A stretch of 64,000 bases of DNA from Naegleria lovaniensis (Eukaryota > Heterolobosea > Eutetramitea > Acrasida > Naegleriidae). A program made the translations under genes and the position numbers. The DNA lies in contig NW_025407856.1 of NCBI RefSeq assembly GCF_003324165.1, positions 372,001-436,000 on the forward strand, given 5' to 3'. The notes beneath the pieces are model-generated. The model saw only the letters and a program-made list of their open reading frames with translations. It was not told the origin of the DNA and did no database searches. How positions within the stretch are numbered: the first letter of the stretch is position 1; each line of letters opens with the position of its first letter. Shown piece after piece: positions 1-64,000 of this stretch.

Positions 1-266
1 GACCTCGTGTGAAGCCTTCCTCGATCTCAAAAGCTGAAATGCTTCGTGTCTTGAGATTTCCTCAAACCATGGCTTGTAAATTCATTGGATGCAGTCTTTC
101 CACTCTCAAACGACGATTTTATGAATTGAAACAAGAATTTGGATTAATGCGATGGCCTCAATCCCTCTATGAAATGAAACACTTGGAGATTTATCCTCAA
201 GTGAATCCCATGAGTTTGGCTTTTATTTTGAATGAGGAAGAACCTCAAGAAGAAGCATTACTGTAA
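1..266 (+). CDS. RWP-RK-like transcription regulator, 3' part (5'-truncated by window edge)
   Basis: The frame is open from base 3 with no ATG before the conserved domain, so the gene begins upstream of the window. The visible 88 or so residues hold a helix-turn-helix-like block (ISKAEMLRVLRF, then GCSLSTLKRRFYELK) followed by RWPQ, the layout of RWP-RK domains, which are DNA-binding regulators in plants, Dictyostelium and other protists. The RWP triplet is present, but the usual following RK pair is not: the sequence reads RWPQSLY. It is a clear paralogue of the gene at 1179-2150, about two-thirds identical over the shared block including the tail around YPQVNPM. Unlike that paralogue, it has no intron at the RWP arginine codon. 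Family call is good; target genes and role are unknown. Confidence 0.75.
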   Translation, partial: PRVKPSSISKAEMLRVLRFPQTMACKFIGCSLSTLKRRFYELKQEFGLMRWPQSLYEMKHLEIYPQVNPMSLAFILNEEEPQEEALL

Positions 267-1178
267 ACAAAATGGATTGAACCAATGAATAAACAACACA
301 ATAACGTTATTGGGAGAGAAACTTGCGGACACAAACGACTGAAATAGAACAGGATTCTTTGAGAGCAGAAAAGAATCAATGACCAGTTCTGATGAAGCGA
401 TGAAACTGTTCCATCTCTTTTGACTCTTTGAGATATTCCTTAACAAAACAGTAAAAGTAGTGCCTGGAGCGACAACGGCTTTTCCAAATCGTCTACGCAG
501 GTATTTATTAATTTATTTGTTGTTCAGGTACTGGGAGGTCCAAATTTGAGATGCCACGCACTCCATGATGCAAACGAAACGGTTGTATGAAATTCAAAGC
601 TCTTCCACATGACCAACTAGAAGCTAACAGTTCATAAAACAACCAATGCTGAAACAATAACATCAACTACAACAGTAGAAGTATCCTTCTTCTTCTTCTT
701 CTTTAACAACACGCTAGGGTTCATTCATCCTTAGCTACTCCATACATGGTCGCATCTCCCTTCTTACGAAATTGTATCAAATATGCATGCCTATGGATAA
801 TACGATTCGTACAATCCAATCACAGCGAATTTTTCAAAGTTGAACAAAATTTTTCTTCCTTTCTGTCTGACAAACGAAAGAATCCCGGCTGAAGAGAGCA
901 ACAACAATTCGAGAGATGTCAACAGACTTGTATAGACTCATTATCTGCGCTGAAACGGTGAATTGGCTCTAAAAGTGCAGTCCTTTTGGGCACAATTCTC
1001 TGACGTATTTATGTCAGCTGTTGCAGAAGAAGTCAACGGTCCGGCAACTTCGAGATGTGTATTATTTGAGAGAGACAACCTGTGTTTGGCTTTCTGCATC
1101 TTCTTGTTAAACAACAATTAATGAAACGAACCAACGAACCGAAACAACAAAAAAAACAACCTATATTCGCGCAAAGAA
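267..1178. other. Intergenic region between the two RWP-RK-like genes
   Basis: About 0.9 kb with only short ORFs lacking family resemblance. It must hold the 3' end of the upstream gene and the promoter of the next. A run of TTC repeats lies near 690-702. I see no RNA gene or mobile element. Confidence 0.5.
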
Positions 1179-2150
1179 ATGACAAAAGCAACGTATCAAA
1201 CCAAAACAATGTGTTCATCAACCTCTTCCTCATCACTGATGAATACACCCACGACGATGCATCACTATAACAGCAATAATAACAGTGGTGTTGCTGTTGT
1301 GGGTCGAATGAATATGACAACGCCATCACCGATACATGCTGTCAGATGCCAAGACATCAATGCTCCAGACAATTCATCCATGAATTCGAGAAGAAACTCT
1401 ACCACTTCGTCCACGACCTTGTCCTCGTCGAATCTTGGTAAATCATCATCATCCAAAACAAACTTGACAAGTTCAAATGGCATTGAAAAACAATCTAAGA
1501 GAAAAACAAACTCCAAACTGAAAGAATTCACCACTGTCTTTGACATTAAAAAGACATCTGTCAGCTTTGTCTCGAGAAATGGTGAGGAACAAAAGAAGAC
1601 TCGACGAGCACAAGCTTCCATCACCAAAGAAGAAATTTTGAGGGTTCTTCACTTGTCTCAAACACAAGCATGTAATCAAATTGGATGTTCTCTGTCCACT
1701 CTGAAACGAAGATTTTATGAATTGAAGGATGACATGGGTTTACAAAGGTAAGTCAAAGACAAGGCTATTTTTTTGTTATTCATTCATTCATTCATTCATT
1801 CATTCATTGTCTATTTTCCACTCATTGTTGCTCTTCTCATCAAAAGATGGCCTCAATTCTATGAAGAAATCAAAGATTTACCCATTTTCCCTCAAGTCTA
1901 TCCCATGTGTTTGGAATTTATATTGAATCGAGAGGATGAAGATCCAATCACGAAAGTAACAACAACTGCAAATCCTCCTCCTCCTCCTTCCATTGTCGTG
2001 TCGAATGTTGGTGGTGGCATGCTGGACAAGAATCAAAAAGTATCCAGTCCTTGTACAAGCTCGACCTCAACTTGTTCGGCATCTTGTTCTTCTTCTTTGA
2101 ATGGAATTCAAACAGTCCAACCAATGGCAATAGCCTCTCCAATACAGTAA
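1179..2150 (+). CDS. RWP-RK-like transcription regulator
   Basis: Two exons, 1179-1747 and 1847-2150, joined by a 99-bp GT-AG intron, give about 290 residues. The N-terminal 130 residues are Ser/Thr/Asn-rich and look disordered. The conserved block begins with ITKEEILRVLHLSQTQAC, then GCSLSTLKRRFYELK; splicing rebuilds the arginine of RWPQ from AG at the end of exon 1 and A at the start of exon 2. The C-terminal tail is Pro/Ser-rich. The RWP-RK family binds DNA and controls nitrogen or gamete programmes in plants and algae; here the RK pair after RWP is missing, as in the neighbouring paralogue. The start at 1179 is the first ATG of the frame; an ATG at 1209 is an alternative. Probably nuclear; targets unknown. 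Confidence 0.78.
1778..1808. repeat. ATTC/CATT tetranucleotide microsatellite inside an intron
   Basis: About seven perfect tandem copies of CATT fill the middle of the intron that splits the RWP arginine codon. They form part of a pyrimidine-rich tract ahead of the AG acceptor, so length changes could affect splicing. A useful length-polymorphism marker. Confidence 0.9.
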
Positions 2151-3840
2151 ACCATCGTGATATGGATAACAACGAGTGCATCATGATTGAGAGGATCACA
2201 TTGTTACATGCACATGTGCATTCGGATCCTTCAACCTCACATACACACACATGTAACAATATCAGTACATGGACCACGGAATATGGTCATGTGCTTCCGA
2301 GAAGAATATAATTTTGAAAAACGAATGTATTTGTACATATACAAGAGAGAGTTTAGATACAATACAATAAATTGTATGATGGCATGGTGTCCATCGAATT
2401 GTGTTTGTTAAAATCATCATAGAACGAGGACAATTACCGGTTGATCTTTCTAAATTTGTAGAAAATACAAAATACTTTTTGGAATGTATGGTAAAGTTGT
2501 GCCAACATGGGAACTGTAGAAAAGCACAGCACATGTCGATACATCTTTACACTCTACAGGTTGAACAATAGAAAAGCACTGCACAAAACAATCTTCTGAA
2601 CAATTTGTTGTCGAATAGCTGTTGAGAAATTTCCCACTTGCTAGCGATGAAACAGAGATAAGGCAAATTGTGTTACACAGCTTCCTCAAGCATTACGAAC
2701 AGATAGAGTGCACACCAGAGATATAAAATAACAACAAATTTGTATCTGTTTCATTTACCGGTAGTTTGAAATTAATTTGTTAATCGCAAAGGAAGAATGG
2801 ATCATTGGTTGAATTACTTAGCCACCACTCCCCGACACATGGTAATGAGATAAACGCTTCATTCATGCTTGAGCCGTCCTTATTCTCCATTTCCAATTAT
2901 TTGAAATAAGGCAACCTTCTAACGACGACCCGAGTGTTTCGTTCCAACAACCATCGTTCAAGAAAACGGCAATACAAATCTCCAAATGGTGAGTTTGGCG
3001 AAATCAAGCAATGACAAACTGTAATCATGTCAGGTATCATTCTCAATTTTTCGACTCGATCTGAAAAGGATGGGCACTGGCTCTATTAGATCACATGCCT
3101 TGCCATTCCAGATGAGAATATGTAGTAGTTCGATTACTCGCTTCTTCGTTGTTGGCGAAGGAATTATTTACTTACAAATTGGATGAGAAGAAGAGTTACT
3201 AGCAAAGACTTGTTGATTTTTGAAAAAAAAGACACTCCAACACGTTCTTTTCGTTTCAAAATTTTCTCAACCTATTCCTCTTAAAAGTCCACTCGTTGTG
3301 CAATCACTAGGTAGTTAAAAAGTCTTTGAGTGCAGTCTGATCGTCTTTTTGTCAAAATCAGGCAAGCTTGAACAATTTGTTCTCCAGCGAGAAGAAGAGC
3401 GTGAAGGGCGTTTGACCAACCGTCCATCACAACAACAACCACCAAAAAAACTCTTTCCGTATCTGGTCCTCTTTTCCTGCACACGTTTCTCTCTCTCTGA
3501 AGCGAATCATTGGAGTATTTGAGCTCTTTTTGTAGGAGTGTGTTCATCAACGATACAACCATTCACCCTATAGAAGCGCTTCTTTTCCGCACACACATTG
3601 TATTCGTCATTGTTGAAATAATAGAAGAATATACTTGGCATTGTTAACGACAAGAACATAAATTGCGGAAGAGACCTTTTGAAATTTAGGACTAGTACGA
3701 ATAGTATTGTTATTATTATTGCGTTATTGGACTTTGAAAATTCAATCGTTAGTTCAGACTCGCTGCCTCGGGCGGTGAAACATTCAATAACAACATACAC
3801 AATTACAGAGATATATATCCTCATCATCACGAATATTAAA
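2151..3840. other. Long non-coding or unrecognised stretch
   Basis: This 1.7-kb stretch is the longest here without a convincing gene. Short ORFs occur on both strands, but none has family resemblance, coherent composition or a linkable exon. A CA-rich run lies near 2240-2255. The last 160 bases are the leader of the RGS gene, open in frame but without an ATG before 3841. I see no tRNA cloverleaf or transposon signature. Confidence 0.5.
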
Positions 3841-5505
3841 ATGGGAAATTTGTATAGTAAGAACCATCATCAAGGAGAGTGCCGGTGGTATAGTATGGGA
3901 CCGATACGCAGTTTCAGACGAAACTCTCACCACACTTCATCTACAACAACAACAAATACCAAACAACAAGAAGAACCACATCCAACCACTTCCTCGTCCT
4001 TACAGCGATTTCAAAATTCATGGACTACTACAACAACGAATTCTCCTTCACTCACCAACCACTCTTTCCCCTCCTCTTCCAATCACAGCCATACCTCTCA
4101 TTCCCTTCAATCTTTGAGTCACAGCAACACCTTGATGCCTTCGTATCATGCTCATACTCAAAGCGCTGATTCATCCATCGCTTCTACAAACATCACACCA
4201 TTCATCTCTTCTTCGATCATTCCTTCTGCTAACACCATCACTACCCGTAACATTCCTCCAGAATCATCGTCACTGACGCCTACATTAAAACCACCTTCAC
4301 CCACAGTCGCACCACCGTCTCAATATTATTCACGGTTTACCATTTCCTCGACGAATACCAGTAATAATACTGAAGTTATTGAGTCTCCACCAGTGGTTGT
4401 CAACAACAGTGCTACTGATGGTACCAGATTTGTTGATACATTAACGAACAACCATGGTAGTTTTAGAAACAAAAGATGTAATTTATCAAGACAATCTTTT
4501 TCGCTGCCAAAATGTAGATCTTGGTTTAAAGAAAAGACGAAAAGTCTGCGAAGTTTACATCTTCTGCGGAGAAGGTCCACCACCGAAGACACAAGATCAA
4601 CCATTATTACTGGAATTCCACTTATTTCCAATGATGACAACAATCAACACAAGCAAGAGCAACAACAAAAAAATGGTATTGAGTTACAAGAAACACACGT
4701 AGTGAACAGCAACACGAATACAGATGTTTCTACCGGTGTTGGACATGTCACGACGGGTACAGACACTCGAGAGGTGAACAGAAGCAATGAAAGTATTGAG
4801 CGAACAAAAAGAGTATACTCTATATCAAATTTGAGTGCTGCCAGTGCTGATTCATGGTCAAGTAGTGGAAATGTGCTCCAACGAGCAGAAGAATCAGAAA
4901 CAACCATGTCTTTTGATCAGAAGGACGATCGAAGAAAGTTGGCCTCAATTTTGCAAAGTCGTATCACAAGATCCAAGTCAGAGTTCAGTAAGCCAAGAAT
5001 CTCTCAGGAAGTAAATGCCTTTGGAGATGATTCGTCTCCTCAACGAGCCCCTGTGGCAAGGTCATCCTCAGCACCAAGTATTATCAATAATGAACTTGAT
5101 GCTTTGCTCAGAGACGCAATTGGTTATCAGCTATTCAAAGATTTTTGTGAGAGCGAATACTCAGTCGAGAATTTGAAGTTTTGGAATGAATTGCAAGACA
5201 TGGAAAAGAATTTTATTGACATGTCAGGAAAGAGAAGAAGTAAGGTTATTAATATGGTCTATGACAAGTTTTTGGATGAGAATTCAACTGAAGAGGTTAA
5301 TGTACGAGGTAAAACTAAAAAGCTAGTTGATCAAGAGAGAAAGAGTGGCAACATTGACCTAGAGAGAGGAAGCCAACTTATTCACGAGCTTAAGAGAGAT
5401 TTGTACATTAACATGATTGATTCGTTTTCTAGGTTCCATCGCACTGAAGAGTATAGACTCTGGAAAGAGCTCAAAGAAAATCCAGAAAATACCTTTGAGT
5501 TTTGA
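3841..5505 (+). CDS. RGS-domain protein with predicted N-myristoylation
   Basis: A 554-residue intronless protein. The reading frame is open further upstream, but 3841 is its first ATG and the resulting N-terminus MGNLYSK fits the myristoylation rule (Gly2, Ser6, Lys7), suggesting membrane attachment. Residues about 20-300 are Ser/Thr/Asn-rich and probably disordered. An RGS domain fills the C-terminus, about residues 415-550: an LDALLRDAIGYQLFKDF start, an ENLKFW core, and a closing MIDSFSRFHRTEEYRLW segment. RGS domains speed GTP hydrolysis by G-alpha subunits. Between them are basic and phosphorylatable stretches. A G-alpha gene and a second RGS protein lie in the same window. Partner G-alpha is unknown; domain call is firm. 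Confidence 0.88.
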   Translation: MGNLYSKNHHQGECRWYSMGPIRSFRRNSHHTSSTTTTNTKQQEEPHPTTSSSLQRFQNSWTTTTTNSPSLTNHSFPSSSNHSHTSHSLQSLSHSNTLMPSYHAHTQSADSSIASTNITPFISSSIIPSANTITTRNIPPESSSLTPTLKPPSPTVAPPSQYYSRFTISSTNTSNNTEVIESPPVVVNNSATDGTRFVDTLTNNHGSFRNKRCNLSRQSFSLPKCRSWFKEKTKSLRSLHLLRRRSTTEDTRSTIITGIPLISNDDNNQHKQEQQQKNGIELQETHVVNSNTNTDVSTGVGHVTTGTDTREVNRSNESIERTKRVYSISNLSAASADSWSSSGNVLQRAEESETTMSFDQKDDRRKLASILQSRITRSKSEFSKPRISQEVNAFGDDSSPQRAPVARSSSAPSIINNELDALLRDAIGYQLFKDFCESEYSVENLKFWNELQDMEKNFIDMSGKRRSKVINMVYDKFLDENSTEEVNVRGKTKKLVDQERKSGNIDLERGSQLIHELKRDLYINMIDSFSRFHRTEEYRLWKELKENPENTFEF

Positions 5506-5685
5506 GCTAGTTATTTATCCCCGCTTAGTTAGCTGCGTCCAGTAACAAAGCGCAACTTCTTACAAACCTCGTGGTTGTTTATTACCCCGTTGTAATTACA
5601 ACATTTTTTTAATTTGAAACACCCTAGGCCAATCTAACACAGTGTTTCTTAATTTTGAAACACAATTTTGAATTTATTGAATAAA

Positions 5686-7786
5686 TTAGAGTCTATTGAG
5701 AGTTTTTAAGCCCAACAAATCAAAACCTTGTTTCATGGTTTGTGCAGTTGCTTCGCATAACAGCAGTCTCGATCGTTGCAGTTGTTTGTCCTCCTGAATG
5801 ACTTTGCAATCTCTAAAGAAAGCGCTGAAATCGTTCGACAAGTCAAACAAGTATTCACACAGATAATGAGGCTCCAGTTTGTCCATGACCAAATTTAGCA
5901 CATCCTGGAACTCAATAAGCTTTAAGGACAATTTCCATTCAGCTTTTGAGCTTTTGAAATCAGAAAACAGTGACAAATCTCCTGAAGCGGCTCGTTGTTG
6001 CAATTCTTGAAGCAGGTCTTTTTCTCCAGACTTTTCAATGATCGAGCAAATTCTAGCGTAGGCATAAAGTAAATACACAGCGGTGTTTCCTCTAAAATCT
6101 AACATTTTCTCGTAGGAGAAGATGTAATTTGTTGATCGATTGGTTCGTAAATCTGCATACTTGACCGCTCCATAGCCAACTACTTTGGCTGTCTCCATAA
6201 TTTGCTCATCACTCAATGGTTTCACACTTTCGTCTTCTTCACATCGTTTGATATCTTTGTGTTACATGATGAAAAGGTCAAAGAAAAATGATTACGAGCA
6301 AAAATTGCAACTTGTACGTACTTTTTTCTTTGATAATATCAAATGCTCTTTTCACAGCCTCATCCAGTAAATCATGTAATTTCACAGTTTCTCCAGACCT
6401 AGTTCTAAATTTCTTCTTCTCTTCATCCAACACTACTCCAAATCCTACATGGTCAATTCTCACCTTTTTAGGAGAATTCACAATTTCTGAAATATTTTCT
6501 TGCCAAATGATATCTTTGCTGGAGTCTAGCGGATCAATCCAGTTCATCATTTCTCCAACTTTAAAGATATGCTTGAAATGTAAAGCTTGTCCCGAATCAG
6601 TCACATATATCAACCATTTTGCCTTAGATACATTCAATCTATACCAAAGAGTGGCCAGATCGGTTGTATCATAGGTGAAACCTCCATCCGCTTTTTGTAC
6701 CATGAGAGGTGGTTCTTGTTGATCCTCGGTGTTCGTTGTTTCTATTGTGGACAATGGCAAAGAGGAGTCATTCTTGCCTGGTTCATCTTCGGTAAAGATA
6801 CATCTTGCGCCTTTGCTCTCCTTAATGACAGGCTTCAATGTTTCTAGCACATGTGGAATGTAGGGCTTGTAAAAAGATTCTCCCTTTTCTTCAAGTTTTA
6901 CATCCAGACGTTGATAAATTGAATCGAATTCATATCTGCTACACTCCAATAAATATTTCCACAATGATTGAACGTTTTCATCATTTCCTTGTTGTAATTG
7001 AATGACTTTTTGATGAGCCAGACTTTTAAATTGTTCATCCGAGTCGAATAATTTTTTCGATTCCTTATAATAATTTTCAACAGTTTCTAATTGTTGAGCT
7101 GGTTCTAAGGTCTTCAAAAAAGAAATGTCCACTTTCTTAGTTTCAATATAGGCGAGCAGCATTCCAAACTGGGTTCCAAAGTCACCTACATGATTCACAC
7201 GCTCGACGTCAAACCTTCCATCTCTCTCCAAAACTCTACAAATACAGTCTCCAATAATGGTAGACCTCAAATGTCCAACGTGCATTCTCTTAGCCATGTT
7301 AGGACTTGAAAAATCCACGACCACTTTGATTTTATCTTGTTTCAGAGCAGTATCATTCATTTCTTCTCGTCTCCTCTTCTCCTTGAAAATTTCAATAATT
7401 TTTCGTTTCACATATTCTTCACGGAGTGAAATGGAGATGATTCCATTAGCAACAATTTCAATCTGATCCAACAACTTTTCCTCTTCTTGATTCTGTTTCA
7501 TGACTTGCTCGCTCAATATTTTGGCAAAATCCATCGGAGGAATAGTTTTCATTTGATTTGCCAATTGAATAGCAATCGGAGTTTGATAATCCCCATTAAA
7601 GGCTGTCTTTTTCGTTTTATTAACGGATGGAACGGACATGAATGGAAAATTGCTCATACCACCCTTTCCAATGGTCCATGATGATAAAGTTGTTGTGGAT
7701 GTTCCGAATGAGCTATGAGTGGTCGTGTTCAGTAAAGCCTTTCTAAAGAGAGTGGAGAGATCTCCCTTCACGCTTGAACGAAACAT
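5686..7786 (-). CDS. Arginyl-tRNA synthetase
   Basis: Two exons, 7786-6322 and 6254-5686, with a 67-bp GT-AG intron, give 677 residues. It charges tRNA-Arg with arginine. Class I signatures are visible: the HIGH-type motif as HVGHLRS after SSPNMAKRM, the RVNHVGDFGTQFGML block, HVGFGVVL, and FRTRSGETVKL in place of KMSKS, as usual for ArgRS. The C-terminal anticodon-binding DALR-type helices end in FDLLGLKTLNRL. The first 40 residues are Ser/Thr/Arg-rich with one acidic residue, resembling a mitochondrial presequence, so organellar or dual targeting is plausible. The motif spacing resembles eukaryotic cytosolic enzymes. The start at 7786 follows an A/T-rich leader. Confidence 0.95.
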
Positions 7787-8341
7787 TTTTTAAGAATTAA
7801 ATTTCGAATTAATTTGTTTTCATCAATACGATGATCATGTGTATGCGTATTTAACCTTGAAAATATTTATTAAAAAAGTTAATAGAAAATAATTATTTGA
7901 GTGTGTGTTGTTTGATGTTTGTGCGGGAAGAGTTTCCGTTCCGATACACACCTTTCCTCTCAGATTATCGAGTGTAGGTTTAGGTTTTCATCATGATCAT
8001 CATCAAAAGAATATTAATAGCAAAAAGCTATGAACACGCCTTTGAATAGATTCAAATTCTCGTTTTCATCATTGTGAAGTGAAAGAGGTGCATTTGTGTG
8101 AAAACACACCTTCACAAACAACAAACATCATCACTCATTTTTAAATCTGAAAGAAAAGCGTACTTGCCTTATTGTTGTTCAGCATTCACAAGCTCAACAA
8201 TGTTTTGAAGTCGAAAGGTTTAATTTAGAGAACGTCAGGAGACGGTTTGGAAAAACACAAATCCGTTATTGTTTTAAAAAGTTGAACTTGCTCCTCATAA
8301 TATTCCCTTGAGGAGAATGCGTTAAGTAAAAAATACTAAGG
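7787..8341. other. Intergenic region: ArgRS promoter and COQ6-like 3' flank
   Basis: About 555 bases, strongly AT-rich next to the ArgRS start, with no supportable ORF, RNA or repeat. It should contain the minus-strand ArgRS promoter and the 3' end of the COQ6-like transcript unit's downstream flank. Confidence 0.5.
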
Positions 8342-9856
8342 TTAATTTTCAATAGAGTTAATGTGTGACATGTCCACGTCGACAGCCATAGCTGTTCCAA
8401 TGAGAGCATTCTTTAAATTCAATGGATTGGAGTTAATGACATCCATACCAATTTTTCTTGCAAGACCTGCAAGGCCAAGTCCCTTCAAAATATCGTTGTG
8501 GCTTTCAACTTCAAAAATTCCCTTAATAGCGTCAAGTCCATCCAGATAAAGCTCATTTCTTCGATATTGAATTTGTTCATATTCTGTCTTGAGAATTGAA
8601 TAATCTCCAATCACTGAGCCCGACTTGACACTTTTTTGAATTGCCTTAACAAGTTGAATTACATCGACAAAACCCATGTTCACACCCTGACCAGCCATTG
8701 GATGGCAACAGTGAGCAGCATCTCCAACTAGGGCAATTCCAGGTTGAACATACTCTTTGCAATTTAGTCTTTGAAGAGGGAAGCTACCAGCAGGGAAATA
8801 TTGAACCACTTCTGATTTTTCAGCCAAAATTCGAGGAACAATTTTCAATTTGCTGAAAATTGAATTCATCTCTTCGAGCACCTTTTGTTGGTTGCCCGAC
8901 TTGTAAGCAGTTTCCAATGCAACAGCTCTCGTAGGATCAGTAGACCAAATAATATTCTTTACATTGGCTTGTTTGGTTGGAAGCATACCAATTGGTCCGT
9001 CTCCAAGAAATTGTTGGTAGCAATACGTATTCTTGCCAGTGCATGGAACGCTGTCTGTGTCTACGTAAACATTTGTGACAAATGCTCGTTGCTTGTACTT
9101 GACAGAGTAAAATGGAAAGTTACAGAACTGTCTCACAAATGAGGATGCACCATCTGCGGCAATCAACAAATCACATGAAATTTCTTCGTTCTTTTTCTCG
9201 TTTCCTTCGGTAGTTGTTTGAATGATCAATTTCTTGGTATTTGGACTTTGGCCATCTGCAATAGCTTTCAATTCGGACCTGTCAAAGAGTGAAATCGATT
9301 CGAGCTTTTTGGATGCCTCCATCAAGCTAAAAACAACATCATTGTTATCGACAATAGATCCAATCACATCGTCATTTCGTTCCGACACAGTTGAGAAGCC
9401 AATTCCGCTCTTAACAAGCCCATCATTTATGGTCTGTCCAACTTTGAACACTTGATTTCCAAGGGATGACAATGATTTCAAAATTATATTATTATTGTTT
9501 ACAGTCTTTGAAAATGGTGAGTTAATTCCGTTGAAATCATTTTCCTTTGGATCTAAATTCAAAAAGTTTCCATCTTGATCCCACACCTTCATACCATAAT
9601 ATTTGGTCATGGGAATTTCCTTGTTTTTATCCTGAATTTTCTCAAGTAATTTCATGGATGTACCAGTGAGAGCACTAGTTCTAATACCAACGGAATTTCC
9701 CGATCCGAAAATATTATTATTTGTAGAAACGGCTGGATTTATCATGGCAATCTTTAATTGATTGGTATACTTGGCTTTTGCTAAAGCGTTGGCAAGAGCA
9801 TTTCCAATCATGCCTCCACCGACAATACAAATGTTGAAATGTTGCTGCTTGGACAT
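8342..9856 (-). CDS. COQ6: Ubiquinone-biosynthesis FAD monooxygenase, COQ6/UbiH type
   Basis: A 504-residue intronless flavoprotein. The family hydroxylates the benzoquinone ring during ubiquinone synthesis, in mitochondria on the matrix side of the inner membrane. The N-terminus carries the FAD dinucleotide motif VGGGMIG at about residue 13, a DGASSFVRQF segment near 237, and the diagnostic GDAAHCCHPMAGQGVN near 378. Length matches COQ6 (about 470 residues) with small insertions. The start at 9856 is the first real ATG, after an A-run; the upstream in-frame extension lacks an ATG. No clear presequence is seen before the FAD fold, which is odd for a mitochondrial protein. UbiH-like relatives with other substrates are possible, but COQ6 fits best. 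Confidence 0.85.
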   Translation of the reverse strand: MSKQQHFNICIVGGGMIGNALANALAKAKYTNQLKIAMINPAVSTNNNIFGSGNSVGIRTSALTGTSMKLLEKIQDKNKEIPMTKYYGMKVWDQDGNFLNLDPKENDFNGINSPFSKTVNNNNIILKSLSSLGNQVFKVGQTINDGLVKSGIGFSTVSERNDDVIGSIVDNNDVVFSLMEASKKLESISLFDRSELKAIADGQSPNTKKLIIQTTTEGNEKKNEEISCDLLIAADGASSFVRQFCNFPFYSVKYKQRAFVTNVYVDTDSVPCTGKNTYCYQQFLGDGPIGMLPTKQANVKNIIWSTDPTRAVALETAYKSGNQQKVLEEMNSIFSKLKIVPRILAEKSEVVQYFPAGSFPLQRLNCKEYVQPGIALVGDAAHCCHPMAGQGVNMGFVDVIQLVKAIQKSVKSGSVIGDYSILKTEYEQIQYRRNELYLDGLDAIKGIFEVESHNDILKGLGLAGLARKIGMDVINSNPLNLKNALIGTAMAVDVDMSHINSIEN

Positions 9857-10022
9857 TTTTTTTAAATCTTGCAATCAAAATCGCTAAATTCGACAACTTG
9901 AAACTGAACCACAAAATTCTCCTTTAACTCTCCAATTTGTATTCAATCCTTGTTAACAGTCTTCACAGAGTACTAGATGTTACTTCAAAAATCACACTAA
10001 TACTTGTATTGTGTTGAATTGA

Positions 10023-11176
10023 TTAAATTGTACAGCTCCACCATGATGTTGTGTTTTGTGTGTGGTCTTCTTCAAGTGCTTTGGAAAAATGCGCGGAATT
10101 AAACTTTGCAATGTCCTTAAACATACTCTCTAAAATTGTGTACCACGTAAGTGAGTAGGCAAGATTGAGCTTGTTTTTATAATCCACTTCAAAGTACAAT
10201 GCTCCCCTTAATGTCACTCTTGCAAGTTCAAACGCTTCTTCAATACTGACCTGCCTTTCCTCCAGGCAAGAGGGATCAGACGTGCACGTTCGACGAAGAC
10301 CCAAAAGGACGGATACTATCTTTTCCTCATCACTTTTTTCTTCCACTTTACCAACCCAAATATTTTTGATATTATCTCAATAATGACTTTCGATTAGAAA
10401 CAGAAAAACAATACACAGCAAAATTACAATATCTCACCACTATCTTTGGAATATAAAAGAAGCTCTCACAAACAGAGTCCCATAACTGTACGATAAATTT
10501 GTGGTTCAAAAATTCAACATGCTTTCCGGAAATTTCTTCACCCATTCGGCGTCTTGCTGACGAAAATTGTTCCCTGGTGAGAGAGGTGAAAAGAGTCGAT
10601 TTTCCAACCCCATGGTCACCAACTAGCACAGTTTTGATGGTATACATATTTGTTGTATCAATGTCAATGTCTTTCATTTGTAGTAAGGTATTGGAATTGT
10701 CAAATCCAAACCGTGATAAATAAAATTGAAAAAGCTCAATGTCTTCAGAAATCGCAGAAGACAAAGCACGATTGCGATCATAGCGCCATGGTGGTCCAAT
10801 ACTTTCAGATAACTTGACTGACAATTTCAACAAATAGTGTCTAATGAAATATTTGCTATTTCTCATGATCGGAATGTAGTACTCTTGTTGAAACGCGTTC
10901 ATAATATCCACCATGATCGTTCATTGTTTTCAACTCCTTACCATTTTCTTCATATCTGATTTGGATTTGATCATTCAATAATTTAAGTTTTACATAATCC
11001 TCAAAATTTGAATAATCTTGTTTAAAATCTTGTGATGAATCAAGTAAGAAGAAACACATCTCCGAAAGCTCATTCAGCCTTTTACATGTTCCAGAAACAC
11101 TGGCAATGATATCCAACGGTTCAAGAAATGAAAAAATCTCAATCCACACATCATCACAACAATTCACGATAGACAT
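10023..11176 (-). CDS. F-box / Ras-like GTPase fusion, GTPase part degenerate and frame-broken
   Basis: Exon 1 (11176-10942) encodes an F-box-like helix set (DVWIEIFSFLEPLDIIASVS). A 58-bp intron (10941-10884) joins it in phase to a small-GTPase domain with a good P-loop, GDHGVGKST, and a Switch II region reading WDSV instead of WDTAG. The frame stops at 10372, yet the next frame continues the Ras fold exactly where it should, with DNIKNIWVGKV, and runs to 10023 (EEAFELA, GALYFEV). One base must be removed, or two added, to restore it. NKxD and SAK nucleotide-base motifs are not recognisable, so even if repaired this is probably a pseudo-GTPase. F-box proteins recruit targets to SCF ubiquitin ligases. 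A decaying gene or a sequence error are both possible. There is no CaaX terminus. Confidence 0.6.
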
Positions 11177-11254
11177 TTTTTGTCTTTTGTGAGGCACGTT
11201 TATGCTTCATGGCGGTTATTCACCAACGCACTCACAACGCTAGGTCACAAAAAA
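11177..11254. promoter_or_regulatory. 78-bp divergent (bidirectional) promoter region
   Basis: Only 78 bases separate the start codons of the minus-strand F-box/GTPase gene (11176) and the plus-strand seven-helix gene (11255). Both start codons follow A-runs. Both 5' leaders and any core promoter must fit here or overlap the coding regions. No TATA element is obvious. Confidence 0.55.
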
Positions 11255-12783
11255 ATGGCGTTATTGGAATGGGTGTGGAAATCACCACTTTTGCAACACG
11301 TAAATTCAGTGGTCGGAATGGTAATGAAAGATTATAATGTAATACATCTCAAGTATGAGGATGATGTTGCAGTAGCGGATTGGCATGGTCATTACGGTTT
11401 TCGTGTTGGGTTCCCTTTCATGTCGTCGGGATATCAATTCTTGGCACAACAACAAAATTCTTCAAATAATGATCCGGGAAATACCAATTCAACGCTTTCG
11501 GTTTCAACAGTGATGGATCATTTTCCCCCATGGCTTTCTTTATTCACGCTAATAATTATTGTCATCTTTTTTGCAATTTGTTGCTTACAAACATGTGTGT
11601 TGAATAGAAGGAAGAAGAGTTCTACGAGACGTTTACAATCGTTTAAGTGGAAATATTGGACTAGATATATTTGTTGCTGTTGCTACGATTCACAATCACA
11701 GGTATGGACCTAGAAATTATGGAATTTATGCAATTTATCATGATGGACATTGTGATATGAAAATGATACAATTTTGAAACAACGTTGCACTAGGTGATTC
11801 CTTGGAATATACCTCTTCAATTTTCGTTTCAGTTTTTAATTGCCTTTTTTATTGGAACTCTTCACAGATTTTTCCTTCAATACTTTTTTGAGTCGACCTA
11901 TGAATATACATGCTTTCATTTCTTGGACACTATTGTTAACAAAATGAGAAGAACATGTCCCTTAATTAACGTAGTCGATGTTTCCACTGCTGTTGTTGTA
12001 AAATCAACCTATTTACTCTTACTCGTTTTTTGGCTTGAGCTCACGTTTAATGCCTCTTATTACTATAATCCACAAATGTGTAAACGATTCGAAAGAGTCA
12101 CTCGAAGAATTTATTGGGCATTTATTGGAGTATATTTCTTTGGAGCTAGTATTGGATTTTTGGCCTTCACAATTGCACGATCCAATATTTCCTATTTCTT
12201 AACCTCAATTACCTTAATATTTGATATTTCCATTCCAATACTTTTCATTATATTTGGAGGCGTACTAAGAAGACTCACGACACGCTCAAAAGTTTCATTT
12301 CCTGTTCTCATTCAAAAACATTTGAAACGAGTCTCCATCATTAGTATCATTTTAGGATGCTACTTGTTACTACTGCCAGCAGTAAGAATTAGTGTCCTTG
12401 TTTTGAAGAATGTGGTTTATGCTTCCAATGGTTATAATGCAGTCTCCTCCATTGTTGAAGTGACTGTTTCCATCTTGTTTTTTTTCCTTCCCTCAGTCGT
12501 GATTTTTGGGATTGTCATTGCACCAACTAGTATAAGTTTTCTTCATAATGCCATCAACGATAGAAATGCAAGAGCTAGAGCTTACAAAACAAAATGGAAA
12601 GAATTGGAAACTAAGAATATTAACTCTCCATCCAAGTTTTATCAACAGGACCCTACTCTCTTTGACCATCGTGAATCATTAGACCATGGTCATTATTTGC
12701 AGTCTGGTGCTTTGAGTGTGTATCAAGAGATTTCACTTGAACAAGATATTCCATCCAATAATCAACAACAGAAACGATATTGA
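11255..12783 (+). CDS. Orphan multi-pass (about seven-helix) membrane protein
   Basis: Two exons, 11255-11701 and 11794-12783, with a 92-bp GT-AG intron in phase 0, give 478 residues. After about 90 residues lie seven hydrophobic segments: around WLSLFTLIIIVIFFAICC, a segment starting FSFQFLIAFFIG, YLLLLVFWLEL, WAFIGVYFFGAS, a segment around ISIPILFIIFGG, ISIILGCYLLLL and VSILFFFLPSVVIFGI. A Cys/basic loop (RRKKSSTRR, then CCCC) follows helix 1, and a 70-residue hydrophilic tail ends the protein. This is consistent with a seven-transmembrane receptor-like topology, but I recognise no GPCR family motif. The start at 11255 is the first in-frame ATG, after an A-run. Function unknown; sensing or transport are both possible. 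Confidence 0.72.
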
Positions 12784-13151
12784 ACTGGGATACAATAGGT
12801 CATTCATTGCCCAACATTTAGACATCATCAACAAACCATTTTACTCACAAATTTGGATTCAATGCTGAATTTCAAGTACGATTCAATGGCCACATTCAAG
12901 TTCAATCAGCCAGCATGAATCCGAGTTGTAAAATAATCCGTCGTGCGACTCTCTACTTGATGACCAAACAAGAACCTCAAAGTAAAAAAATACGCGAAAA
13001 GCAACTCGACTGTTGTTATTGCAACGATACTCCAAAATTCGCAATTTCAATTTTTGGAACATTATATTCGGTTCAATTATTGATTCATCCTATCGGAATT
13101 GACAATTGAATAATTAGGAATCAAAATTGTTGAAAAGTACCTTTCCGAAGA
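12784..13151. other. Intergenic region upstream of SLC25A38
   Basis: 368 bases. A 64-codon ORF at 12915-13109 has no recognisable similarity and is probably fortuitous. Otherwise this is the 3' flank of the membrane protein gene and the promoter of the carrier gene. Confidence 0.5.
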
Positions 13152-14275
13152 ATGAATAAGGAAAAGAGTTATGCTCATATCATAGCCGGAGGAGTATCTG
13201 GTGTTTTTGCAAGCATTGTTACGCAACCTTTTGATGTCTTGAAGACAAATTTAATTGGAGCCCGAGAGAGGAGCAATAAGTCACCAATACCACTAGTGCA
13301 TGGAAAAATGCAAGACAAATTGCAAGGTACCATTTCATTCCTCACGACCATTTACAAAACAGAAGTAAGTTTCCGATCGTCATGTTCGGAGAAGGAACTG
13401 GCGAATATTTTTCTATTAACAACAATCGTGTTACGTTCGCCCAATAATTACATAGGGAGTTAGAGGTCTTTGGAGAGGTTTAGTACCAACATTTTGGAGA
13501 TATCTGCCTGGGGGCGCCATGTATTTTGGATCCATACACTTTTTGAAAATAGGTCCTTTAAACACTAAGAATAATGGACTTCCTCAACCTGTCAATGATT
13601 TTCTGATTGGAGCCATATCTAAGAGTAGTGCAACCATTTCTACCATGCCTATTTTGGTTGTTAAAACTAGATTTGAGAGTATAGAAGCATGTGAACATTT
13701 AAAATCGAGGAGCGTACTAAGTACCATCAAAGAAATTTATGGTACTGGAGGAATGCGAGGTTTATTTGCAGGAGTCACACCAACATTAATAAGAGATATC
13801 CCTTATTCAGGTATGTGACACGTAATGATCGAAAACTGTTGCGAAATTTCACATTTGTGATTTCTGGTGTTGATATTTTCACATGTACATGGTCAAACGT
13901 TACACGAATTTAGGACTTTTCTATTTATTCTATAGACAGAGTAATGATTTGCTAAGTTTTTTGGTTGGACACGATTTGTCAGCCAAAACATCCACCTCGA
14001 ACCAAATTATTAGTGTAGCCGCAGTGAGCTCTCTAATTGCTGGAGCCAGCGCTACCTTAATAACGCACCCTTTCGACCTGATCCGAACACGTCTACAATT
14101 ACCAAATCAAGGAGGTTACTCTGGCTTTATGGATGCCTTAGTCACAATTCCTAAGGAAGAGGGCCTTCGAACTTTGTTTTTGAGAGGAATTGTTCCTAAA
14201 ATCATGAAACGAGGATTAGCACATGCTATATCATGGTCATTATATGAATCAACTGTACTAATGACAACAAAATAA
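13152..14275 (+). CDS. SLC25A38: Mitochondrial carrier, SLC25A38/Hem25 type (glycine for heme synthesis)
   Basis: Three exons, 13152-13364, 13456-13810 and 13914-14275, give 309 residues; introns are 91 and 103 bp. Three mitochondrial-carrier repeats are visible with signature motifs PFDVLKTN, a variant MPILVVKTR and PFDLIRTR. The family-specific block LWRGLVPTFWRYLPGGAMYF closes repeat 1, and LIRDIPYSGLYLFYRQ closes repeat 2, the latter rebuilt across intron 2. SLC25A38/Hem25 sits in the mitochondrial inner membrane and imports glycine (or a linked metabolite) for the first heme step. The lysine/arginine after KT in repeat 1 is Asn, a small deviation. Length matches animal and yeast members. 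Confidence 0.92.
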
Positions 14276-14371
14276 TAACTCAATTTACATTCAATGACCC
14301 GTAAAAACAGGAAATCTGTATGCCCTCAAGAGAAATCAAAAACCTGTATAATGGTCAACAAGGAATTTAAT

Positions 14372-14638
14372 TTACTTTCTACGGCGTAAAAAATTGCGAT
14401 GAAGTCTCATATTCACAATGGGTACGTCTTTCATGTGTGCTCTTTCCAATTCGATTTCGCTGATCTTATCAACAGGTTCTGTATCATGATCATCAGAGGA
14501 GGATGATGAGGTTGAAATTGGAAACTCCTGAGCAACAAATATACTCTCGTGAGGAGCATTCAGTAACGACGACGAAGGTTTGGGATTTGAAGTCATTTTG
14601 TTTGTCAATTGGCATTTGGCTTCTTGTTTATTGAACAT
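14372..14638 (-). CDS. Small hypothetical protein
   Basis: An 88-residue ORF with a true ATG at 14638 and an alternative internal Met at residue 15. The middle is Ser/Asp-rich; the C-terminus has an amphipathic acidic stretch (DKISEIELERAH) followed by a basic end, RLHRNFLRRRK. It is convergent with the carrier gene and separated from it by 96 bases. I recognise no family. The Met-rich basic tail might bind nucleic acid or membrane, but that is a guess. Confidence 0.4.
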   Translation of the reverse strand: MFNKQEAKCQLTNKMTSNPKPSSSLLNAPHESIFVAQEFPISTSSSSSDDHDTEPVDKISEIELERAHMKDVPIVNMRLHRNFLRRRK

Positions 14639-14727
14639 AAATTTGAATCAAATATGTACAGTTTCCTTTAATGATCAAATTAAGGTATTGAGGGAAACAG
14701 TATGTGCCGATCCATGTTGAGAGAACA

Positions 14728-15486
14728 TCATTTTCTTTCCTTTAAATAATACAATCTCTCAATTACCATCTTCCATTCGTCGACACCATAAATCTTGATG
14801 TTCTCGTCAATAAGAAACATTTGAAATTCATTGTTGCCACTGTATTGAATTTTGATGAGCTCACAAATAATCAAAGGCTCCTTCTCGTCATCATTGTCCA
14901 CACTCCATTCCAAAACGTTACTGAATCTTCTCAATCCTTCATGGTTTAATAAGAATTTAATAACTGTATGTTCATGTCTTCTAATCACTGGTTCAAGTTC
15001 AAGTGAATTAGGACGAATAAGACAAGCTCCATATGCAAACTTCATCAAGCATAACAAGGGTCTCAACTGCACCCTAACTTGTTCGTCATTTCTGACATAG
15101 GTGGAGAGAGGATGTTTTCCATTATGAACAGGACTTGTCAAGCCATTGGATTCCAACAACGAACGCACGTTAAAGAGAGATTTGGAAGCACCCAAAAATT
15201 TGTTCTCAATCAAAGAAACCATCGTTTGTGTTATTATTTCCAACAAGATTTGGTCGTAATTTTGAAACATCTCATGAATGGCAATTCTGGTGGCCTTGTT
15301 GGTGCTACACATTCGAATGACATCACGAGGTTCAAAATAACTGACAATGACACTCAAGCAATCTTTGTCGAAGGCCAATGAAGGTTTTTTTGAGATTGCA
15401 AATTCGAGATTTGTTTTATCCTCTAAGCAGCCAAACTGAAAATTTTTAAGCAAGACTTGAAACAAGCCCAAAAAACAAAAAGTCAT
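14728..15486 (-). CDS. F-box-like protein
   Basis: A 252-residue protein. Residues about 37-70 (LAFDKDCLSVIVSYFEPRDV, then IRMCSTNKATR) resemble an F-box: a short two-helix motif that docks Skp1 in SCF ubiquitin ligases. The rest is helical with no clear substrate-binding repeat. The first 20 residues are hydrophobic and may instead be an untranslated or differently spliced leader, since an overlapping frame continues upstream of 15486. F-box-like proteins recur in this window (10.0 kb, 37.9 kb). Family call moderate; substrate unknown. Confidence 0.6.
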   Translation of the reverse strand: MTFCFLGLFQVLLKNFQFGCLEDKTNLEFAISKKPSLAFDKDCLSVIVSYFEPRDVIRMCSTNKATRIAIHEMFQNYDQILLEIITQTMVSLIENKFLGASKSLFNVRSLLESNGLTSPVHNGKHPLSTYVRNDEQVRVQLRPLLCLMKFAYGACLIRPNSLELEPVIRRHEHTVIKFLLNHEGLRRFSNVLEWSVDNDDEKEPLIICELIKIQYSGNNEFQMFLIDENIKIYGVDEWKMVIERLYYLKERK

Positions 15487-15967
15487 TCGCGTTCACATAC
15501 TGCAACCAACTGCCGTTTTTTGTGTACAAAAAAAATTTTGTTTGCTTTTTTTAAAAAATTGAGATCTTTATGCACCAACCGAAATTTTTTTATTGATTTT
15601 CGTTTGTGTGAGTTCGTTTGAATAAAATGCAAATTGGTTTTAAAAATTTTAATGTTTCTCCAAGCGTTCACTAGCATCGGTCTCTTCATCATAGTCTTGA
15701 TTTGCAATCCAAGAAAGTTGCTCTTGATCACTGTGTGACACCGTATGGTCATTCTTAAATCTGTCAAACTATCAGCCAGCATTGGGATTCTTGTAACAAT
15801 TTTCCACATGCAATTTTCAATTTATAAAATTTAAAAAATGCTGAAGTTTGATTGGATTTGAAAAAAAAACGAAAAGTACAACATGAGCACCAGCCTATTA
15901 ACATCTGCTTTTGATAAAACACATTTCCATTACTTTGAAAATTACATCTATTTAACAACAACAACAA
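15487..15967. other. Intergenic region with weak minus-strand ORFs
   Basis: 481 very AT-rich bases. Lys/Asn/Phe-rich minus-strand ORFs are present near 15483-15809 and 15764-15967, without recognisable features; one could be a 5' exon of the F-box-like gene, but I found no convincing splice pair. Confidence 0.4.
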
Positions 15968-17395
15968 TTACAAAGAAATATAATTCGAACTTGCATTGGA
16001 AGCTCCTCTCACTCGTGTATGAAGATGACACACATTCTCCGTGGTTGATGAGGAGGAGGAACAATTTTTCTCCATAGCAGGTGGACATGAATTTCGATGA
16101 TGAATCCTTTGCTGTCTGATCATGTCGCTATCGTATTGAATATCAGGAATAGTTTTCCGAATTCCATCCTCGATCACACTTTTCAATAAGGAATGCAACA
16201 CTTGACAAGTCTTGACTGCAAACTCTTCTTGTGTGAATTGACACAAAATCAAATCTACACCACAATGGACATTATACACCAATGAATGACCTTCTTCATC
16301 ATGATGCGACGATATTTCAATATTCAAACCGTTCTGAATCATTCTTTCCAAAGGCACTCTTAATACTGAAATACAAGTTGGAAACATTTCTTGTAATTCG
16401 CTTGAAGAATATTTGGAGAGCTTCTTTTCAATTTTTCGAGGATATTTGTACAGTGTGGCAATCTTTTCTAAATACCAACTACTACTCGTTGGAGTATGAT
16501 GGTCATTGAGAGAGTTCAAGCTTTGAGTAATGCACCATCCACATTCAACGTATTGAGCACAATTCAATACTGGACTATCTCTTTGATAAGTGGCATACCA
16601 ATGAGCCAATAACAAGGGTGGACATATCATCATGGAAGTCATTCCAAAATCTTCACTTGAAACAAATTGGATCATCTTGTCTTTCCATGAAGTTCGTGTC
16701 GTATGATGGACACTCGATAACGAATTAGAACTCGTGTGAAATGGTTTTACAAAATGGAGAGATCCACTCGATTGTACAATATGTTCATGACATGGTTTTT
16801 TGCAATGAATATGTGAATGAGGAGCGACATGATGATTCATTCTTCTCATTTTGAGGAAGATGGAGTATTTGATTTGGGAATGATGAGTGAGATCTTTCTG
16901 AGATGAATTCAAGATGAGATTTGGAAATTCCGAATGATTGGAAGATAGAATATGTGTTTGAACATGTTCCTGAAGCCATTCTTCTCCAAGATGATGTAAT
17001 GAGCAATGGGAGATTGCTCGATTCAAGGCTGTCCTTAATGAGTCTTCAATGAAGGTCGGATGAAGAGTTCCTGTATAACTGGATCGATGTGAATGTTGGT
17101 GAGGATGATGATGAGTGTTAGTGAGGACTTGTTGTTTGCATGGATGAGATTCATGCTCCTCTTCAAGATTGACCACAGAAATTGGTTCAAGCCAATCTTG
17201 ATCCATATTCATCATGTTCACGTTCAAATCGATAACTATATGGACTGAATATATTTTAATGATGATAACAAACAATACTAGTATTGAAACAACAACGACC
17301 ACAACCACAAGGATAATGAAAGAGATTGTACCCAACAACAACAATATTTGGTTGTTTTTTAAATATGGTGGAAGAGAGATGTACCATGATAACAC
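15968..17395 (-). CDS. His/Ser-rich protein with possible N-terminal membrane anchor; 5' end unresolved
   Basis: The open frame runs from 17395 to 15968 (475 codons). Its upstream part encodes a strong hydrophobic helix (ILLLLGTISFIILVVV and on to about residue 50) but contains no ATG until 17215. Translation from 17215 gives a soluble 415-residue protein; alternatively a short upstream exon supplies the start. One in-phase option is an ATG near 17450 joined over a 38-bp GT-AG intron that ends just before the hydrophobic stretch. The body is rich in His and Ser, with clustered His pairs and a Cys-containing middle (CAQYVECGWC). No domain is recognised. Because the hydrophobic helix is so well formed, I favour a membrane-anchored form. 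Confidence 0.5.
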   Translation of the reverse strand: MLSWYISLPPYLKNNQILLLLGTISFIILVVVVVVVSILVLFVIIIKIYSVHIVIDLNVNMMNMDQDWLEPISVVNLEEEHESHPCKQQVLTNTHHHPHQHSHRSSYTGTLHPTFIEDSLRTALNRAISHCSLHHLGEEWLQEHVQTHILSSNHSEFPNLILNSSQKDLTHHSQIKYSIFLKMRRMNHHVAPHSHIHCKKPCHEHIVQSSGSLHFVKPFHTSSNSLSSVHHTTRTSWKDKMIQFVSSEDFGMTSMMICPPLLLAHWYATYQRDSPVLNCAQYVECGWCITQSLNSLNDHHTPTSSSWYLEKIATLYKYPRKIEKKLSKYSSSELQEMFPTCISVLRVPLERMIQNGLNIEISSHHDEEGHSLVYNVHCGVDLILCQFTQEEFAVKTCQVLHSLLKSVIEDGIRKTIPDIQYDSDMIRQQRIHHRNSCPPAMEKNCSSSSSTTENVCHLHTRVRGASNASSNYISL

Positions 17396-17908
17396 CCGTT
17401 CTCATAGACACACCAGGATGAACGTTGATTAGAGATACGAAACAACTCCATACAAGTCCTTAAATGATGGCGAGAGGTCAGTTCAAACTTCTCAACCACC
17501 ATTCTAGGATCTTTTAATTGATCAACGGTTAGAACCGTTTTGGCCTTATTTCAAGACCTTTCTGCGTTTGGAAATGAGCAAATTTAAGGGAGAATTCTCG
17601 AGCCACTCTTTTGGCCTTATTCTCGAAGAACAAGAAGGCAAGCAATTCTTGTTTCTCGGGTATTACTATTATGAAGTTCACTCACCGATTTCATTAGAAG
17701 TCCAACAGTTTGAGCTCTATTTTTGGGCTCGGTTCCTTGATCAAGAAAATTTAAAAAATTCTTCGCAACGATTCATTTTCAGTTGTTCTTCACGTGATCA
17801 TCACATCCTCAACGTTATCGGAACATCTTGTGTTTTATTACATAATTTATTTTCCAATCATTTAAAATTCATCATCTTGTTGTTGCCTACAGATAATATC
17901 AAGAACAA
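17396..17908. other. 5' region of PSMG1-like gene with an overlapping ORF
   Basis: A plus-strand ORF with ATG at 17574 encodes about 121 residues and overlaps the PSMG1 start by about 30 bases in another frame. It has no recognised family and its composition (many Phe/Leu/Tyr) is compatible with chance or a translated upstream ORF. The stretch also holds the divergent promoter towards the His-rich gene. Confidence 0.35.
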
Positions 17909-18844
17909 ATGGAATTTAGATTACTCTCTCCAGAATTAAGCTTATCATCACGAGCTGAAGACTATGAAGTGGATGAAGAAGAAAATTTGGAATTACCACC
18001 AAGTCCAATATTTGAAACAACGGAACAAGCCAAACAAGTCATTGGAGATTTCTCGAATATGGTATTTGATATGGTAGTGATCGGAGTGTATGGAGCTGGC
18101 AGCCAATTTGTGAGAGGAGCCTTTGTGGATCGAATGAATGAATTGAAATTGATTCATGTGGCTTCCATCCGAGCATCACCACAAGAAGCCGATACTAGAA
18201 CACGATTAAAGAAGGACATTACCGACAAGATTTACTATTATTCATCAACATCATCATTGGAAAGTAATGATGCATTGAAAATTTTGATTGTGGATGGCGG
18301 AAATGTTATTGAACAAAAACACAATGCTCAATATTGTACTGTGAAAGAAACTCATCAAAATGCATATGTCACCTATTTATATTCTAAATTAATTATTGAT
18401 AACATCAAAGCGAATAGATTTGTTATTCTTGACAGCATCTTGGCCAGCTCTTTTACTGCTGGAGACAAGAGGCAAGTGAGACCACCACTTTTGAGATGTC
18501 TGAGGACACAAGCTGACAAGAATTCATTCAAACATGCATTGCTTTTACCGCCATATTTGGAGTCTCCAAACTTGATGACTGGTGTAGCTGCATCAATTTT
18601 GACCATGCTCGAGCATAGAAATTTGAATGGAATTTTACTTTGCTCTCTAGAAGAAAATCATGCTTTGGAACAAGTGACCATGAAAGCTTTTGAGAAGAGT
18701 GTTTTTGGAATTCTAGTCAAACAAACGGGCAGCGAGGAGGCCAACAGCTTGAATGCAACACCACTCTCTCCTCTCACACCAAACTCTGCTCTCAAATACA
18801 AGACCTTGAGCTCGAGTACCGAGCATCACGCTCTGTATTTGTAA
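17909..18844 (+). CDS. PSMG1: Proteasome assembly chaperone 1 (PSMG1/PAC1-like)
   Basis: A 311-residue intronless protein. PSMG1 pairs with PSMG2 to assemble the alpha ring of the 20S proteasome. The C-terminal half matches the family pattern: PPLLRCLRTQ, then LLLPPYLESPNLMTGVAAS, the ILTMLEHRNLNGILL segment, and the VTMKAFEKSVFGIL block near residues 245-275. The acidic N-terminus (EDYEVDEEENLELPPSP) resembles the acidic start of animal PSMG1. The last 40 residues are Ser/Thr/Pro-rich and variable. The ATG at 17909 follows an A-rich context. Sequence is divergent overall, but the C-terminal order of motifs supports the call. Confidence 0.75.
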   Translation: MEFRLLSPELSLSSRAEDYEVDEEENLELPPSPIFETTEQAKQVIGDFSNMVFDMVVIGVYGAGSQFVRGAFVDRMNELKLIHVASIRASPQEADTRTRLKKDITDKIYYYSSTSSLESNDALKILIVDGGNVIEQKHNAQYCTVKETHQNAYVTYLYSKLIIDNIKANRFVILDSILASSFTAGDKRQVRPPLLRCLRTQADKNSFKHALLLPPYLESPNLMTGVAASILTMLEHRNLNGILLCSLEENHALEQVTMKAFEKSVFGILVKQTGSEEANSLNATPLSPLTPNSALKYKTLSSSTEHHALYL

Positions 18845-18994
18845 ATGAACAAATTCCACGATAAACAAAGTGCAAACAACACTAAATAAGGGCAAAGGTT
18901 ATCGAATGGAAAGAACTCCGTTGCGTTACCTAACCTCTGTGAAGGCAATCAAACTAAACAAAGACCTTGACAAATATCGTTTATTCCATGTAAA

Positions 18995-20338
18995 TTAATT
19001 TTCATAGATAGGTGTATATTCATTAATTCTGTGTTTTTGACCTTGATGAATACATTCAGAGATCCACAATAAGTTATTAATTTCTTGTTCTCTCAATTTG
19101 ACAAATGAGTAGAATGCGCCATAGTGGAATTGTTGTTCAAATGCTGTCTTGTTCAATTCAACAGCCTTCTTCTTCAACAGAGACTCCAAACTGGTTTGTT
19201 TGGAAACAGATTGCAATGTTTCATAAAAGTATGGATATGGTTTAAGAATTTCCAACATGGAAGTGTCGTCATCACATTCTGCCAATTTATCTTGAACATC
19301 TAAAAGTTGACCAAAGTTTGGATACAACTTCTTTCTTTCGTCCTTTGGCAATTTGTTTGCACTATCTTCCTTAACAGCATAGGATTGTCTGGTAATGGTC
19401 AAAACTGCACGATCTGCTTCAAATTCTAAAATTTCGCTCATGACCTCAGCAGTAGTTCCACCGAGTGATTGAACAAAGTCATAGAATGATTCCAAATAAT
19501 TCTTTTGAAGCAATCCACGCAAATAATCAGTAGAGTATTCGTCAAAATCACGAGTTTCAGTCTTTGTGAAGAACTTTCCAATAGGGCTATCGATCAATAC
19601 CAACTCGTACATATCCTCAACAGATGTTGCTGCGGTAATTGCACTGAGAGATTCGAACAATCCCAATGGATGACACTTGTACAAGATATCAAGAGCACCC
19701 TTTCCGTTTCTCACAGCAAATACCAACTTCAAAACATTGAGAATCATATAATCATAAGTGATAAAATCAAGGAATGTGGAGAGAGGTTCTACAGCTTGAA
19801 AACGGAGGTCATTGAACTCTTTGACAAGTCTCTCAGTTGCTCTTTCAACAATAATGGTGGAAGACAGAGAAGCCTCGTTTTGCAAGAAATTGCCATAGTC
19901 AGTACCCGTCAAGTGAAGTTTAATATCTAAGAGAGGGGTAATAACGTCGGTTCCAAGCAAATAGAAGTGTTTTGATATCAAAGAGTTAGTTGTTGTTGAT
20001 GAAAGAGGAGCATACACGTCGGGTTGGAGGAGGAGCCAAATAAAAAATCCAATTTTGAATTCCGTTGCATCATCAAATATCATCACCAAAGCGAGTCGTT
20101 GCAGCAACAAGTATCCACAAACAAGGACCATTCCGTAATAGGACAACAATAATTTCAACAACATTCAAGTAGAACCAATTCCATAAACATCACGCCATGT
20201 AACAAACAACAAGCGATACTTACCCTCCAAAGTATCACATTGAATCAAATTGTTATAATCATAGGATCTGAGCAAACCATCTCTGAAGCCTTGAACTACA
20301 GCTTCTAGGTAGCCGTCATCAATGTTGAACGAAATCAT
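18995..20338 (-). CDS. VMA6: V-type ATPase V0 subunit d
   Basis: Two exons, 20338-20224 and 19926-18995, give 348 residues, matching ATP6V0D/Vma6 (about 350). Subunit d links the membrane proteolipid ring to the central stalk of the vacuolar proton pump. Exon 1 encodes the conserved start [19 protein letters not shown] and [13 protein letters not shown]; splicing restores [17 protein letters not shown]. The end matches the family: [13 protein letters not shown] and INEYTPI. The 297-bp intron is the longest I could place with confidence here, and its last 79 codons are open and in frame with exon 2, starting with an ATG at 20164; unspliced reading-through from exon 1 meets a stop just before that ATG. 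Confidence 0.95.
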
Positions 20339-20595
20339 TTTTTTGTTGTTGGAGTTTTAAATATTTTTTTAAAATCAACTTTAAATATTTTTTCCAATTC
20401 AACCAAATTTGGTCGCTGGATTTTTTGTGTTTTTCATTTGAATTAAATTTTGAATCAGATTTTCTTCTTACAAACGAACGTTCGAATGGCAAGTAAACTG
20501 AATGTGCTTGGTACTATTCACGTTGAGGCGCTTGTTCTTATTGCAATGTCGTTTTTCATGTTCATGTGATGCAAAAGCTCCTTCTTGAATCCTCT

Positions 20596-23500
20596 CTACT
20601 CGTTATTTCCCATGTGAGATAATGAAAATTCCAAACTTTCTACGAGTCCTCCATTGATAGGTCTCTCTTTTTTCAGAGTTTGTCTTGCATTTACAGTTCG
20701 ATTCAAAAGAAGATGGAATTGATTTCCTCGTTCCTTATACATGTTCACTAAAAAATCCGAACCAAGAAAGCCTCCAAAATCGCTCACGATTTGATACGTG
20801 TATTTGGAACGAGTGTCGCTAATTCGTTCAACAATGAAAAATGTTTTCAATTTGGCTCTAACCTGTTTGGAGGACTCTGGGCATTTCACATTTGTCACAG
20901 ATTTTTGAAGGAAAATGTAAGTACTAGTATTCTCTCGATAAGTACAGCATTGTGCAGTGAGGAAATCTCGATTGGAGTTTGGCCATGCCATTGAATAGAC
21001 GTCACTATTGTTGCAAGCAAAGCAAGTATGGTCATGTGTTGCAATTAATATTTGGTAAGCTTCATTACGACAATTCTAAAACAAACTTACTGAATAATAG
21101 CAGAGGCAAAATGCCTTCCTGACACATAATCAATTTGTTTGGAACTCAAAATACTAGGATCTCTCATGTAGAGATACTCTGGATCAATCCATGTGTTAAA
21201 GACATTGTGATTCGAGTGATCAATTTGTCCACAAAATCGTAGAGCAGTGTGCTTTTTCTTTGCTTCAATGTGAATGTGTGCACCCTTGGGACTAACAAAC
21301 ATCTTTCCTTGTTGTGTTGAATCTGATTCAATTTGTGTCCATCCTGTGAAATCCATGGATTGATCCAATGCTTTATCAAAATCTGATTTCACAAACAATG
21401 GATCCTTGAAATCGACAAGCACATCGCCACACTTGCTACATGTTTTCCTATCTTTTGTATTTTCTTGCTCTTGTTCTTCCAAATTGTCTTCAAACAAATT
21501 AAGTTGTGAAGAATCTTCTTTTTCTTGCTCGGATTGAATGGTCTCCTTTTTCATGAATCTCACATAAAAGGTTGGATCCAATTTTCTCTTGTTCTCCACC
21601 CATGTTTTAAATAGTTTCGACGAACAGAACTTAGGGAATAGATTTTGTCTCAACTCATCCAGCACTAAATCCAAATAATTCTCAAAGAGATAGGCAGGAC
21701 AGAAGACCTTTGAATGTTCCTTCCATTGTTGGATGAATTCCTCTCGTTTCGATTTGATGAATTTGAGTTTGTGTGTTGCATTCTCAGCAATGAAATTTGA
21801 AACAATCTTTTCAGCCAATTCATATCTTTCCGAAATTGTGGGAGTTAATTGATATTCCATAATGTGTTCAAAGAAAGAAAGAGTATCTTGCTGACCTATT
21901 GTTGTTAAATAATCTTTCATTTTGCTAATGAAAGAAAAGTCTTGTAGCAATAACTCAAAATTGTATGAGGATGGTTTGTAAAATTCTCCCTCAGTCAAAT
22001 TTTTGAGAGTGTCATCTTGTTGACGAAGTTCTTGTCCAAACAATTGAACAAGGTATTGAATGGATTGACCCTCTCCATTTTCCAAATTGAGATATTTGGC
22101 CAGCGGATACAAAATTCGAGCACAGCAGAAATGTCCTTGTTTGAGAGCAATATGAAGTGGAGAGTCCAAATCATTGTTCTGAATAAAAATACAATCTGGG
22201 TTAATGAAGAGTAAAACGAAGGTAATTTCTGATTGGTTGTGATTCACGGCCACATGGAGAGGAGTATTACCGTCCTTATTTTGTGTGGAGCTTAGTCTTC
22301 TCACAACCTCTTCAGGCAGCACGCTCAGTAATTCTCCAAGAGAGTCAATTAATCCAAATTCTGCACAAACATGAAAACAAGTGTCATTGTTCTCGTTTGT
22401 AATCTCTAGAGGTCTCAAATTGTAATGCGCAGTGACATCAAATTTTTCATAAGACGAAGTCTTATTTCTCTCTATCAAATCCATTAAAATCTGATTCAAA
22501 ATGGCTGGATGATGCAACGCAATGAAAATTGGAGTTTCTCCATTAATGTTTGGAATGGTCAAATCACACTTGCAACGACTCACAAGAAAATGTACACTCG
22601 TAATGAGATCTTTCTTGATGGCCATGTGAATGATGGTATTTCGATCACTTCCCACTTGAACATTGACATTGGCTTTTCCAAGTTCATACAACACACTAGC
22701 TGCTTGGAAATTTTGTGAATCCATGCACAAATAGAAGGGAGTATAACCCTCATGATCCATAATATTCACACAAGCACCCTCCGAAATTAAATATTGTAAA
22801 ATAGCTGCTGTTCGATGTGGGCTCACATTGCACGCATAGAAGATTGGACTTCGTCCTCTCTTGTCTCTGTATTCTAAATCGGCATGAAATTCCTTGTGAA
22901 GAAGCCGAATAATTTTAATATTTTCGTGAGCCACGGCTGTCATGAGTAGGGATCGTCCAGTTTGCTCCGAAACATAATTGGTATCGACGTTGAATGGAAT
23001 TATAACTTCAGAATTGTCATGGTCTGTTGTCATTGATGTTGTCTTGTTGTCTGCTTGGATGTTGCTTGTAGAAACAGAACTTTCAGTTTCTCCAATGCTA
23101 TTGCTACTAGTGCTGCCATTACTACTGTCTGTAGGATGGGATGGCTTAGAGGAATTTGTGGAATTATTTTGATCATTGAATGTCGTCTCGGGTTGGATAG
23201 TAGTAATATTTTGCGAGGAATTATCATGTTGTTTGGCATGAGTTGCTTTTTCTTGTTCCTCTCTCAATAACTTTTCCAATTTATCAATTTGTTGCTCAGA
23301 AATTAAACGATGCAACAATGTAATCAGCTCTTGTTGTTTTGATTGAGATGCAGAAATGGTGGGTGTTACATTTTCCACCACTTGAGTCGATGTCACAATT
23401 GAAACTTGTTGATTCTTATCTTTTCCTCTTCGAGCCGTATTTCCTCCACTTGGTACACTTGTACTTCCAGTGCTGGAAATGCTATCCCGAACTCGGCTCG

Positions 23501-24260
23501 ATTGAATGCTAATTGCTGGAGAAGTGGTCACTCCATGTGAATGATCATGAATAGCAAGACTTAGGGTTGAAAATGGGAGGACAGTGCTAGTAGTTGTTGG
23601 CTCGTTACAAATAATCAGAGAGTCTCTTATTCTTCTGCCTGTTGAGGTGATACTATAATCTGGATAATTGTTGCTTTCATTTTGGGATGTTTTGGTCGGA
23701 GTGGAATAATTTTTGTGATCCATCTCATGGTTGTTAGTAGAAGAATTGTCATCATGATGGGTCTCATGATTATTGGCATTATCAACAGCAGCAGCACCAT
23801 CAGTAGTCTCAACAGCAGCTGTCCTTGGAGAATTTTCAGAAGAATGAATTGTTCCTCCATTTAAACTTTGCTCCAACAATTTAAATTCCTCATTGACTCT
23901 TCTCTCATCACGATTGAGAGGTGGCGAGTCATCCACATGGGATGATGGAACGACGTCGTTCGGAATGGTTTTGGACTGAGTTGAATCATTGTCATGTGGT
24001 ATACTTTCATTGTTGATGGGAGTGATAAGAGTAGTAGATGCAACAGTTGTTGTAGAGTTGTTTTGGTGGTCAATTGGTTGTTGTTGGTCTTTCAGTACCT
24101 GTAATGATGACGACGATGATGTACAGTCCTGCGACAATGATGATGAATTGGTTGTGTTAGAAGTCGACATGGAATGATTTTCAGTGGATGATGGTTCGTG
24201 TTGTTGAATGTTTTCTGCTCCGGTAGTTGGGTCTCTTGCTGTGTGCTCTTCTTCTGTCAT
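20596..24260 (-). CDS. Ankyrin-RGS-START multidomain protein
   Basis: Exons 24260-21091 and 21004-20596 (86-bp intron, phase 2) give 1192 residues. Residues 1-310 are Ser/Thr/Asn-rich and disordered; a short coiled coil with QQELITLLHRLISEQQ follows. About eight ankyrin repeats span about 433-750 (GRSLLMTAVAHENIKIIRLL, GNTPLHVAVNHNQ, DSPLHIALKQGH). About 757-890 reads as an RGS-type helical domain (LSFFEHIMEYQLTP, then ERYELAEKIVSNFI and SKLFKTWVEN). A CSKCG pair precedes a START-like lipid-binding domain, about 960-1190, that is completed only by splicing (FASAIIHDVYSMAWPNSNRD). It could couple G-alpha signalling to lipid sensing. The start is the first ATG; the upstream frame has only TTG. 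Ankyrin is certain, RGS and START good. Confidence 0.82.
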
Positions 24261-24632
24261 TTTTATCAACTGGAAAAGTTGTTAGATTTGACATGTAGTG
24301 TCGTGCCATAACGACAGAAAAGGTCAATGATGCGCCCATAACGTTTTATATCCCCAGTTATTTGAATTTGCAAAGAAGTTGTAATTGTGAGTTATTATAA
24401 CAGTTTTCAATGTTGTCCCATGAAAAATCATGTGAATGATTCACACCATGCACACGTGTTGACCCTTCAAGAAAAATAGTATTCACTCATCAACCGCTCA
24501 ACGTTGGGACCAACAGTCCCAGCTGTTTTTGGCTTATGTTCGTCATCAATGCGCCGTTACTGACCGTTACACAATTTTTAAATTTTTAAAACTGTCACCT
24601 GCCAATTTGACGATTTTCAACAACAAAACAAA
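24261..24632. promoter_or_regulatory. Divergent promoter region between START and BTB genes
   Basis: 372 bases between two head-to-head start codons. It contains several AT-rich tracts and no supportable ORF. Both genes must be driven from here; no specific operator is recognised. Confidence 0.45.
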
Positions 24633-25994
24633 ATGTCCAACAAACTCTTTGGTTCCAAACAACATCAATCCTCTCCACCTGCTGCCTTCTTCTACAAGGA
24701 CCCACAAAACACTGAGAACATTCCTCCAACCAACATTCTCAGTCCAACCAAAAGCTCAACCTTCAACACCACTCCGCAAAAAGTCTCAACTCCAAGAAAG
24801 ATGCTTGCAAACATGAAGGCCAAAGTTCTCCGTAAATCCACTGCCATTAACTTTGAAAATGATGCTACAAGCACTTCATCAGGATCATCCAACGGAGATG
24901 AGCATGCCAATCCACAAGTAGTTCTCTCGACACCAAAGAAGGCCGGTGGTGTGAGTGAATCTTTTGATGAAGATTTTGCAGGAGATGCAAGAGAAGAAAT
25001 GGACAGAAAGCCACAAGAATCTCCAGAGGCTATTCGTGTTTCCATGAATGAATCTCAACACAAAACTGTTCAAATTGAAAAGAAGATTTTGAAAAAGGCA
25101 CTTCCAAAGCCATCATCCACAGAACAGGATGTTCCTACCTCTCCCTCTGATACCAACCTTGAAGAGGTTCACAAGGATCTCTCCTCTCTTTCTGACCAAT
25201 TGAATTCATGTGTGTTCGATAAGCAATTTAGTGACTTTGTCATTCAATGTGGACCCTCTCTCTCCACCAAATACTATGTTCATAGAGTGATTTTGGCCTC
25301 TCGTTCCAGTTATTTCAGAGCCTTGTTGAGCAACACTTCAAGCTCACTCTACACCTCACAACAACGTTACTCCTGGGAACGTGAGGACATTCATCCAGAA
25401 GTGTTCGGCAAAGTTTTGGAATACTTGTATACTGGTCAAGTGAGATTGCGATTGGACAATGTTCTCGACATTTTTGTTCAATCAGAAGAATTCGGTATTC
25501 CATGCCTCAAGAGATTGTGTGAATTGTACCTCATTGAACATGGTGACTATGAGAACATGGCTCTCTTGTTAGAGATGGCCATTGAGAATAAGGCTCTCGA
25601 TCTTGTCAAGCATTGCTATCAATACATTGATAAGAATATCAAGATGGTCCTCAAATCCGACTCGATCAAGCACGTCAAAGTTAGCACAATCATTCAGATT
25701 ATTTCCCGTGATTCTCTCTCGTTGGAACCTCTTGAAGAAGTATTGGTCTTTGAGGCTGTTCAAAAGTGGTGCGATCTCAGAAAGCATTTGCCATTCGAAG
25801 CCTCTAGCATTGCCAAGCTCATTGAACACGTGAGATATCCTTTGATGAGCTCGGATCAATTGGCAACTGTGGTTGAGCCATCCAATTTGGTTCCTCAACA
25901 TCCATTGTTGTTTGAGGCTTACAAGTACCACTTGGTTCCAGAGAAGAATAATCAAGCACCTAGATTTAGAACAAGAGGAACCAAACAACAATAA
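24633..25994 (+). CDS. BTB/POZ-BACK domain protein
   Basis: A 453-residue intronless protein. Residues about 197-300 form a BTB/POZ domain: FSDFVIQCGPS, the YYVHRVILASRSSYFRALLS core and the VFGKVLEYLYTGQV strand-helix. About 310-420 fits a BACK domain (ENMALLLEMAIENKAL, then EEVLVFEAVQKWC). Such proteins often act as Cullin-3 adaptors. No Kelch repeats follow, so the substrate module must be the N-terminus, which is Ser/Thr/Pro-rich with many S/T-P sites (LSPTK, STPRK, STPKK, ESPEA, TSPSD) and could be CDK- or MAPK-regulated. The ATG follows an A-run. Codons are moderately optimised, suggesting good expression. Confidence 0.9.
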   Translation: MSNKLFGSKQHQSSPPAAFFYKDPQNTENIPPTNILSPTKSSTFNTTPQKVSTPRKMLANMKAKVLRKSTAINFENDATSTSSGSSNGDEHANPQVVLSTPKKAGGVSESFDEDFAGDAREEMDRKPQESPEAIRVSMNESQHKTVQIEKKILKKALPKPSSTEQDVPTSPSDTNLEEVHKDLSSLSDQLNSCVFDKQFSDFVIQCGPSLSTKYYVHRVILASRSSYFRALLSNTSSSLYTSQQRYSWEREDIHPEVFGKVLEYLYTGQVRLRLDNVLDIFVQSEEFGIPCLKRLCELYLIEHGDYENMALLLEMAIENKALDLVKHCYQYIDKNIKMVLKSDSIKHVKVSTIIQIISRDSLSLEPLEEVLVFEAVQKWCDLRKHLPFEASSIAKLIEHVRYPLMSSDQLATVVEPSNLVPQHPLLFEAYKYHLVPEKNNQAPRFRTRGTKQQ

Positions 25995-26432
25995 CTGTAA
26001 ATCAGCCACCATCCATTTGCTAAAGCATCTTTCACTATTTGCTCAAAACCAAACGGAAACATGCTCAATTCTAGGCCAATGTCAATCGTTTTGGTGGTGA
26101 CAAGTGAGCTCCTTTTCGGAAGATTCATTTCCTTGGAGGAAATTAGTCTTTCATTCTTCTCTCTTCATTCCTTTGTCATCTTTCCAACGACGTGCATTAA
26201 TAAAACAACAACTCTTTTCTAAGAAGCTTCGTCTCGCTCCGCATTGAACCCAAAACCAACACGATGCATTTCCATCATTTTTGAATTTTCAAAATTCGTT
26301 AGTCCAAGCAAATTCGCTTTGTAAAACCCCATAAATTTCCTTTCAAGGGCAACTTGGCGTCATCATCAGGCCAACCTCTTAAAAAAATATTCCAACAAGC
26401 CATTCTCATCATCACACAACAACTCTATCAAA
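25995..26432. other. Intergenic region upstream of the porin gene
   Basis: 438 bases, without a supportable gene. The pyrimidine-rich tract around 26160-26240 and A-rich leader just before the porin start probably belong to a strong promoter and 5' UTR. Confidence 0.45.
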
Positions 26433-27293
26433 ATGTACTCCTTTGGAACCTTGTACAAGCCAGTGAAGAACGTCTTGAGCACTGGTGCTTCTGATAAAAT
26501 TTCTCTCTCTGTCAATACCAAGGCTAATCCAGATTTCAGTGTTGGTATTAGCGGAAGCAGAACTGAAAGCGGAAAGGTTGACTCTGCTCTCTCTTGGTCC
26601 CAAAAGTTGAAGTGCCACGGTGTTGCTTGCACTGTTAATGGATCATTGGATCAAGATGCCACCGTTAAAGTCTCCGTTGCTGCTAATGGTGTTGCTAAAG
26701 GTTTGAATGCTGATCTCAACACCAAGATGAAGACTGAGGGCGCTGAAAACAACGTTACCGGTACTTTGGATTACACTGCTGAAAAGTTCCATTTGACTGG
26801 ACATTTTGATTACACCACTGGAAAGGATTTGCTCCTTGCTTCAAGCGTTACTGGTCGAGTTGTTGATGGTTTGGTTGTTGGTGCTGAAGCACAAATCAAG
26901 GGTTATCCACCAGTCGATAAAAAGGATTTGTTGAAGAAGTACACTCTCGGTGCTAGATATTCCATGAAGAATATTCACATTGCTGCTCAATTGGAGGAAT
27001 CATTGAAGAAGATTAGAGTTGGTTATGCTCAACAAATTGATGATAGTGTTACTGTTGCAGGTGAATTCTTACATGATTTGAAGTCCACCGATAAGCCAAC
27101 ATTCACTCTCGGTACATCATACACAATTGACAAGGAATCATCCGTCAAGGCTAACATCAATACCAAGGGTGTTGTTAATGCTACCTACACTCTCGTTGTT
27201 AACCCACGTTTGACCACTGCCGTCTCCGTTGAGTCAAGCGTCTTCACTAAGTCTGTCTCCAAGGTCGGTCTCTCCATCTCTTATGATGCTTAA
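26433..27293 (+). CDS. VDAC: Mitochondrial outer-membrane porin (VDAC-type)
   Basis: A 286-residue protein of the porin-3/VDAC beta-barrel family, which passes metabolites across the mitochondrial outer membrane. The N-terminus (MYSFGTLYKPVKNVLSTG) fits the short helix plus first strand; the rest is a series of alternating polar/hydrophobic strands such as SVGISGSRTES and GTLDYTAEKFHLTGHFDY. The last strand KVGLSISYDA resembles the C-terminal beta-signal for sorting. Length matches VDAC (about 280-290). Tom40 shares the fold but is usually longer and has a different N-terminus. Codon use is strongly biased to GCT/GTT/AAG, unlike neighbours, as expected for an abundant protein. Confidence 0.85.
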   Translation: MYSFGTLYKPVKNVLSTGASDKISLSVNTKANPDFSVGISGSRTESGKVDSALSWSQKLKCHGVACTVNGSLDQDATVKVSVAANGVAKGLNADLNTKMKTEGAENNVTGTLDYTAEKFHLTGHFDYTTGKDLLLASSVTGRVVDGLVVGAEAQIKGYPPVDKKDLLKKYTLGARYSMKNIHIAAQLEESLKKIRVGYAQQIDDSVTVAGEFLHDLKSTDKPTFTLGTSYTIDKESSVKANINTKGVVNATYTLVVNPRLTTAVSVESSVFTKSVSKVGLSISYDA

Positions 27294-27564
27294 ATCTAGA
27301 GTTTTGCTGCCAAAATAATAGTAGAAGAATCATTTCCGATTTGATACAATAAAAGCGAAAAGGGAGCTTGTTTAACAGGAGGAAATGTGTGATGAATTTT
27401 TTGGAATATTTCATGATGATGATTTCCGAAATTGTGACTAACAAAGTTTTTATTTGTTGTCGTTATAAAAAAGGGAATTTAGGTTAGCAAACCATTTATT
27501 TACCAAACAAACAACAATTGTGGACCTATTCATCAAGCAAAACGGTTTTGAGGAACATTATGCC

Positions 27565-30500
27565 TTAGAAATCGTGAATTTGAACGTGCCTGATACTTTC
27601 GTCTTTCTCAAGTTGTTGCAATAATTTCAATAAATCTCGAGTGACAACACTGAAAATGTGGACATAGTCTTCATCACGTGCGTTTGGAACAATCTGATAC
27701 TTTTCAATTAAAATCGCCTCAATGCCTTCTTCAATTTGGAGATCCTTTTTCGCTGAAACAATCTTGATATTGACACTGGTTTGACCCGCAATTTCAATGA
27801 CTTGAACGTCGAATTGTCGTGATAGTTCCTTCATGCATGTTGTGAATGGAAGAAATCGAGGAACATCCACTTGATAGTACTCGAATGACTCGTCTCTAAG
27901 GCCTTCCCTCTCAATTTGTACCTTTGAATAATTATTATTATTGGATACCATACTGTTCAAAATTCGAACAGAGTTTGGTAATTCACAAGGTTTGTTCACA
28001 TTCATTGAATTTCTTACTCTCAACACAGCCTGAATATGAGTCAAATTTGCTGTTGAATTTGAAGAGAAACGTCCAACAATTTTTGGAATCATGGACAAGA
28101 CAAACATTTGAGAAAGAAGAAAGGTCGAAACCAATCCAATCACAAAATTCATGACATTATATCCATTCCATAGAGCCGAAATAAGACCATCTCTCTTTGC
28201 CACTCGTTTCACAGCTTGATAAAATAATTTCCAAAATTGAAGAATCACATGTAAGAATGGATAATCGTACCATGGTGTGTGATTGAGAAAACTTCCAAGT
28301 TTTTGAACCAATTCTACTGCAAACCATTCAGGAATGGTATAATCCGTCAAGCTATGACTTCTCAGGTATGAGGACGGATTTTGAATGAGTCCATTGGGAA
28401 TTTCATTTGATGAGTGTTGGAATGAATCTTTCGCACTGGCAGCCACAGTGGTCGTGGTCACATGACAAGTTGCTGAAGCACTTTCTGAATGCATTGAAGA
28501 TTGTTCACACTTGACATAACACGTCATTAAATCAAGAGTAGGATCAAATTTCTGTATGCAATACTTTCCAGCTTGTTTCAAACCATAGCGTTCACATATG
28601 GTATTCCATTCTTTCATGGAACGAAAATGTCGAAATTCTCGAGAATTTTCTTCATATGAAAATCCCATCAATGCATTAAACGTGTTATGTGCGACATGAG
28701 CCATTGAGTCCACATTCGTGTTGTATGCATCGTGTTCTCTAAGAATGAAAATTCCACCAGGTCTTAACACTCGATTTACATGTTTCATATATTCATCAAG
28801 TTCAGAGTCCTTGTAATGGTGGAGTCCAATAAAGCATGTGACTAGATCCAAACTTTGAGAAGGAATTTGAGACATGTTTGGATAGGAAACAAATTGACCG
28901 ACTGGAAACATTGAACTTCTCTCTATTCGATCACTTGCTCGTTCTTGATCGTTGCAAATGTAGATGGGACCTGAAATGTGAAATTCTCTTCGCATCATTT
29001 TCACAAATCTGCCACAGTCTCCCAAGGTCATACAGCCATGGAAGGGTTCATTTCTCTTTCCAATGCTTGATAACAAGTCATGGAGTTGGTGTTTCATTTC
29101 CTTATTGAGGACACTCATGTTATACTTTACAGCGTTGAATAAAATAGAAATGTTAGAAATTATTCCTTGACGAAAATGTTTCTGGATCAACTCGTAGATA
29201 TGACGATCGTTTGTTGTTGTTGTTGTTGATGTTGCCGACGAATTGATGTGGTTCTTATCTAATTCTCCTTTTACCAAATCGAAGAGTTGTTGGGCGTTCA
29301 CTACTGGAAAGATGTATCTCAAAAAATCATACAGACCTCGCTCACTAATTTTGTTACGATTCAACTTCGAATAATGTGTTGGTTCTTTTGTGTTTTGGTT
29401 TGATGGATTGCCACTTTCGTGAGATGGTTGTAAATTCTCAGAAACTGGGTTGTCACTCACAATATTTGGAGGTATGGGAATAACATTACAGTCAACACTT
29501 CCATGTCTAGCTTTGAACTGTTCTAATAGTGTGGAATAATTTGAAAACCATAAATTGTTGAATACTGGATTTGGATCGAGCGCTTTTTTCATTGCAACAA
29601 ATTGCTCAAATTCAGGGTAGGATTTCAGTAATTGAGGCAATGTATAATGATGTCGATAGGGTAAATAAAAACTTCCTCCAAATTCAGCAGCCTTATTTGA
29701 GAGAACATGATGAAACGTTTCAAGTTCATGATCTGCTTCTACATTCTTATCAGCCCGATAGTAAAATACAAATGAATAGACATCTTGTTTGGCATAGGTA
29801 AGAATTGGTAAATTCAAATCAGAGGGATGTGAATTTCGCTTTTTCACAAATCGAATCGTGACATTTAACAAGCTCGAGTGTTTGGATAATTTGCAAAACT
29901 GCTTAATTTCTTTCATCATGAATGGGTACCACTCCAAAAAGTGTTGCTTTGGAATAAAGTACTCTTGTAAAACGTGAGTCTTATTCAATTCAACAAATGG
30001 AGAGAATAAGCTTGAGACAGGTTTCACAGATTCGTACAGCAAAGAATTTCGATCGCTTTGGGCTTTCCAATCTAAAGGATGTTTCAACCACTTTTCAAGG
30101 AAATTAAAACGTAAATTTCTAAACAGACGCGTGTCTCCAACCCATTTGTAAATGACTTGGCTAAGTAGAGACATTTCTCGTGGAGGTCCATTCAAACATC
30201 CCGACATCTTTTCATTTCCAATCTTTGGAAATTCATAAAAATCAATATTTCCATTCACCAAGTTGACACGAGCTAATTGGATGGAATTATTTTCCTTTTC
30301 CAAAGTTTCCAAATAATAGTTGTGAAATTTTTCTGGCTCTGTAAATCGATTGAGTTTCATATCAATTTTTGTGTTTGGAACAATTTTCAGCTTTGCAACG
30401 TAAATAACACCAAATAACCCAAACCCTCCAATGGCCATTTGAAACAACTCAGGATTACATTGCACATTACATTTCACAAAATTTCCTTGACTGTCCACCA

Positions 30501-31146
30501 AATGTAACTCTAAAATTGAGGATGAAATGGATTGATGTGAGGTGATGCCATGAATATCCACTGATATTGATCCTCCCACTGAGAATGTCACATAGGATTG
30601 CAAAATTGCTGGACTATATCCAAATTGATCCAGAAAATGCATCAACTCATCCCATGTAAGCCCAGTTTGAACCGTTACAGTTTCATTGTCTAAATCCAAT
30701 TCCAAAATTCGATTCATCCTCTCCATGTCTATACGATGTGCATTTGGAAAGAGAGTTTGACCTCCCATGGTTTGATTTTGTCCTCGTATGCAAATTGAAC
30801 TCTTTTCCAAATTTGCAATTTTCACAACATTTTGAATATCCCATTCATCGAGTGGATAATGAATGTGTTGAACTCGAGTACGGTTCATTCCACCAACGTC
30901 ATTGACCCAATGAATTCTTTTTAACAAGTTCGGACAAGTTTTAGAGGAATCCAATGCTTGTGTATTGGTGGTATGAATGCTTGTATTAGATGATGATTGG
31001 TTGTTGTTGAGATTGCAGAAATGAAATCTTTTCAATGAATAGGCTGATGATGCTAAAGATGGAACGAAATGGGTACCATGGCGTGGTAGATGAGCCTTTG
31101 TGTTCTTGTGGACTGTACCAATCAATATTTTAGAAAAACACTTCAT
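27565..31146 (-). CDS. FAD-linked oxidoreductase fused to a SAM methyltransferase
   Basis: A 1193-residue intronless protein. Residues 1-60 are basic and Ser/His-rich (MKCFSKILIGTVHKNTKAH), resembling a mitochondrial targeting sequence. About 92-300 is an FAD-binding PCMH-type domain (SICIRGQNQTMGGQTLFPNA, GGSISVDIHG, AIGGFGLFGVIYVA), followed to about 540 by a sugar-lactone-oxidase-like substrate cap. About 690-850 carries a class I methyltransferase with LVTCFIGLHHYKDSELDEYM and VNRVLRPGGIFILREHD; the glycine loop is degenerate (TLGDCGR). A hydrophobic helix lies near 995-1020, and the last 150 residues are unassigned. The substrate is unknown; an aldonolactone, alcohol or lipid is possible. 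The start at 31146 is the first ATG; upstream frame has only TTG. Confidence 0.82.
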   Translation of the reverse strand: MKCFSKILIGTVHKNTKAHLPRHGTHFVPSLASSAYSLKRFHFCNLNNNQSSSNTSIHTTNTQALDSSKTCPNLLKRIHWVNDVGGMNRTRVQHIHYPLDEWDIQNVVKIANLEKSSICIRGQNQTMGGQTLFPNAHRIDMERMNRILELDLDNETVTVQTGLTWDELMHFLDQFGYSPAILQSYVTFSVGGSISVDIHGITSHQSISSSILELHLVDSQGNFVKCNVQCNPELFQMAIGGFGLFGVIYVAKLKIVPNTKIDMKLNRFTEPEKFHNYYLETLEKENNSIQLARVNLVNGNIDFYEFPKIGNEKMSGCLNGPPREMSLLSQVIYKWVGDTRLFRNLRFNFLEKWLKHPLDWKAQSDRNSLLYESVKPVSSLFSPFVELNKTHVLQEYFIPKQHFLEWYPFMMKEIKQFCKLSKHSSLLNVTIRFVKKRNSHPSDLNLPILTYAKQDVYSFVFYYRADKNVEADHELETFHHVLSNKAAEFGGSFYLPYRHHYTLPQLLKSYPEFEQFVAMKKALDPNPVFNNLWFSNYSTLLEQFKARHGSVDCNVIPIPPNIVSDNPVSENLQPSHESGNPSNQNTKEPTHYSKLNRNKISERGLYDFLRYIFPVVNAQQLFDLVKGELDKNHINSSATSTTTTTNDRHIYELIQKHFRQGIISNISILFNAVKYNMSVLNKEMKHQLHDLLSSIGKRNEPFHGCMTLGDCGRFVKMMRREFHISGPIYICNDQERASDRIERSSMFPVGQFVSYPNMSQIPSQSLDLVTCFIGLHHYKDSELDEYMKHVNRVLRPGGIFILREHDAYNTNVDSMAHVAHNTFNALMGFSYEENSREFRHFRSMKEWNTICERYGLKQAGKYCIQKFDPTLDLMTCYVKCEQSSMHSESASATCHVTTTTVAASAKDSFQHSSNEIPNGLIQNPSSYLRSHSLTDYTIPEWFAVELVQKLGSFLNHTPWYDYPFLHVILQFWKLFYQAVKRVAKRDGLISALWNGYNVMNFVIGLVSTFLLSQMFVLSMIPKIVGRFSSNSTANLTHIQAVLRVRNSMNVNKPCELPNSVRILNSMVSNNNNYSKVQIEREGLRDESFEYYQVDVPRFLPFTTCMKELSRQFDVQVIEIAGQTSVNIKIVSAKKDLQIEEGIEAILIEKYQIVPNARDEDYVHIFSVVTRDLLKLLQQLEKDESIRHVQIHDF

Positions 31147-31801
31147 ATTCGTTCCGAATGGTCCAAACAATTAGAGGTTTTAATATTTCCTGTTTTTTTA
31201 CTTGTTTAGTCAGCATGTGAGCAGCGAAATCATTAATCGTGCTTTGGAGCGAAATGAATTTTTAATTTTGATTTTGATTTAATGTCAGTTAACGAAAAAA
31301 TGTTCCTGATGATCATGATTGCACCATACTTTCTGAAATTTCCTGTTCCATGATTATTTCATTCTTGAACCTAGCTACGGAAAAAAGCAATGACTTCGGA
31401 TATTAATTACAAGTATTACATGAATATTTAAATATATTTATCATTCTTTAAAGCATTGGAGTGATGAAGAAGTCATTCATGATTTTGACTTGGTCCAGCT
31501 CTGAAAGTTTTTCTCTGTCCGAGTCGGCCAAACACGTTGCTATTAGAGTTTCGCCGGTATTAAACCGGTGGTGGCTTATTAAGTGTAGGTTCGGGAATAC
31601 CATTTCAAGCATTGTTTCGAATCCTTAGTCGTTTTGGACACTACACAACCACAACGGCAAACCATGAGCTGCTTGCATTGTGCCGAAACCAAATATTGAC
31701 ATTGGATGCGGGTTTGAGATTAGCCAAAACAAACACCCACTTGAGGCAAGTAGTATTGAACTCTCTTCATCAACATTCAGATTCCCATCTGTAGCTACGA
31801 G
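31147..31801. promoter_or_regulatory. Divergent promoter region between FAD/methyltransferase and cyclase genes
   Basis: 655 bases between head-to-head genes. Includes a small hairpin at 31552-31570 and a 60-codon plus-strand ORF at 31612-31794 that I regard as leader sequence rather than a gene. AT-rich around 31400-31450. Confidence 0.45.
31552..31570. repeat. Short inverted repeat (hairpin) in divergent promoter
   Basis: CCGGT and ACCGG arms separated by ATTAA can pair, extended by a C-G and a wobble pair to a stem of about seven. Unusual in being GC-rich within AT-rich flanking DNA. A dimeric protein site or RNA hairpin is possible. Confidence 0.4.
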
Positions 31802-34800
31802 ATGATGGAAAACAGCACACGTCCAACCTTAATACTCGAGCAAAGGGGGTCCAGTTCAGGTGTGGAGCACAACTCTCAACACACACTCACCCTAGATTCG
31901 GTATCGAGCTCTTCTTCTCATAATTCACTTTGGAAGCTTGCCAATGAAAAGCTCTTTCATGTATATTTGGCATTGAAAACAACAGGAGCAAGAAGAAGCA
32001 GATTGGATCGTTTCCTCTTCGGATTTCTATTCATCTATTACTTGTATTTGAATATCATGATGCCAACTCTTTCCTCTCATCCTCATTATAGTTATGACAT
32101 GAAACGAATGAACACTTCTCCATATGGAGATTACGGAGGATGGGTTTTTCGTGTCTTAAATTATGCCATCACTCTGTCATTGGACGTTCTATCGAGCGAA
32201 GCAGTCGTTGCATTGAGTTGTTGCTTGACTGCTATTGGAGCTTTGTTTTTCATCACCTTAATGATGGAATTCAAAGCATTGAAAGGAAAAGGACTTGATA
32301 AGCTCCGACAATTCAATACTTACTTTGGGCTACTCATTGCCTTAATCACTCCCGTTTCGGTTTTTGTGATGAGTACCTTTGTAGATTCCAATCCCAATCA
32401 TCTCCTCTATTCGGACAAGTATGGAGCCATGCAATCGACGCTCTCCCGAATACCTTCCTTGTTTTTCCTCGGGGAAGATACTCTGGTGTTTTTCATTCTG
32501 TCCTTCTTTTCCATGCTATTCATGATGTGTTGTTGTTTTGTTGCCGTGCTGTTATTACCATTGAATAATACGAGTAGTAAGATTTTCTTTGTTGCGACTG
32601 ATAACATTCCGATTGCTTTGAATTTTGTTTCCATTGCTTTTGAAGTCATGATCAAATTTCTCATACCGCCCACTTACATGTATGTGAGAGGAGTGATTCA
32701 TATGATTGGATCAGTCGCTCAATTGGCTCTTTTCATATACACCTTTCCATTCTTTCAAAGGTTTGAAAATTCGATATTTATTGGAGCTCTACTCGCAAGA
32801 CTTGGCTCTTCCATCGGAATGATTACTAGTGGATGTGTTTTTAACTTTACTTCTCAAGTCAACCTGGTTAACAGTGATTTGGAACTTGGTATGATGGGCC
32901 TTACATTGGGTCTCTCGATTACGTTCTTACTAGTGGGCATTGCAGCAAGTGAAATTTATACTTTGATTTTCGTGTGTCGACCTGTTCGAAGAAATTTAGG
33001 ATCAAAAGAGTTGAACTATGAGGATCTTTCTCGATATCATGATTCTGATGCTTTGGCACATATTGTAGGTCATGAAAATGATTCCATTCGTGCGTTGAAT
33101 CTTTTTCTTCAATTTTCTGTGAGGAACGAGAATGATTACCATATTGCATGTCCCTTTGTGAAAAATGCTTGTCATCATCGGGTGTTTTCATCTCCGTTAC
33201 TCTTATTGACGTCAAGTCATGTCATATCACATGAATGGAATACTGATGCGAGTAGTGGTGTATTGGCATCAGCACTACTGAAACGTGCTCACAAAAATTG
33301 TGGAAATATTTGGAAACGGACAATAATTGAAGAATTATTAAGTGAAATTGAAATTGAAACGACAAGCTATAAGGCACATGGGCGCAACAGCGTCGAAGTG
33401 AAAAACATGATTCTTGATTTGGAACAAAAACAAGAAGAGCTTGTGACCATTCACCGAATGTTTTTTAAGGAATTCATGAGCGATTTTGTAAACATTCCAA
33501 AAATTGAGCAGATTAACAGTAGAGCAAGTGAACTTGCTAAATATTGTGACAAGATGTTTTATCATTTGATCACGAATTTTAGACAGAATAAGACCGTTCT
33601 AAGGGTTTATGCAGGGTTAGTAGCATGGTGTTTCATCAAATTATAGTTTTATTTCACCTAATGATCACCTCGTTAATAATTGTTACTCACATAATCTCAT
33701 ACAATTCTTATTCACAGATACGTAGAAAATTTCAAATTTGACAAGGAACAAGCTGCAGCTCTTTATGAAGAGGCCAGTCAGGTATGTTTTTAATATTCTT
33801 TTTTTATCATTAATTTGTCAATATTCTTGTTCCATTCAGCTAGAGGAAGAGGATTCGAAAAGCCGATACTTTAAAAAAGCAAGAAGTTTCAATAACAACA
33901 AAGTTATACCCCTTCCAACCAGTCCTGTGGCCTCTATCCATGTAAATCATAATCATAACATTCCCAACGTTGCTGACAACAATGTTGAAAAGTTATCTTT
34001 CACAGACAATGACAATGTCGACAAGATGAATTTTGATGGAATCGAAAACGAGGCCATTGATAAGAAACAAGTATTCTTTAGAAATACCATCAATACTCCC
34101 TATCAATCTACATTACGGAACTACAGTTTTATTGTAGTTTCTGCACTTTCTCTAGCTCTGTTGATGGTAGCTCTCGTTCTATGCCTGCTTTTCGGTGCGA
34201 AAATTACTGAAATTCCTCTTGCACTGGACTCTTGCTTACCAGGAGCTACTCCGTCGTCACTCATTCGTGAACTGAGAATGCGACAAATTATGGTGGAGTT
34301 ATTCGAAAATCAGAAATGGCCAGTTCCACAAAACGGCACAAGAGAAGCTCTTGCTTTAGAGAAATATAGAAACTCAACTCATCAACGATTTCAGCAATTT
34401 AAAACATTCCTACACAATTTGGTGGCAAATTCAGTCTCAAACAAGTACAGTGATAACATGTATCATGACTACACCAACACAGACAATATCATCAACTTAC
34501 CAATGGCCACTGATAAACAATTAATGGAATATACAGGAAGTTTTAAAAAGAATGCATCCATGAGTGAAATTACCCAAGAGCTCATTTACCATACTAATTT
34601 ATTCTTGACATGGAACAATGCCGACTTTAACAAGACAACAACATCCTTTCCGTTCATGTATATTTATCTCAATCGAAGGACAGCATCTGATGCTTATGGC
34701 GTTTTTTGTTCGAGATTCCAAACCAGTAAGCGATTGAGCAATCAATCGGTAGATGACACCATGAAGTTTTATTTATTTATTTCGAATGGAGTTTTTATAT

Positions 34801-37165
34801 TAATTTATGGAGGATTACTTGTCTTGGCAAGAGTCGACATGTATACGTCAACAAAAATCATCAAACTCTATCATAGAATTCCCAAAGATTTAGTTGGAGT
34901 GATTTATCAGGATTTACAAAAAAAGACGACTCAAGATGCCAAACACATGAAACAAGGTATTCGACCAAAGAATTTGTTAATACTGTATGGAGTCGTTGTG
35001 GTGCTGCTTGTGAGCTTGAGTTTTGGAATGATGTATTATGAAATGTACCTCAACACTTTGACCACCTCAACGACCATGATTAATATTGATATAGCCACAG
35101 CTATCATGAGAGGTATGTAAAGTGCATATTCTTTGTGATTTGACCAATTGCGAACTTGAAACGTGTTGATTATTTTGAAAATATCAGCTGTGGCAAGAAC
35201 GTCTGTAAGAACGAGTGAATTTTTTGCGTTTAATGGAATATCACCAGGAAAATTCATTAACAATCCAGCAGTTGGATCAGCCAGTCAGCTTGCCACCTTC
35301 CGAGCGGATGTTAAGCAATACACCACAGACATTCAAAATTTCTATAACTCCCTTGTATATGGAGGTGATGGAACTGAGTCTATCATTGGAAAGTATCCAA
35401 GAGTTGACGATATTGTAAACGGAGTTTATAATTGTCAGAACAAGAGCTCTTGTGTCACCTTGCAGGTCTCTTGTCCATGTTCACGGTTGAGTCGGTCAAG
35501 TGGGGAGACGAATTGTGGAACATTTATTTTGCTCGTGATCCTGCAACCTTTTTTAAATACTTGGAATTGTTTAATTTGGCAGATGACGTTTTCAATCGAA
35601 TGCTAGAATTTTTAATAGTACTTGTGACCTATACACAGGTGAATTCGAGAGCGTTCACGTCATGCTTTTTTATTATTGGAGTTTTAACACTGATGTTATT
35701 CAGTTACCTTATATTTGGAGCTTTTAGAAAATACGACCATCACATCACTACGTTACGAACATTTCTAAACTATCTTCCTATTGAATATATCGAAAGTCAT
35801 GAGAGTTTGAAGAACTTTTTACTCTATAATTCTCTATCACAACAAAAAACCTCGAAAAAGAAAAATACAGAAGACTCGATCAAGAATCTTTTGAACTCTA
35901 TGGTCGAAGGAGCTGTGCTGGCTAATGAAAAGGGAGAAATTATCTTGTTTAATGTAGCTGCTCAAAAAATGTTTGGAAAGAACATCACCGATGCTTTAGG
36001 TTTGAAATTCTTCACTCTTTTCGATCAATCTTCCGAGGCCTATTTGAAAAAGGTCACTGACCATTGTAAAGCCAATGTGGACATTCCTGACGAAAAGCAT
36101 GGCGAAGTTATTGAGCTTGAGTGTATTCGAAAGAATCAAACGAAATTTCCTGGGCTTATCAATCTATCAGTGACAAGAAATGGAGAGGGATCTATTGTCA
36201 TTACATGTTTTGTGAAAGACATTTCCATGGAAAAGAAACAAAATAGTTTACTGGCAGAGGAGAAACAAAATAGTGACAAATTATTGAGAAATATTCTACC
36301 AGATGCTGTTGCTAGCAAACTGAAATCAGGTGAGACCTTTATTGCAGAAAAGTTCAATGACATTACTTGTTTCTTTAGTGATATGGTCAACTTCACCAAG
36401 ATGAGTTCTGGAATGAATCCTTCCGAGTTGGTGCTCATGTTGAATGTGATTGTGAATGGCTTTGACGACCTTATTGACAAGTATCAACTTGAAAAGATTA
36501 AGACCATTGGAGATGCCTATTTTTGTGTAGGAGGACTTCATAATAATTCACAATCGGACCATCCAGGTAGGTAAACAGCTGTGTTTTGATCACGCATTCC
36601 TATTGAATATTTCATTGGAACTTGGTTTCCCTTTTTTAACATGCAGAGCGAGCACTACGGTTTGCCATAGATACCTTGCTTGTGATTCGATCATATAATT
36701 TGGAAAATATGGAGAGACAAGTGAACATTCGTATTGGTCTGAATACAGGTGGAGTCGTTGCAGGAGTTATTGGAAGAAAGGTAGGTGTTTTAGAGTGACA
36801 AGTGTTCTTTTGTTTTAACTTGTTACTCGTACGTTTTGATCATTTACAGAAATTTGCATATGATTTGTGGGGTGTAAGTACGAATTGCTTTTTTGAGGAT
36901 CATTGTTTTAATGTTCCAAAATGTAACACTTTAGGATACCATTAATACTGCCTCTCGTATGGAGTCAACGTCTCTTGCTGGCAGAATTCAAATTTCAAGA
37001 TCGACGTATGAGCGTGTGTATGACCTTGGATTGGAATTTGAGGAACGAACAATGGAGTTGAAAGGAAAGGGTCTCACCAATACGTACTTGTTGAAAGAGA
37101 AACATCATGTTCAAACAATTGTTCAACCTTTAGAGGCTCAAACTGTATCGACTGAGCAGCAATAG
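31802..37165 (+). CDS. Multi-pass membrane adenylyl cyclase with PAS domain (one frame break)
   Basis: Exons 31802-33615, 33718-33781, 33840-35112, 35188-36566, 36647-36780, 36850-36873 (24 nt) and 36935-37165 give about 1640 residues. Many hydrophobic helices fill the first half, with large loops; a last helix, FFIIGVLTLMLFSYLIFGAF, precedes a PAS domain (SMVEGAVLANEKGEIILFN), a short signalling helix (ILPDAVASKLKSGE) and a class III cyclase domain. Metal-binding Asp residues are in FSDMVNFT and GDAYF. The base-specificity positions are Lys (EKIKTIGDAYF) and Asp (AYDLWGDTINTASRMES), which predict ATP rather than GTP as substrate. The frame shifts near 35400-35500: a single missing base around 35466 would give TLQGLLSMFTVESVKWG. 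Two domains would form the homodimeric active site. Membrane sensor for an unknown signal. Confidence 0.85.
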
Positions 37166-37868
37166 CAGCAATGATTTCAAAATCTTCAGGCAAAGAAAGA
37201 AAAACCTCGATTGTGCTTTTTTCTCTGTTGTAGGATTGAATCACACCAAAACAATACAGTACTCCATTTGACAGAATAATGACCACCGTTGGCACATGTG
37301 AAATCAAGACGAATCTTTGGATCATATATGATTGGAAATGCAAAGTGGTAGCTTGGAAAGAGTTTTCACATATTTCAAATTTCGTGAATCGATCATAGGC
37401 TTCCAATCTTTGTTGTGTAACAACTGATTAATGAGAATGACACATGTATCCATTGAACTACTAAAATTTACAGAAGAGCCTTGTACCGAATAGAGAAAGC
37501 TTCGTCGTTCATGTTTTAATATTTTTGTAACTTGACTTTACAAAATTAAGAAACACCACCGAAACAACAGAGGCACCATACCACACAGTTGAATTTTCTT
37601 ATAAGAATTTAAAAAGATCAAACGCCTTACAAAAAATACTAGTGCAACACTTTCCATCTAAAATTTTCCAGTCGTAACACCGCCGTGATGTGACATCTTT
37701 CTGTTGTAACGAGTTGAGGCAGAATAATAATTCAACGATGCCGTATACGACACATTGAGAGGTTACCTCTTGACTAATTGTTTTGGAACTTATTTCGAAA
37801 ACACTCAGCACGTTAAATTCCAGAACCAAGTGGAAAATACAAGAAAATCACAAAAAAAAATTCAACAC
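37166..37868. other. Intergenic region upstream of the histone-tail-like F-box gene
   Basis: 703 bases. Short ORFs on both strands (for example minus 37074-37406, overlapping the cyclase end) lack support. The frame of the following gene is open back to 37755 but has no ATG before 37869, so that part is leader sequence. AT-rich tracts near 37500-37560 and a nine-A run before the start codon. Confidence 0.45.
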
Positions 37869-40051
37869 ATGTCCAAAGGAGGTAAAGGACTGGGAAACGG
37901 TGGAGCAAAAAGGCGCAGACGAGCGTTATGGGAATCTCAACCACGAGGATGGTCGACCATACGACTCTTAACCAACCCCATCATTGGAACTACAAATCCG
38001 GAAAGCACTCGATTAGTAGAGCCTTTGAAAAAGAAGATCAAGTTTTCAAGCTCATCCATGAATATTACTGGCGAAATTATTTCTCACCCATATTCCCATT
38101 GGTTGAATTCGTTAGTCTTGCTGAAAGTGTTTGAATATCTTCCGATGAGCGATCAATTGAATTTTCGGTTGATCAACCATTCATCGTTCAATACCGCATT
38201 GGGAATTTCATCATCGTCTCTGTGTTGGAAATTTAAAACCATGATGGAAGGCGCATCTTCAACTTCATGGTTTGGAACTAGTAGTACGAATCAAGCAACA
38301 CAACAAACTCCTTTCCATCAAGAATACTTTAATATTCTCTCATCGGGTTTGAAAGAAGCTCCTCATCTCTATTCTCATCAATTGATTTTAATGTTGGAAC
38401 CTCTCGCTCATCAAACCATTAATCTTTCAACCACTTGTTGTTCTCATTCCAAAATGAGCAATGCATCTACTGAGAAATCTTTAGAAATGGGCAGAGAGGA
38501 TGAAAACAACGACATGATGAAGACCACTAGTGAGCATGACAAGCAACAATCACTTGCGTTGCGTCATGTGATGCATGGATGTTTACTAAGCGTGAATGCA
38601 GCATTGAGGAATTTAATGATTAAGTATTCAACTCTATTCACAAATCAAGATCCTTTCCAATCACACTATCGAGACGTTTCAGATCCCAATATTGAAGAAT
38701 TATTGAAGAATCAAGAATATGTAGAATTATTTAAAACAGGAATTGTCTCATACAGACAATGGATTGGATATGGTAACAAGTATTCACAATCATCGAAATG
38801 TGAAATTAAGATTAAGAGAAAGAGTGTTTTGAAGGATGTAGATTCAAACCCTTACATTTACTTGGTTCAACAACATGGTTTAGGAATTAATTGTAGAGAG
38901 GGAACCAGTGACCAATATTACCAATTGGTGCAAAGGAAGGGCCGAGCAACTATTCCCATTCTAGAGAGTTTATTTTATAGAGAACCCACAGGAGAAGGTA
39001 CGTGAGATGATCTCTCTGTTTTATTCTCTCAAGTAATCATTCATGTTTTTTGCTTTTATTTCGAACAGCACAATATCACAAAAGAAGATTGCAAAGAATT
39101 TTAGACGAGTGTGAGCTACCAAGTGAGTGGAACACGAAGAAGTTTCTTTCGTTTCTCATGCTTTGTTCGAGCTCATTATTGAATAGCATTGAGAATTGTG
39201 AGTTTACAGATACCCTTAACAGAATTAAACCTGTCATGACGATCCAGGAGGACGAAAATGAAGAGTGCCAAGACGATGAAGAGACTTACGATCGTGAAAA
39301 TCCTTACCTCCAACAGCGACCAATGCTGCTTTATGCCTATCATGAAAACATGAAACAAACAGATTATGAAGTAGCTGGGATTGAGTTTATGGACAAATTA
39401 ATATCAGAATTTCTAAATCCAACACGAAACAAAGGTATTGCACAAATCAGAGAAGGTGTGACATGTTTAAGGAAAAAGCTCAACTTCTTGTGCGCAAGGG
39501 TCAATTTGTCAAAGATGGAACCTCCCCAAGGATGCATTAAATTGATACAAGATCTTCAAAGCAACTTGGTCACAAGACATGAAAGTTACTCCTTCTCGAC
39601 ATGTATTGGAGAGTATGTAACAGAACAAGATAGTTATTCTAAGGTCACTTTTAGAAGATTAGAAAAACCAGAAGAATTAATGACTCTTGTTCTTCAAGGA
39701 ACACAAGTTGCGGGTTATGGTGATTCCTTCGTTGATTTTTCAATTTCAAGTACAACTGAACAAGACGGAAATTCAGCCACAACTCTAGAAATGTGTTATT
39801 CTAATGAGAAAGACCTTTTTGACGATAATTGTAGCAAGTCTGGATTTTTAGAGCGTTTGATTGGTAGCCAAAGGATCGCTCAATATTCATCCATTCAAAT
39901 TGCCTTTAGTTTGCTCCATGTCATGGATCGACCACATCACTTCTTAATTTCTGACTTTGGCCAAAGATCTACAAGAGATCATGATGTGACAGATGTATGG
40001 AATTCTTTCTTGGAGAGATTTTCTGACAAGCTGTATGAAAATGAAGATTAA
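37869..40051 (+). CDS. F-box-like protein with a histone H4 tail-like N-terminus
   Basis: Exons 37869-38997 and 39069-40051 (71-bp intron, phase 1) give 703 residues. The N-terminus, MSKGGKGLGNGGAKRRRRA, closely copies the histone H4 tail segment GKGGKGLGKGGAKRHRK, but no histone fold follows. A possible F-box lies near residues 76-115 (SHWLNSLVLLKVFEYLPMSD, then QLNFRLINHSSF). The remainder is unassigned: a Ser/Thr-rich linker, a Lys-rich stretch (KCEIKIKRKSVLK) and an acidic insertion near 420 (EDENEECQDDEE). The start is the first ATG of the frame. It might be a chromatin-linked ubiquitin-ligase adaptor whose tail is read or modified by histone enzymes; that is inference. The F-box call is moderate, the tail likeness is seen directly. 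Confidence 0.7.
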
Positions 40052-40249
40052 TAATACTCCTCCTTCATGAACCCCGAAATCTCAAATCATAAAATAAAAA
40101 AAAATATTACAAGTATGCAACAATTGAAGGTGCTCAAGCTTAACACACCTACTTGCAAAAAACACTTTCGGAATGACAGGAAAATTTTGGACAAGCCTCG
40201 AATTGTAAACTTGTTCTTGCGACACGTGTCAAAAAAAATTTAAAAAAAA

Positions 40250-41117
40250 ATGCCCAAGAAACAAGACAGTACTTCCACTCCGCCTTCTGTTTCTGCTACT
40301 TCCACTGCGAGTACCGTGGAGGCGAAGAAGGTCAAAGATCAATCATCATCATCATCGGCCAGACCAAAGAGTTGGTTTAAAATTTTATTCAGTTCCTATG
40401 TTATTTTTACCATCTTGATCGTTCTCTTCTTGTTGTTCATATGGCTCATAATTATTTGCTGTATCAGAGTGCGATCATTACTCAACACGATGGCAAATTG
40501 AAGAATTTATGGAAAGAGGGAAGCAAGGCTCAACCCTTGTTTACTTATAGATTTAATGCTCTCCCTTCTAATGTGGTAAATCCTATCAATGAAGTTGTGA
40601 GAATTGTGAATCAATATCCATTCATGAGGGATAATGGAATTAAAATCCAATCTTCCCAGTGAATGAATATGTCAATGTTTCAATCACTGTGGCTAACATT
40701 CCATACATTGCCTTGTTGATCGCCTTTGCTTACACCATGACTTCTAAATTGCCAGTCATTTTGGGACAAATTATTGAAGGTAATGGAAAGTTGGATAATT
40801 CCACACCAAGAGAACAACAAGCGAGAATGACTGGATTTGGTTCAAGAGCCGACGGAGCTCACAAAAATGCATTCGAAGCCTTGACTGGATTTGGTATTAT
40901 TGTTGCTGTCACATTGTTTAGAATTGGATCCAACACTGATGCTCGCTCTTTGGAGTTGGCTGCTTCTTTGGTAAAGGAAAGCATTTTCTTTGTCATTGCA
41001 AGAACCATTTTCCAAGTGTGGTATCCATTGGGTTTGCCATCTTTTGTTAGAACCATTATTTGGGCATTTGGATGGATGAGCGTTTTGCAACTCTACATTA
41101 ACAATGCTACTTTTTAA
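40250..41117 (+). CDS. MAPEG-family membrane protein with N-terminal extension (two frame breaks)
   Basis: The C-terminal frame (about 40644-41117) encodes a MAPEG-like domain: NVSITVANIPYIALLIAFAY, the family hallmark segment REQQARMTGFGSRADGAHKN, FEALTGFGIIVAVTLF, and two further helices. MAPEG proteins are small membrane enzymes of glutathione and eicosanoid metabolism. It has no ATG of its own. Upstream, from the ATG at 40250, runs a Ser/Thr-rich leader and a transmembrane helix (YVIFTILIVLFLLFI), then in a second frame an extracellular-type segment (TYRFNALPSNVVNPINEVV). Adding one base near 40440 and one near 40644 joins all three into about 289 residues. A 199-bp intron from 40461 to 40659 would also join first and third frames, discarding the middle. 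I favour single-base indels. Confidence 0.6.
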
Positions 41118-41253
41118 ATAAATTGTGTTGTTTTATTTATTTTTGAAATTGAATGTGAGAGCTACCATTTGTGGCGATCTTCACTTGTGCTGTGGTGAGG
41201 TGAAAAGTTTGAAAGACACACAGCATAATTCGAACTTTCAATCTCTTGCCAGT

Positions 41254-42896
41254 TTATTGTTTATTCAACGACGACGAGGATTGATTTCCCAACCTTTGAT
41301 GCAGATAATCAATTTGCTGGTGTTGATAATAAATGTGTTGCTTCAACTGTTGAATTTCAGCAAAAAGAGATTCCAATGTCACTGAGGAATACAAATTCGA
41401 AATGGGTGGCAAAGTGTTACTCATCGATGAGTTTTCAAACGTTTGATGTGGCTCAGAGGCCACAACGACCAAGTTTTGCTTGACATGTTCTGAGTCTATC
41501 ATACTCGATTCAACCTTCACCGACTTGATCTTTGGTTCATGCGTCACGGCCATGTCACTCGAGTCATGATCTTCTTCATGTTCTCTCTTTCTCTTCAAAT
41601 CCGTTGATGCTACTTGAACAGGTTCTTGCTTTCTCTTCGAGTCCTTGTCGAGTTGAAGTCTACTTCTGGATCGAATCCAAAATGAACTGGAAACAGCAAT
41701 ACATTCATCGTTTGGATTCAAAATTTCAATATAACCAATTCGAGAGGAGGAGCTTCCCTTCATGCTTGTAATTCGTTGTGGAATGATGATGGTACATTCA
41801 AAGGTGGTGGAGTTATTCGAATTATTTGGTTTGAACACTTCCTTAGAAACAGTCACACCACTCGATGATCCATCCTTCAACTTTAACACACAAACACATT
41901 TCGAAAAATGTGGAGATTCAATGAAAAGGGAATCTCTAATGGTCAAATTGTAATCAGTGTCAGGTGGTGCTTTCTTAGAGTCATTTAGAATAAAGCCTTG
42001 AACACATTTGAATGTGAAATTCGAGGTTACAAAATGTTGGTTGTTAAAGCTGAGAGTTGGTTCTGGAGGGTTGCCATGTGGATGATGATGACTCACTTCA
42101 TAGGTGGAATGAGATAACAAGTTTGAAGAAATACCAGAGGAGGAGGAGGAGGATTTAGAGACGGTCGATGCCTTGGATTGCTTTCTTCTTCTAGCCTGTT
42201 TTTGAGGTGTGGTCGTCACCGTAGTAGCAACAGTTGGAATTGGAATCATGGATGCGGAGCGAGACTGTTGTTGATCTTCTGGTACCTGAATAAGGGAAGT
42301 CTTATGGTCGACATGTCCACCATCATTAATGCATTCGATGAAGCAGTAGAGGAAGGCAATTCAGATTCATCACTGCTCAAATGAGGACCTTCTGAGGATG
42401 AATGCGAAGAGTGTGAGGAATCAGAATCTCCGTCTTGATGATGATGATGGTGCTGATGCGGATGATGATGATGCGGATTCATAACAGAATTCATGCTCGA
42501 TGGTGAAGTTTTCATGGCAGTTTGGTATCGCTTCTTTTGAGGAAGCAACATGCTATTGGAACTTGGCAACGTTGTTGCAACTATGGATGAAGAAGGAGGC
42601 ACTCGGGAAATTGGAACTACAACGTGTTGAATTTGAGGAAAGTCAGAAGGAGCACTTGGGATTAAATGATTCGTGGTTGTTGTTGGGTTGAGAGATCCGT
42701 TGCTGTTGTTATTGGAATAGTTGAGGCTTGTTAGATGAGGTGGAGAGCTTGGATGACGTTGTTGCATCCTCATCATCATCATGGGATCATTCCCGACCGA
42801 TGATTCCTCAAACAGGTTTGATGGAGGTTGGTTAGGCTTGTTGTTGATATTGTTGTTATTTACATTACTAATCAAGGAGTTGTTATTGTTGGTCAT
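41254..42896 (-). CDS. Asn/His/Ser-rich nuclear-type protein with coiled-coil C-terminus
   Basis: Two frames join: 42896-42321 and 42285-41254. Either a 35-bp GT-AG intron (42320-42286, with a good pyrimidine acceptor) or one missing base near 42290 links them, giving 535 or about 547 residues. The N-terminal half is Asn-, His- and Ser-rich with a run of His residues (HHHHPHQHHHHH) and many S/T-P sites. A middle segment of about 120 residues, from NNQHFVTSNFTFKC to SSSFWIRSRSR, has alternating strand character and may be a folded domain, possibly DNA-binding beta-sandwich-like. Basic stretches (KRKQEP, LKRKREHEED) look like nuclear localisation signals. The end (LESLFAEIQQLKQHIYYQHQ) is a coiled coil. 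No family recognised; a transcription factor is a reasonable guess. Confidence 0.6.
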
Positions 42897-43744
42897 GATG
42901 AAAGTTGTTCGTTAGTTGAGTAGAATCGGCTTGAGGTAGTCATGGAGCGAGTTCTGCAATGTTCTTTTTGCGGATTATTTGGTGCTGATTCAATATTGAA
43001 TATTCAGTGATTCAATGAAGATGGAGGTTTTGGTTGTGATGTTTTTTTTCGAATTGAAAGTGGATTTTTTCTGAAATTTGTTTTGAGATTTCACTGTATC
43101 TATTTTTAGAATTTAAAGGTTCGATGAATATTTTGACAGCACATTGCTTTTGTGTTCGAACGAATTCTTAACGTTGGAAATTTTTAATTAACTGTGCTGT
43201 TGAAGAAGAGAGTGAAAGGAAATGGTGAACCTGTGAAAATATGTTTCCTCCAATTCAAAACGTGTACGTGTTTCTGCAAGTCAAAAACTGTGATAGAAGA
43301 GGAGCGGAAAGAGTGTTCCTTCCAGGACGCATGCACACCTCTGGGAATTTCCTCATTTTAATGCGTGCGAGCTGACCGGAACCAACTTCCTTGCCCTTCA
43401 AGGAAAATCTTTGAACTTGGGAACATGGAATTTGAGGGAAGGTTACGTTGGGCTGCAAGCAAATTCACAACAAAATCGTTGTAAAGAGTTCATCAATGAC
43501 GAGACACGTCAAAGCAAAGGAATTGATTGGATCGGATTGGTCTTCTTTACGGTAAGCTCACTTATTCGAAGGTTTTGGAATCGATTGAACGTTGGGAGAG
43601 ATGAGTATCAAAAGTCTGGATTCATTCAACGTTAAATATTTACAAACTGTAGAGTATGAAAGTACAACCTACTTCCAATCAAAATATGCTACAGTAAATC
43701 AAAATGATCATCATTGAGACAAGAACAACTTGTTAACTACTTGA
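42897..43744. other. Intergenic region
   Basis: 848 bases between two minus-strand genes. ORFs at 43255-43458 (minus) and 43411-43635 (plus) overlap each other and show no family resemblance. T-rich near 43030-43080. Confidence 0.45.
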
Positions 43745-45553
43745 TCAACTCCATGGATAAAAGTTACTGAAAAGTATACATCCAATAAGGGCATAGCTTA
43801 GAAAATAAATGAGAATGAGATTAGAAACAATTTTTGAAGTGGACGTGAGAACAATGTGTGCTGAAAACCAGAAGAAAATGGGAAGTGCAGAGCTTACAAA
43901 ACGTGTCAATACTTGAATGTGCATGATGGCTAAACCTTGTAGAATGAGAGCAAGCCAATAATAAACAAATACTATCATGGACTTGTTGTTGAGATAGTAT
44001 GAAGTGGTGTCATTTGAATCATGTCGGGCTGATTGAGCACTCGATTCGCTGTGATCTTGTGTCTGTTGAGTATGAGGTTGGGAAGTTGGAGAGGTTGGTG
44101 GAAACAAGCCAAGGCTCAAAAAGAATTGCTTATTGTGACGAGCGTATTGTACAATGCCACTCAATGAAATGAAAATCTGGAATTGCAACGAGTTCATGTT
44201 GGAAAATGAACCAAGTGAAAATCATGAAAATTATTCAATTATGAAATGTCATTCGAAAAATGAAGGTTCATCATCGTGAATGTTGGGTAGTCTCCATTTC
44301 AATCATGCACTTACCACTGGAAATGCCAGCATAAAGTTTGGCACTTGTTTCAGTTCATAATACTTGAGGAACCCTACATTCCAATATTTACTCTGTACGT
44401 AACCGTAGAGATGAGGGATTGTTGACAAACACCAGGGATGAATTCGAGCAAGGTAATCCTTAAAATGAATGTTCACACTTGCAGGATGCCTTTTGGCATT
44501 GAGTGTTTCAATGATTGTTAAGGCAAGTTGATTAGATTTTTCTGTGCAAAATTGGTAGTATCCAAATGCCTGAAACGCAACATAGGGAAGCCACACCATG
44601 CTGCATCCAAATACAATATACTTGAGAAATCCCTTAATAGTGTTGAAACAATTTCTCGTCCAATCTTGTCTTTTGCTATTCTTCCACCTCAAAAACTCTT
44701 CCAGCATGAATTGAAACATGTAAAATCCAGCAAGAGCAATTCCATTGCCTCGTGTACATGTGGCAAGCGAGAAAAACAAACATGAGAGTAAGTGTCTCTT
44801 TCTCATGTGATAATACATGCCACACAATGAAAAGAGAGAAAACATGCTCTCAGTATACACGACAGACATGAAAACTGTGGCTGGATTGAATATGTAAAGA
44901 AGAGTACTCGTACGAACAAAATTTGTGTAGGCTGGATTCCTTCCAACCAGTTCCCAAGTTAGCTTGATAAACACTACCACTGATATTACAAAACAAATAT
45001 TCGAAATCAAAACGCCACTAATCATGAAAGGTGTGACTCCATGATTATTTTGTACTTGGAAGTTAGTGACAGAGGTCAGAACTGACATGAAAGGCCTCAT
45101 CACATACAGTGTCAAAGTTCTAATGGCCATTGGATAGAGAGGAAAGAAAGCAAAAAAACTCTCAAATTCATATTGACCCGTGCTTGCAATTCTCAAAAAG
45201 AAAACACCATCCCAATGAGCAAATCCTCTTCCGTAATATAAAGGATTTTCGAGAGTGTAATTAATTATTTTCATTTGATGCCCGTCTTCATTGATGTTGC
45301 CAGTAGCGTGATTGAAGAATGTATCCACATAGGAAGATGAATCATAATCTTTCACCAAATAATCCACAATGATGATCCACAAAATTATTGCAATTCTAAA
45401 CATGATAGCGACACCAGTTAATTTGAAAATTAATTTTACGAGTGTATCATTTTGTGGTTGGTGATGGTTCAAAGTATGATCGGAATCAATTTCAAGCCTT
45501 GCATGTGCTTGTTCATCATGTCGACGGGAAGCTTGATCCGACGATGATTTCAT
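43745..45553 (-). CDS. PIGV: GPI mannosyltransferase 2 (PIG-V/GPI18)
   Basis: Exons 45553-44315 and 44176-43745 (138-bp intron, phase 0) give 556 residues. PIG-V adds the second mannose to the GPI anchor in the endoplasmic reticulum using dolichol-phosphate mannose. Family blocks are clear: FAHWDGVFFLRIASTGQYEF, FFAFFPLYP, a block around IFNPATVFMSVVYTES, TRGNGIALAG, IHPWCLSTIPHLYGYVQ and KYWNVGFLKYYELKQVPN. Multiple membrane helices occur as expected. The catalytic acidic residue sits in the HWDG motif of the first luminal loop. Exon 2 carries the last helices plus a Ser/Gln/Thr-rich luminal insertion that is longer than in animals. The start is the first ATG of the frame. Confidence 0.93.
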
Positions 45554-45724
45554 TTTTCTCAACAATTCAATATGTTCAGGTTGCTCACATGCATTCTTTT
45601 AGCCACAGCTCATGAACACTTGCGAGATGTTTTTACATCAACTCTTTTGAAAGAGAGAATTATTCATCTCGCAAGATTTCATAGCCGCCGCCAAAATTTT
45701 TACAACTCTGCAAAACAGCAAAAA

Positions 45725-48700
45725 ATGAGTACGGGCATACCTACTGCAAGTTTCCTGTCATCATCGGCATCAATCCGATTACCGAATAATACGATCAATA
45801 ACAGTAACAATAATAGAAGAGTGAAATACAACTTCTTTCATCGGTTGGATCATGTGTCAACAGGATCAAATCAGGAGGAGCCCGAAAGTTTAATTGAACT
45901 TATGGAAAAAGAGGAAGAGAGAGCAAAAGAAGAAGAGGAGAAGAGAAAGCATTTTGAAGAGATTCAAAAATTGAAAGAGGAGATGGAGAGGCGAAAAATT
46001 TTGAAAGATGAATTACGGAATATGAGAGAAAAGAGAAAACAAAAAAGAGAAAAGAGAATTGCCATGAAAGTTTTACTGCTTATGAATGACGAACGAGCAC
46101 GAGAGTTAAAGCCTCAATTTTTAGAGTTTAAGCATGGAAAATTGTCTCGTTATGATGTACGTTTCGACACTTGTTGATATGGAGAATTGAGGAATTTTAT
46201 TATCGACGCAATGTCAATTATTGTTAATTTACGGATTTTTCATGAATAGTTCATGGCAGTAATGAAAGACTTTGTTTTAAAATATTCAGAAAAGGATTTT
46301 GGTTCACTGGCTGAGCCTCCTGGAAATTCCATGGACGACGATACCGGTACAGGGTTGACATATACTGAGTATTTTCAAAACTCTTCAGAAGATGAAAGAA
46401 ACTTGGTACTTAATTTATGTGAGCTATTTAATGAAATTGACTTTGCAGGAGAAAAATACATCACTTGGGATGATTTCATGTCCTATTTGCTCGATGCTGT
46501 ATCTGATCAAACAACAAAAGAGGATCAAATCAAAGAGGTAAGGATTTAATCATTGACGAGGAAACAATGTGACAACTGAATATTTTGTTGTCAATCAACA
46601 CATAGTATGGTCTTTCGTTTGCTTCACCTGGCACAGAAATTGATGATGCCATTAAGAAAGTTTGCTATTTTGAAAATTGGGATAAAATTGTGACATGTGG
46701 TAAAACGAAACGATGTCGAATATATGAAGCAAACGATCTTTCTGTGGTGGCATCACTTCCAGACCATGATGGAGCCATTCTCCATGCAGAATACTTACCG
46801 GGCCCGTATGACCTACTTGTGACAAGTTCTGCAGATTTATCAGTGCGATTTTGGAATGCATCGCGGCTAGAATTTGATCTTGAATATATGGAACAACTGG
46901 ACGCAACACAGACAGCTCTAAAGTTTTATCCTCGAAATAATATATTATTTAGTGCTTCCAGAACTGGAGATCTTACCTATTGGATTCATGGCACTCCACC
47001 CAATGACTACAGGAAGAAGACTCACTTGGAAAAGATGGTGGGGATTGGAAATACTCCAAAATATCAAAAGCAACAAAATCAAAATAGCTCAAAAGAAATA
47101 TTCTATCAGAGTAGGAGAGTTAATGTTCATACTGATGTTATTACTGATATGATCACACTTCCAAATGACAATAGGTTAGTGACATCTTCGCTCGACTCCA
47201 CCATAAAAATATTTGACATTGAAAAGGAGGTCAAAGTGAAGGAATTTCTTGGCCATACTAAGGGAGTGGTTTCCATTGCCTGGAAAAACGAGTACCATTT
47301 TCTAATCAGTGCGGGTGCTGAGCGGGAGCCGCTGGTATGGATTGCCAACGTTGAAAATCGTTCTCCATTTAGATTGAGAGATCAAAGAAGCCCACACCAG
47401 CACTCATTGATTGGAGTTTGGGCAGTTCCAAACACGCCACAAATTATTAGCGCAGACCATAGAGGTCTAATTAAGATTTGGGACATTCGAACACATAGAT
47501 GCTCTCAAACCATATACACCGAGCAAAATGTTCCCAAGACTGACTTTCAAAACTTTTACCTTAATTCATTCACATATGTGCCAGCTCGTAAACAGATTGT
47601 GACAGCTGGTCGAACATTGAAGGTGTATGAATATGAGAGAACTGAAAAACCAAAAGGCTCCGATGACTATCCATATTTTGTTCGCTTTACAATCCAACAA
47701 ATTTTCACTTCATGACATGTTCAAGAAAAGGAGTGAAAATATGGGATGCCTTAAGCGGAGCATGTTCAAAAAGTTTCAGAGACTTGGCGAGCTGTGATAT
47801 CACAACTGCATGCATTGATGACAGAGGAAGAAAATTCATTGTAGGGACTCATGTTGGAGAAATTCTTGCTTTTAATTTTACCAATGCAAGCCTGGTAAAA
47901 TCCATACCGTTATTCGATTCTGAAATTACCAGTATTACCTACTGTGATGATGGCTCCAAGTGCATCGTAGCAACTTCAGCAGAAGGAGAGGTTGCTACTG
48001 TGTTGGATCGACCAAGCTATGAAACAAGGGTTTTCAAGCATACACACAAACATGAAGTCAAGTGTTGTTCGTTCTCGAGAACCTATGCACTCACTGTAAC
48101 AGGAGATTCAGCATCAAATTGTTATCTTTGGGACATGAAAAACTATTCCAAAATTGCAGAAATTAAGGGTCAAGGAGGTGAAATCACTGCACTTTGTTTT
48201 ATAGGCGTATTGCCTGCTTTTATAGCTGCAGAAAACACTGGACGTCTCATCATGTACACAACACGACCATACTATTCGCCCAATATTGCTGTCCTTCAGT
48301 GGTACAACGAGTCCAAGTCTTCAGAAAGCAGCCCCAAAAAAGAGGAAGATACTATTATTCATTCTGAAACAATGACCACTCCTTTCATAACTGAAAATCC
48401 TTCCCTGACCATCACACCTTGCTCTTCTCAAGGTTTTAGATCGGCATACATCAACAATGACAAACCACAGCCACGAAAAGAGGAAAATGGTTTTGTAAAT
48501 AATTATCCTGTCACTGCACTGAGTATGATTTTAACACAAACAAGTTGATCACTGGAGATGAAAAGGGATACATTTGCGTTTATAACTTGGAACCAATTAT
48601 TGAGATGGCCCAAATAAGACTCTCTTCCAGAATGCTCTCCAACCAAAAAGTTCCATTAAGCGAGGTTGCCAAAATGAAACCAGAGAAATTGGCTCAATGG

Positions 48701-49483
48701 AAGGCACACAATGAAGCTGTTACGAAAATACAAGCTATAAGAGAACCAAATTGTATCATAACTTCCTCTCTCGATTGTTGTTCCATGATTTGGACAATGG
48801 GAGGAGAATTGATGGATTCTCTCAGACAAGAAACTAAAGAATGGAACGATACTGAATTTGACAAGATCATGGATGACACCTCCATCAATAACCCAAAACC
48901 TTTCAACTTTCCCATCAACCTTGAAGAGCGACGTAAAGAAGATGCTCTCACAGTTTCAGGTGTCATTGAGAAAATTACGAAACAGCTTCGATTAATTGGC
49001 ATTTGGAAATCTACCTCAAAGGAAAGAAAACACACCAAAAAAGATGTCAATTCATTGCTTAATCAATTAGAGAGGACAGTATCACAAGGATCTTTTTCGT
49101 TCAGTTTTCGAAGGAGTCCACTTGCAAGCCCTTCTGTCTCTTCCACTCTTGTACAAAGTGGCAATTTATTCACTGCTGCCTTAGACAAGAGTCGACAACA
49201 ATCGCCAGTGAAATCTCATCCCAAGACTGATGCACCTGAACTTCAATTCAGGGTTCCTGTAAATCCTCGCTCCACCTCTCCCATCTCTACCCTGTCTCCC
49301 ATTCCTTCTTCTGGTACCATTAACAACCAAATGTTCCTCAAACGAAAACCCCAAAATCAACGTTATGAACCCTCTCGATCTGAGTCACCAAACTTTTTTA
49401 TTGAGAGACGTCCCAATACAACAAGTTCTATTAGTAAGGCGAGAAAAAAGCCAATCATGTCCATCTCTAGCATGAATCGATAG
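45725..49483 (+). CDS. EF-hand/WD40-repeat protein, WDR49/EFCAB8-like (two frame breaks)
   Basis: Exons 45725-46156, 46250-46537 and 46606 onward; about 1199 residues if two lost bases are allowed. A charged coiled coil (EEERAKEEEEKRKHFEEIQK) comes first, then an EF-hand-like segment (LCELFNEIDFAGEKYITWDD), then WD40 repeats from about residue 250 (LVTSSADLSVRFWNA, LVTSSLDSTIKIFDI, IISADHRGLIKIWDI). The frame ends at 47715 but the propeller continues at once in the next frame (TCSRKGVKIWDALSG), and again breaks near 48525, where YDFNTNKLITGDEKG continues it. Adding one base at each point restores all blades. The Ser/Pro-rich tail follows. WDR49/WDR64/EFCAB8 relatives are tied to cilia or flagella in animals. 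A start at 45572 in the same frame is possible; 45725 has the better A-rich context. Confidence 0.75.
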
Positions 49484-49764
49484 GTTCAACAAAAAAAATG
49501 GAATCAAAACAACCAATATCATTCCAGACGAACAGATTCTCTCGAACAATTCACTCGAATTTTCCAAGTTTGACTCATTCCAACAATTTCCATATCTACA
49601 AGAGAGACAATTGTTTTGGCTCATTTATGGAATTATTCAATTGCAACTGTAACAAAAGAAGTCAATTAAGATCAACACGTCTATAAAAGGAAACATAAAA
49701 AAAATTCAATACATCCATAAAAGGGTCTAAACACTTGCTGCTTACAAAAAACAATAACAAAAAA

Positions 49765-50524
49765 ATGGCTCCACGATCAATTCCTCAAACCTGTGCTGAA
49801 CTTAAATCCTCTGCCTCTCGCTCTGTTCTCATCACTGTAACCCCTGATACCCATCTCGATAAATGTTTGATGGCCATGGTTGAAAATGATGTAAGTGTTT
49901 TGTACAAATACGTATCATTGTTTACTTCCGATTTCTGTAATGTGTTTTTGTGTGATCATTTGATGATGATTCTTGCTACGACCAATTCTCATGATGGATT
50001 TGATTGATAATAACCACAGGTCAGACACTTGATTGTTGTTGAAAGTGAACAAAGTAAGAAGATTGTGGGTCTTATTTCCGAACGGTAAGTTCACATCTTG
50101 TACTACTATGCTTACGAATGTGCTTATTTGTTGAAATCATACTTTTGGTAATAAATTGATGAACCATAGAGATATCCGTCTTGCCATCGGAAGCCCACTC
50201 ATTCATAAAGATATGGATATTAAACAAGAAATTGATGAATTTGCAAAGCAATTGGCATCTACCATCATGACAAGATCTGTAATCTCTGTTAAGGAGAATG
50301 ATTCAGTCTTGGAGGCTGCAAAGGTTTGTTTTTCAATGAATGATTTGTTACGTAACTTCCATTTTGAACTTGCTCATCCGTAATGTGTAAACTCCGTATA
50401 GATGATGAGAGTATCAAGAATTGGAGCTTTGCCTATTGTTGACGATAACGACAACGTTGTTGGTATTATTACACGTACCGATATGCTGGATCAATTGATT
50501 CGAGTGTTGGATCAGGAACAATAA
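49765..50524 (+). CDS. CBS-pair domain protein
   Basis: Four exons, 49765-49890, 50020-50084, 50170-50323 and 50402-50524, give 155 residues. Two CBS motifs fill the protein: SVLITVTPDTHLDKCLMAMV with VRHLIVVESEQSKKIVGLIS, and SVISVKENDSVLEAAKMMRV with IGALPIVDDNDNVVGIITRT. CBS pairs bind adenosine nucleotides and report energy state, alone or as regulatory units. Here there is no attached enzyme, similar to stand-alone mitochondrial CBSX proteins of plants and to bacterial ones. No obvious targeting peptide is seen. The introns are 129, 85 and 78 bp; the first interrupts the first CBS motif. The ATG follows an A-run. Confidence 0.9.
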
Positions 50525-50753
50525 TTTCTCAAAAAATTAACTCCACACCAACAATTAGTAATAAAAACTTGATATCTGTTTAATTATTTGTCAAGTAGCA
50601 TAAAAAAGTTCAATTCTCGCATTTTAGAAATACATGTAGGAACAAATTTACATAAGTGGGTTTTTACCTTTTTCGTCCGCGACTCATGCATATGATATTT
50701 AAATAGAAACAAATGGGTATTGCAAAGTCAATCAAAAAAAATCAAAAAACAAC

Positions 50754-51065
50754 ATGGTCAACTCACGTAAAGAAGACATTCCAGACTTTCTTATCAACGA
50801 CCCAAAGCCATCCAAAGAGAAATCCAAGCTGACAGTGCTGGTGAAAAACCCCTACACGGCTACCGTTTCCAATGAGGGAACGCTCCAAGATAAGGAATTA
50901 TCTCAAATGCAGAAAGGTATTAAGGAAGTGAAGGATATCTTTGTGGGACCAACCACTGAGAAAGAACTTAGGCAGGATGAGTCAACAACGTCACAGTCGT
51001 CAGGTCTCTTGGGCACTGTGTTGGGTTTCATTACTGGTTCAAACGCAAAGGAAGAAGAAAAATAA
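50754..51065 (+). CDS. Small hydrophilic hypothetical protein
   Basis: A 103-residue intronless ORF with an ATG in the typical A-rich context. It is Lys/Glu/Ser-rich with a weakly hydrophobic segment near the end (SGLLGTVLGFITGSNA) that could be a short amphipathic or membrane-associating helix. The order TVLVKNPYTATVSNEGTL looks strand-like. No family recognised. Supported by length, clean start context, codon use like its neighbours, and its own 190-bp flanks. Confidence 0.55.
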   Translation: MVNSRKEDIPDFLINDPKPSKEKSKLTVLVKNPYTATVSNEGTLQDKELSQMQKGIKEVKDIFVGPTTEKELRQDESTTSQSSGLLGTVLGFITGSNAKEEEK

Positions 51066-51251
51066 TTCGTGCAATAAAAATTTAAGTGATGTTAAATTAA
51101 TTGCATTGTGAGAAGTATTATTAAATTTACAATATTTGAAAATAAATTAATTTGTTGAAATAAATAGTTCAATAGTTCCAGGTTAATTTTGTACGATAGT
51201 ATGAGGATATCATGACTCATCAAATAATTCTTAATAATACTAATAAGAATC

Positions 51252-52379
51252 TTATTTCACTGTCTCCATTTTCGAATGTTCATGATGTTCATTGTCATGT
51301 TCGCTGTAAGAATAGATTTTTGCAAATGATTTAGCAGTCTTGAAATTAATGTGTTCATTGCTGTGGTCTTTTCCCCAATAAATTTTCGAACATCCTGAGC
51401 ATCTATAAAAGCTAGAATAAAGATTATAAACACTAGGATAGACAAGGTTCTTAATAGACTCTTTTTCAACTTGATAAATAGAATGGTTACATTGAATGCA
51501 TATTGTAAATATTCGGTCCTCTTCAAATTCAATTTTGAAAAAGTTGACAACCTCATTAATCATGTCACGAAAGTTACGGCCTTTCACGAAATAATAGACA
51601 TATCCATCGGTTGGATATGAATCATCATCTGCATTATTTTCGTCTTGATCTTCTTCGTCAATTTCTTCAAATTCCTCAAAATCTTCTCTGTTAAATTCGA
51701 GACCTTGTTCTCTGTAAATTTGCTCCAATTCTTGCATTTCTCTTTCATGATCACGAGAAACGTCTCCTTTCAAAGCATCTGATTTCTCCTCTTGTTGTTG
51801 ATTCAATAATTTCCTTTCTTGGTACTTTTTCTTTTTCAATTCATTTTCTTTCCTTTGATAACCTAGTTGATTAATCAAGGTTCTATTTTTGGTTAATATT
51901 ATTCTATTCTCTGTTCGAGCAATGTACAACATGTAGTTAGTATTCATGTTAGCATCATAATAAGCATCTCCTCCCATCATTCTAATGTGCTTTGCAACTC
52001 TTCCTAATGTTGCATCACACACAAATTTCAATTCAATTCCCTTTTTTCGGAGAATACTCTCAGGTACATAATATTCATCAAACTTTTGTGGCTTTTTCAC
52101 TCTCTTCTTTGAAATTTCTGAGGAATGTGTTGAATCCATGGAGGTTGATGATGATGATGAAGAGGTTTTCAGTTGTTCTTCATCTGTAATCTTTTGATGG
52201 ATAATGTTGTTGTTATTATTATTATTATTGGTTTGATGTTCTTCTTCATCGGAATGAAAACCGTTGATTCCGTTTGTGGTCCGAGAGGTTGCAGTGGTTG
52301 ATCTACTCGCATTGTCATCTTTGCAGGTTGATTCACGGTCGTTGCTGCGATCATGATCGTTCGTTATTGATTCCACCAT
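51252..52379 (-). CDS. Mut7-C RNase-domain protein (PIN-like plus zinc ribbon)
   Basis: A 375-residue protein. Residues about 116-180 carry the PIN-like start of the Mut7-C domain: KFVCDATLGRVAKHIRMMGG, then TENRIILTKNR. A zinc ribbon with CIQC and CSGC pairs closes the domain near 291-330 (FYRCSGCSKIYWGKDHS). Between them is an unusually long, highly charged insertion of about 100 residues (FEEFEEIDEEDQDE). The first 100 residues are Asn/Ser/Asp-rich, with a run of eight Asn. Mut7-C occurs at the end of the worm exonuclease MUT-7 and alone in bacteria; it is predicted to cut RNA. No 3'-5' exonuclease domain is attached here. ATG follows T/A-rich DNA; divergent with RPC4, 160 bases apart. Confidence 0.85.
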   Translation of the reverse strand: MVESITNDHDRSNDRESTCKDDNASRSTTATSRTTNGINGFHSDEEEHQTNNNNNNNNIIHQKITDEEQLKTSSSSSSTSMDSTHSSEISKKRVKKPQKFDEYYVPESILRKKGIELKFVCDATLGRVAKHIRMMGGDAYYDANMNTNYMLYIARTENRIILTKNRTLINQLGYQRKENELKKKKYQERKLLNQQQEEKSDALKGDVSRDHEREMQELEQIYREQGLEFNREDFEEFEEIDEEDQDENNADDDSYPTDGYVYYFVKGRNFRDMINEVVNFFKIEFEEDRIFTICIQCNHSIYQVEKESIKNLVYPSVYNLYSSFYRCSGCSKIYWGKDHSNEHINFKTAKSFAKIYSYSEHDNEHHEHSKMETVK

Positions 52380-52539
52380 TTTTTTTAAATTATATTTGAT
52401 TAAACATTATTATCCAAAGAGTTCAACTACCATTTTGCATTCTCTATATCCCGAACCCTCGCTATGAATACTTTTTCGTGGATCTATGTTGCAATTAAAC
52501 TGCGCAATTCTTGGATTCAATAATTTAATTCACAAAAAA

Positions 52540-53754
52540 ATGTCCTTTCAAACACCGAATGATGATGATGATATGATTGGTCATCGTCCTCTCAACAACA
52601 ACCATCATCCTCACAAACACAGAAAAAGACAGTCGTGTATGATGCTTCTCGGTTATTGGCAAAACCTACAACGTCTGCAACGGCTTCATCATCGGGTGTT
52701 GCATCTGCATCCAATATCACCACAGCTCCCTCATCATCATCACAACCACAAAGGCTTCAATCGATACTTCCTCCGAGAAATATTGATAAACCAACACAAC
52801 ATTACAAGACAAGTTCAACTAGTATGAATTTTACACCTAATTTTAAACCTAAACCCATTAAAACGGAAGATTCCTCGAAAGATGATATTAATTTGGATGT
52901 TTTTATGGGACAAGCCTCTAATCAAACTGGAAAACGAAAACCTGCATATAACAAACCAAGTACTAAAGCATAATGAACAAGGCTACTACTTTTAACTTGG
53001 TCACTGGAATTACTCCAAGTTCAAGTTTTTCATCGGGATTTGGTGGAATTGATATTGGTGGCGGCTTTGAACATACATCAACAAGTGGAATGAATCTAAC
53101 AGCAAGTGGTTTTGACGCTCCAAAAGAGGACGAAGATGATGATGCCATGATGGAACGAGAATTGAACAGGAGGAAAAATTTATTTAAAGGAATTAAACAA
53201 CCTCCAACTGTTTTACCATTCAACGAGGAGGCCTTCTTGAGGGCAGAGGCACAACGAGCCCAATCCGTGGAGAGACAGGCCATTGAGGATTCTATCGATG
53301 AACTTCAACAAAGTCTTTTTAAGAGTAATGGTGAGGCACTCATGTCTGAAGATCAATTATTCTTTATTCAACTTCCTTCTAAAATTCCATACATGGATGC
53401 AGCTGAAAGAAAACGACAACAAGCTCAAGAAAAGAAGCTGTATCAACAAGTGTCGACGATGCAGAAAATATTTGGACACAACCCTTTGAAAATACTCTTG
53501 CCAAAGTGCCAAGCGGTCTCGTTGGAGAAATGGTCATTTATAAGAGTGGAAAAGTGAAATTGAAACTAGGAGAAGTAGTGTTAGACGTGTTTCCAGGAAG
53601 TGAATTTAGTTTTCCTGAACATGTTGCCTGTATAGACATTGCAGATAAGGACAAACAAGGTAATTGCCACATTCTTGGAAATATTGCAAAACGATTTTCA
53701 TGCGTACCTGATGTGGATTATTTATTGCACCGAGAAGACACAACCAAGCCCTAA
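52540..53754 (+). CDS. RPC4: RNA polymerase III subunit RPC4 (three frame breaks)
   Basis: Four successive open frames together read as one 405-residue protein. From the ATG at 52540: a short acidic/His-rich start, a Ser/Thr-rich linker (KPTTSATASSSG), a middle region (MNKATTFNLVTG...), and the conserved RPC4 C-terminus QLFFIQLPSKIP, PSGLVGEMVIYKSGKVKLKL, PGSEFSFPEHVACID and KRFSCVPDVDYLL. RPC4 (Rpc53) with RPC5 forms a TFIIF-like part of Pol III needed for termination and reinitiation. Each junction (near 52622, 52969 and 53452) is repaired by adding one base, and no GT-AG intron fits the last one. Because the gene is essential, sequence indels are more likely than loss of function. Confidence 0.75.
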
Positions 53755-53862
53755 AGTTTATCATGAAAACTACATTCAAATAATTTTAAATTATTTATGA
53801 AAACTTATTTACCTTCAAGAATGAATTTATGATTCCTTTACACAATCCAAATACTTTAAAAA

Positions 53863-54588
53863 ATGTCACCATTCACATTCCTTCTCATTTCCATTCTTTC
53901 CTCTTGCTATCTCTATTACTTAATCGTGGTAAGATTAGAAAGCTTTTCCCCTCGTTCCCGAATTGTTCCGTACAAGGAAGAAGGTTTCTGTGGCATGGAT
54001 GGAAAGTATTACAACACGAGTCTCACTGCCGAAGAAGAACAAGCACCAGGTGCTCTCGAATCCTCATTCTCTCTCAACTCCATCATGCACAAAGGACCTT
54101 GCGGAATTTGTTCCAATCCACACGATTACGAAATTTACAAATCCACACGATTGACCTTGACTCGAACGGCAACATTATGTGCCGCTTCGTATTTACTTTT
54201 AGGAGAAACTTCATCTCGACTCTGTATGAAACATTTAACGAATTTAACAGATTCATGTGTCGAGTGTTGGATTTCGAATATTCAATGCACGACTGCACAA
54301 TGTGCTCCGATTTGTGTCAAGTATTTTGTCCAGCACGTGTTATGGAAGAATGTGGTGTCGTCATTCTATGGATTTCAATCGCACGAGAATGTGAAGAAGA
54401 ACAACTTGGAAGAGAATTCGGAACAACAACAATTCGGAAAAACAGTCCAATTGAATCCATGTTATCAATGTGATGAAATTCAATGTGGACCTGCCTTTAA
54501 AAAGTGTTCGGGATTGAATCGAAGAAATGCTGGATTTGTGACAGATATTGACAGACCAGAGGAAGAAATTTGGAAGAGAAATCCATGA
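53863..54588 (+). CDS. Secreted or lysosomal Cys-rich protein
   Basis: A 241-residue intronless protein. The first 22 residues (MSPFTFLLISILSSCYLYYL) look like a signal peptide or signal anchor. The mature part holds about 17 Cys residues, arranged as CGIC, CVEC, CYQC and singles, typical of disulfide-bonded extracellular domains, and an NLTDSC glycosylation-type site. The tail reads GPAFKKCSGLNRRNAGFVTD and DIDRPEEEIWKR. No family is recognised with certainty. Start context is A-rich. An overlapping frame (53829-54473) is a shadow. Confidence 0.6.
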   Translation: MSPFTFLLISILSSCYLYYLIVVRLESFSPRSRIVPYKEEGFCGMDGKYYNTSLTAEEEQAPGALESSFSLNSIMHKGPCGICSNPHDYEIYKSTRLTLTRTATLCAASYLLLGETSSRLCMKHLTNLTDSCVECWISNIQCTTAQCAPICVKYFVQHVLWKNVVSSFYGFQSHENVKKNNLEENSEQQQFGKTVQLNPCYQCDEIQCGPAFKKCSGLNRRNAGFVTDIDRPEEEIWKRNP

Positions 54589-54772
54589 TGATGATGATGA
54601 ATTAATTTATTCATTTATTTATGCAATGATCCAAAAAGGTGTGCCATTATGAATACAAGTGGACCACTCATGACGATTGATTTTTTGTTGTTGATGATTA
54701 AATCATTTGATGGAATGAAATTGCGCCAAAAATTTACAATAATGAAATAGTTGAAAAAAATTTTGGACTCAC

Positions 54773-56668
54773 ATGTCGTCGTTAACGGCACAAGTTGTGG
54801 TTTTGAAAGAGGAAGAGGAGGAACACTTCTCAGATTCTCGGATCGTTGAATCATCATCTACTACTCTTGTGGGAGAAGTTACAGATGAAAAGAAACAATC
54901 GGAGGATCCGTTGGAATTGTTGATATTTGAAAAAGTACAAACTCACGGAGATTGTAAGCGAGGATTTACCTATTCCTTACTCAAGGAAGAGGAGAATGAT
55001 TTCAAAGCAGCGGAAGTGGCTCGCAAGATCAGAATGGTGTCTTTGGACTTGCCGAGTTCCGAAATGAGCAACAAACCCTCTCGAGGAAAATGGCAATTGG
55101 ATGTTTACAAATTACCATGGTCTGAAAAACAAGTGCCCCAACGAAAATTATATGATCCTGAATATCAAATATCATTTCCACTAGCTCCTGTAAATATGTC
55201 ATCATGCTGTTCTGAACTATTGTCTCCACAAAATATCCTTAAAATTGAATCAAGTCACAATCATTGTTTACTTCTTACAAGTAAGTACCCAGCAACATAA
55301 CTTTTAATAATATTAATAATTTTGTATTCAATTTTCAAAGAGGATGGAGTTGTTTACAGTATGGGTGATTCAGAATTTGGTAAACTTGGAAATGGTTATG
55401 AGCCACAACAAACAAACAATCATCCATTTATAAGAAAACCCATCTTGTTGATGGATAATGCTATAGATATTGCAGTCGGAAAAAATCATTCTGTCATTGT
55501 CACTAACGAAGGAAACGTTCATACATTTGGTTGTGGAAAATATGGTCAACTTGGACATGGCTCTGTTAAGAATGAGAATGTGCCGAGAGTTATTGACGAT
55601 TTTATCACCAGAGATATCAAAGTGATTTCAGCCTCTTGCGGTGACAATCATACTCTTTGCTTAACCAGTACAGGCCTTGTTTATGGATTTGGATCTGGCA
55701 GCTCTGGCCAACTTGGAATATTGAGCTTTCTAGATAGAAACCATGATTTACAAATCCATGAAAAAGCTCAATTAACGTACGTTTGCTCGCCCAGATTGGT
55801 GCAAGTCATGAGGCCAGTACAACAAGAAACTGAGGAATATCGTCGATTAAGAACAAAGAAAACCTTCGTTGAGATGGACAAAATTTGTTGTGGCGCTGAT
55901 TACTCTGCATTCTTAACCAAACAAGGTCAATTATGGCTTTGTGGAAACGGATTGACTGGAGTCATTTGTAATGGAACGTTTGTCGCCAACAATTTCGAGC
56001 CCACTGAAAGTCAGTTTCTTGCACCATCTCCAAGAACAGAATCCTCCATTGTCACACAAATTAACCTTGCATCAGGCTCTTCCGATCCCAATACACTGGA
56101 CGTGAATGTTGACATGACGCTTGATGTAAAGATGGTTCAACCACCCATTCCTAAATTTCTACCTTACTGTCATGAAAAACCACAATCCACAGTACGAACC
56201 ACTCCTGTCAGTAGAGCTTCGAGTTCGGCGCATTGGCAAAAATACTTTCCCTCACATCAACAGAAAGCAGAAGGACAAACCATCAAATTTATTGACATTT
56301 CTTGTGGAAAGAGTCACATCTTTTGTTTGGCAAGAGATCAAAGAGTTTTTGCAGCAGGGCTCAACTTTAATGGTCAACTAGGTATTGGTTCCAGAACGTC
56401 TCAGTGTCGACTGGTGGATGTCACTCCTCATTTACCTCACCAATTGAAAGTAGAAGGAATACAACAGATTGTTTGTGGACCTGATTTTACCATCCTCATA
56501 AGTGCTTTAGGAACTGCATTTTGTTCTGGAAGATTCCCTGGTAACACTGAAGACTCACTGAAGTTTGTTCAAGTCACAAGTTTGAGCGATTTGAATTGGT
56601 CTGTCGAGAAGGTATTTTCGAAAAGCTATTCCCAAGTGTTCGCATTGTGTAAGAAGAGAACTGAGTAG
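54773..56668 (+). CDS. RCC1-repeat protein
   Basis: Exons 54773-55280 and 55341-56668 (60-bp intron, phase 1) give 611 residues. The first 150 residues are Glu-rich then unassigned. RCC1 repeats follow: DGVVYSMGDSEFGKLGNG, NVHTFGCGKYGQLGHG, LVYGFGSGSSGQLGI and, after a long insertion, RVFAAGLNFNGQLGIGS, with SASCGDNHTLCL and ISCGKSHIFCLA strands between. This predicts a seven-bladed propeller, broken by a loop of over 100 residues. RCC1-like propellers act as exchange factors or protein scaffolds; no HECT or kinase domain is attached. The intron falls at the start of the first blade. Confidence 0.88.
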
Positions 56669-56893
56669 TTTGGCAACAACCATTTTCACAACCTGAATTC
56701 TGTTCGTAGGACATAATGTTGAAACTTTCTAGAAACAATTGCTCATGGACGTCGCTATGAGGATGCTTTATTGAATTCTTAAAAGTGAAAGATTCACTTT
56801 CACAACGTCAATTTTCTGCTGCAACCCTCTGTGACAGCTTTCACCTCTGCACACCATCTGTTGTTCAAAACCTAAAGATTTATCAAAATGTTT

Positions 56894-58849
56894 TTACTTA
56901 ACACACTTGATCATGAAATTTATATTGACAAACGGTTGCATATTTTCATGTGCTTGATCACCTCCTTCTGTAGCAACAGTATGGGTATGAGGTTGATGAT
57001 TGCCACCAGTATCCACACCAGTATCATACGCCAAGGCACCTTGTCCATCACCGGTGTAAGTGGTTCGAATTCCATTACCACCATGATTGAAGTTAGCAAC
57101 CGCGTGTTGTCTATGAGTATGCCCATTACTTTCATTTCCAGTGTTTCCACTGTGAGCATGCTTTGGCATGTGTTGGATGAATAATTGCACTGCTTCCGTA
57201 CCTCCTTTGTGACCTAACTTGCGATCTGTCAGACCTGATCCTTGTCCAGCACCCACTGGAACTCTCCCTCGTAAGTCAGGAAGAGCAAAATTTAAAACAC
57301 CATCTCCTCCAAAGGTCGTACCAATGACTGCAAACAGATCTGGATAGGAGGAGCAACTCAATACTGAACCATCACACCATTTCCAACCCTCTGGTTCGAC
57401 ATGGCCTGAAAATAGTTTGATAGCCCCGATAGGAACATTCAATCGAAGTTGGTGTTTCAGCTCCTTCTCAACTTTCGCTAGTTGCTGGAATAATTGCTCA
57501 ACCAAACCGTAAATGACCACATGATTTGTGTCTTTCATCAATAACTTGGTCACTATTTCATTAGGTGAAATTTGGCTTAACACATCGCTTGTGTTCAATT
57601 TGTAGATTAATTTTTCACCTCCTTCAAACAATTTTCTCTTGCGGTACGTTAAGGAAACAAAGTTCACCAATGATGATTTTTGAAGTCTTTGCAAAGCAAT
57701 CGATTTTGGAACTATTTTCTCACCCTCAAACTCAAATCTCACTTTTTTCTCCATAAGAGTATTCAGTTCATTCAATTGCTCGTTCAAACTCTTATCACTG
57801 TTGGCCCAAGATTTGGATTGTTCCATGGCCATAGATGCATCTACACTTGTAAGACCACATCCAACGCTCACCTCAGCGTCGAAACTGGAATGCTCAGTTC
57901 CACTATTCTGATTCTCTAAATTGACCTTAATGTAATCATGTGTGTCACGCTTCTCTCGAGTAAAAGTTCGTTCCAAGGACTTGCGAATGGTGTCAGCTGT
58001 AAAATCGCCCTTCACATTGAGTCCATACTTGCTCAAGCTCAAAAGGCCCAATTCTGTAAAATCTGTCTGGATCTGATTTTGAAAATTGGTCATTCCTATC
58101 AAATGTTGAAGGAATTCTTTTTCAAACTCTTTGGCGTCCAAACAATTGTACTCTTCCAAGATGGTCAAACTGTGGAACAGTCGATGTGAAATTTCACTCA
58201 TTTGATTTCGAGTGACTAACACTTCTTGACCTTTTCCAAAAACGTCATCCATTAAAGTGGTAATGGCAGAGTTGTCACTGGTCATTTGAACGGATTGCTC
58301 TTTTACCCTTGTTCCGTTGAACGCAACGAATAAGGTCACGCTGATACCGGTAGTATCGAGTACTCTCTTCTCAAGTTCTTCCAATACTACACGATCCATA
58401 ATTGGAAATTCCAATTCACATGGATTGTTTTGAAGCACACTTTGAACTCGACCAGTCAGCACATGCCGAACACCATCAATCTCCAACTCAATCTTTCCAG
58501 TAATTTCATCACAAATAAGAGTTTTGATCTGTTGCGGATCGACAACCTTTCCAACACTGGAAGCACCACTTTCATGAGAAGCTTGAAGTGCAATAACTTT
58601 CTTCTCCTCTTCTGAGAGAGCCATTTTCACATACAGAACGAATTTAAATGGCAATTTTTCCACATGATAGAATGTTTTTTGGGAATGGACTTGGTTGTTC
58701 CACACAATTTCAGGTTTTCCAAAAGAGTACCATTTCATTTGAGAAACATGGTGTTCCTTCAACGAAGAGTTTTCTGTGGATTCGTAGGCGACAAGAGTAG
58801 AATTTTGCCAAGGACAGGTCAGAGGTGCTTGAATGGTCACGAGAGGCAT
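56894..58849 (-). CDS. Large protein ending in a phage tail-collar domain
   Basis: A 651-residue intronless protein. The last 185 residues match phage tail-collar / microcystin-dependent-protein domains: NVPIGAIKLFSGHVEPEGWK, WCDGSVLSCSSYPDLFAVIG, FGGDGVLNFALPDLRGRVPV, then many paired His (MPKHAHSG, GHTHRQH, HQPHTHTV) and the closing NMQPFVNINFMIKCV. In T4-type fibre tips such HxH motifs bind metal in a trimer. The first 465 residues have no recognised domain; they look mostly strand- and helix-mixed, with no signal peptide or membrane helix, so a cytosolic or unconventionally released protein is likely. The start at 58849 is the first ATG of the frame. Probably acquired from bacteria or phages. 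Eukaryotic copies are rare; the role is unknown. Confidence 0.88.
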   Translation of the reverse strand: MPLVTIQAPLTCPWQNSTLVAYESTENSSLKEHHVSQMKWYSFGKPEIVWNNQVHSQKTFYHVEKLPFKFVLYVKMALSEEEKKVIALQASHESGASSVGKVVDPQQIKTLICDEITGKIELEIDGVRHVLTGRVQSVLQNNPCELEFPIMDRVVLEELEKRVLDTTGISVTLFVAFNGTRVKEQSVQMTSDNSAITTLMDDVFGKGQEVLVTRNQMSEISHRLFHSLTILEEYNCLDAKEFEKEFLQHLIGMTNFQNQIQTDFTELGLLSLSKYGLNVKGDFTADTIRKSLERTFTREKRDTHDYIKVNLENQNSGTEHSSFDAEVSVGCGLTSVDASMAMEQSKSWANSDKSLNEQLNELNTLMEKKVRFEFEGEKIVPKSIALQRLQKSSLVNFVSLTYRKRKLFEGGEKLIYKLNTSDVLSQISPNEIVTKLLMKDTNHVVIYGLVEQLFQQLAKVEKELKHQLRLNVPIGAIKLFSGHVEPEGWKWCDGSVLSCSSYPDLFAVIGTTFGGDGVLNFALPDLRGRVPVGAGQGSGLTDRKLGHKGGTEAVQLFIQHMPKHAHSGNTGNESNGHTHRQHAVANFNHGGNGIRTTYTGDGQGALAYDTGVDTGGNHQPHTHTVATEGGDQAHENMQPFVNINFMIKCVK

Positions 58850-59432
58850 TTTGTTTTTTTTGTGTGCAATGTAATTGTTGTGTGAATTGAGCACTATTTA
58901 TGGAAAAAAGAAGAACGGGGTTACTGTTGAGAAAAATGACATCTTGCTGTTGAACGGTCATTGTTCTCGTTAGTAATCCTCATTAGTAATTATTTTGGGA
59001 CCTTGTTTTGTCATGTATTCTCCCAAAATTTTACGTTTTTTTGATTCAAAGACTGGTGAAATGTCATTTGTTTGAAATATCAAAATCACATTCAGGTTTA
59101 AGGGAGAGTCGTGTGGACGTAACAAAAGGGATCCCTCTTGATAAAATCTTTCAGTAAGGCACAAGACTGCAACTTTGAAGAATTGTAAACTGGTATGGAG
59201 TTACGTTTTAACCTTTTAGATTAAAAATTATGAAATGACATCTTTTTTCTATTATTAAAGAACTACTCCTGTGGTTTACAAGGGTTCGTATGGTGTCTTT
59301 GAAGAGCATTCATGGGTCAGAACTCAACAAGATGATTGACAACTTCAATTAGAGACTCTTTGTTGTAGTACGCTCAAGTCACAAAGGGCGGGTCAATCTG
59401 GTGACCTGTCACTTGCCACGGACAAATCAAGA
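58850..59432. promoter_or_regulatory. Divergent intergenic region between collar and G-alpha genes
   Basis: 583 bases containing the promoters of both genes. No supportable ORF; a 64-codon minus-strand ORF at 58970-59164 lacks any recognisable feature. T-rich stretches near 59230-59260. Confidence 0.45.
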
Positions 59433-60703
59433 ATGAAAAAAAGCAGCTCACCACTTCTTAACTTTCAATTCATCACAGGAGTCATTCCATCGGGTTGGAA
59501 AGGAACCAAATCATTGATTCTTCTGGGTACGGGAGAAGGAGGAAAAACCACATTTCAACGCCAAATCTATCATTTGAAAAATCAAGAATTAAATACAAAA
59601 GAAAGACATAAATATGCAGAGACCATACAATACTCGATATTCAATAATTTAAAAACAATTACAGAACATCCATCAGTGGTATTGAACTCGGAATTGAAGA
59701 AATTGGCCTCGGAATTGGCATCCTTGGTCGATCAATATGTCGATTCTCGATTTGACCATTCCCATCGAGAGAAACTTGTCAATCAAGGACCAATATTCCA
59801 AAAACTCGTTGATCATCACCACGTTCGAGAGGTTATTGAATCTTGTGAATTGTATCCACAACTGCATTTAACTGGAGATTACAAGTATTTCTTTAAACAT
59901 TACACTAGAATTGCATGTAAAGAGTATCAACCAACGTTTGAAGATTTTAAAAGAATGCAACTCAAAACAGTGGGTGTCATTAAAGGAGAGGAAGTGGAAT
60001 TTGAAAATTACAAAATTACCATGTAAGTGTGAAAATCATTGGTGACATGATTGTTTTTAATAATAATTGTTGGTGTGGAAACATGAATGACATTATCATG
60101 ACAGAACTGATACTGGAGGTTTGTTTGTATTTTAACAAAATATTATTTGAACATTTAAATACATTTTGACTACGAAATTGTTTCATTAATGAACCACAGG
60201 TCAACGAAATGAAAGAAAAAAGTGGGCAAAGGCACTCTCGCAGCGCACCGATGCAATTTTATTTATGGTTTCAATGAGAGAAGCATTCCAAATGTGTTAT
60301 GAAGATCATGAGTTGAATAGGTGTGTTGAAGTGTCAAATATTTAACTTTGTGTTAAAAAATATTATTATACTTACCGATCACAATGATACAAGATCGAAG
60401 GAAACGATTGATTGCTTTCAAGAATTGTTGAGTTTAGAGTATGTCAATAATTGTCCAATCTTTGTGGTGTTTACAAAGACGGATCTATTAGAGGAAGTTT
60501 TGAAGAAGCGAAAGGTGTCATTCAATTCTACATTTCCAGAATATAAGGGTGACAATTATTCTATAGAGGAAATTAAGTCATTCATGAAAGAAAAGTATCA
60601 ATCGTTGGATTCCAACAAACAAATTAAGGGTTTTTTTTTCATTAACACCTTAATCAGTAAGGAGGTTTCTGACACATTACAAAAAGTGTTGGAACAAATT
60701 TAA
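59433..60703 (+). CDS. Divergent heterotrimeric G-protein alpha subunit
   Basis: Exons 59433-60022, 60105-60118 (14 nt), 60200-60320 and 60394-60703 give 344 residues. The P-loop reads GTGEGGKTT (canonical GAGESGKST). The helical domain follows. Switch I is RMQLKTVGV, where the catalytic arginine of R-V-x-T-x-G is Gln. The 14-nt exon supplies TDTGG, which joins QRNERKKW to form Switch II, DTGGQRNERKKW, with the catalytic Gln intact. The base-binding NKxD appears as TKTD and the TCAT motif is not recognisable (FFINTLIS). The N-terminus lacks Gly2 for myristoylation, and no C-terminal receptor-type tail is evident. It may bind nucleotide weakly, stay GTP-bound longer, or act unconventionally. 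G-alpha identity is firm, activity uncertain. Confidence 0.85.
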
Positions 60704-60786
60704 AAGAGCCTTCAACAATAAATTGAACGGCATTCGTTTGAAACACAATCACTACTAACTTCATCTCATATTAAAGAAACGATTAT

Positions 60787-63700
60787 TTACTTCTTTAATT
60801 TTCTGTTTCGTCTTGGGACTTGAGTGACTGAAGCCTCTGGTGAAGTTGAGATGTTATTTGAGGGTTTTGTTTGTTCTTCATCCTCAACACTACTAGAGGA
60901 CTCTTTCTTTGCTCTTCTTCTTCTAATTGATTTCTTCTTCAATACAACATCCACAACTTCATCTTGAAGAGCATTAGACTCTTCAGTGGTTGGAGTTACT
61001 ATTTCTTCCTGTGTTTGATTCGAAACATCTTCCTGAGGACTGTGTGACACTTCAATTGATTTCAATGGTGAAGTTGTAGTTTGTACAGTCTCGTCCAATA
61101 CACAAGATTCAAATGTATTTGGTAACTCAAATTCAAGTGTTCTATTCACAGAGCTAGCAAGAAGCGGCTCAGCTTCCATGTCAGAAACACATTCTTTCGT
61201 CTTCTTAGTGTCCTTTTCAGCAGAACATGAAGGAGTTCTCATGGATGGTGAATTGGAATTCGAATCTTCGTCGTCTCTACCTCTCTTGGCTGTTTGTTGT
61301 CTTGGCGGAGTGTTACAAATAGTGTTCAGTTGATGTTGTTGTTGTTGTTCCACTACAGATTCTTGTGCACTACCATTAAGAGTCTTTTCATCTTCAATCA
61401 TTGAAGAATCCAAGTGATCGTCATGTGTTAATTCAATGCGTTCATCAACATGTTCTAACACTTCTTCACTTGTTCTTTCAAATAATGATGAAGTGACATT
61501 CATTCGTGGAGGAGCATAAAAATTCATATTAAGGAAAGACTCATCATCTTCTCCAAAGAAGGATCTTGTTGAGCTAGCAGATGACAATGACCCATCAGAC
61601 TCAGATTCTTCTGTGACAGGTGTGGAACGTTTTCGTTGGGAAGATCCTCTCGAAGATCCGCTGTGAGGTGTAGGAATAGCGTCCAGTGAATCTTCATCCT
61701 CAAATAATACAGATTGTGATTCTGTTGTTTGTGGAATTATCGGATCTACATCTTGTTCCATCATGTCATCATTGTGTAAGACATTGTCGTCATGTCGTTC
61801 AAGATTAAAGTTTTCAGATTGAATCTCCTTTTCCATGACGACATGATCTTGTACCGATTGTGAGTGTTCCATTTCATTCATGTTATCTTCATCGTCCTTT
61901 ACATCGTCTTGATTGACTGTATGTGGTGGTTTGGGAATGGTAAACTCTTGCAAAAGTAAATCGACATCTGCATCAAGAACTGGGAAAGGTGTAGTTGTGG
62001 GTGGTTTTGCAGATTCTAGAACTGGTTGTACTGTGCATTGTTGATCTCCCTGAATGTGAATGATTTGACAAATATTACTGAGGCTAGTAATATTATTTTG
62101 AGTCAAAGTCAAATCATCGGCATGAGAAGTAGTGTCATTGTCACATCCAAATGAAATGGTAGAATCATCAGTGGTTTGGGAGGATGATGTCGTGACAAGA
62201 TCTTCATCAATGACAAGTCGATTGGCCGCAGATACTCTCTTTGGCTCATGACTTGGCTTGTAATATTGAATATCGATGGTCTCACCAAATGATACGGACT
62301 TTCTGGCACTATTACACAATGAAGAAGTCATTCCATGATTGTTCAATCCTTGATGATCCAATGAGGGCTTGTTGTTACTATTCTCAGTTGCTGGACCACA
62401 GTCAAAAAGAAGAGAAGAATTGGTAGCCACCGTAACACTTCCAACATGAACAGCATCTACATGGAATGAATAAGGTGTTGTGGATTTTCTTTGTGTGGAA
62501 ATGGATTTTTTCTGAATGGAATCTTTTCTCTTGGGTGTGTCAACATATGATGAAAAACCCTTGTTGATTGGAGGACTCTTCATTTCCTGATCAGCAACAA
62601 TAACAACAGGTGGTGCCATTTGGGAGGATGTTGATGGTTGTTGTTGTTGTTGTTGACCTTTCAAACCACAAGATGCAGTGTTCATTGCTTTTTGATTGTT
62701 CTTATTGGGAGTGGTTGGCAGTTCAGGAATGACATTTTCCTTATTGAACAGAGGTAACGTGGCAACCACATCATTCAACAACGAGAGACGACGTTCTCGT
62801 TCATACTGTTCATAATTTTCATAGTACAACAACTTGTCCACAATTCGAATTTCATCGTCGTGTTTGAGTAAAATTCCATCCATGTCCTCGTCGTCCCATA
62901 ATCCTTCCAATACTTCTCCATTCAATTTGATGAGATTGGCACCTTCATAGACACATAAAAACATGCATGGATTTCCCTGTTCATCATAATCGGGATCTAA
63001 TTTGAGAAAACATCGATGATTCACTCGAATGTTACACTCCCGATAACATCCAATGGTTAAATATTCTTCCTTATCTAACAAGATGCCTTTGGTGAGTTTG
63101 GAAAGAGAAGTTTGTAGAATGAGCGTGCCAAATTTACCTTGTTTCTTGTAGAAGGGTTGTTGTTGTTGTTGTTGTGGATGAGAGGATGAACCAGTAATGA
63201 CACTTGCGAAGGACGAATAAGGCGAGAAGAATCGACTTGCAGAGGGACTACAAATTCCCAATGTATGAAGATTGGTACAGGCATCTCTATATACTTCTGG
63301 AATGAGTTGAATGGGAGGAGGAGGTGGAGATTTGAGAATTCCTTTGCTTCGGGGTGAATGGAGTGTAGGAACGGTTAATGAATTTTCATCATCATCATGA
63401 TTCAATTTCTGTCCGTTAGCATAGTAATGATAATTGTTTCTATTGGGTGTTGTTGTTGTTGCTATTGCTTGGCTAGGAACACGACCAGATGAGGATTTAG
63501 TAGAGGCTGCTGTGGAAGGAGCAGAGAAAAGTAGCGGATCATAGAGAAGGGTTCCTCGTTTGGAAGGAACGGAATGAGTAGAGGATGAGGAGGAGGAGAA
63601 GGAAGGTAATTTACTGTGAGCATGTCGTGGTGGGGTTACAAGTGGATTATGAGGAGTACTGTTCGTTGTTGTTGTGGTTGTTGGCTGATGATGATTCTGT

Positions 63701-63873
63701 TGTTGTTGTTGACCTCGTGCCGAGAGTATTTCCTTTCGTCTGGCAGAGGAGGAAGCTGTGGGAGAGAGAAATCTAGGTTGTTGTGGTTGTGGACTTTTCA
63801 CGCCTTCTGATAGGGCTGTTTGATGGTGAGTGGGTGAAGAGAGAATCTTGGCCTTGCTTGGTGTTTTCATCAT
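60787..63873 (-). CDS. Large FHA-domain protein
   Basis: A 1028-residue intronless protein. An FHA-like domain lies at about residues 248-345: GTLILQTSLSKLTKGILLDK, LTIGCYRECNIRVNH, KLNGEVLEG and DDEIRIVD. FHA domains bind phosphothreonine and are common in DNA-damage and cell-cycle proteins. The rest is disordered: Ser/Thr/Pro-rich with Gln runs near the start, and acidic with many S/T-Q and S/T-P sites afterwards, ending in a basic Ser-rich block (KKKSIRRRRAKKESSSSVED). This layout (FHA, then long phosphorylatable tail) resembles MDC1-type mediators or kinetochore/mitotic FHA proteins, but no BRCT is present. The ATG at 63873 is doubled (MM). Confidence 0.8.
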   Translation of the reverse strand: MMKTPSKAKILSSPTHHQTALSEGVKSPQPQQPRFLSPTASSSARRKEILSARGQQQQQNHHQPTTTTTTNSTPHNPLVTPPRHAHSKLPSFSSSSSSTHSVPSKRGTLLYDPLLFSAPSTAASTKSSSGRVPSQAIATTTTPNRNNYHYYANGQKLNHDDDENSLTVPTLHSPRSKGILKSPPPPPIQLIPEVYRDACTNLHTLGICSPSASRFFSPYSSFASVITGSSSHPQQQQQQPFYKKQGKFGTLILQTSLSKLTKGILLDKEEYLTIGCYRECNIRVNHRCFLKLDPDYDEQGNPCMFLCVYEGANLIKLNGEVLEGLWDDEDMDGILLKHDDEIRIVDKLLYYENYEQYERERRLSLLNDVVATLPLFNKENVIPELPTTPNKNNQKAMNTASCGLKGQQQQQQPSTSSQMAPPVVIVADQEMKSPPINKGFSSYVDTPKRKDSIQKKSISTQRKSTTPYSFHVDAVHVGSVTVATNSSLLFDCGPATENSNNKPSLDHQGLNNHGMTSSLCNSARKSVSFGETIDIQYYKPSHEPKRVSAANRLVIDEDLVTTSSSQTTDDSTISFGCDNDTTSHADDLTLTQNNITSLSNICQIIHIQGDQQCTVQPVLESAKPPTTTPFPVLDADVDLLLQEFTIPKPPHTVNQDDVKDDEDNMNEMEHSQSVQDHVVMEKEIQSENFNLERHDDNVLHNDDMMEQDVDPIIPQTTESQSVLFEDEDSLDAIPTPHSGSSRGSSQRKRSTPVTEESESDGSLSSASSTRSFFGEDDESFLNMNFYAPPRMNVTSSLFERTSEEVLEHVDERIELTHDDHLDSSMIEDEKTLNGSAQESVVEQQQQHQLNTICNTPPRQQTAKRGRDDEDSNSNSPSMRTPSCSAEKDTKKTKECVSDMEAEPLLASSVNRTLEFELPNTFESCVLDETVQTTTSPLKSIEVSHSPQEDVSNQTQEEIVTPTTEESNALQDEVVDVVLKKKSIRRRRAKKESSSSVEDEEQTKPSNNISTSPEASVTQVPRRNRKLKK

Positions 63874-64000
63874 TTTCTTTATTTTTTTTAAAATTCAAAC
63901 GTTAACGGTTTTTGGCGGGAAAGAAAAGATTTTGGGTTCTTCAATTCTGTTGGGGGTGCATCCATTACACGAATAACGAGTACTTGTGAGCAGTGGAAAG

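Follow-up and report, generated by a model that had tools for sequence, protein, structure and literature searches.

The protein described here, from Naegleria lovaniensis, carries a phage tail-collar domain as its C-terminal head. We incline, with moderate confidence, to the reading that a viral tail-fibre tip, the part that binds the receptor, entered a nuclear gene by horizontal transfer and became the head. What is new is the fusion of a collar to a long part for which no significant relatives were found in phage, viral, bacterial, plasmid, Pfam, PHROG or PDB searches. If the reading is right, a eukaryote that feeds on bacteria has kept a phage tip within an intact gene, and this would offer a clean example of the cellular use of a viral recognition module.

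Gene and genomic setting

The window comprised the whole 64,000-nucleotide stretch analysed (C37:372001-436000), taken from an assembly of 30,690,286 bases in 97 contigs. Its GC content is approximately 0.38 and its gene layout is compact. The gene lies on the minus strand at 56894..58849 as an uninterrupted 651-residue frame with an ATG start and a stop. Translation of 58849-56894 (-) gave 651 codons and then the stop, with zero internal stops, and inspection of the sequence revealed an A-rich leader immediately 5' of the ATG. In contig coordinates the gene occupies 428,897-430,849 of 487,001 bases, approximately 56 kb from the contig end.

The gene is adjoined by RCC1 repeats (55322-56668) and a G-alpha exon (59433-60026), both identified by family match. 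Further off in the window, matches were obtained to RGS, ankyrin, BTB-BACK, PIG-V, Mut7-C, WD40 and V-ATPase C/AC39 families. The initial annotation had placed the gene among ordinary eukaryotic genes with host-like composition, and both statements were borne out. The family scan covered 20 of the 38 other window ORFs of at least 150 aa, several of which gave no family. The surroundings are thus not a virion tail gene cluster, and none of the 20 neighbouring ORFs covered by the scan matched a viral family above cut-off. A v110 match on one neighbouring ORF (0.0025) was below cut-off and was read as chance. Two RGS-domain genes (3679-5505 and 21087-24269, one with ankyrin repeats) share this 64-kb window with the G-alpha gene, forming a local cluster of genes for G-protein signalling.

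The GC3 of the gene is 0.373 (0.402 for residues 1-465 and 0.299 for the remainder), and 15 other ORFs of the window span 0.296-0.427. Both halves also have a codon-usage likelihood within the range of these ORFs, which were mechanical and served as the codon-usage background as well. Because codon usage is host-like, the transfer was probably not recent.

Bacterial contamination or mis-assembly as the source of the gene is very unlikely. The gene sits deep within its contig, close to RCC1 and G-alpha genes, and both halves have local codon usage. In addition, the collar is in frame with a 440-residue part that was not found in the collar loci fetched from prokaryotes and viruses.

A search for paralogues had been proposed, and queries with the whole protein, with residues 1-465 and with residues 265-440 all matched a single place in the genome, the gene itself. 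No paralogue was found with these three queries or with the Collar family; genome matching ran exon by exon, so that split paralogues could escape and copy counts are lower bounds. A second Collar match at C7:421358 (17.8 bits against a cut-off of 24) was discarded as unrelated, being by eye a charged, Cys-rich frame without LPDLRGR. Elsewhere in the same genome, a run of collagen-like repeats was noted at G000:C12:271804-272646, with in-frame TGA codons in three matches.

Collar domain and distal region

The presence of a C-terminal tail-collar domain was confirmed by all the sequence searches made for it. Pfam Collar (PF07484) matched residues 475-531 (57257..57427, minus strand) across model positions 1-57 of 57, with an E-value of 3.9e-23 and 81.6 bits against a curated cut-off of 24. 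PHROG tail families also matched, the best being phrog_8763 (residues 464-648, E 3.1e-30), and T4 gp12 was among the PDB sequence matches (E 1.1e-8). By tblastn, the whole protein matched 1,092 phage records, and the collar part used as query matched 1,244. The motif PDLRGRVPVGAGQG is present in the translated C-terminal region. A Pfam RE_SinI match (0.032) was below cut-off and was read as chance. A Faecalimonas phage match (H1) apparently spanning residues 356-648 was dropped, its alignment upstream of the collar being a poor gapped extension.

The distal region, residues 532-651 (56897..57256, minus strand), bears HxH motifs and ends in a closing strand, NINFMIK, of viral-fibre type. The initial annotation spoke of many HxH motifs, which overstated their number; three are present, at residues 564, 577 and 621. 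The first histidine pair (H129/H131 of alignment A3) is invariant in all 44 rows.

Structure prediction

Residues 436-651 were used as the query for Foldseek and VIA-align. In the AlphaFold2 model, built on a 44-row alignment, a helix was predicted at residues 441-470 (57440..57529, minus strand; block pLDDT 89-95 from residue 446 on), and the core adopted a collar fold of the T4 gp12/gp37 kind. Residues 576-615 were poorly modelled (block pLDDT 44-54), so the geometry of the distal HxH sites is modelled at low confidence. The helix precedes the collar and, in this monomer model, fits a trimer stalk, making it a probable trimerising element. Its simple heptad score was matched by 103 of 2000 shuffles, which leaves a coiled coil no more than suggestive.

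The best PDB match by Foldseek had a TM-score of 0.33 by query length, and the 50 viral matches listed, out of 197, had TM-scores of 0.23-0.39. These scores are low because of the poor model of the distal part, where binding is supposed to occur. For the structure alignment, 43 of 47 references were kept; L014, L008, L009 and L010 were left out. A single-sequence model of the whole protein (mean pLDDT 30.5, pTM 0.19) was not interpreted.

N-terminal part

Residues 1-435 (57545..58849, minus strand) had no significant relatives in the collections searched. With residues 1-465, no Pfam family and no PDB sequence was matched at E<=10 and, searched alone, they gave no PHROG below E 0.018. When residues 1-468 were compared with 170 fetched loci, translated into 14,841 segments, nothing fell under E 1 apart from a pre-selected Klebsiella fibre. 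Close-relative scans, which use exact short peptide patterns and detect close kin only, found no relative of the whole protein in genome_contigs or viral_contigs, nor of residues 1-465 in viral_contigs. Plasmid matches to the whole protein were confined to the collar side among the 20 of 120 records listed. Matches to Fil_haemagg_2 (0.03, residues 265-440 given alone) and to NCBIfam PRK06019 and Lp6.6 (0.0017 and 0.17 on P0001) were below cut-offs and were read as chance.

The search for a fibre shaft N-terminal to the tip yielded no shaft family and one weak match, confined to Klebsiella phages. Residues 349-425 (57575..57805, minus strand) resemble a module of the Klebsiella phage straight tail fibre (tblastn E 8e-3, 37.7% over 77 residues). 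phrog_3890 was matched at E 0.018 when residues 1-465 were the query and at 0.00097 when the short piece was. All 47 phage records with the module match are Klebsiella phages. Three of them were opened: two belong to Sugarlandvirus, and the third carries the label Straboviridae. As it stands the likeness is not significant and is to be regarded as weak and unproven. If it were real, part of the fibre module would have been captured along with the tip.

It is quite improbable that capture of a phage fibre accounts for the entire protein, with a shaft now diverged past recognition. Apart from the E-value of 8e-3 for residues 349-425, this would be favoured by a Smith-Waterman score of 105, where 300 shuffles averaged 42.0 (sd 4.9) and reached at most 71, for a pair pre-chosen because it matched. 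Against it, the module is restricted to Klebsiella phages in 47 of 47 records and is near-identical where aligned (three copies). A scan for intermediates returned one contig of 123,490 bases, the same size as the IME260 record, and the rest of residues 1-440 matched no fibre above chance. The initial annotation had called the N-terminal part unlike known fibre shafts, and in the collections searched it has no significant relatives.

Separately, an unannotated copy of the Sugarlandvirus fibre module was observed at PP355766.1 547-1374 (L177), in a 288,685-base 'complete' Straboviridae phage record, which may be a mixed assembly.

Origin of the collar

Collar loci were fetched from IMG/VR (the best 80 of 594 relatives) and bacteria (the best 80 of 554), together with phage and plasmid records. 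Trees were made from 110 of the 168 collar loci (best by bits, length 130-230) plus the query, giving 111 rows, all picked by similarity to the query. In the quick tree a viral set of 26 rows was recovered with support 96 (24 IMG/VR contigs, one phage and one Planctomycetota MAG). Phylogeny of the collar against bacterial and phage copies, the check proposed in the initial annotation, gave a divided answer. In the free tree the query, whose branch is long (1.52), fell among bacterial, Bacteroidota-rich rows, contrary to a viral source; constraining it to group with the viral set gave a tree whose log-likelihood was 22.59 above that of the free tree (p-AU 0.684), in favour of a viral source. 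Because the constrained tree has the higher likelihood, the free-tree placement carries little weight.

Two sequence characters point to a viral kind of collar and favour that assignment, both having been chosen after the free tree had been seen. A PSR-like C-terminal tail, scored by a simple pattern, is absent from the query and from all 26 viral-set rows and is present in 73 of the 84 others, which include three viral contigs. Of 25 viral rows, 12 have at least three HxH motifs; no row among the 85 others reaches that number, and 80 of them have exactly one. The query has three. The highest identity to the query in the tree was that of a viral contig, L015 (47% over 144 columns). A viral origin is accordingly no more than probable, because the free tree sets the query among bacterial rows and the characters were picked post hoc.

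An unlikely alternative source is a bacterial stand-alone collar protein that later diverged, with no viral fibre involved. The bacterial rows are of what we take to be the MdpB or 'microcystin-dependent' type, and 'tail fiber protein' is the name used in those bacterial records that were opened. In the free tree the query stands beside a Crocinitomicaceae row with support 85, and many of the top bit scores belong to bacteria. This derivation has to contend with the missing PSR-like tail, the three HxH motifs where most such rows have one, and the better likelihood of the tree constrained to the viral rows.

Arrival through a eukaryotic virus of protists, a giant virus or virophage carrying its own collar proteins, is judged just as unlikely. 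It gains from structure matches among the 50 of 197 listed by Foldseek: the collar of Cafeteria roenbergensis virus ranked third by E-value (33% identity, TM-score 0.34), and collars of Orpheovirus, Fadolivirus and Terrestrivirus also matched. Virophage collar proteins are published according to excerpts of PMC3671162 and PMC12724248, and a Klosneuvirus infects Naegleria according to an excerpt of PMC11043551. It is weakened by the neighbouring ORFs scanned, where viral families stayed under their cut-offs. A genome search for the capsid family PF04451 gave no signal, and its controls were silent too. Capture of a virus tail-fibre tip is the reading retained below.

Proposed mode of action

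In T4 gp12 and gp37, a helix and collar build trimers and the distal part binds an envelope glycan or protein; in gp37, metal is held at HxH sites. Phage receptor-binding tips in general are trimers of modular build and high stability, and they single out bacterial surfaces. By analogy, the captured piece would comprise the helical stalk, the collar and the HxH-bearing distal domain. Helix and collar may form a homotrimer, as in gp12 and gp37, with a distal part that would bind a polymeric ligand, most likely a bacterial envelope glycan as for gp12, and that possibly holds metal at its HxH sites. The N-terminal part of approximately 440 residues would then be the effector or anchoring half. 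Trimer, ligand binding and N-terminal role are all inferred. Alternatively, the head may be merely a trimerising scaffold.

The protein would most likely be intracellular, since no membrane segment was seen (the top 19-residue hydropathy mean, 1.38, lies inside the collar), and its targets would be bacteria, or pieces of them, that arrive in the cytosol or phagosome. Adhesion and prey binding, which the initial annotation had raised, accordingly drew no support from targeting. Its further suggestion of a contractile device gained no support: no tail-sheath gene (PF04984) was found in the genome at E<=0.001, in a search that was positive in 3 of 14 control genomes and in which introns could hide split matches. 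A genome search for the tube protein PF06841 gave no match, and its controls were silent too. With no hint of export and no tail-sheath gene, a soluble intracellular trimeric protein with a binding or trimerising head is favoured.

A fuller version is speculative and rather doubtful. The viral fibre tip would have become the protist's own sensor or effector, a trimer whose metal-bearing tip reads bacterial glycans and whose N-terminal half responds in the cytosol or phagosome. If true, this would be a pattern receptor of a protist taken from phages.

Comparison with known collar proteins

The T4 short fibre gp12 (1ocy, 5iv5) and long-fibre tip gp37 (2xgf) are encoded by phage genes, whereas the present protein is encoded by a eukaryotic nuclear gene, without a recognisable fibre shaft or surrounding tail genes and with a distal receptor region modelled at low confidence. 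Microbacterium phage collars share 32.5% (DelaGarza gp22), 35.9% (Quhwah gp43) and 39.4% (MO526) identity with it and end in NYIIKT or QFIIKT strands that resemble NINFMIK. The Quhwah collar is short (189 aa), DelaGarza (562 aa) has a different N-terminal part, and both lie in phage tail gene clusters. Bacterial stand-alone collars have the collar core in common with it (32-39% identity in one search, and 34-42% in another that also gave one shorter match of 54%) but usually carry one HxH and a PSR-like tail, where the present protein has three HxH and no such tail. They are also short, and at 651 residues it falls outside their class. Over 168 loci of all kinds, the median number of residues upstream of the collar in the same open segment was 33.5, and 13 loci had more than 300.

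Collars of Cafeteria roenbergensis virus (E3T4R8), Orpheovirus, Fadolivirus and Terrestrivirus, and OLV18/OLV19 of Organic Lake virophage (excerpt of PMC3671162), likewise place the domain in the protist world, as viral genes rather than in the nucleus; the likeness concerns the collar domain. A protist precedent comes from Plasmodiophora brassicae: an excerpt of PMC9530463 gives Pb4_109755 the label 'Phage Tail Collar Domain'. At 191 aa this protein is short; it was taken from secretory proteins and is likened here by its description. With this protein, the giant-virus collars and the virophage collars (excerpts of PMC3671162 and PMC12724248) already known, the term 'undescribed system' was too strong. 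In the excerpt of PMC3482391, Naegleria is named for toxin and immunity domains and collars are not. No paper on a Naegleria collar gene was found in the open-licence PMC literature.

Among the bacterial plasmid records opened, four of six carried collar ('tail fiber protein') genes in rows of three, by record annotation (L009:434-2013, L012:504-2070, L011:927-2599 and L013:397-1998). The third copy on L013 is annotated in part only, as a hypothetical protein. A GNAT acetyltransferase gene lies at most approximately 1.3 kb downstream of the triplet on L009, L012 and L013. Together, the triplets and the nearby GNAT gene suggest a cassette that is conserved in bacteria and is not part of any phage.
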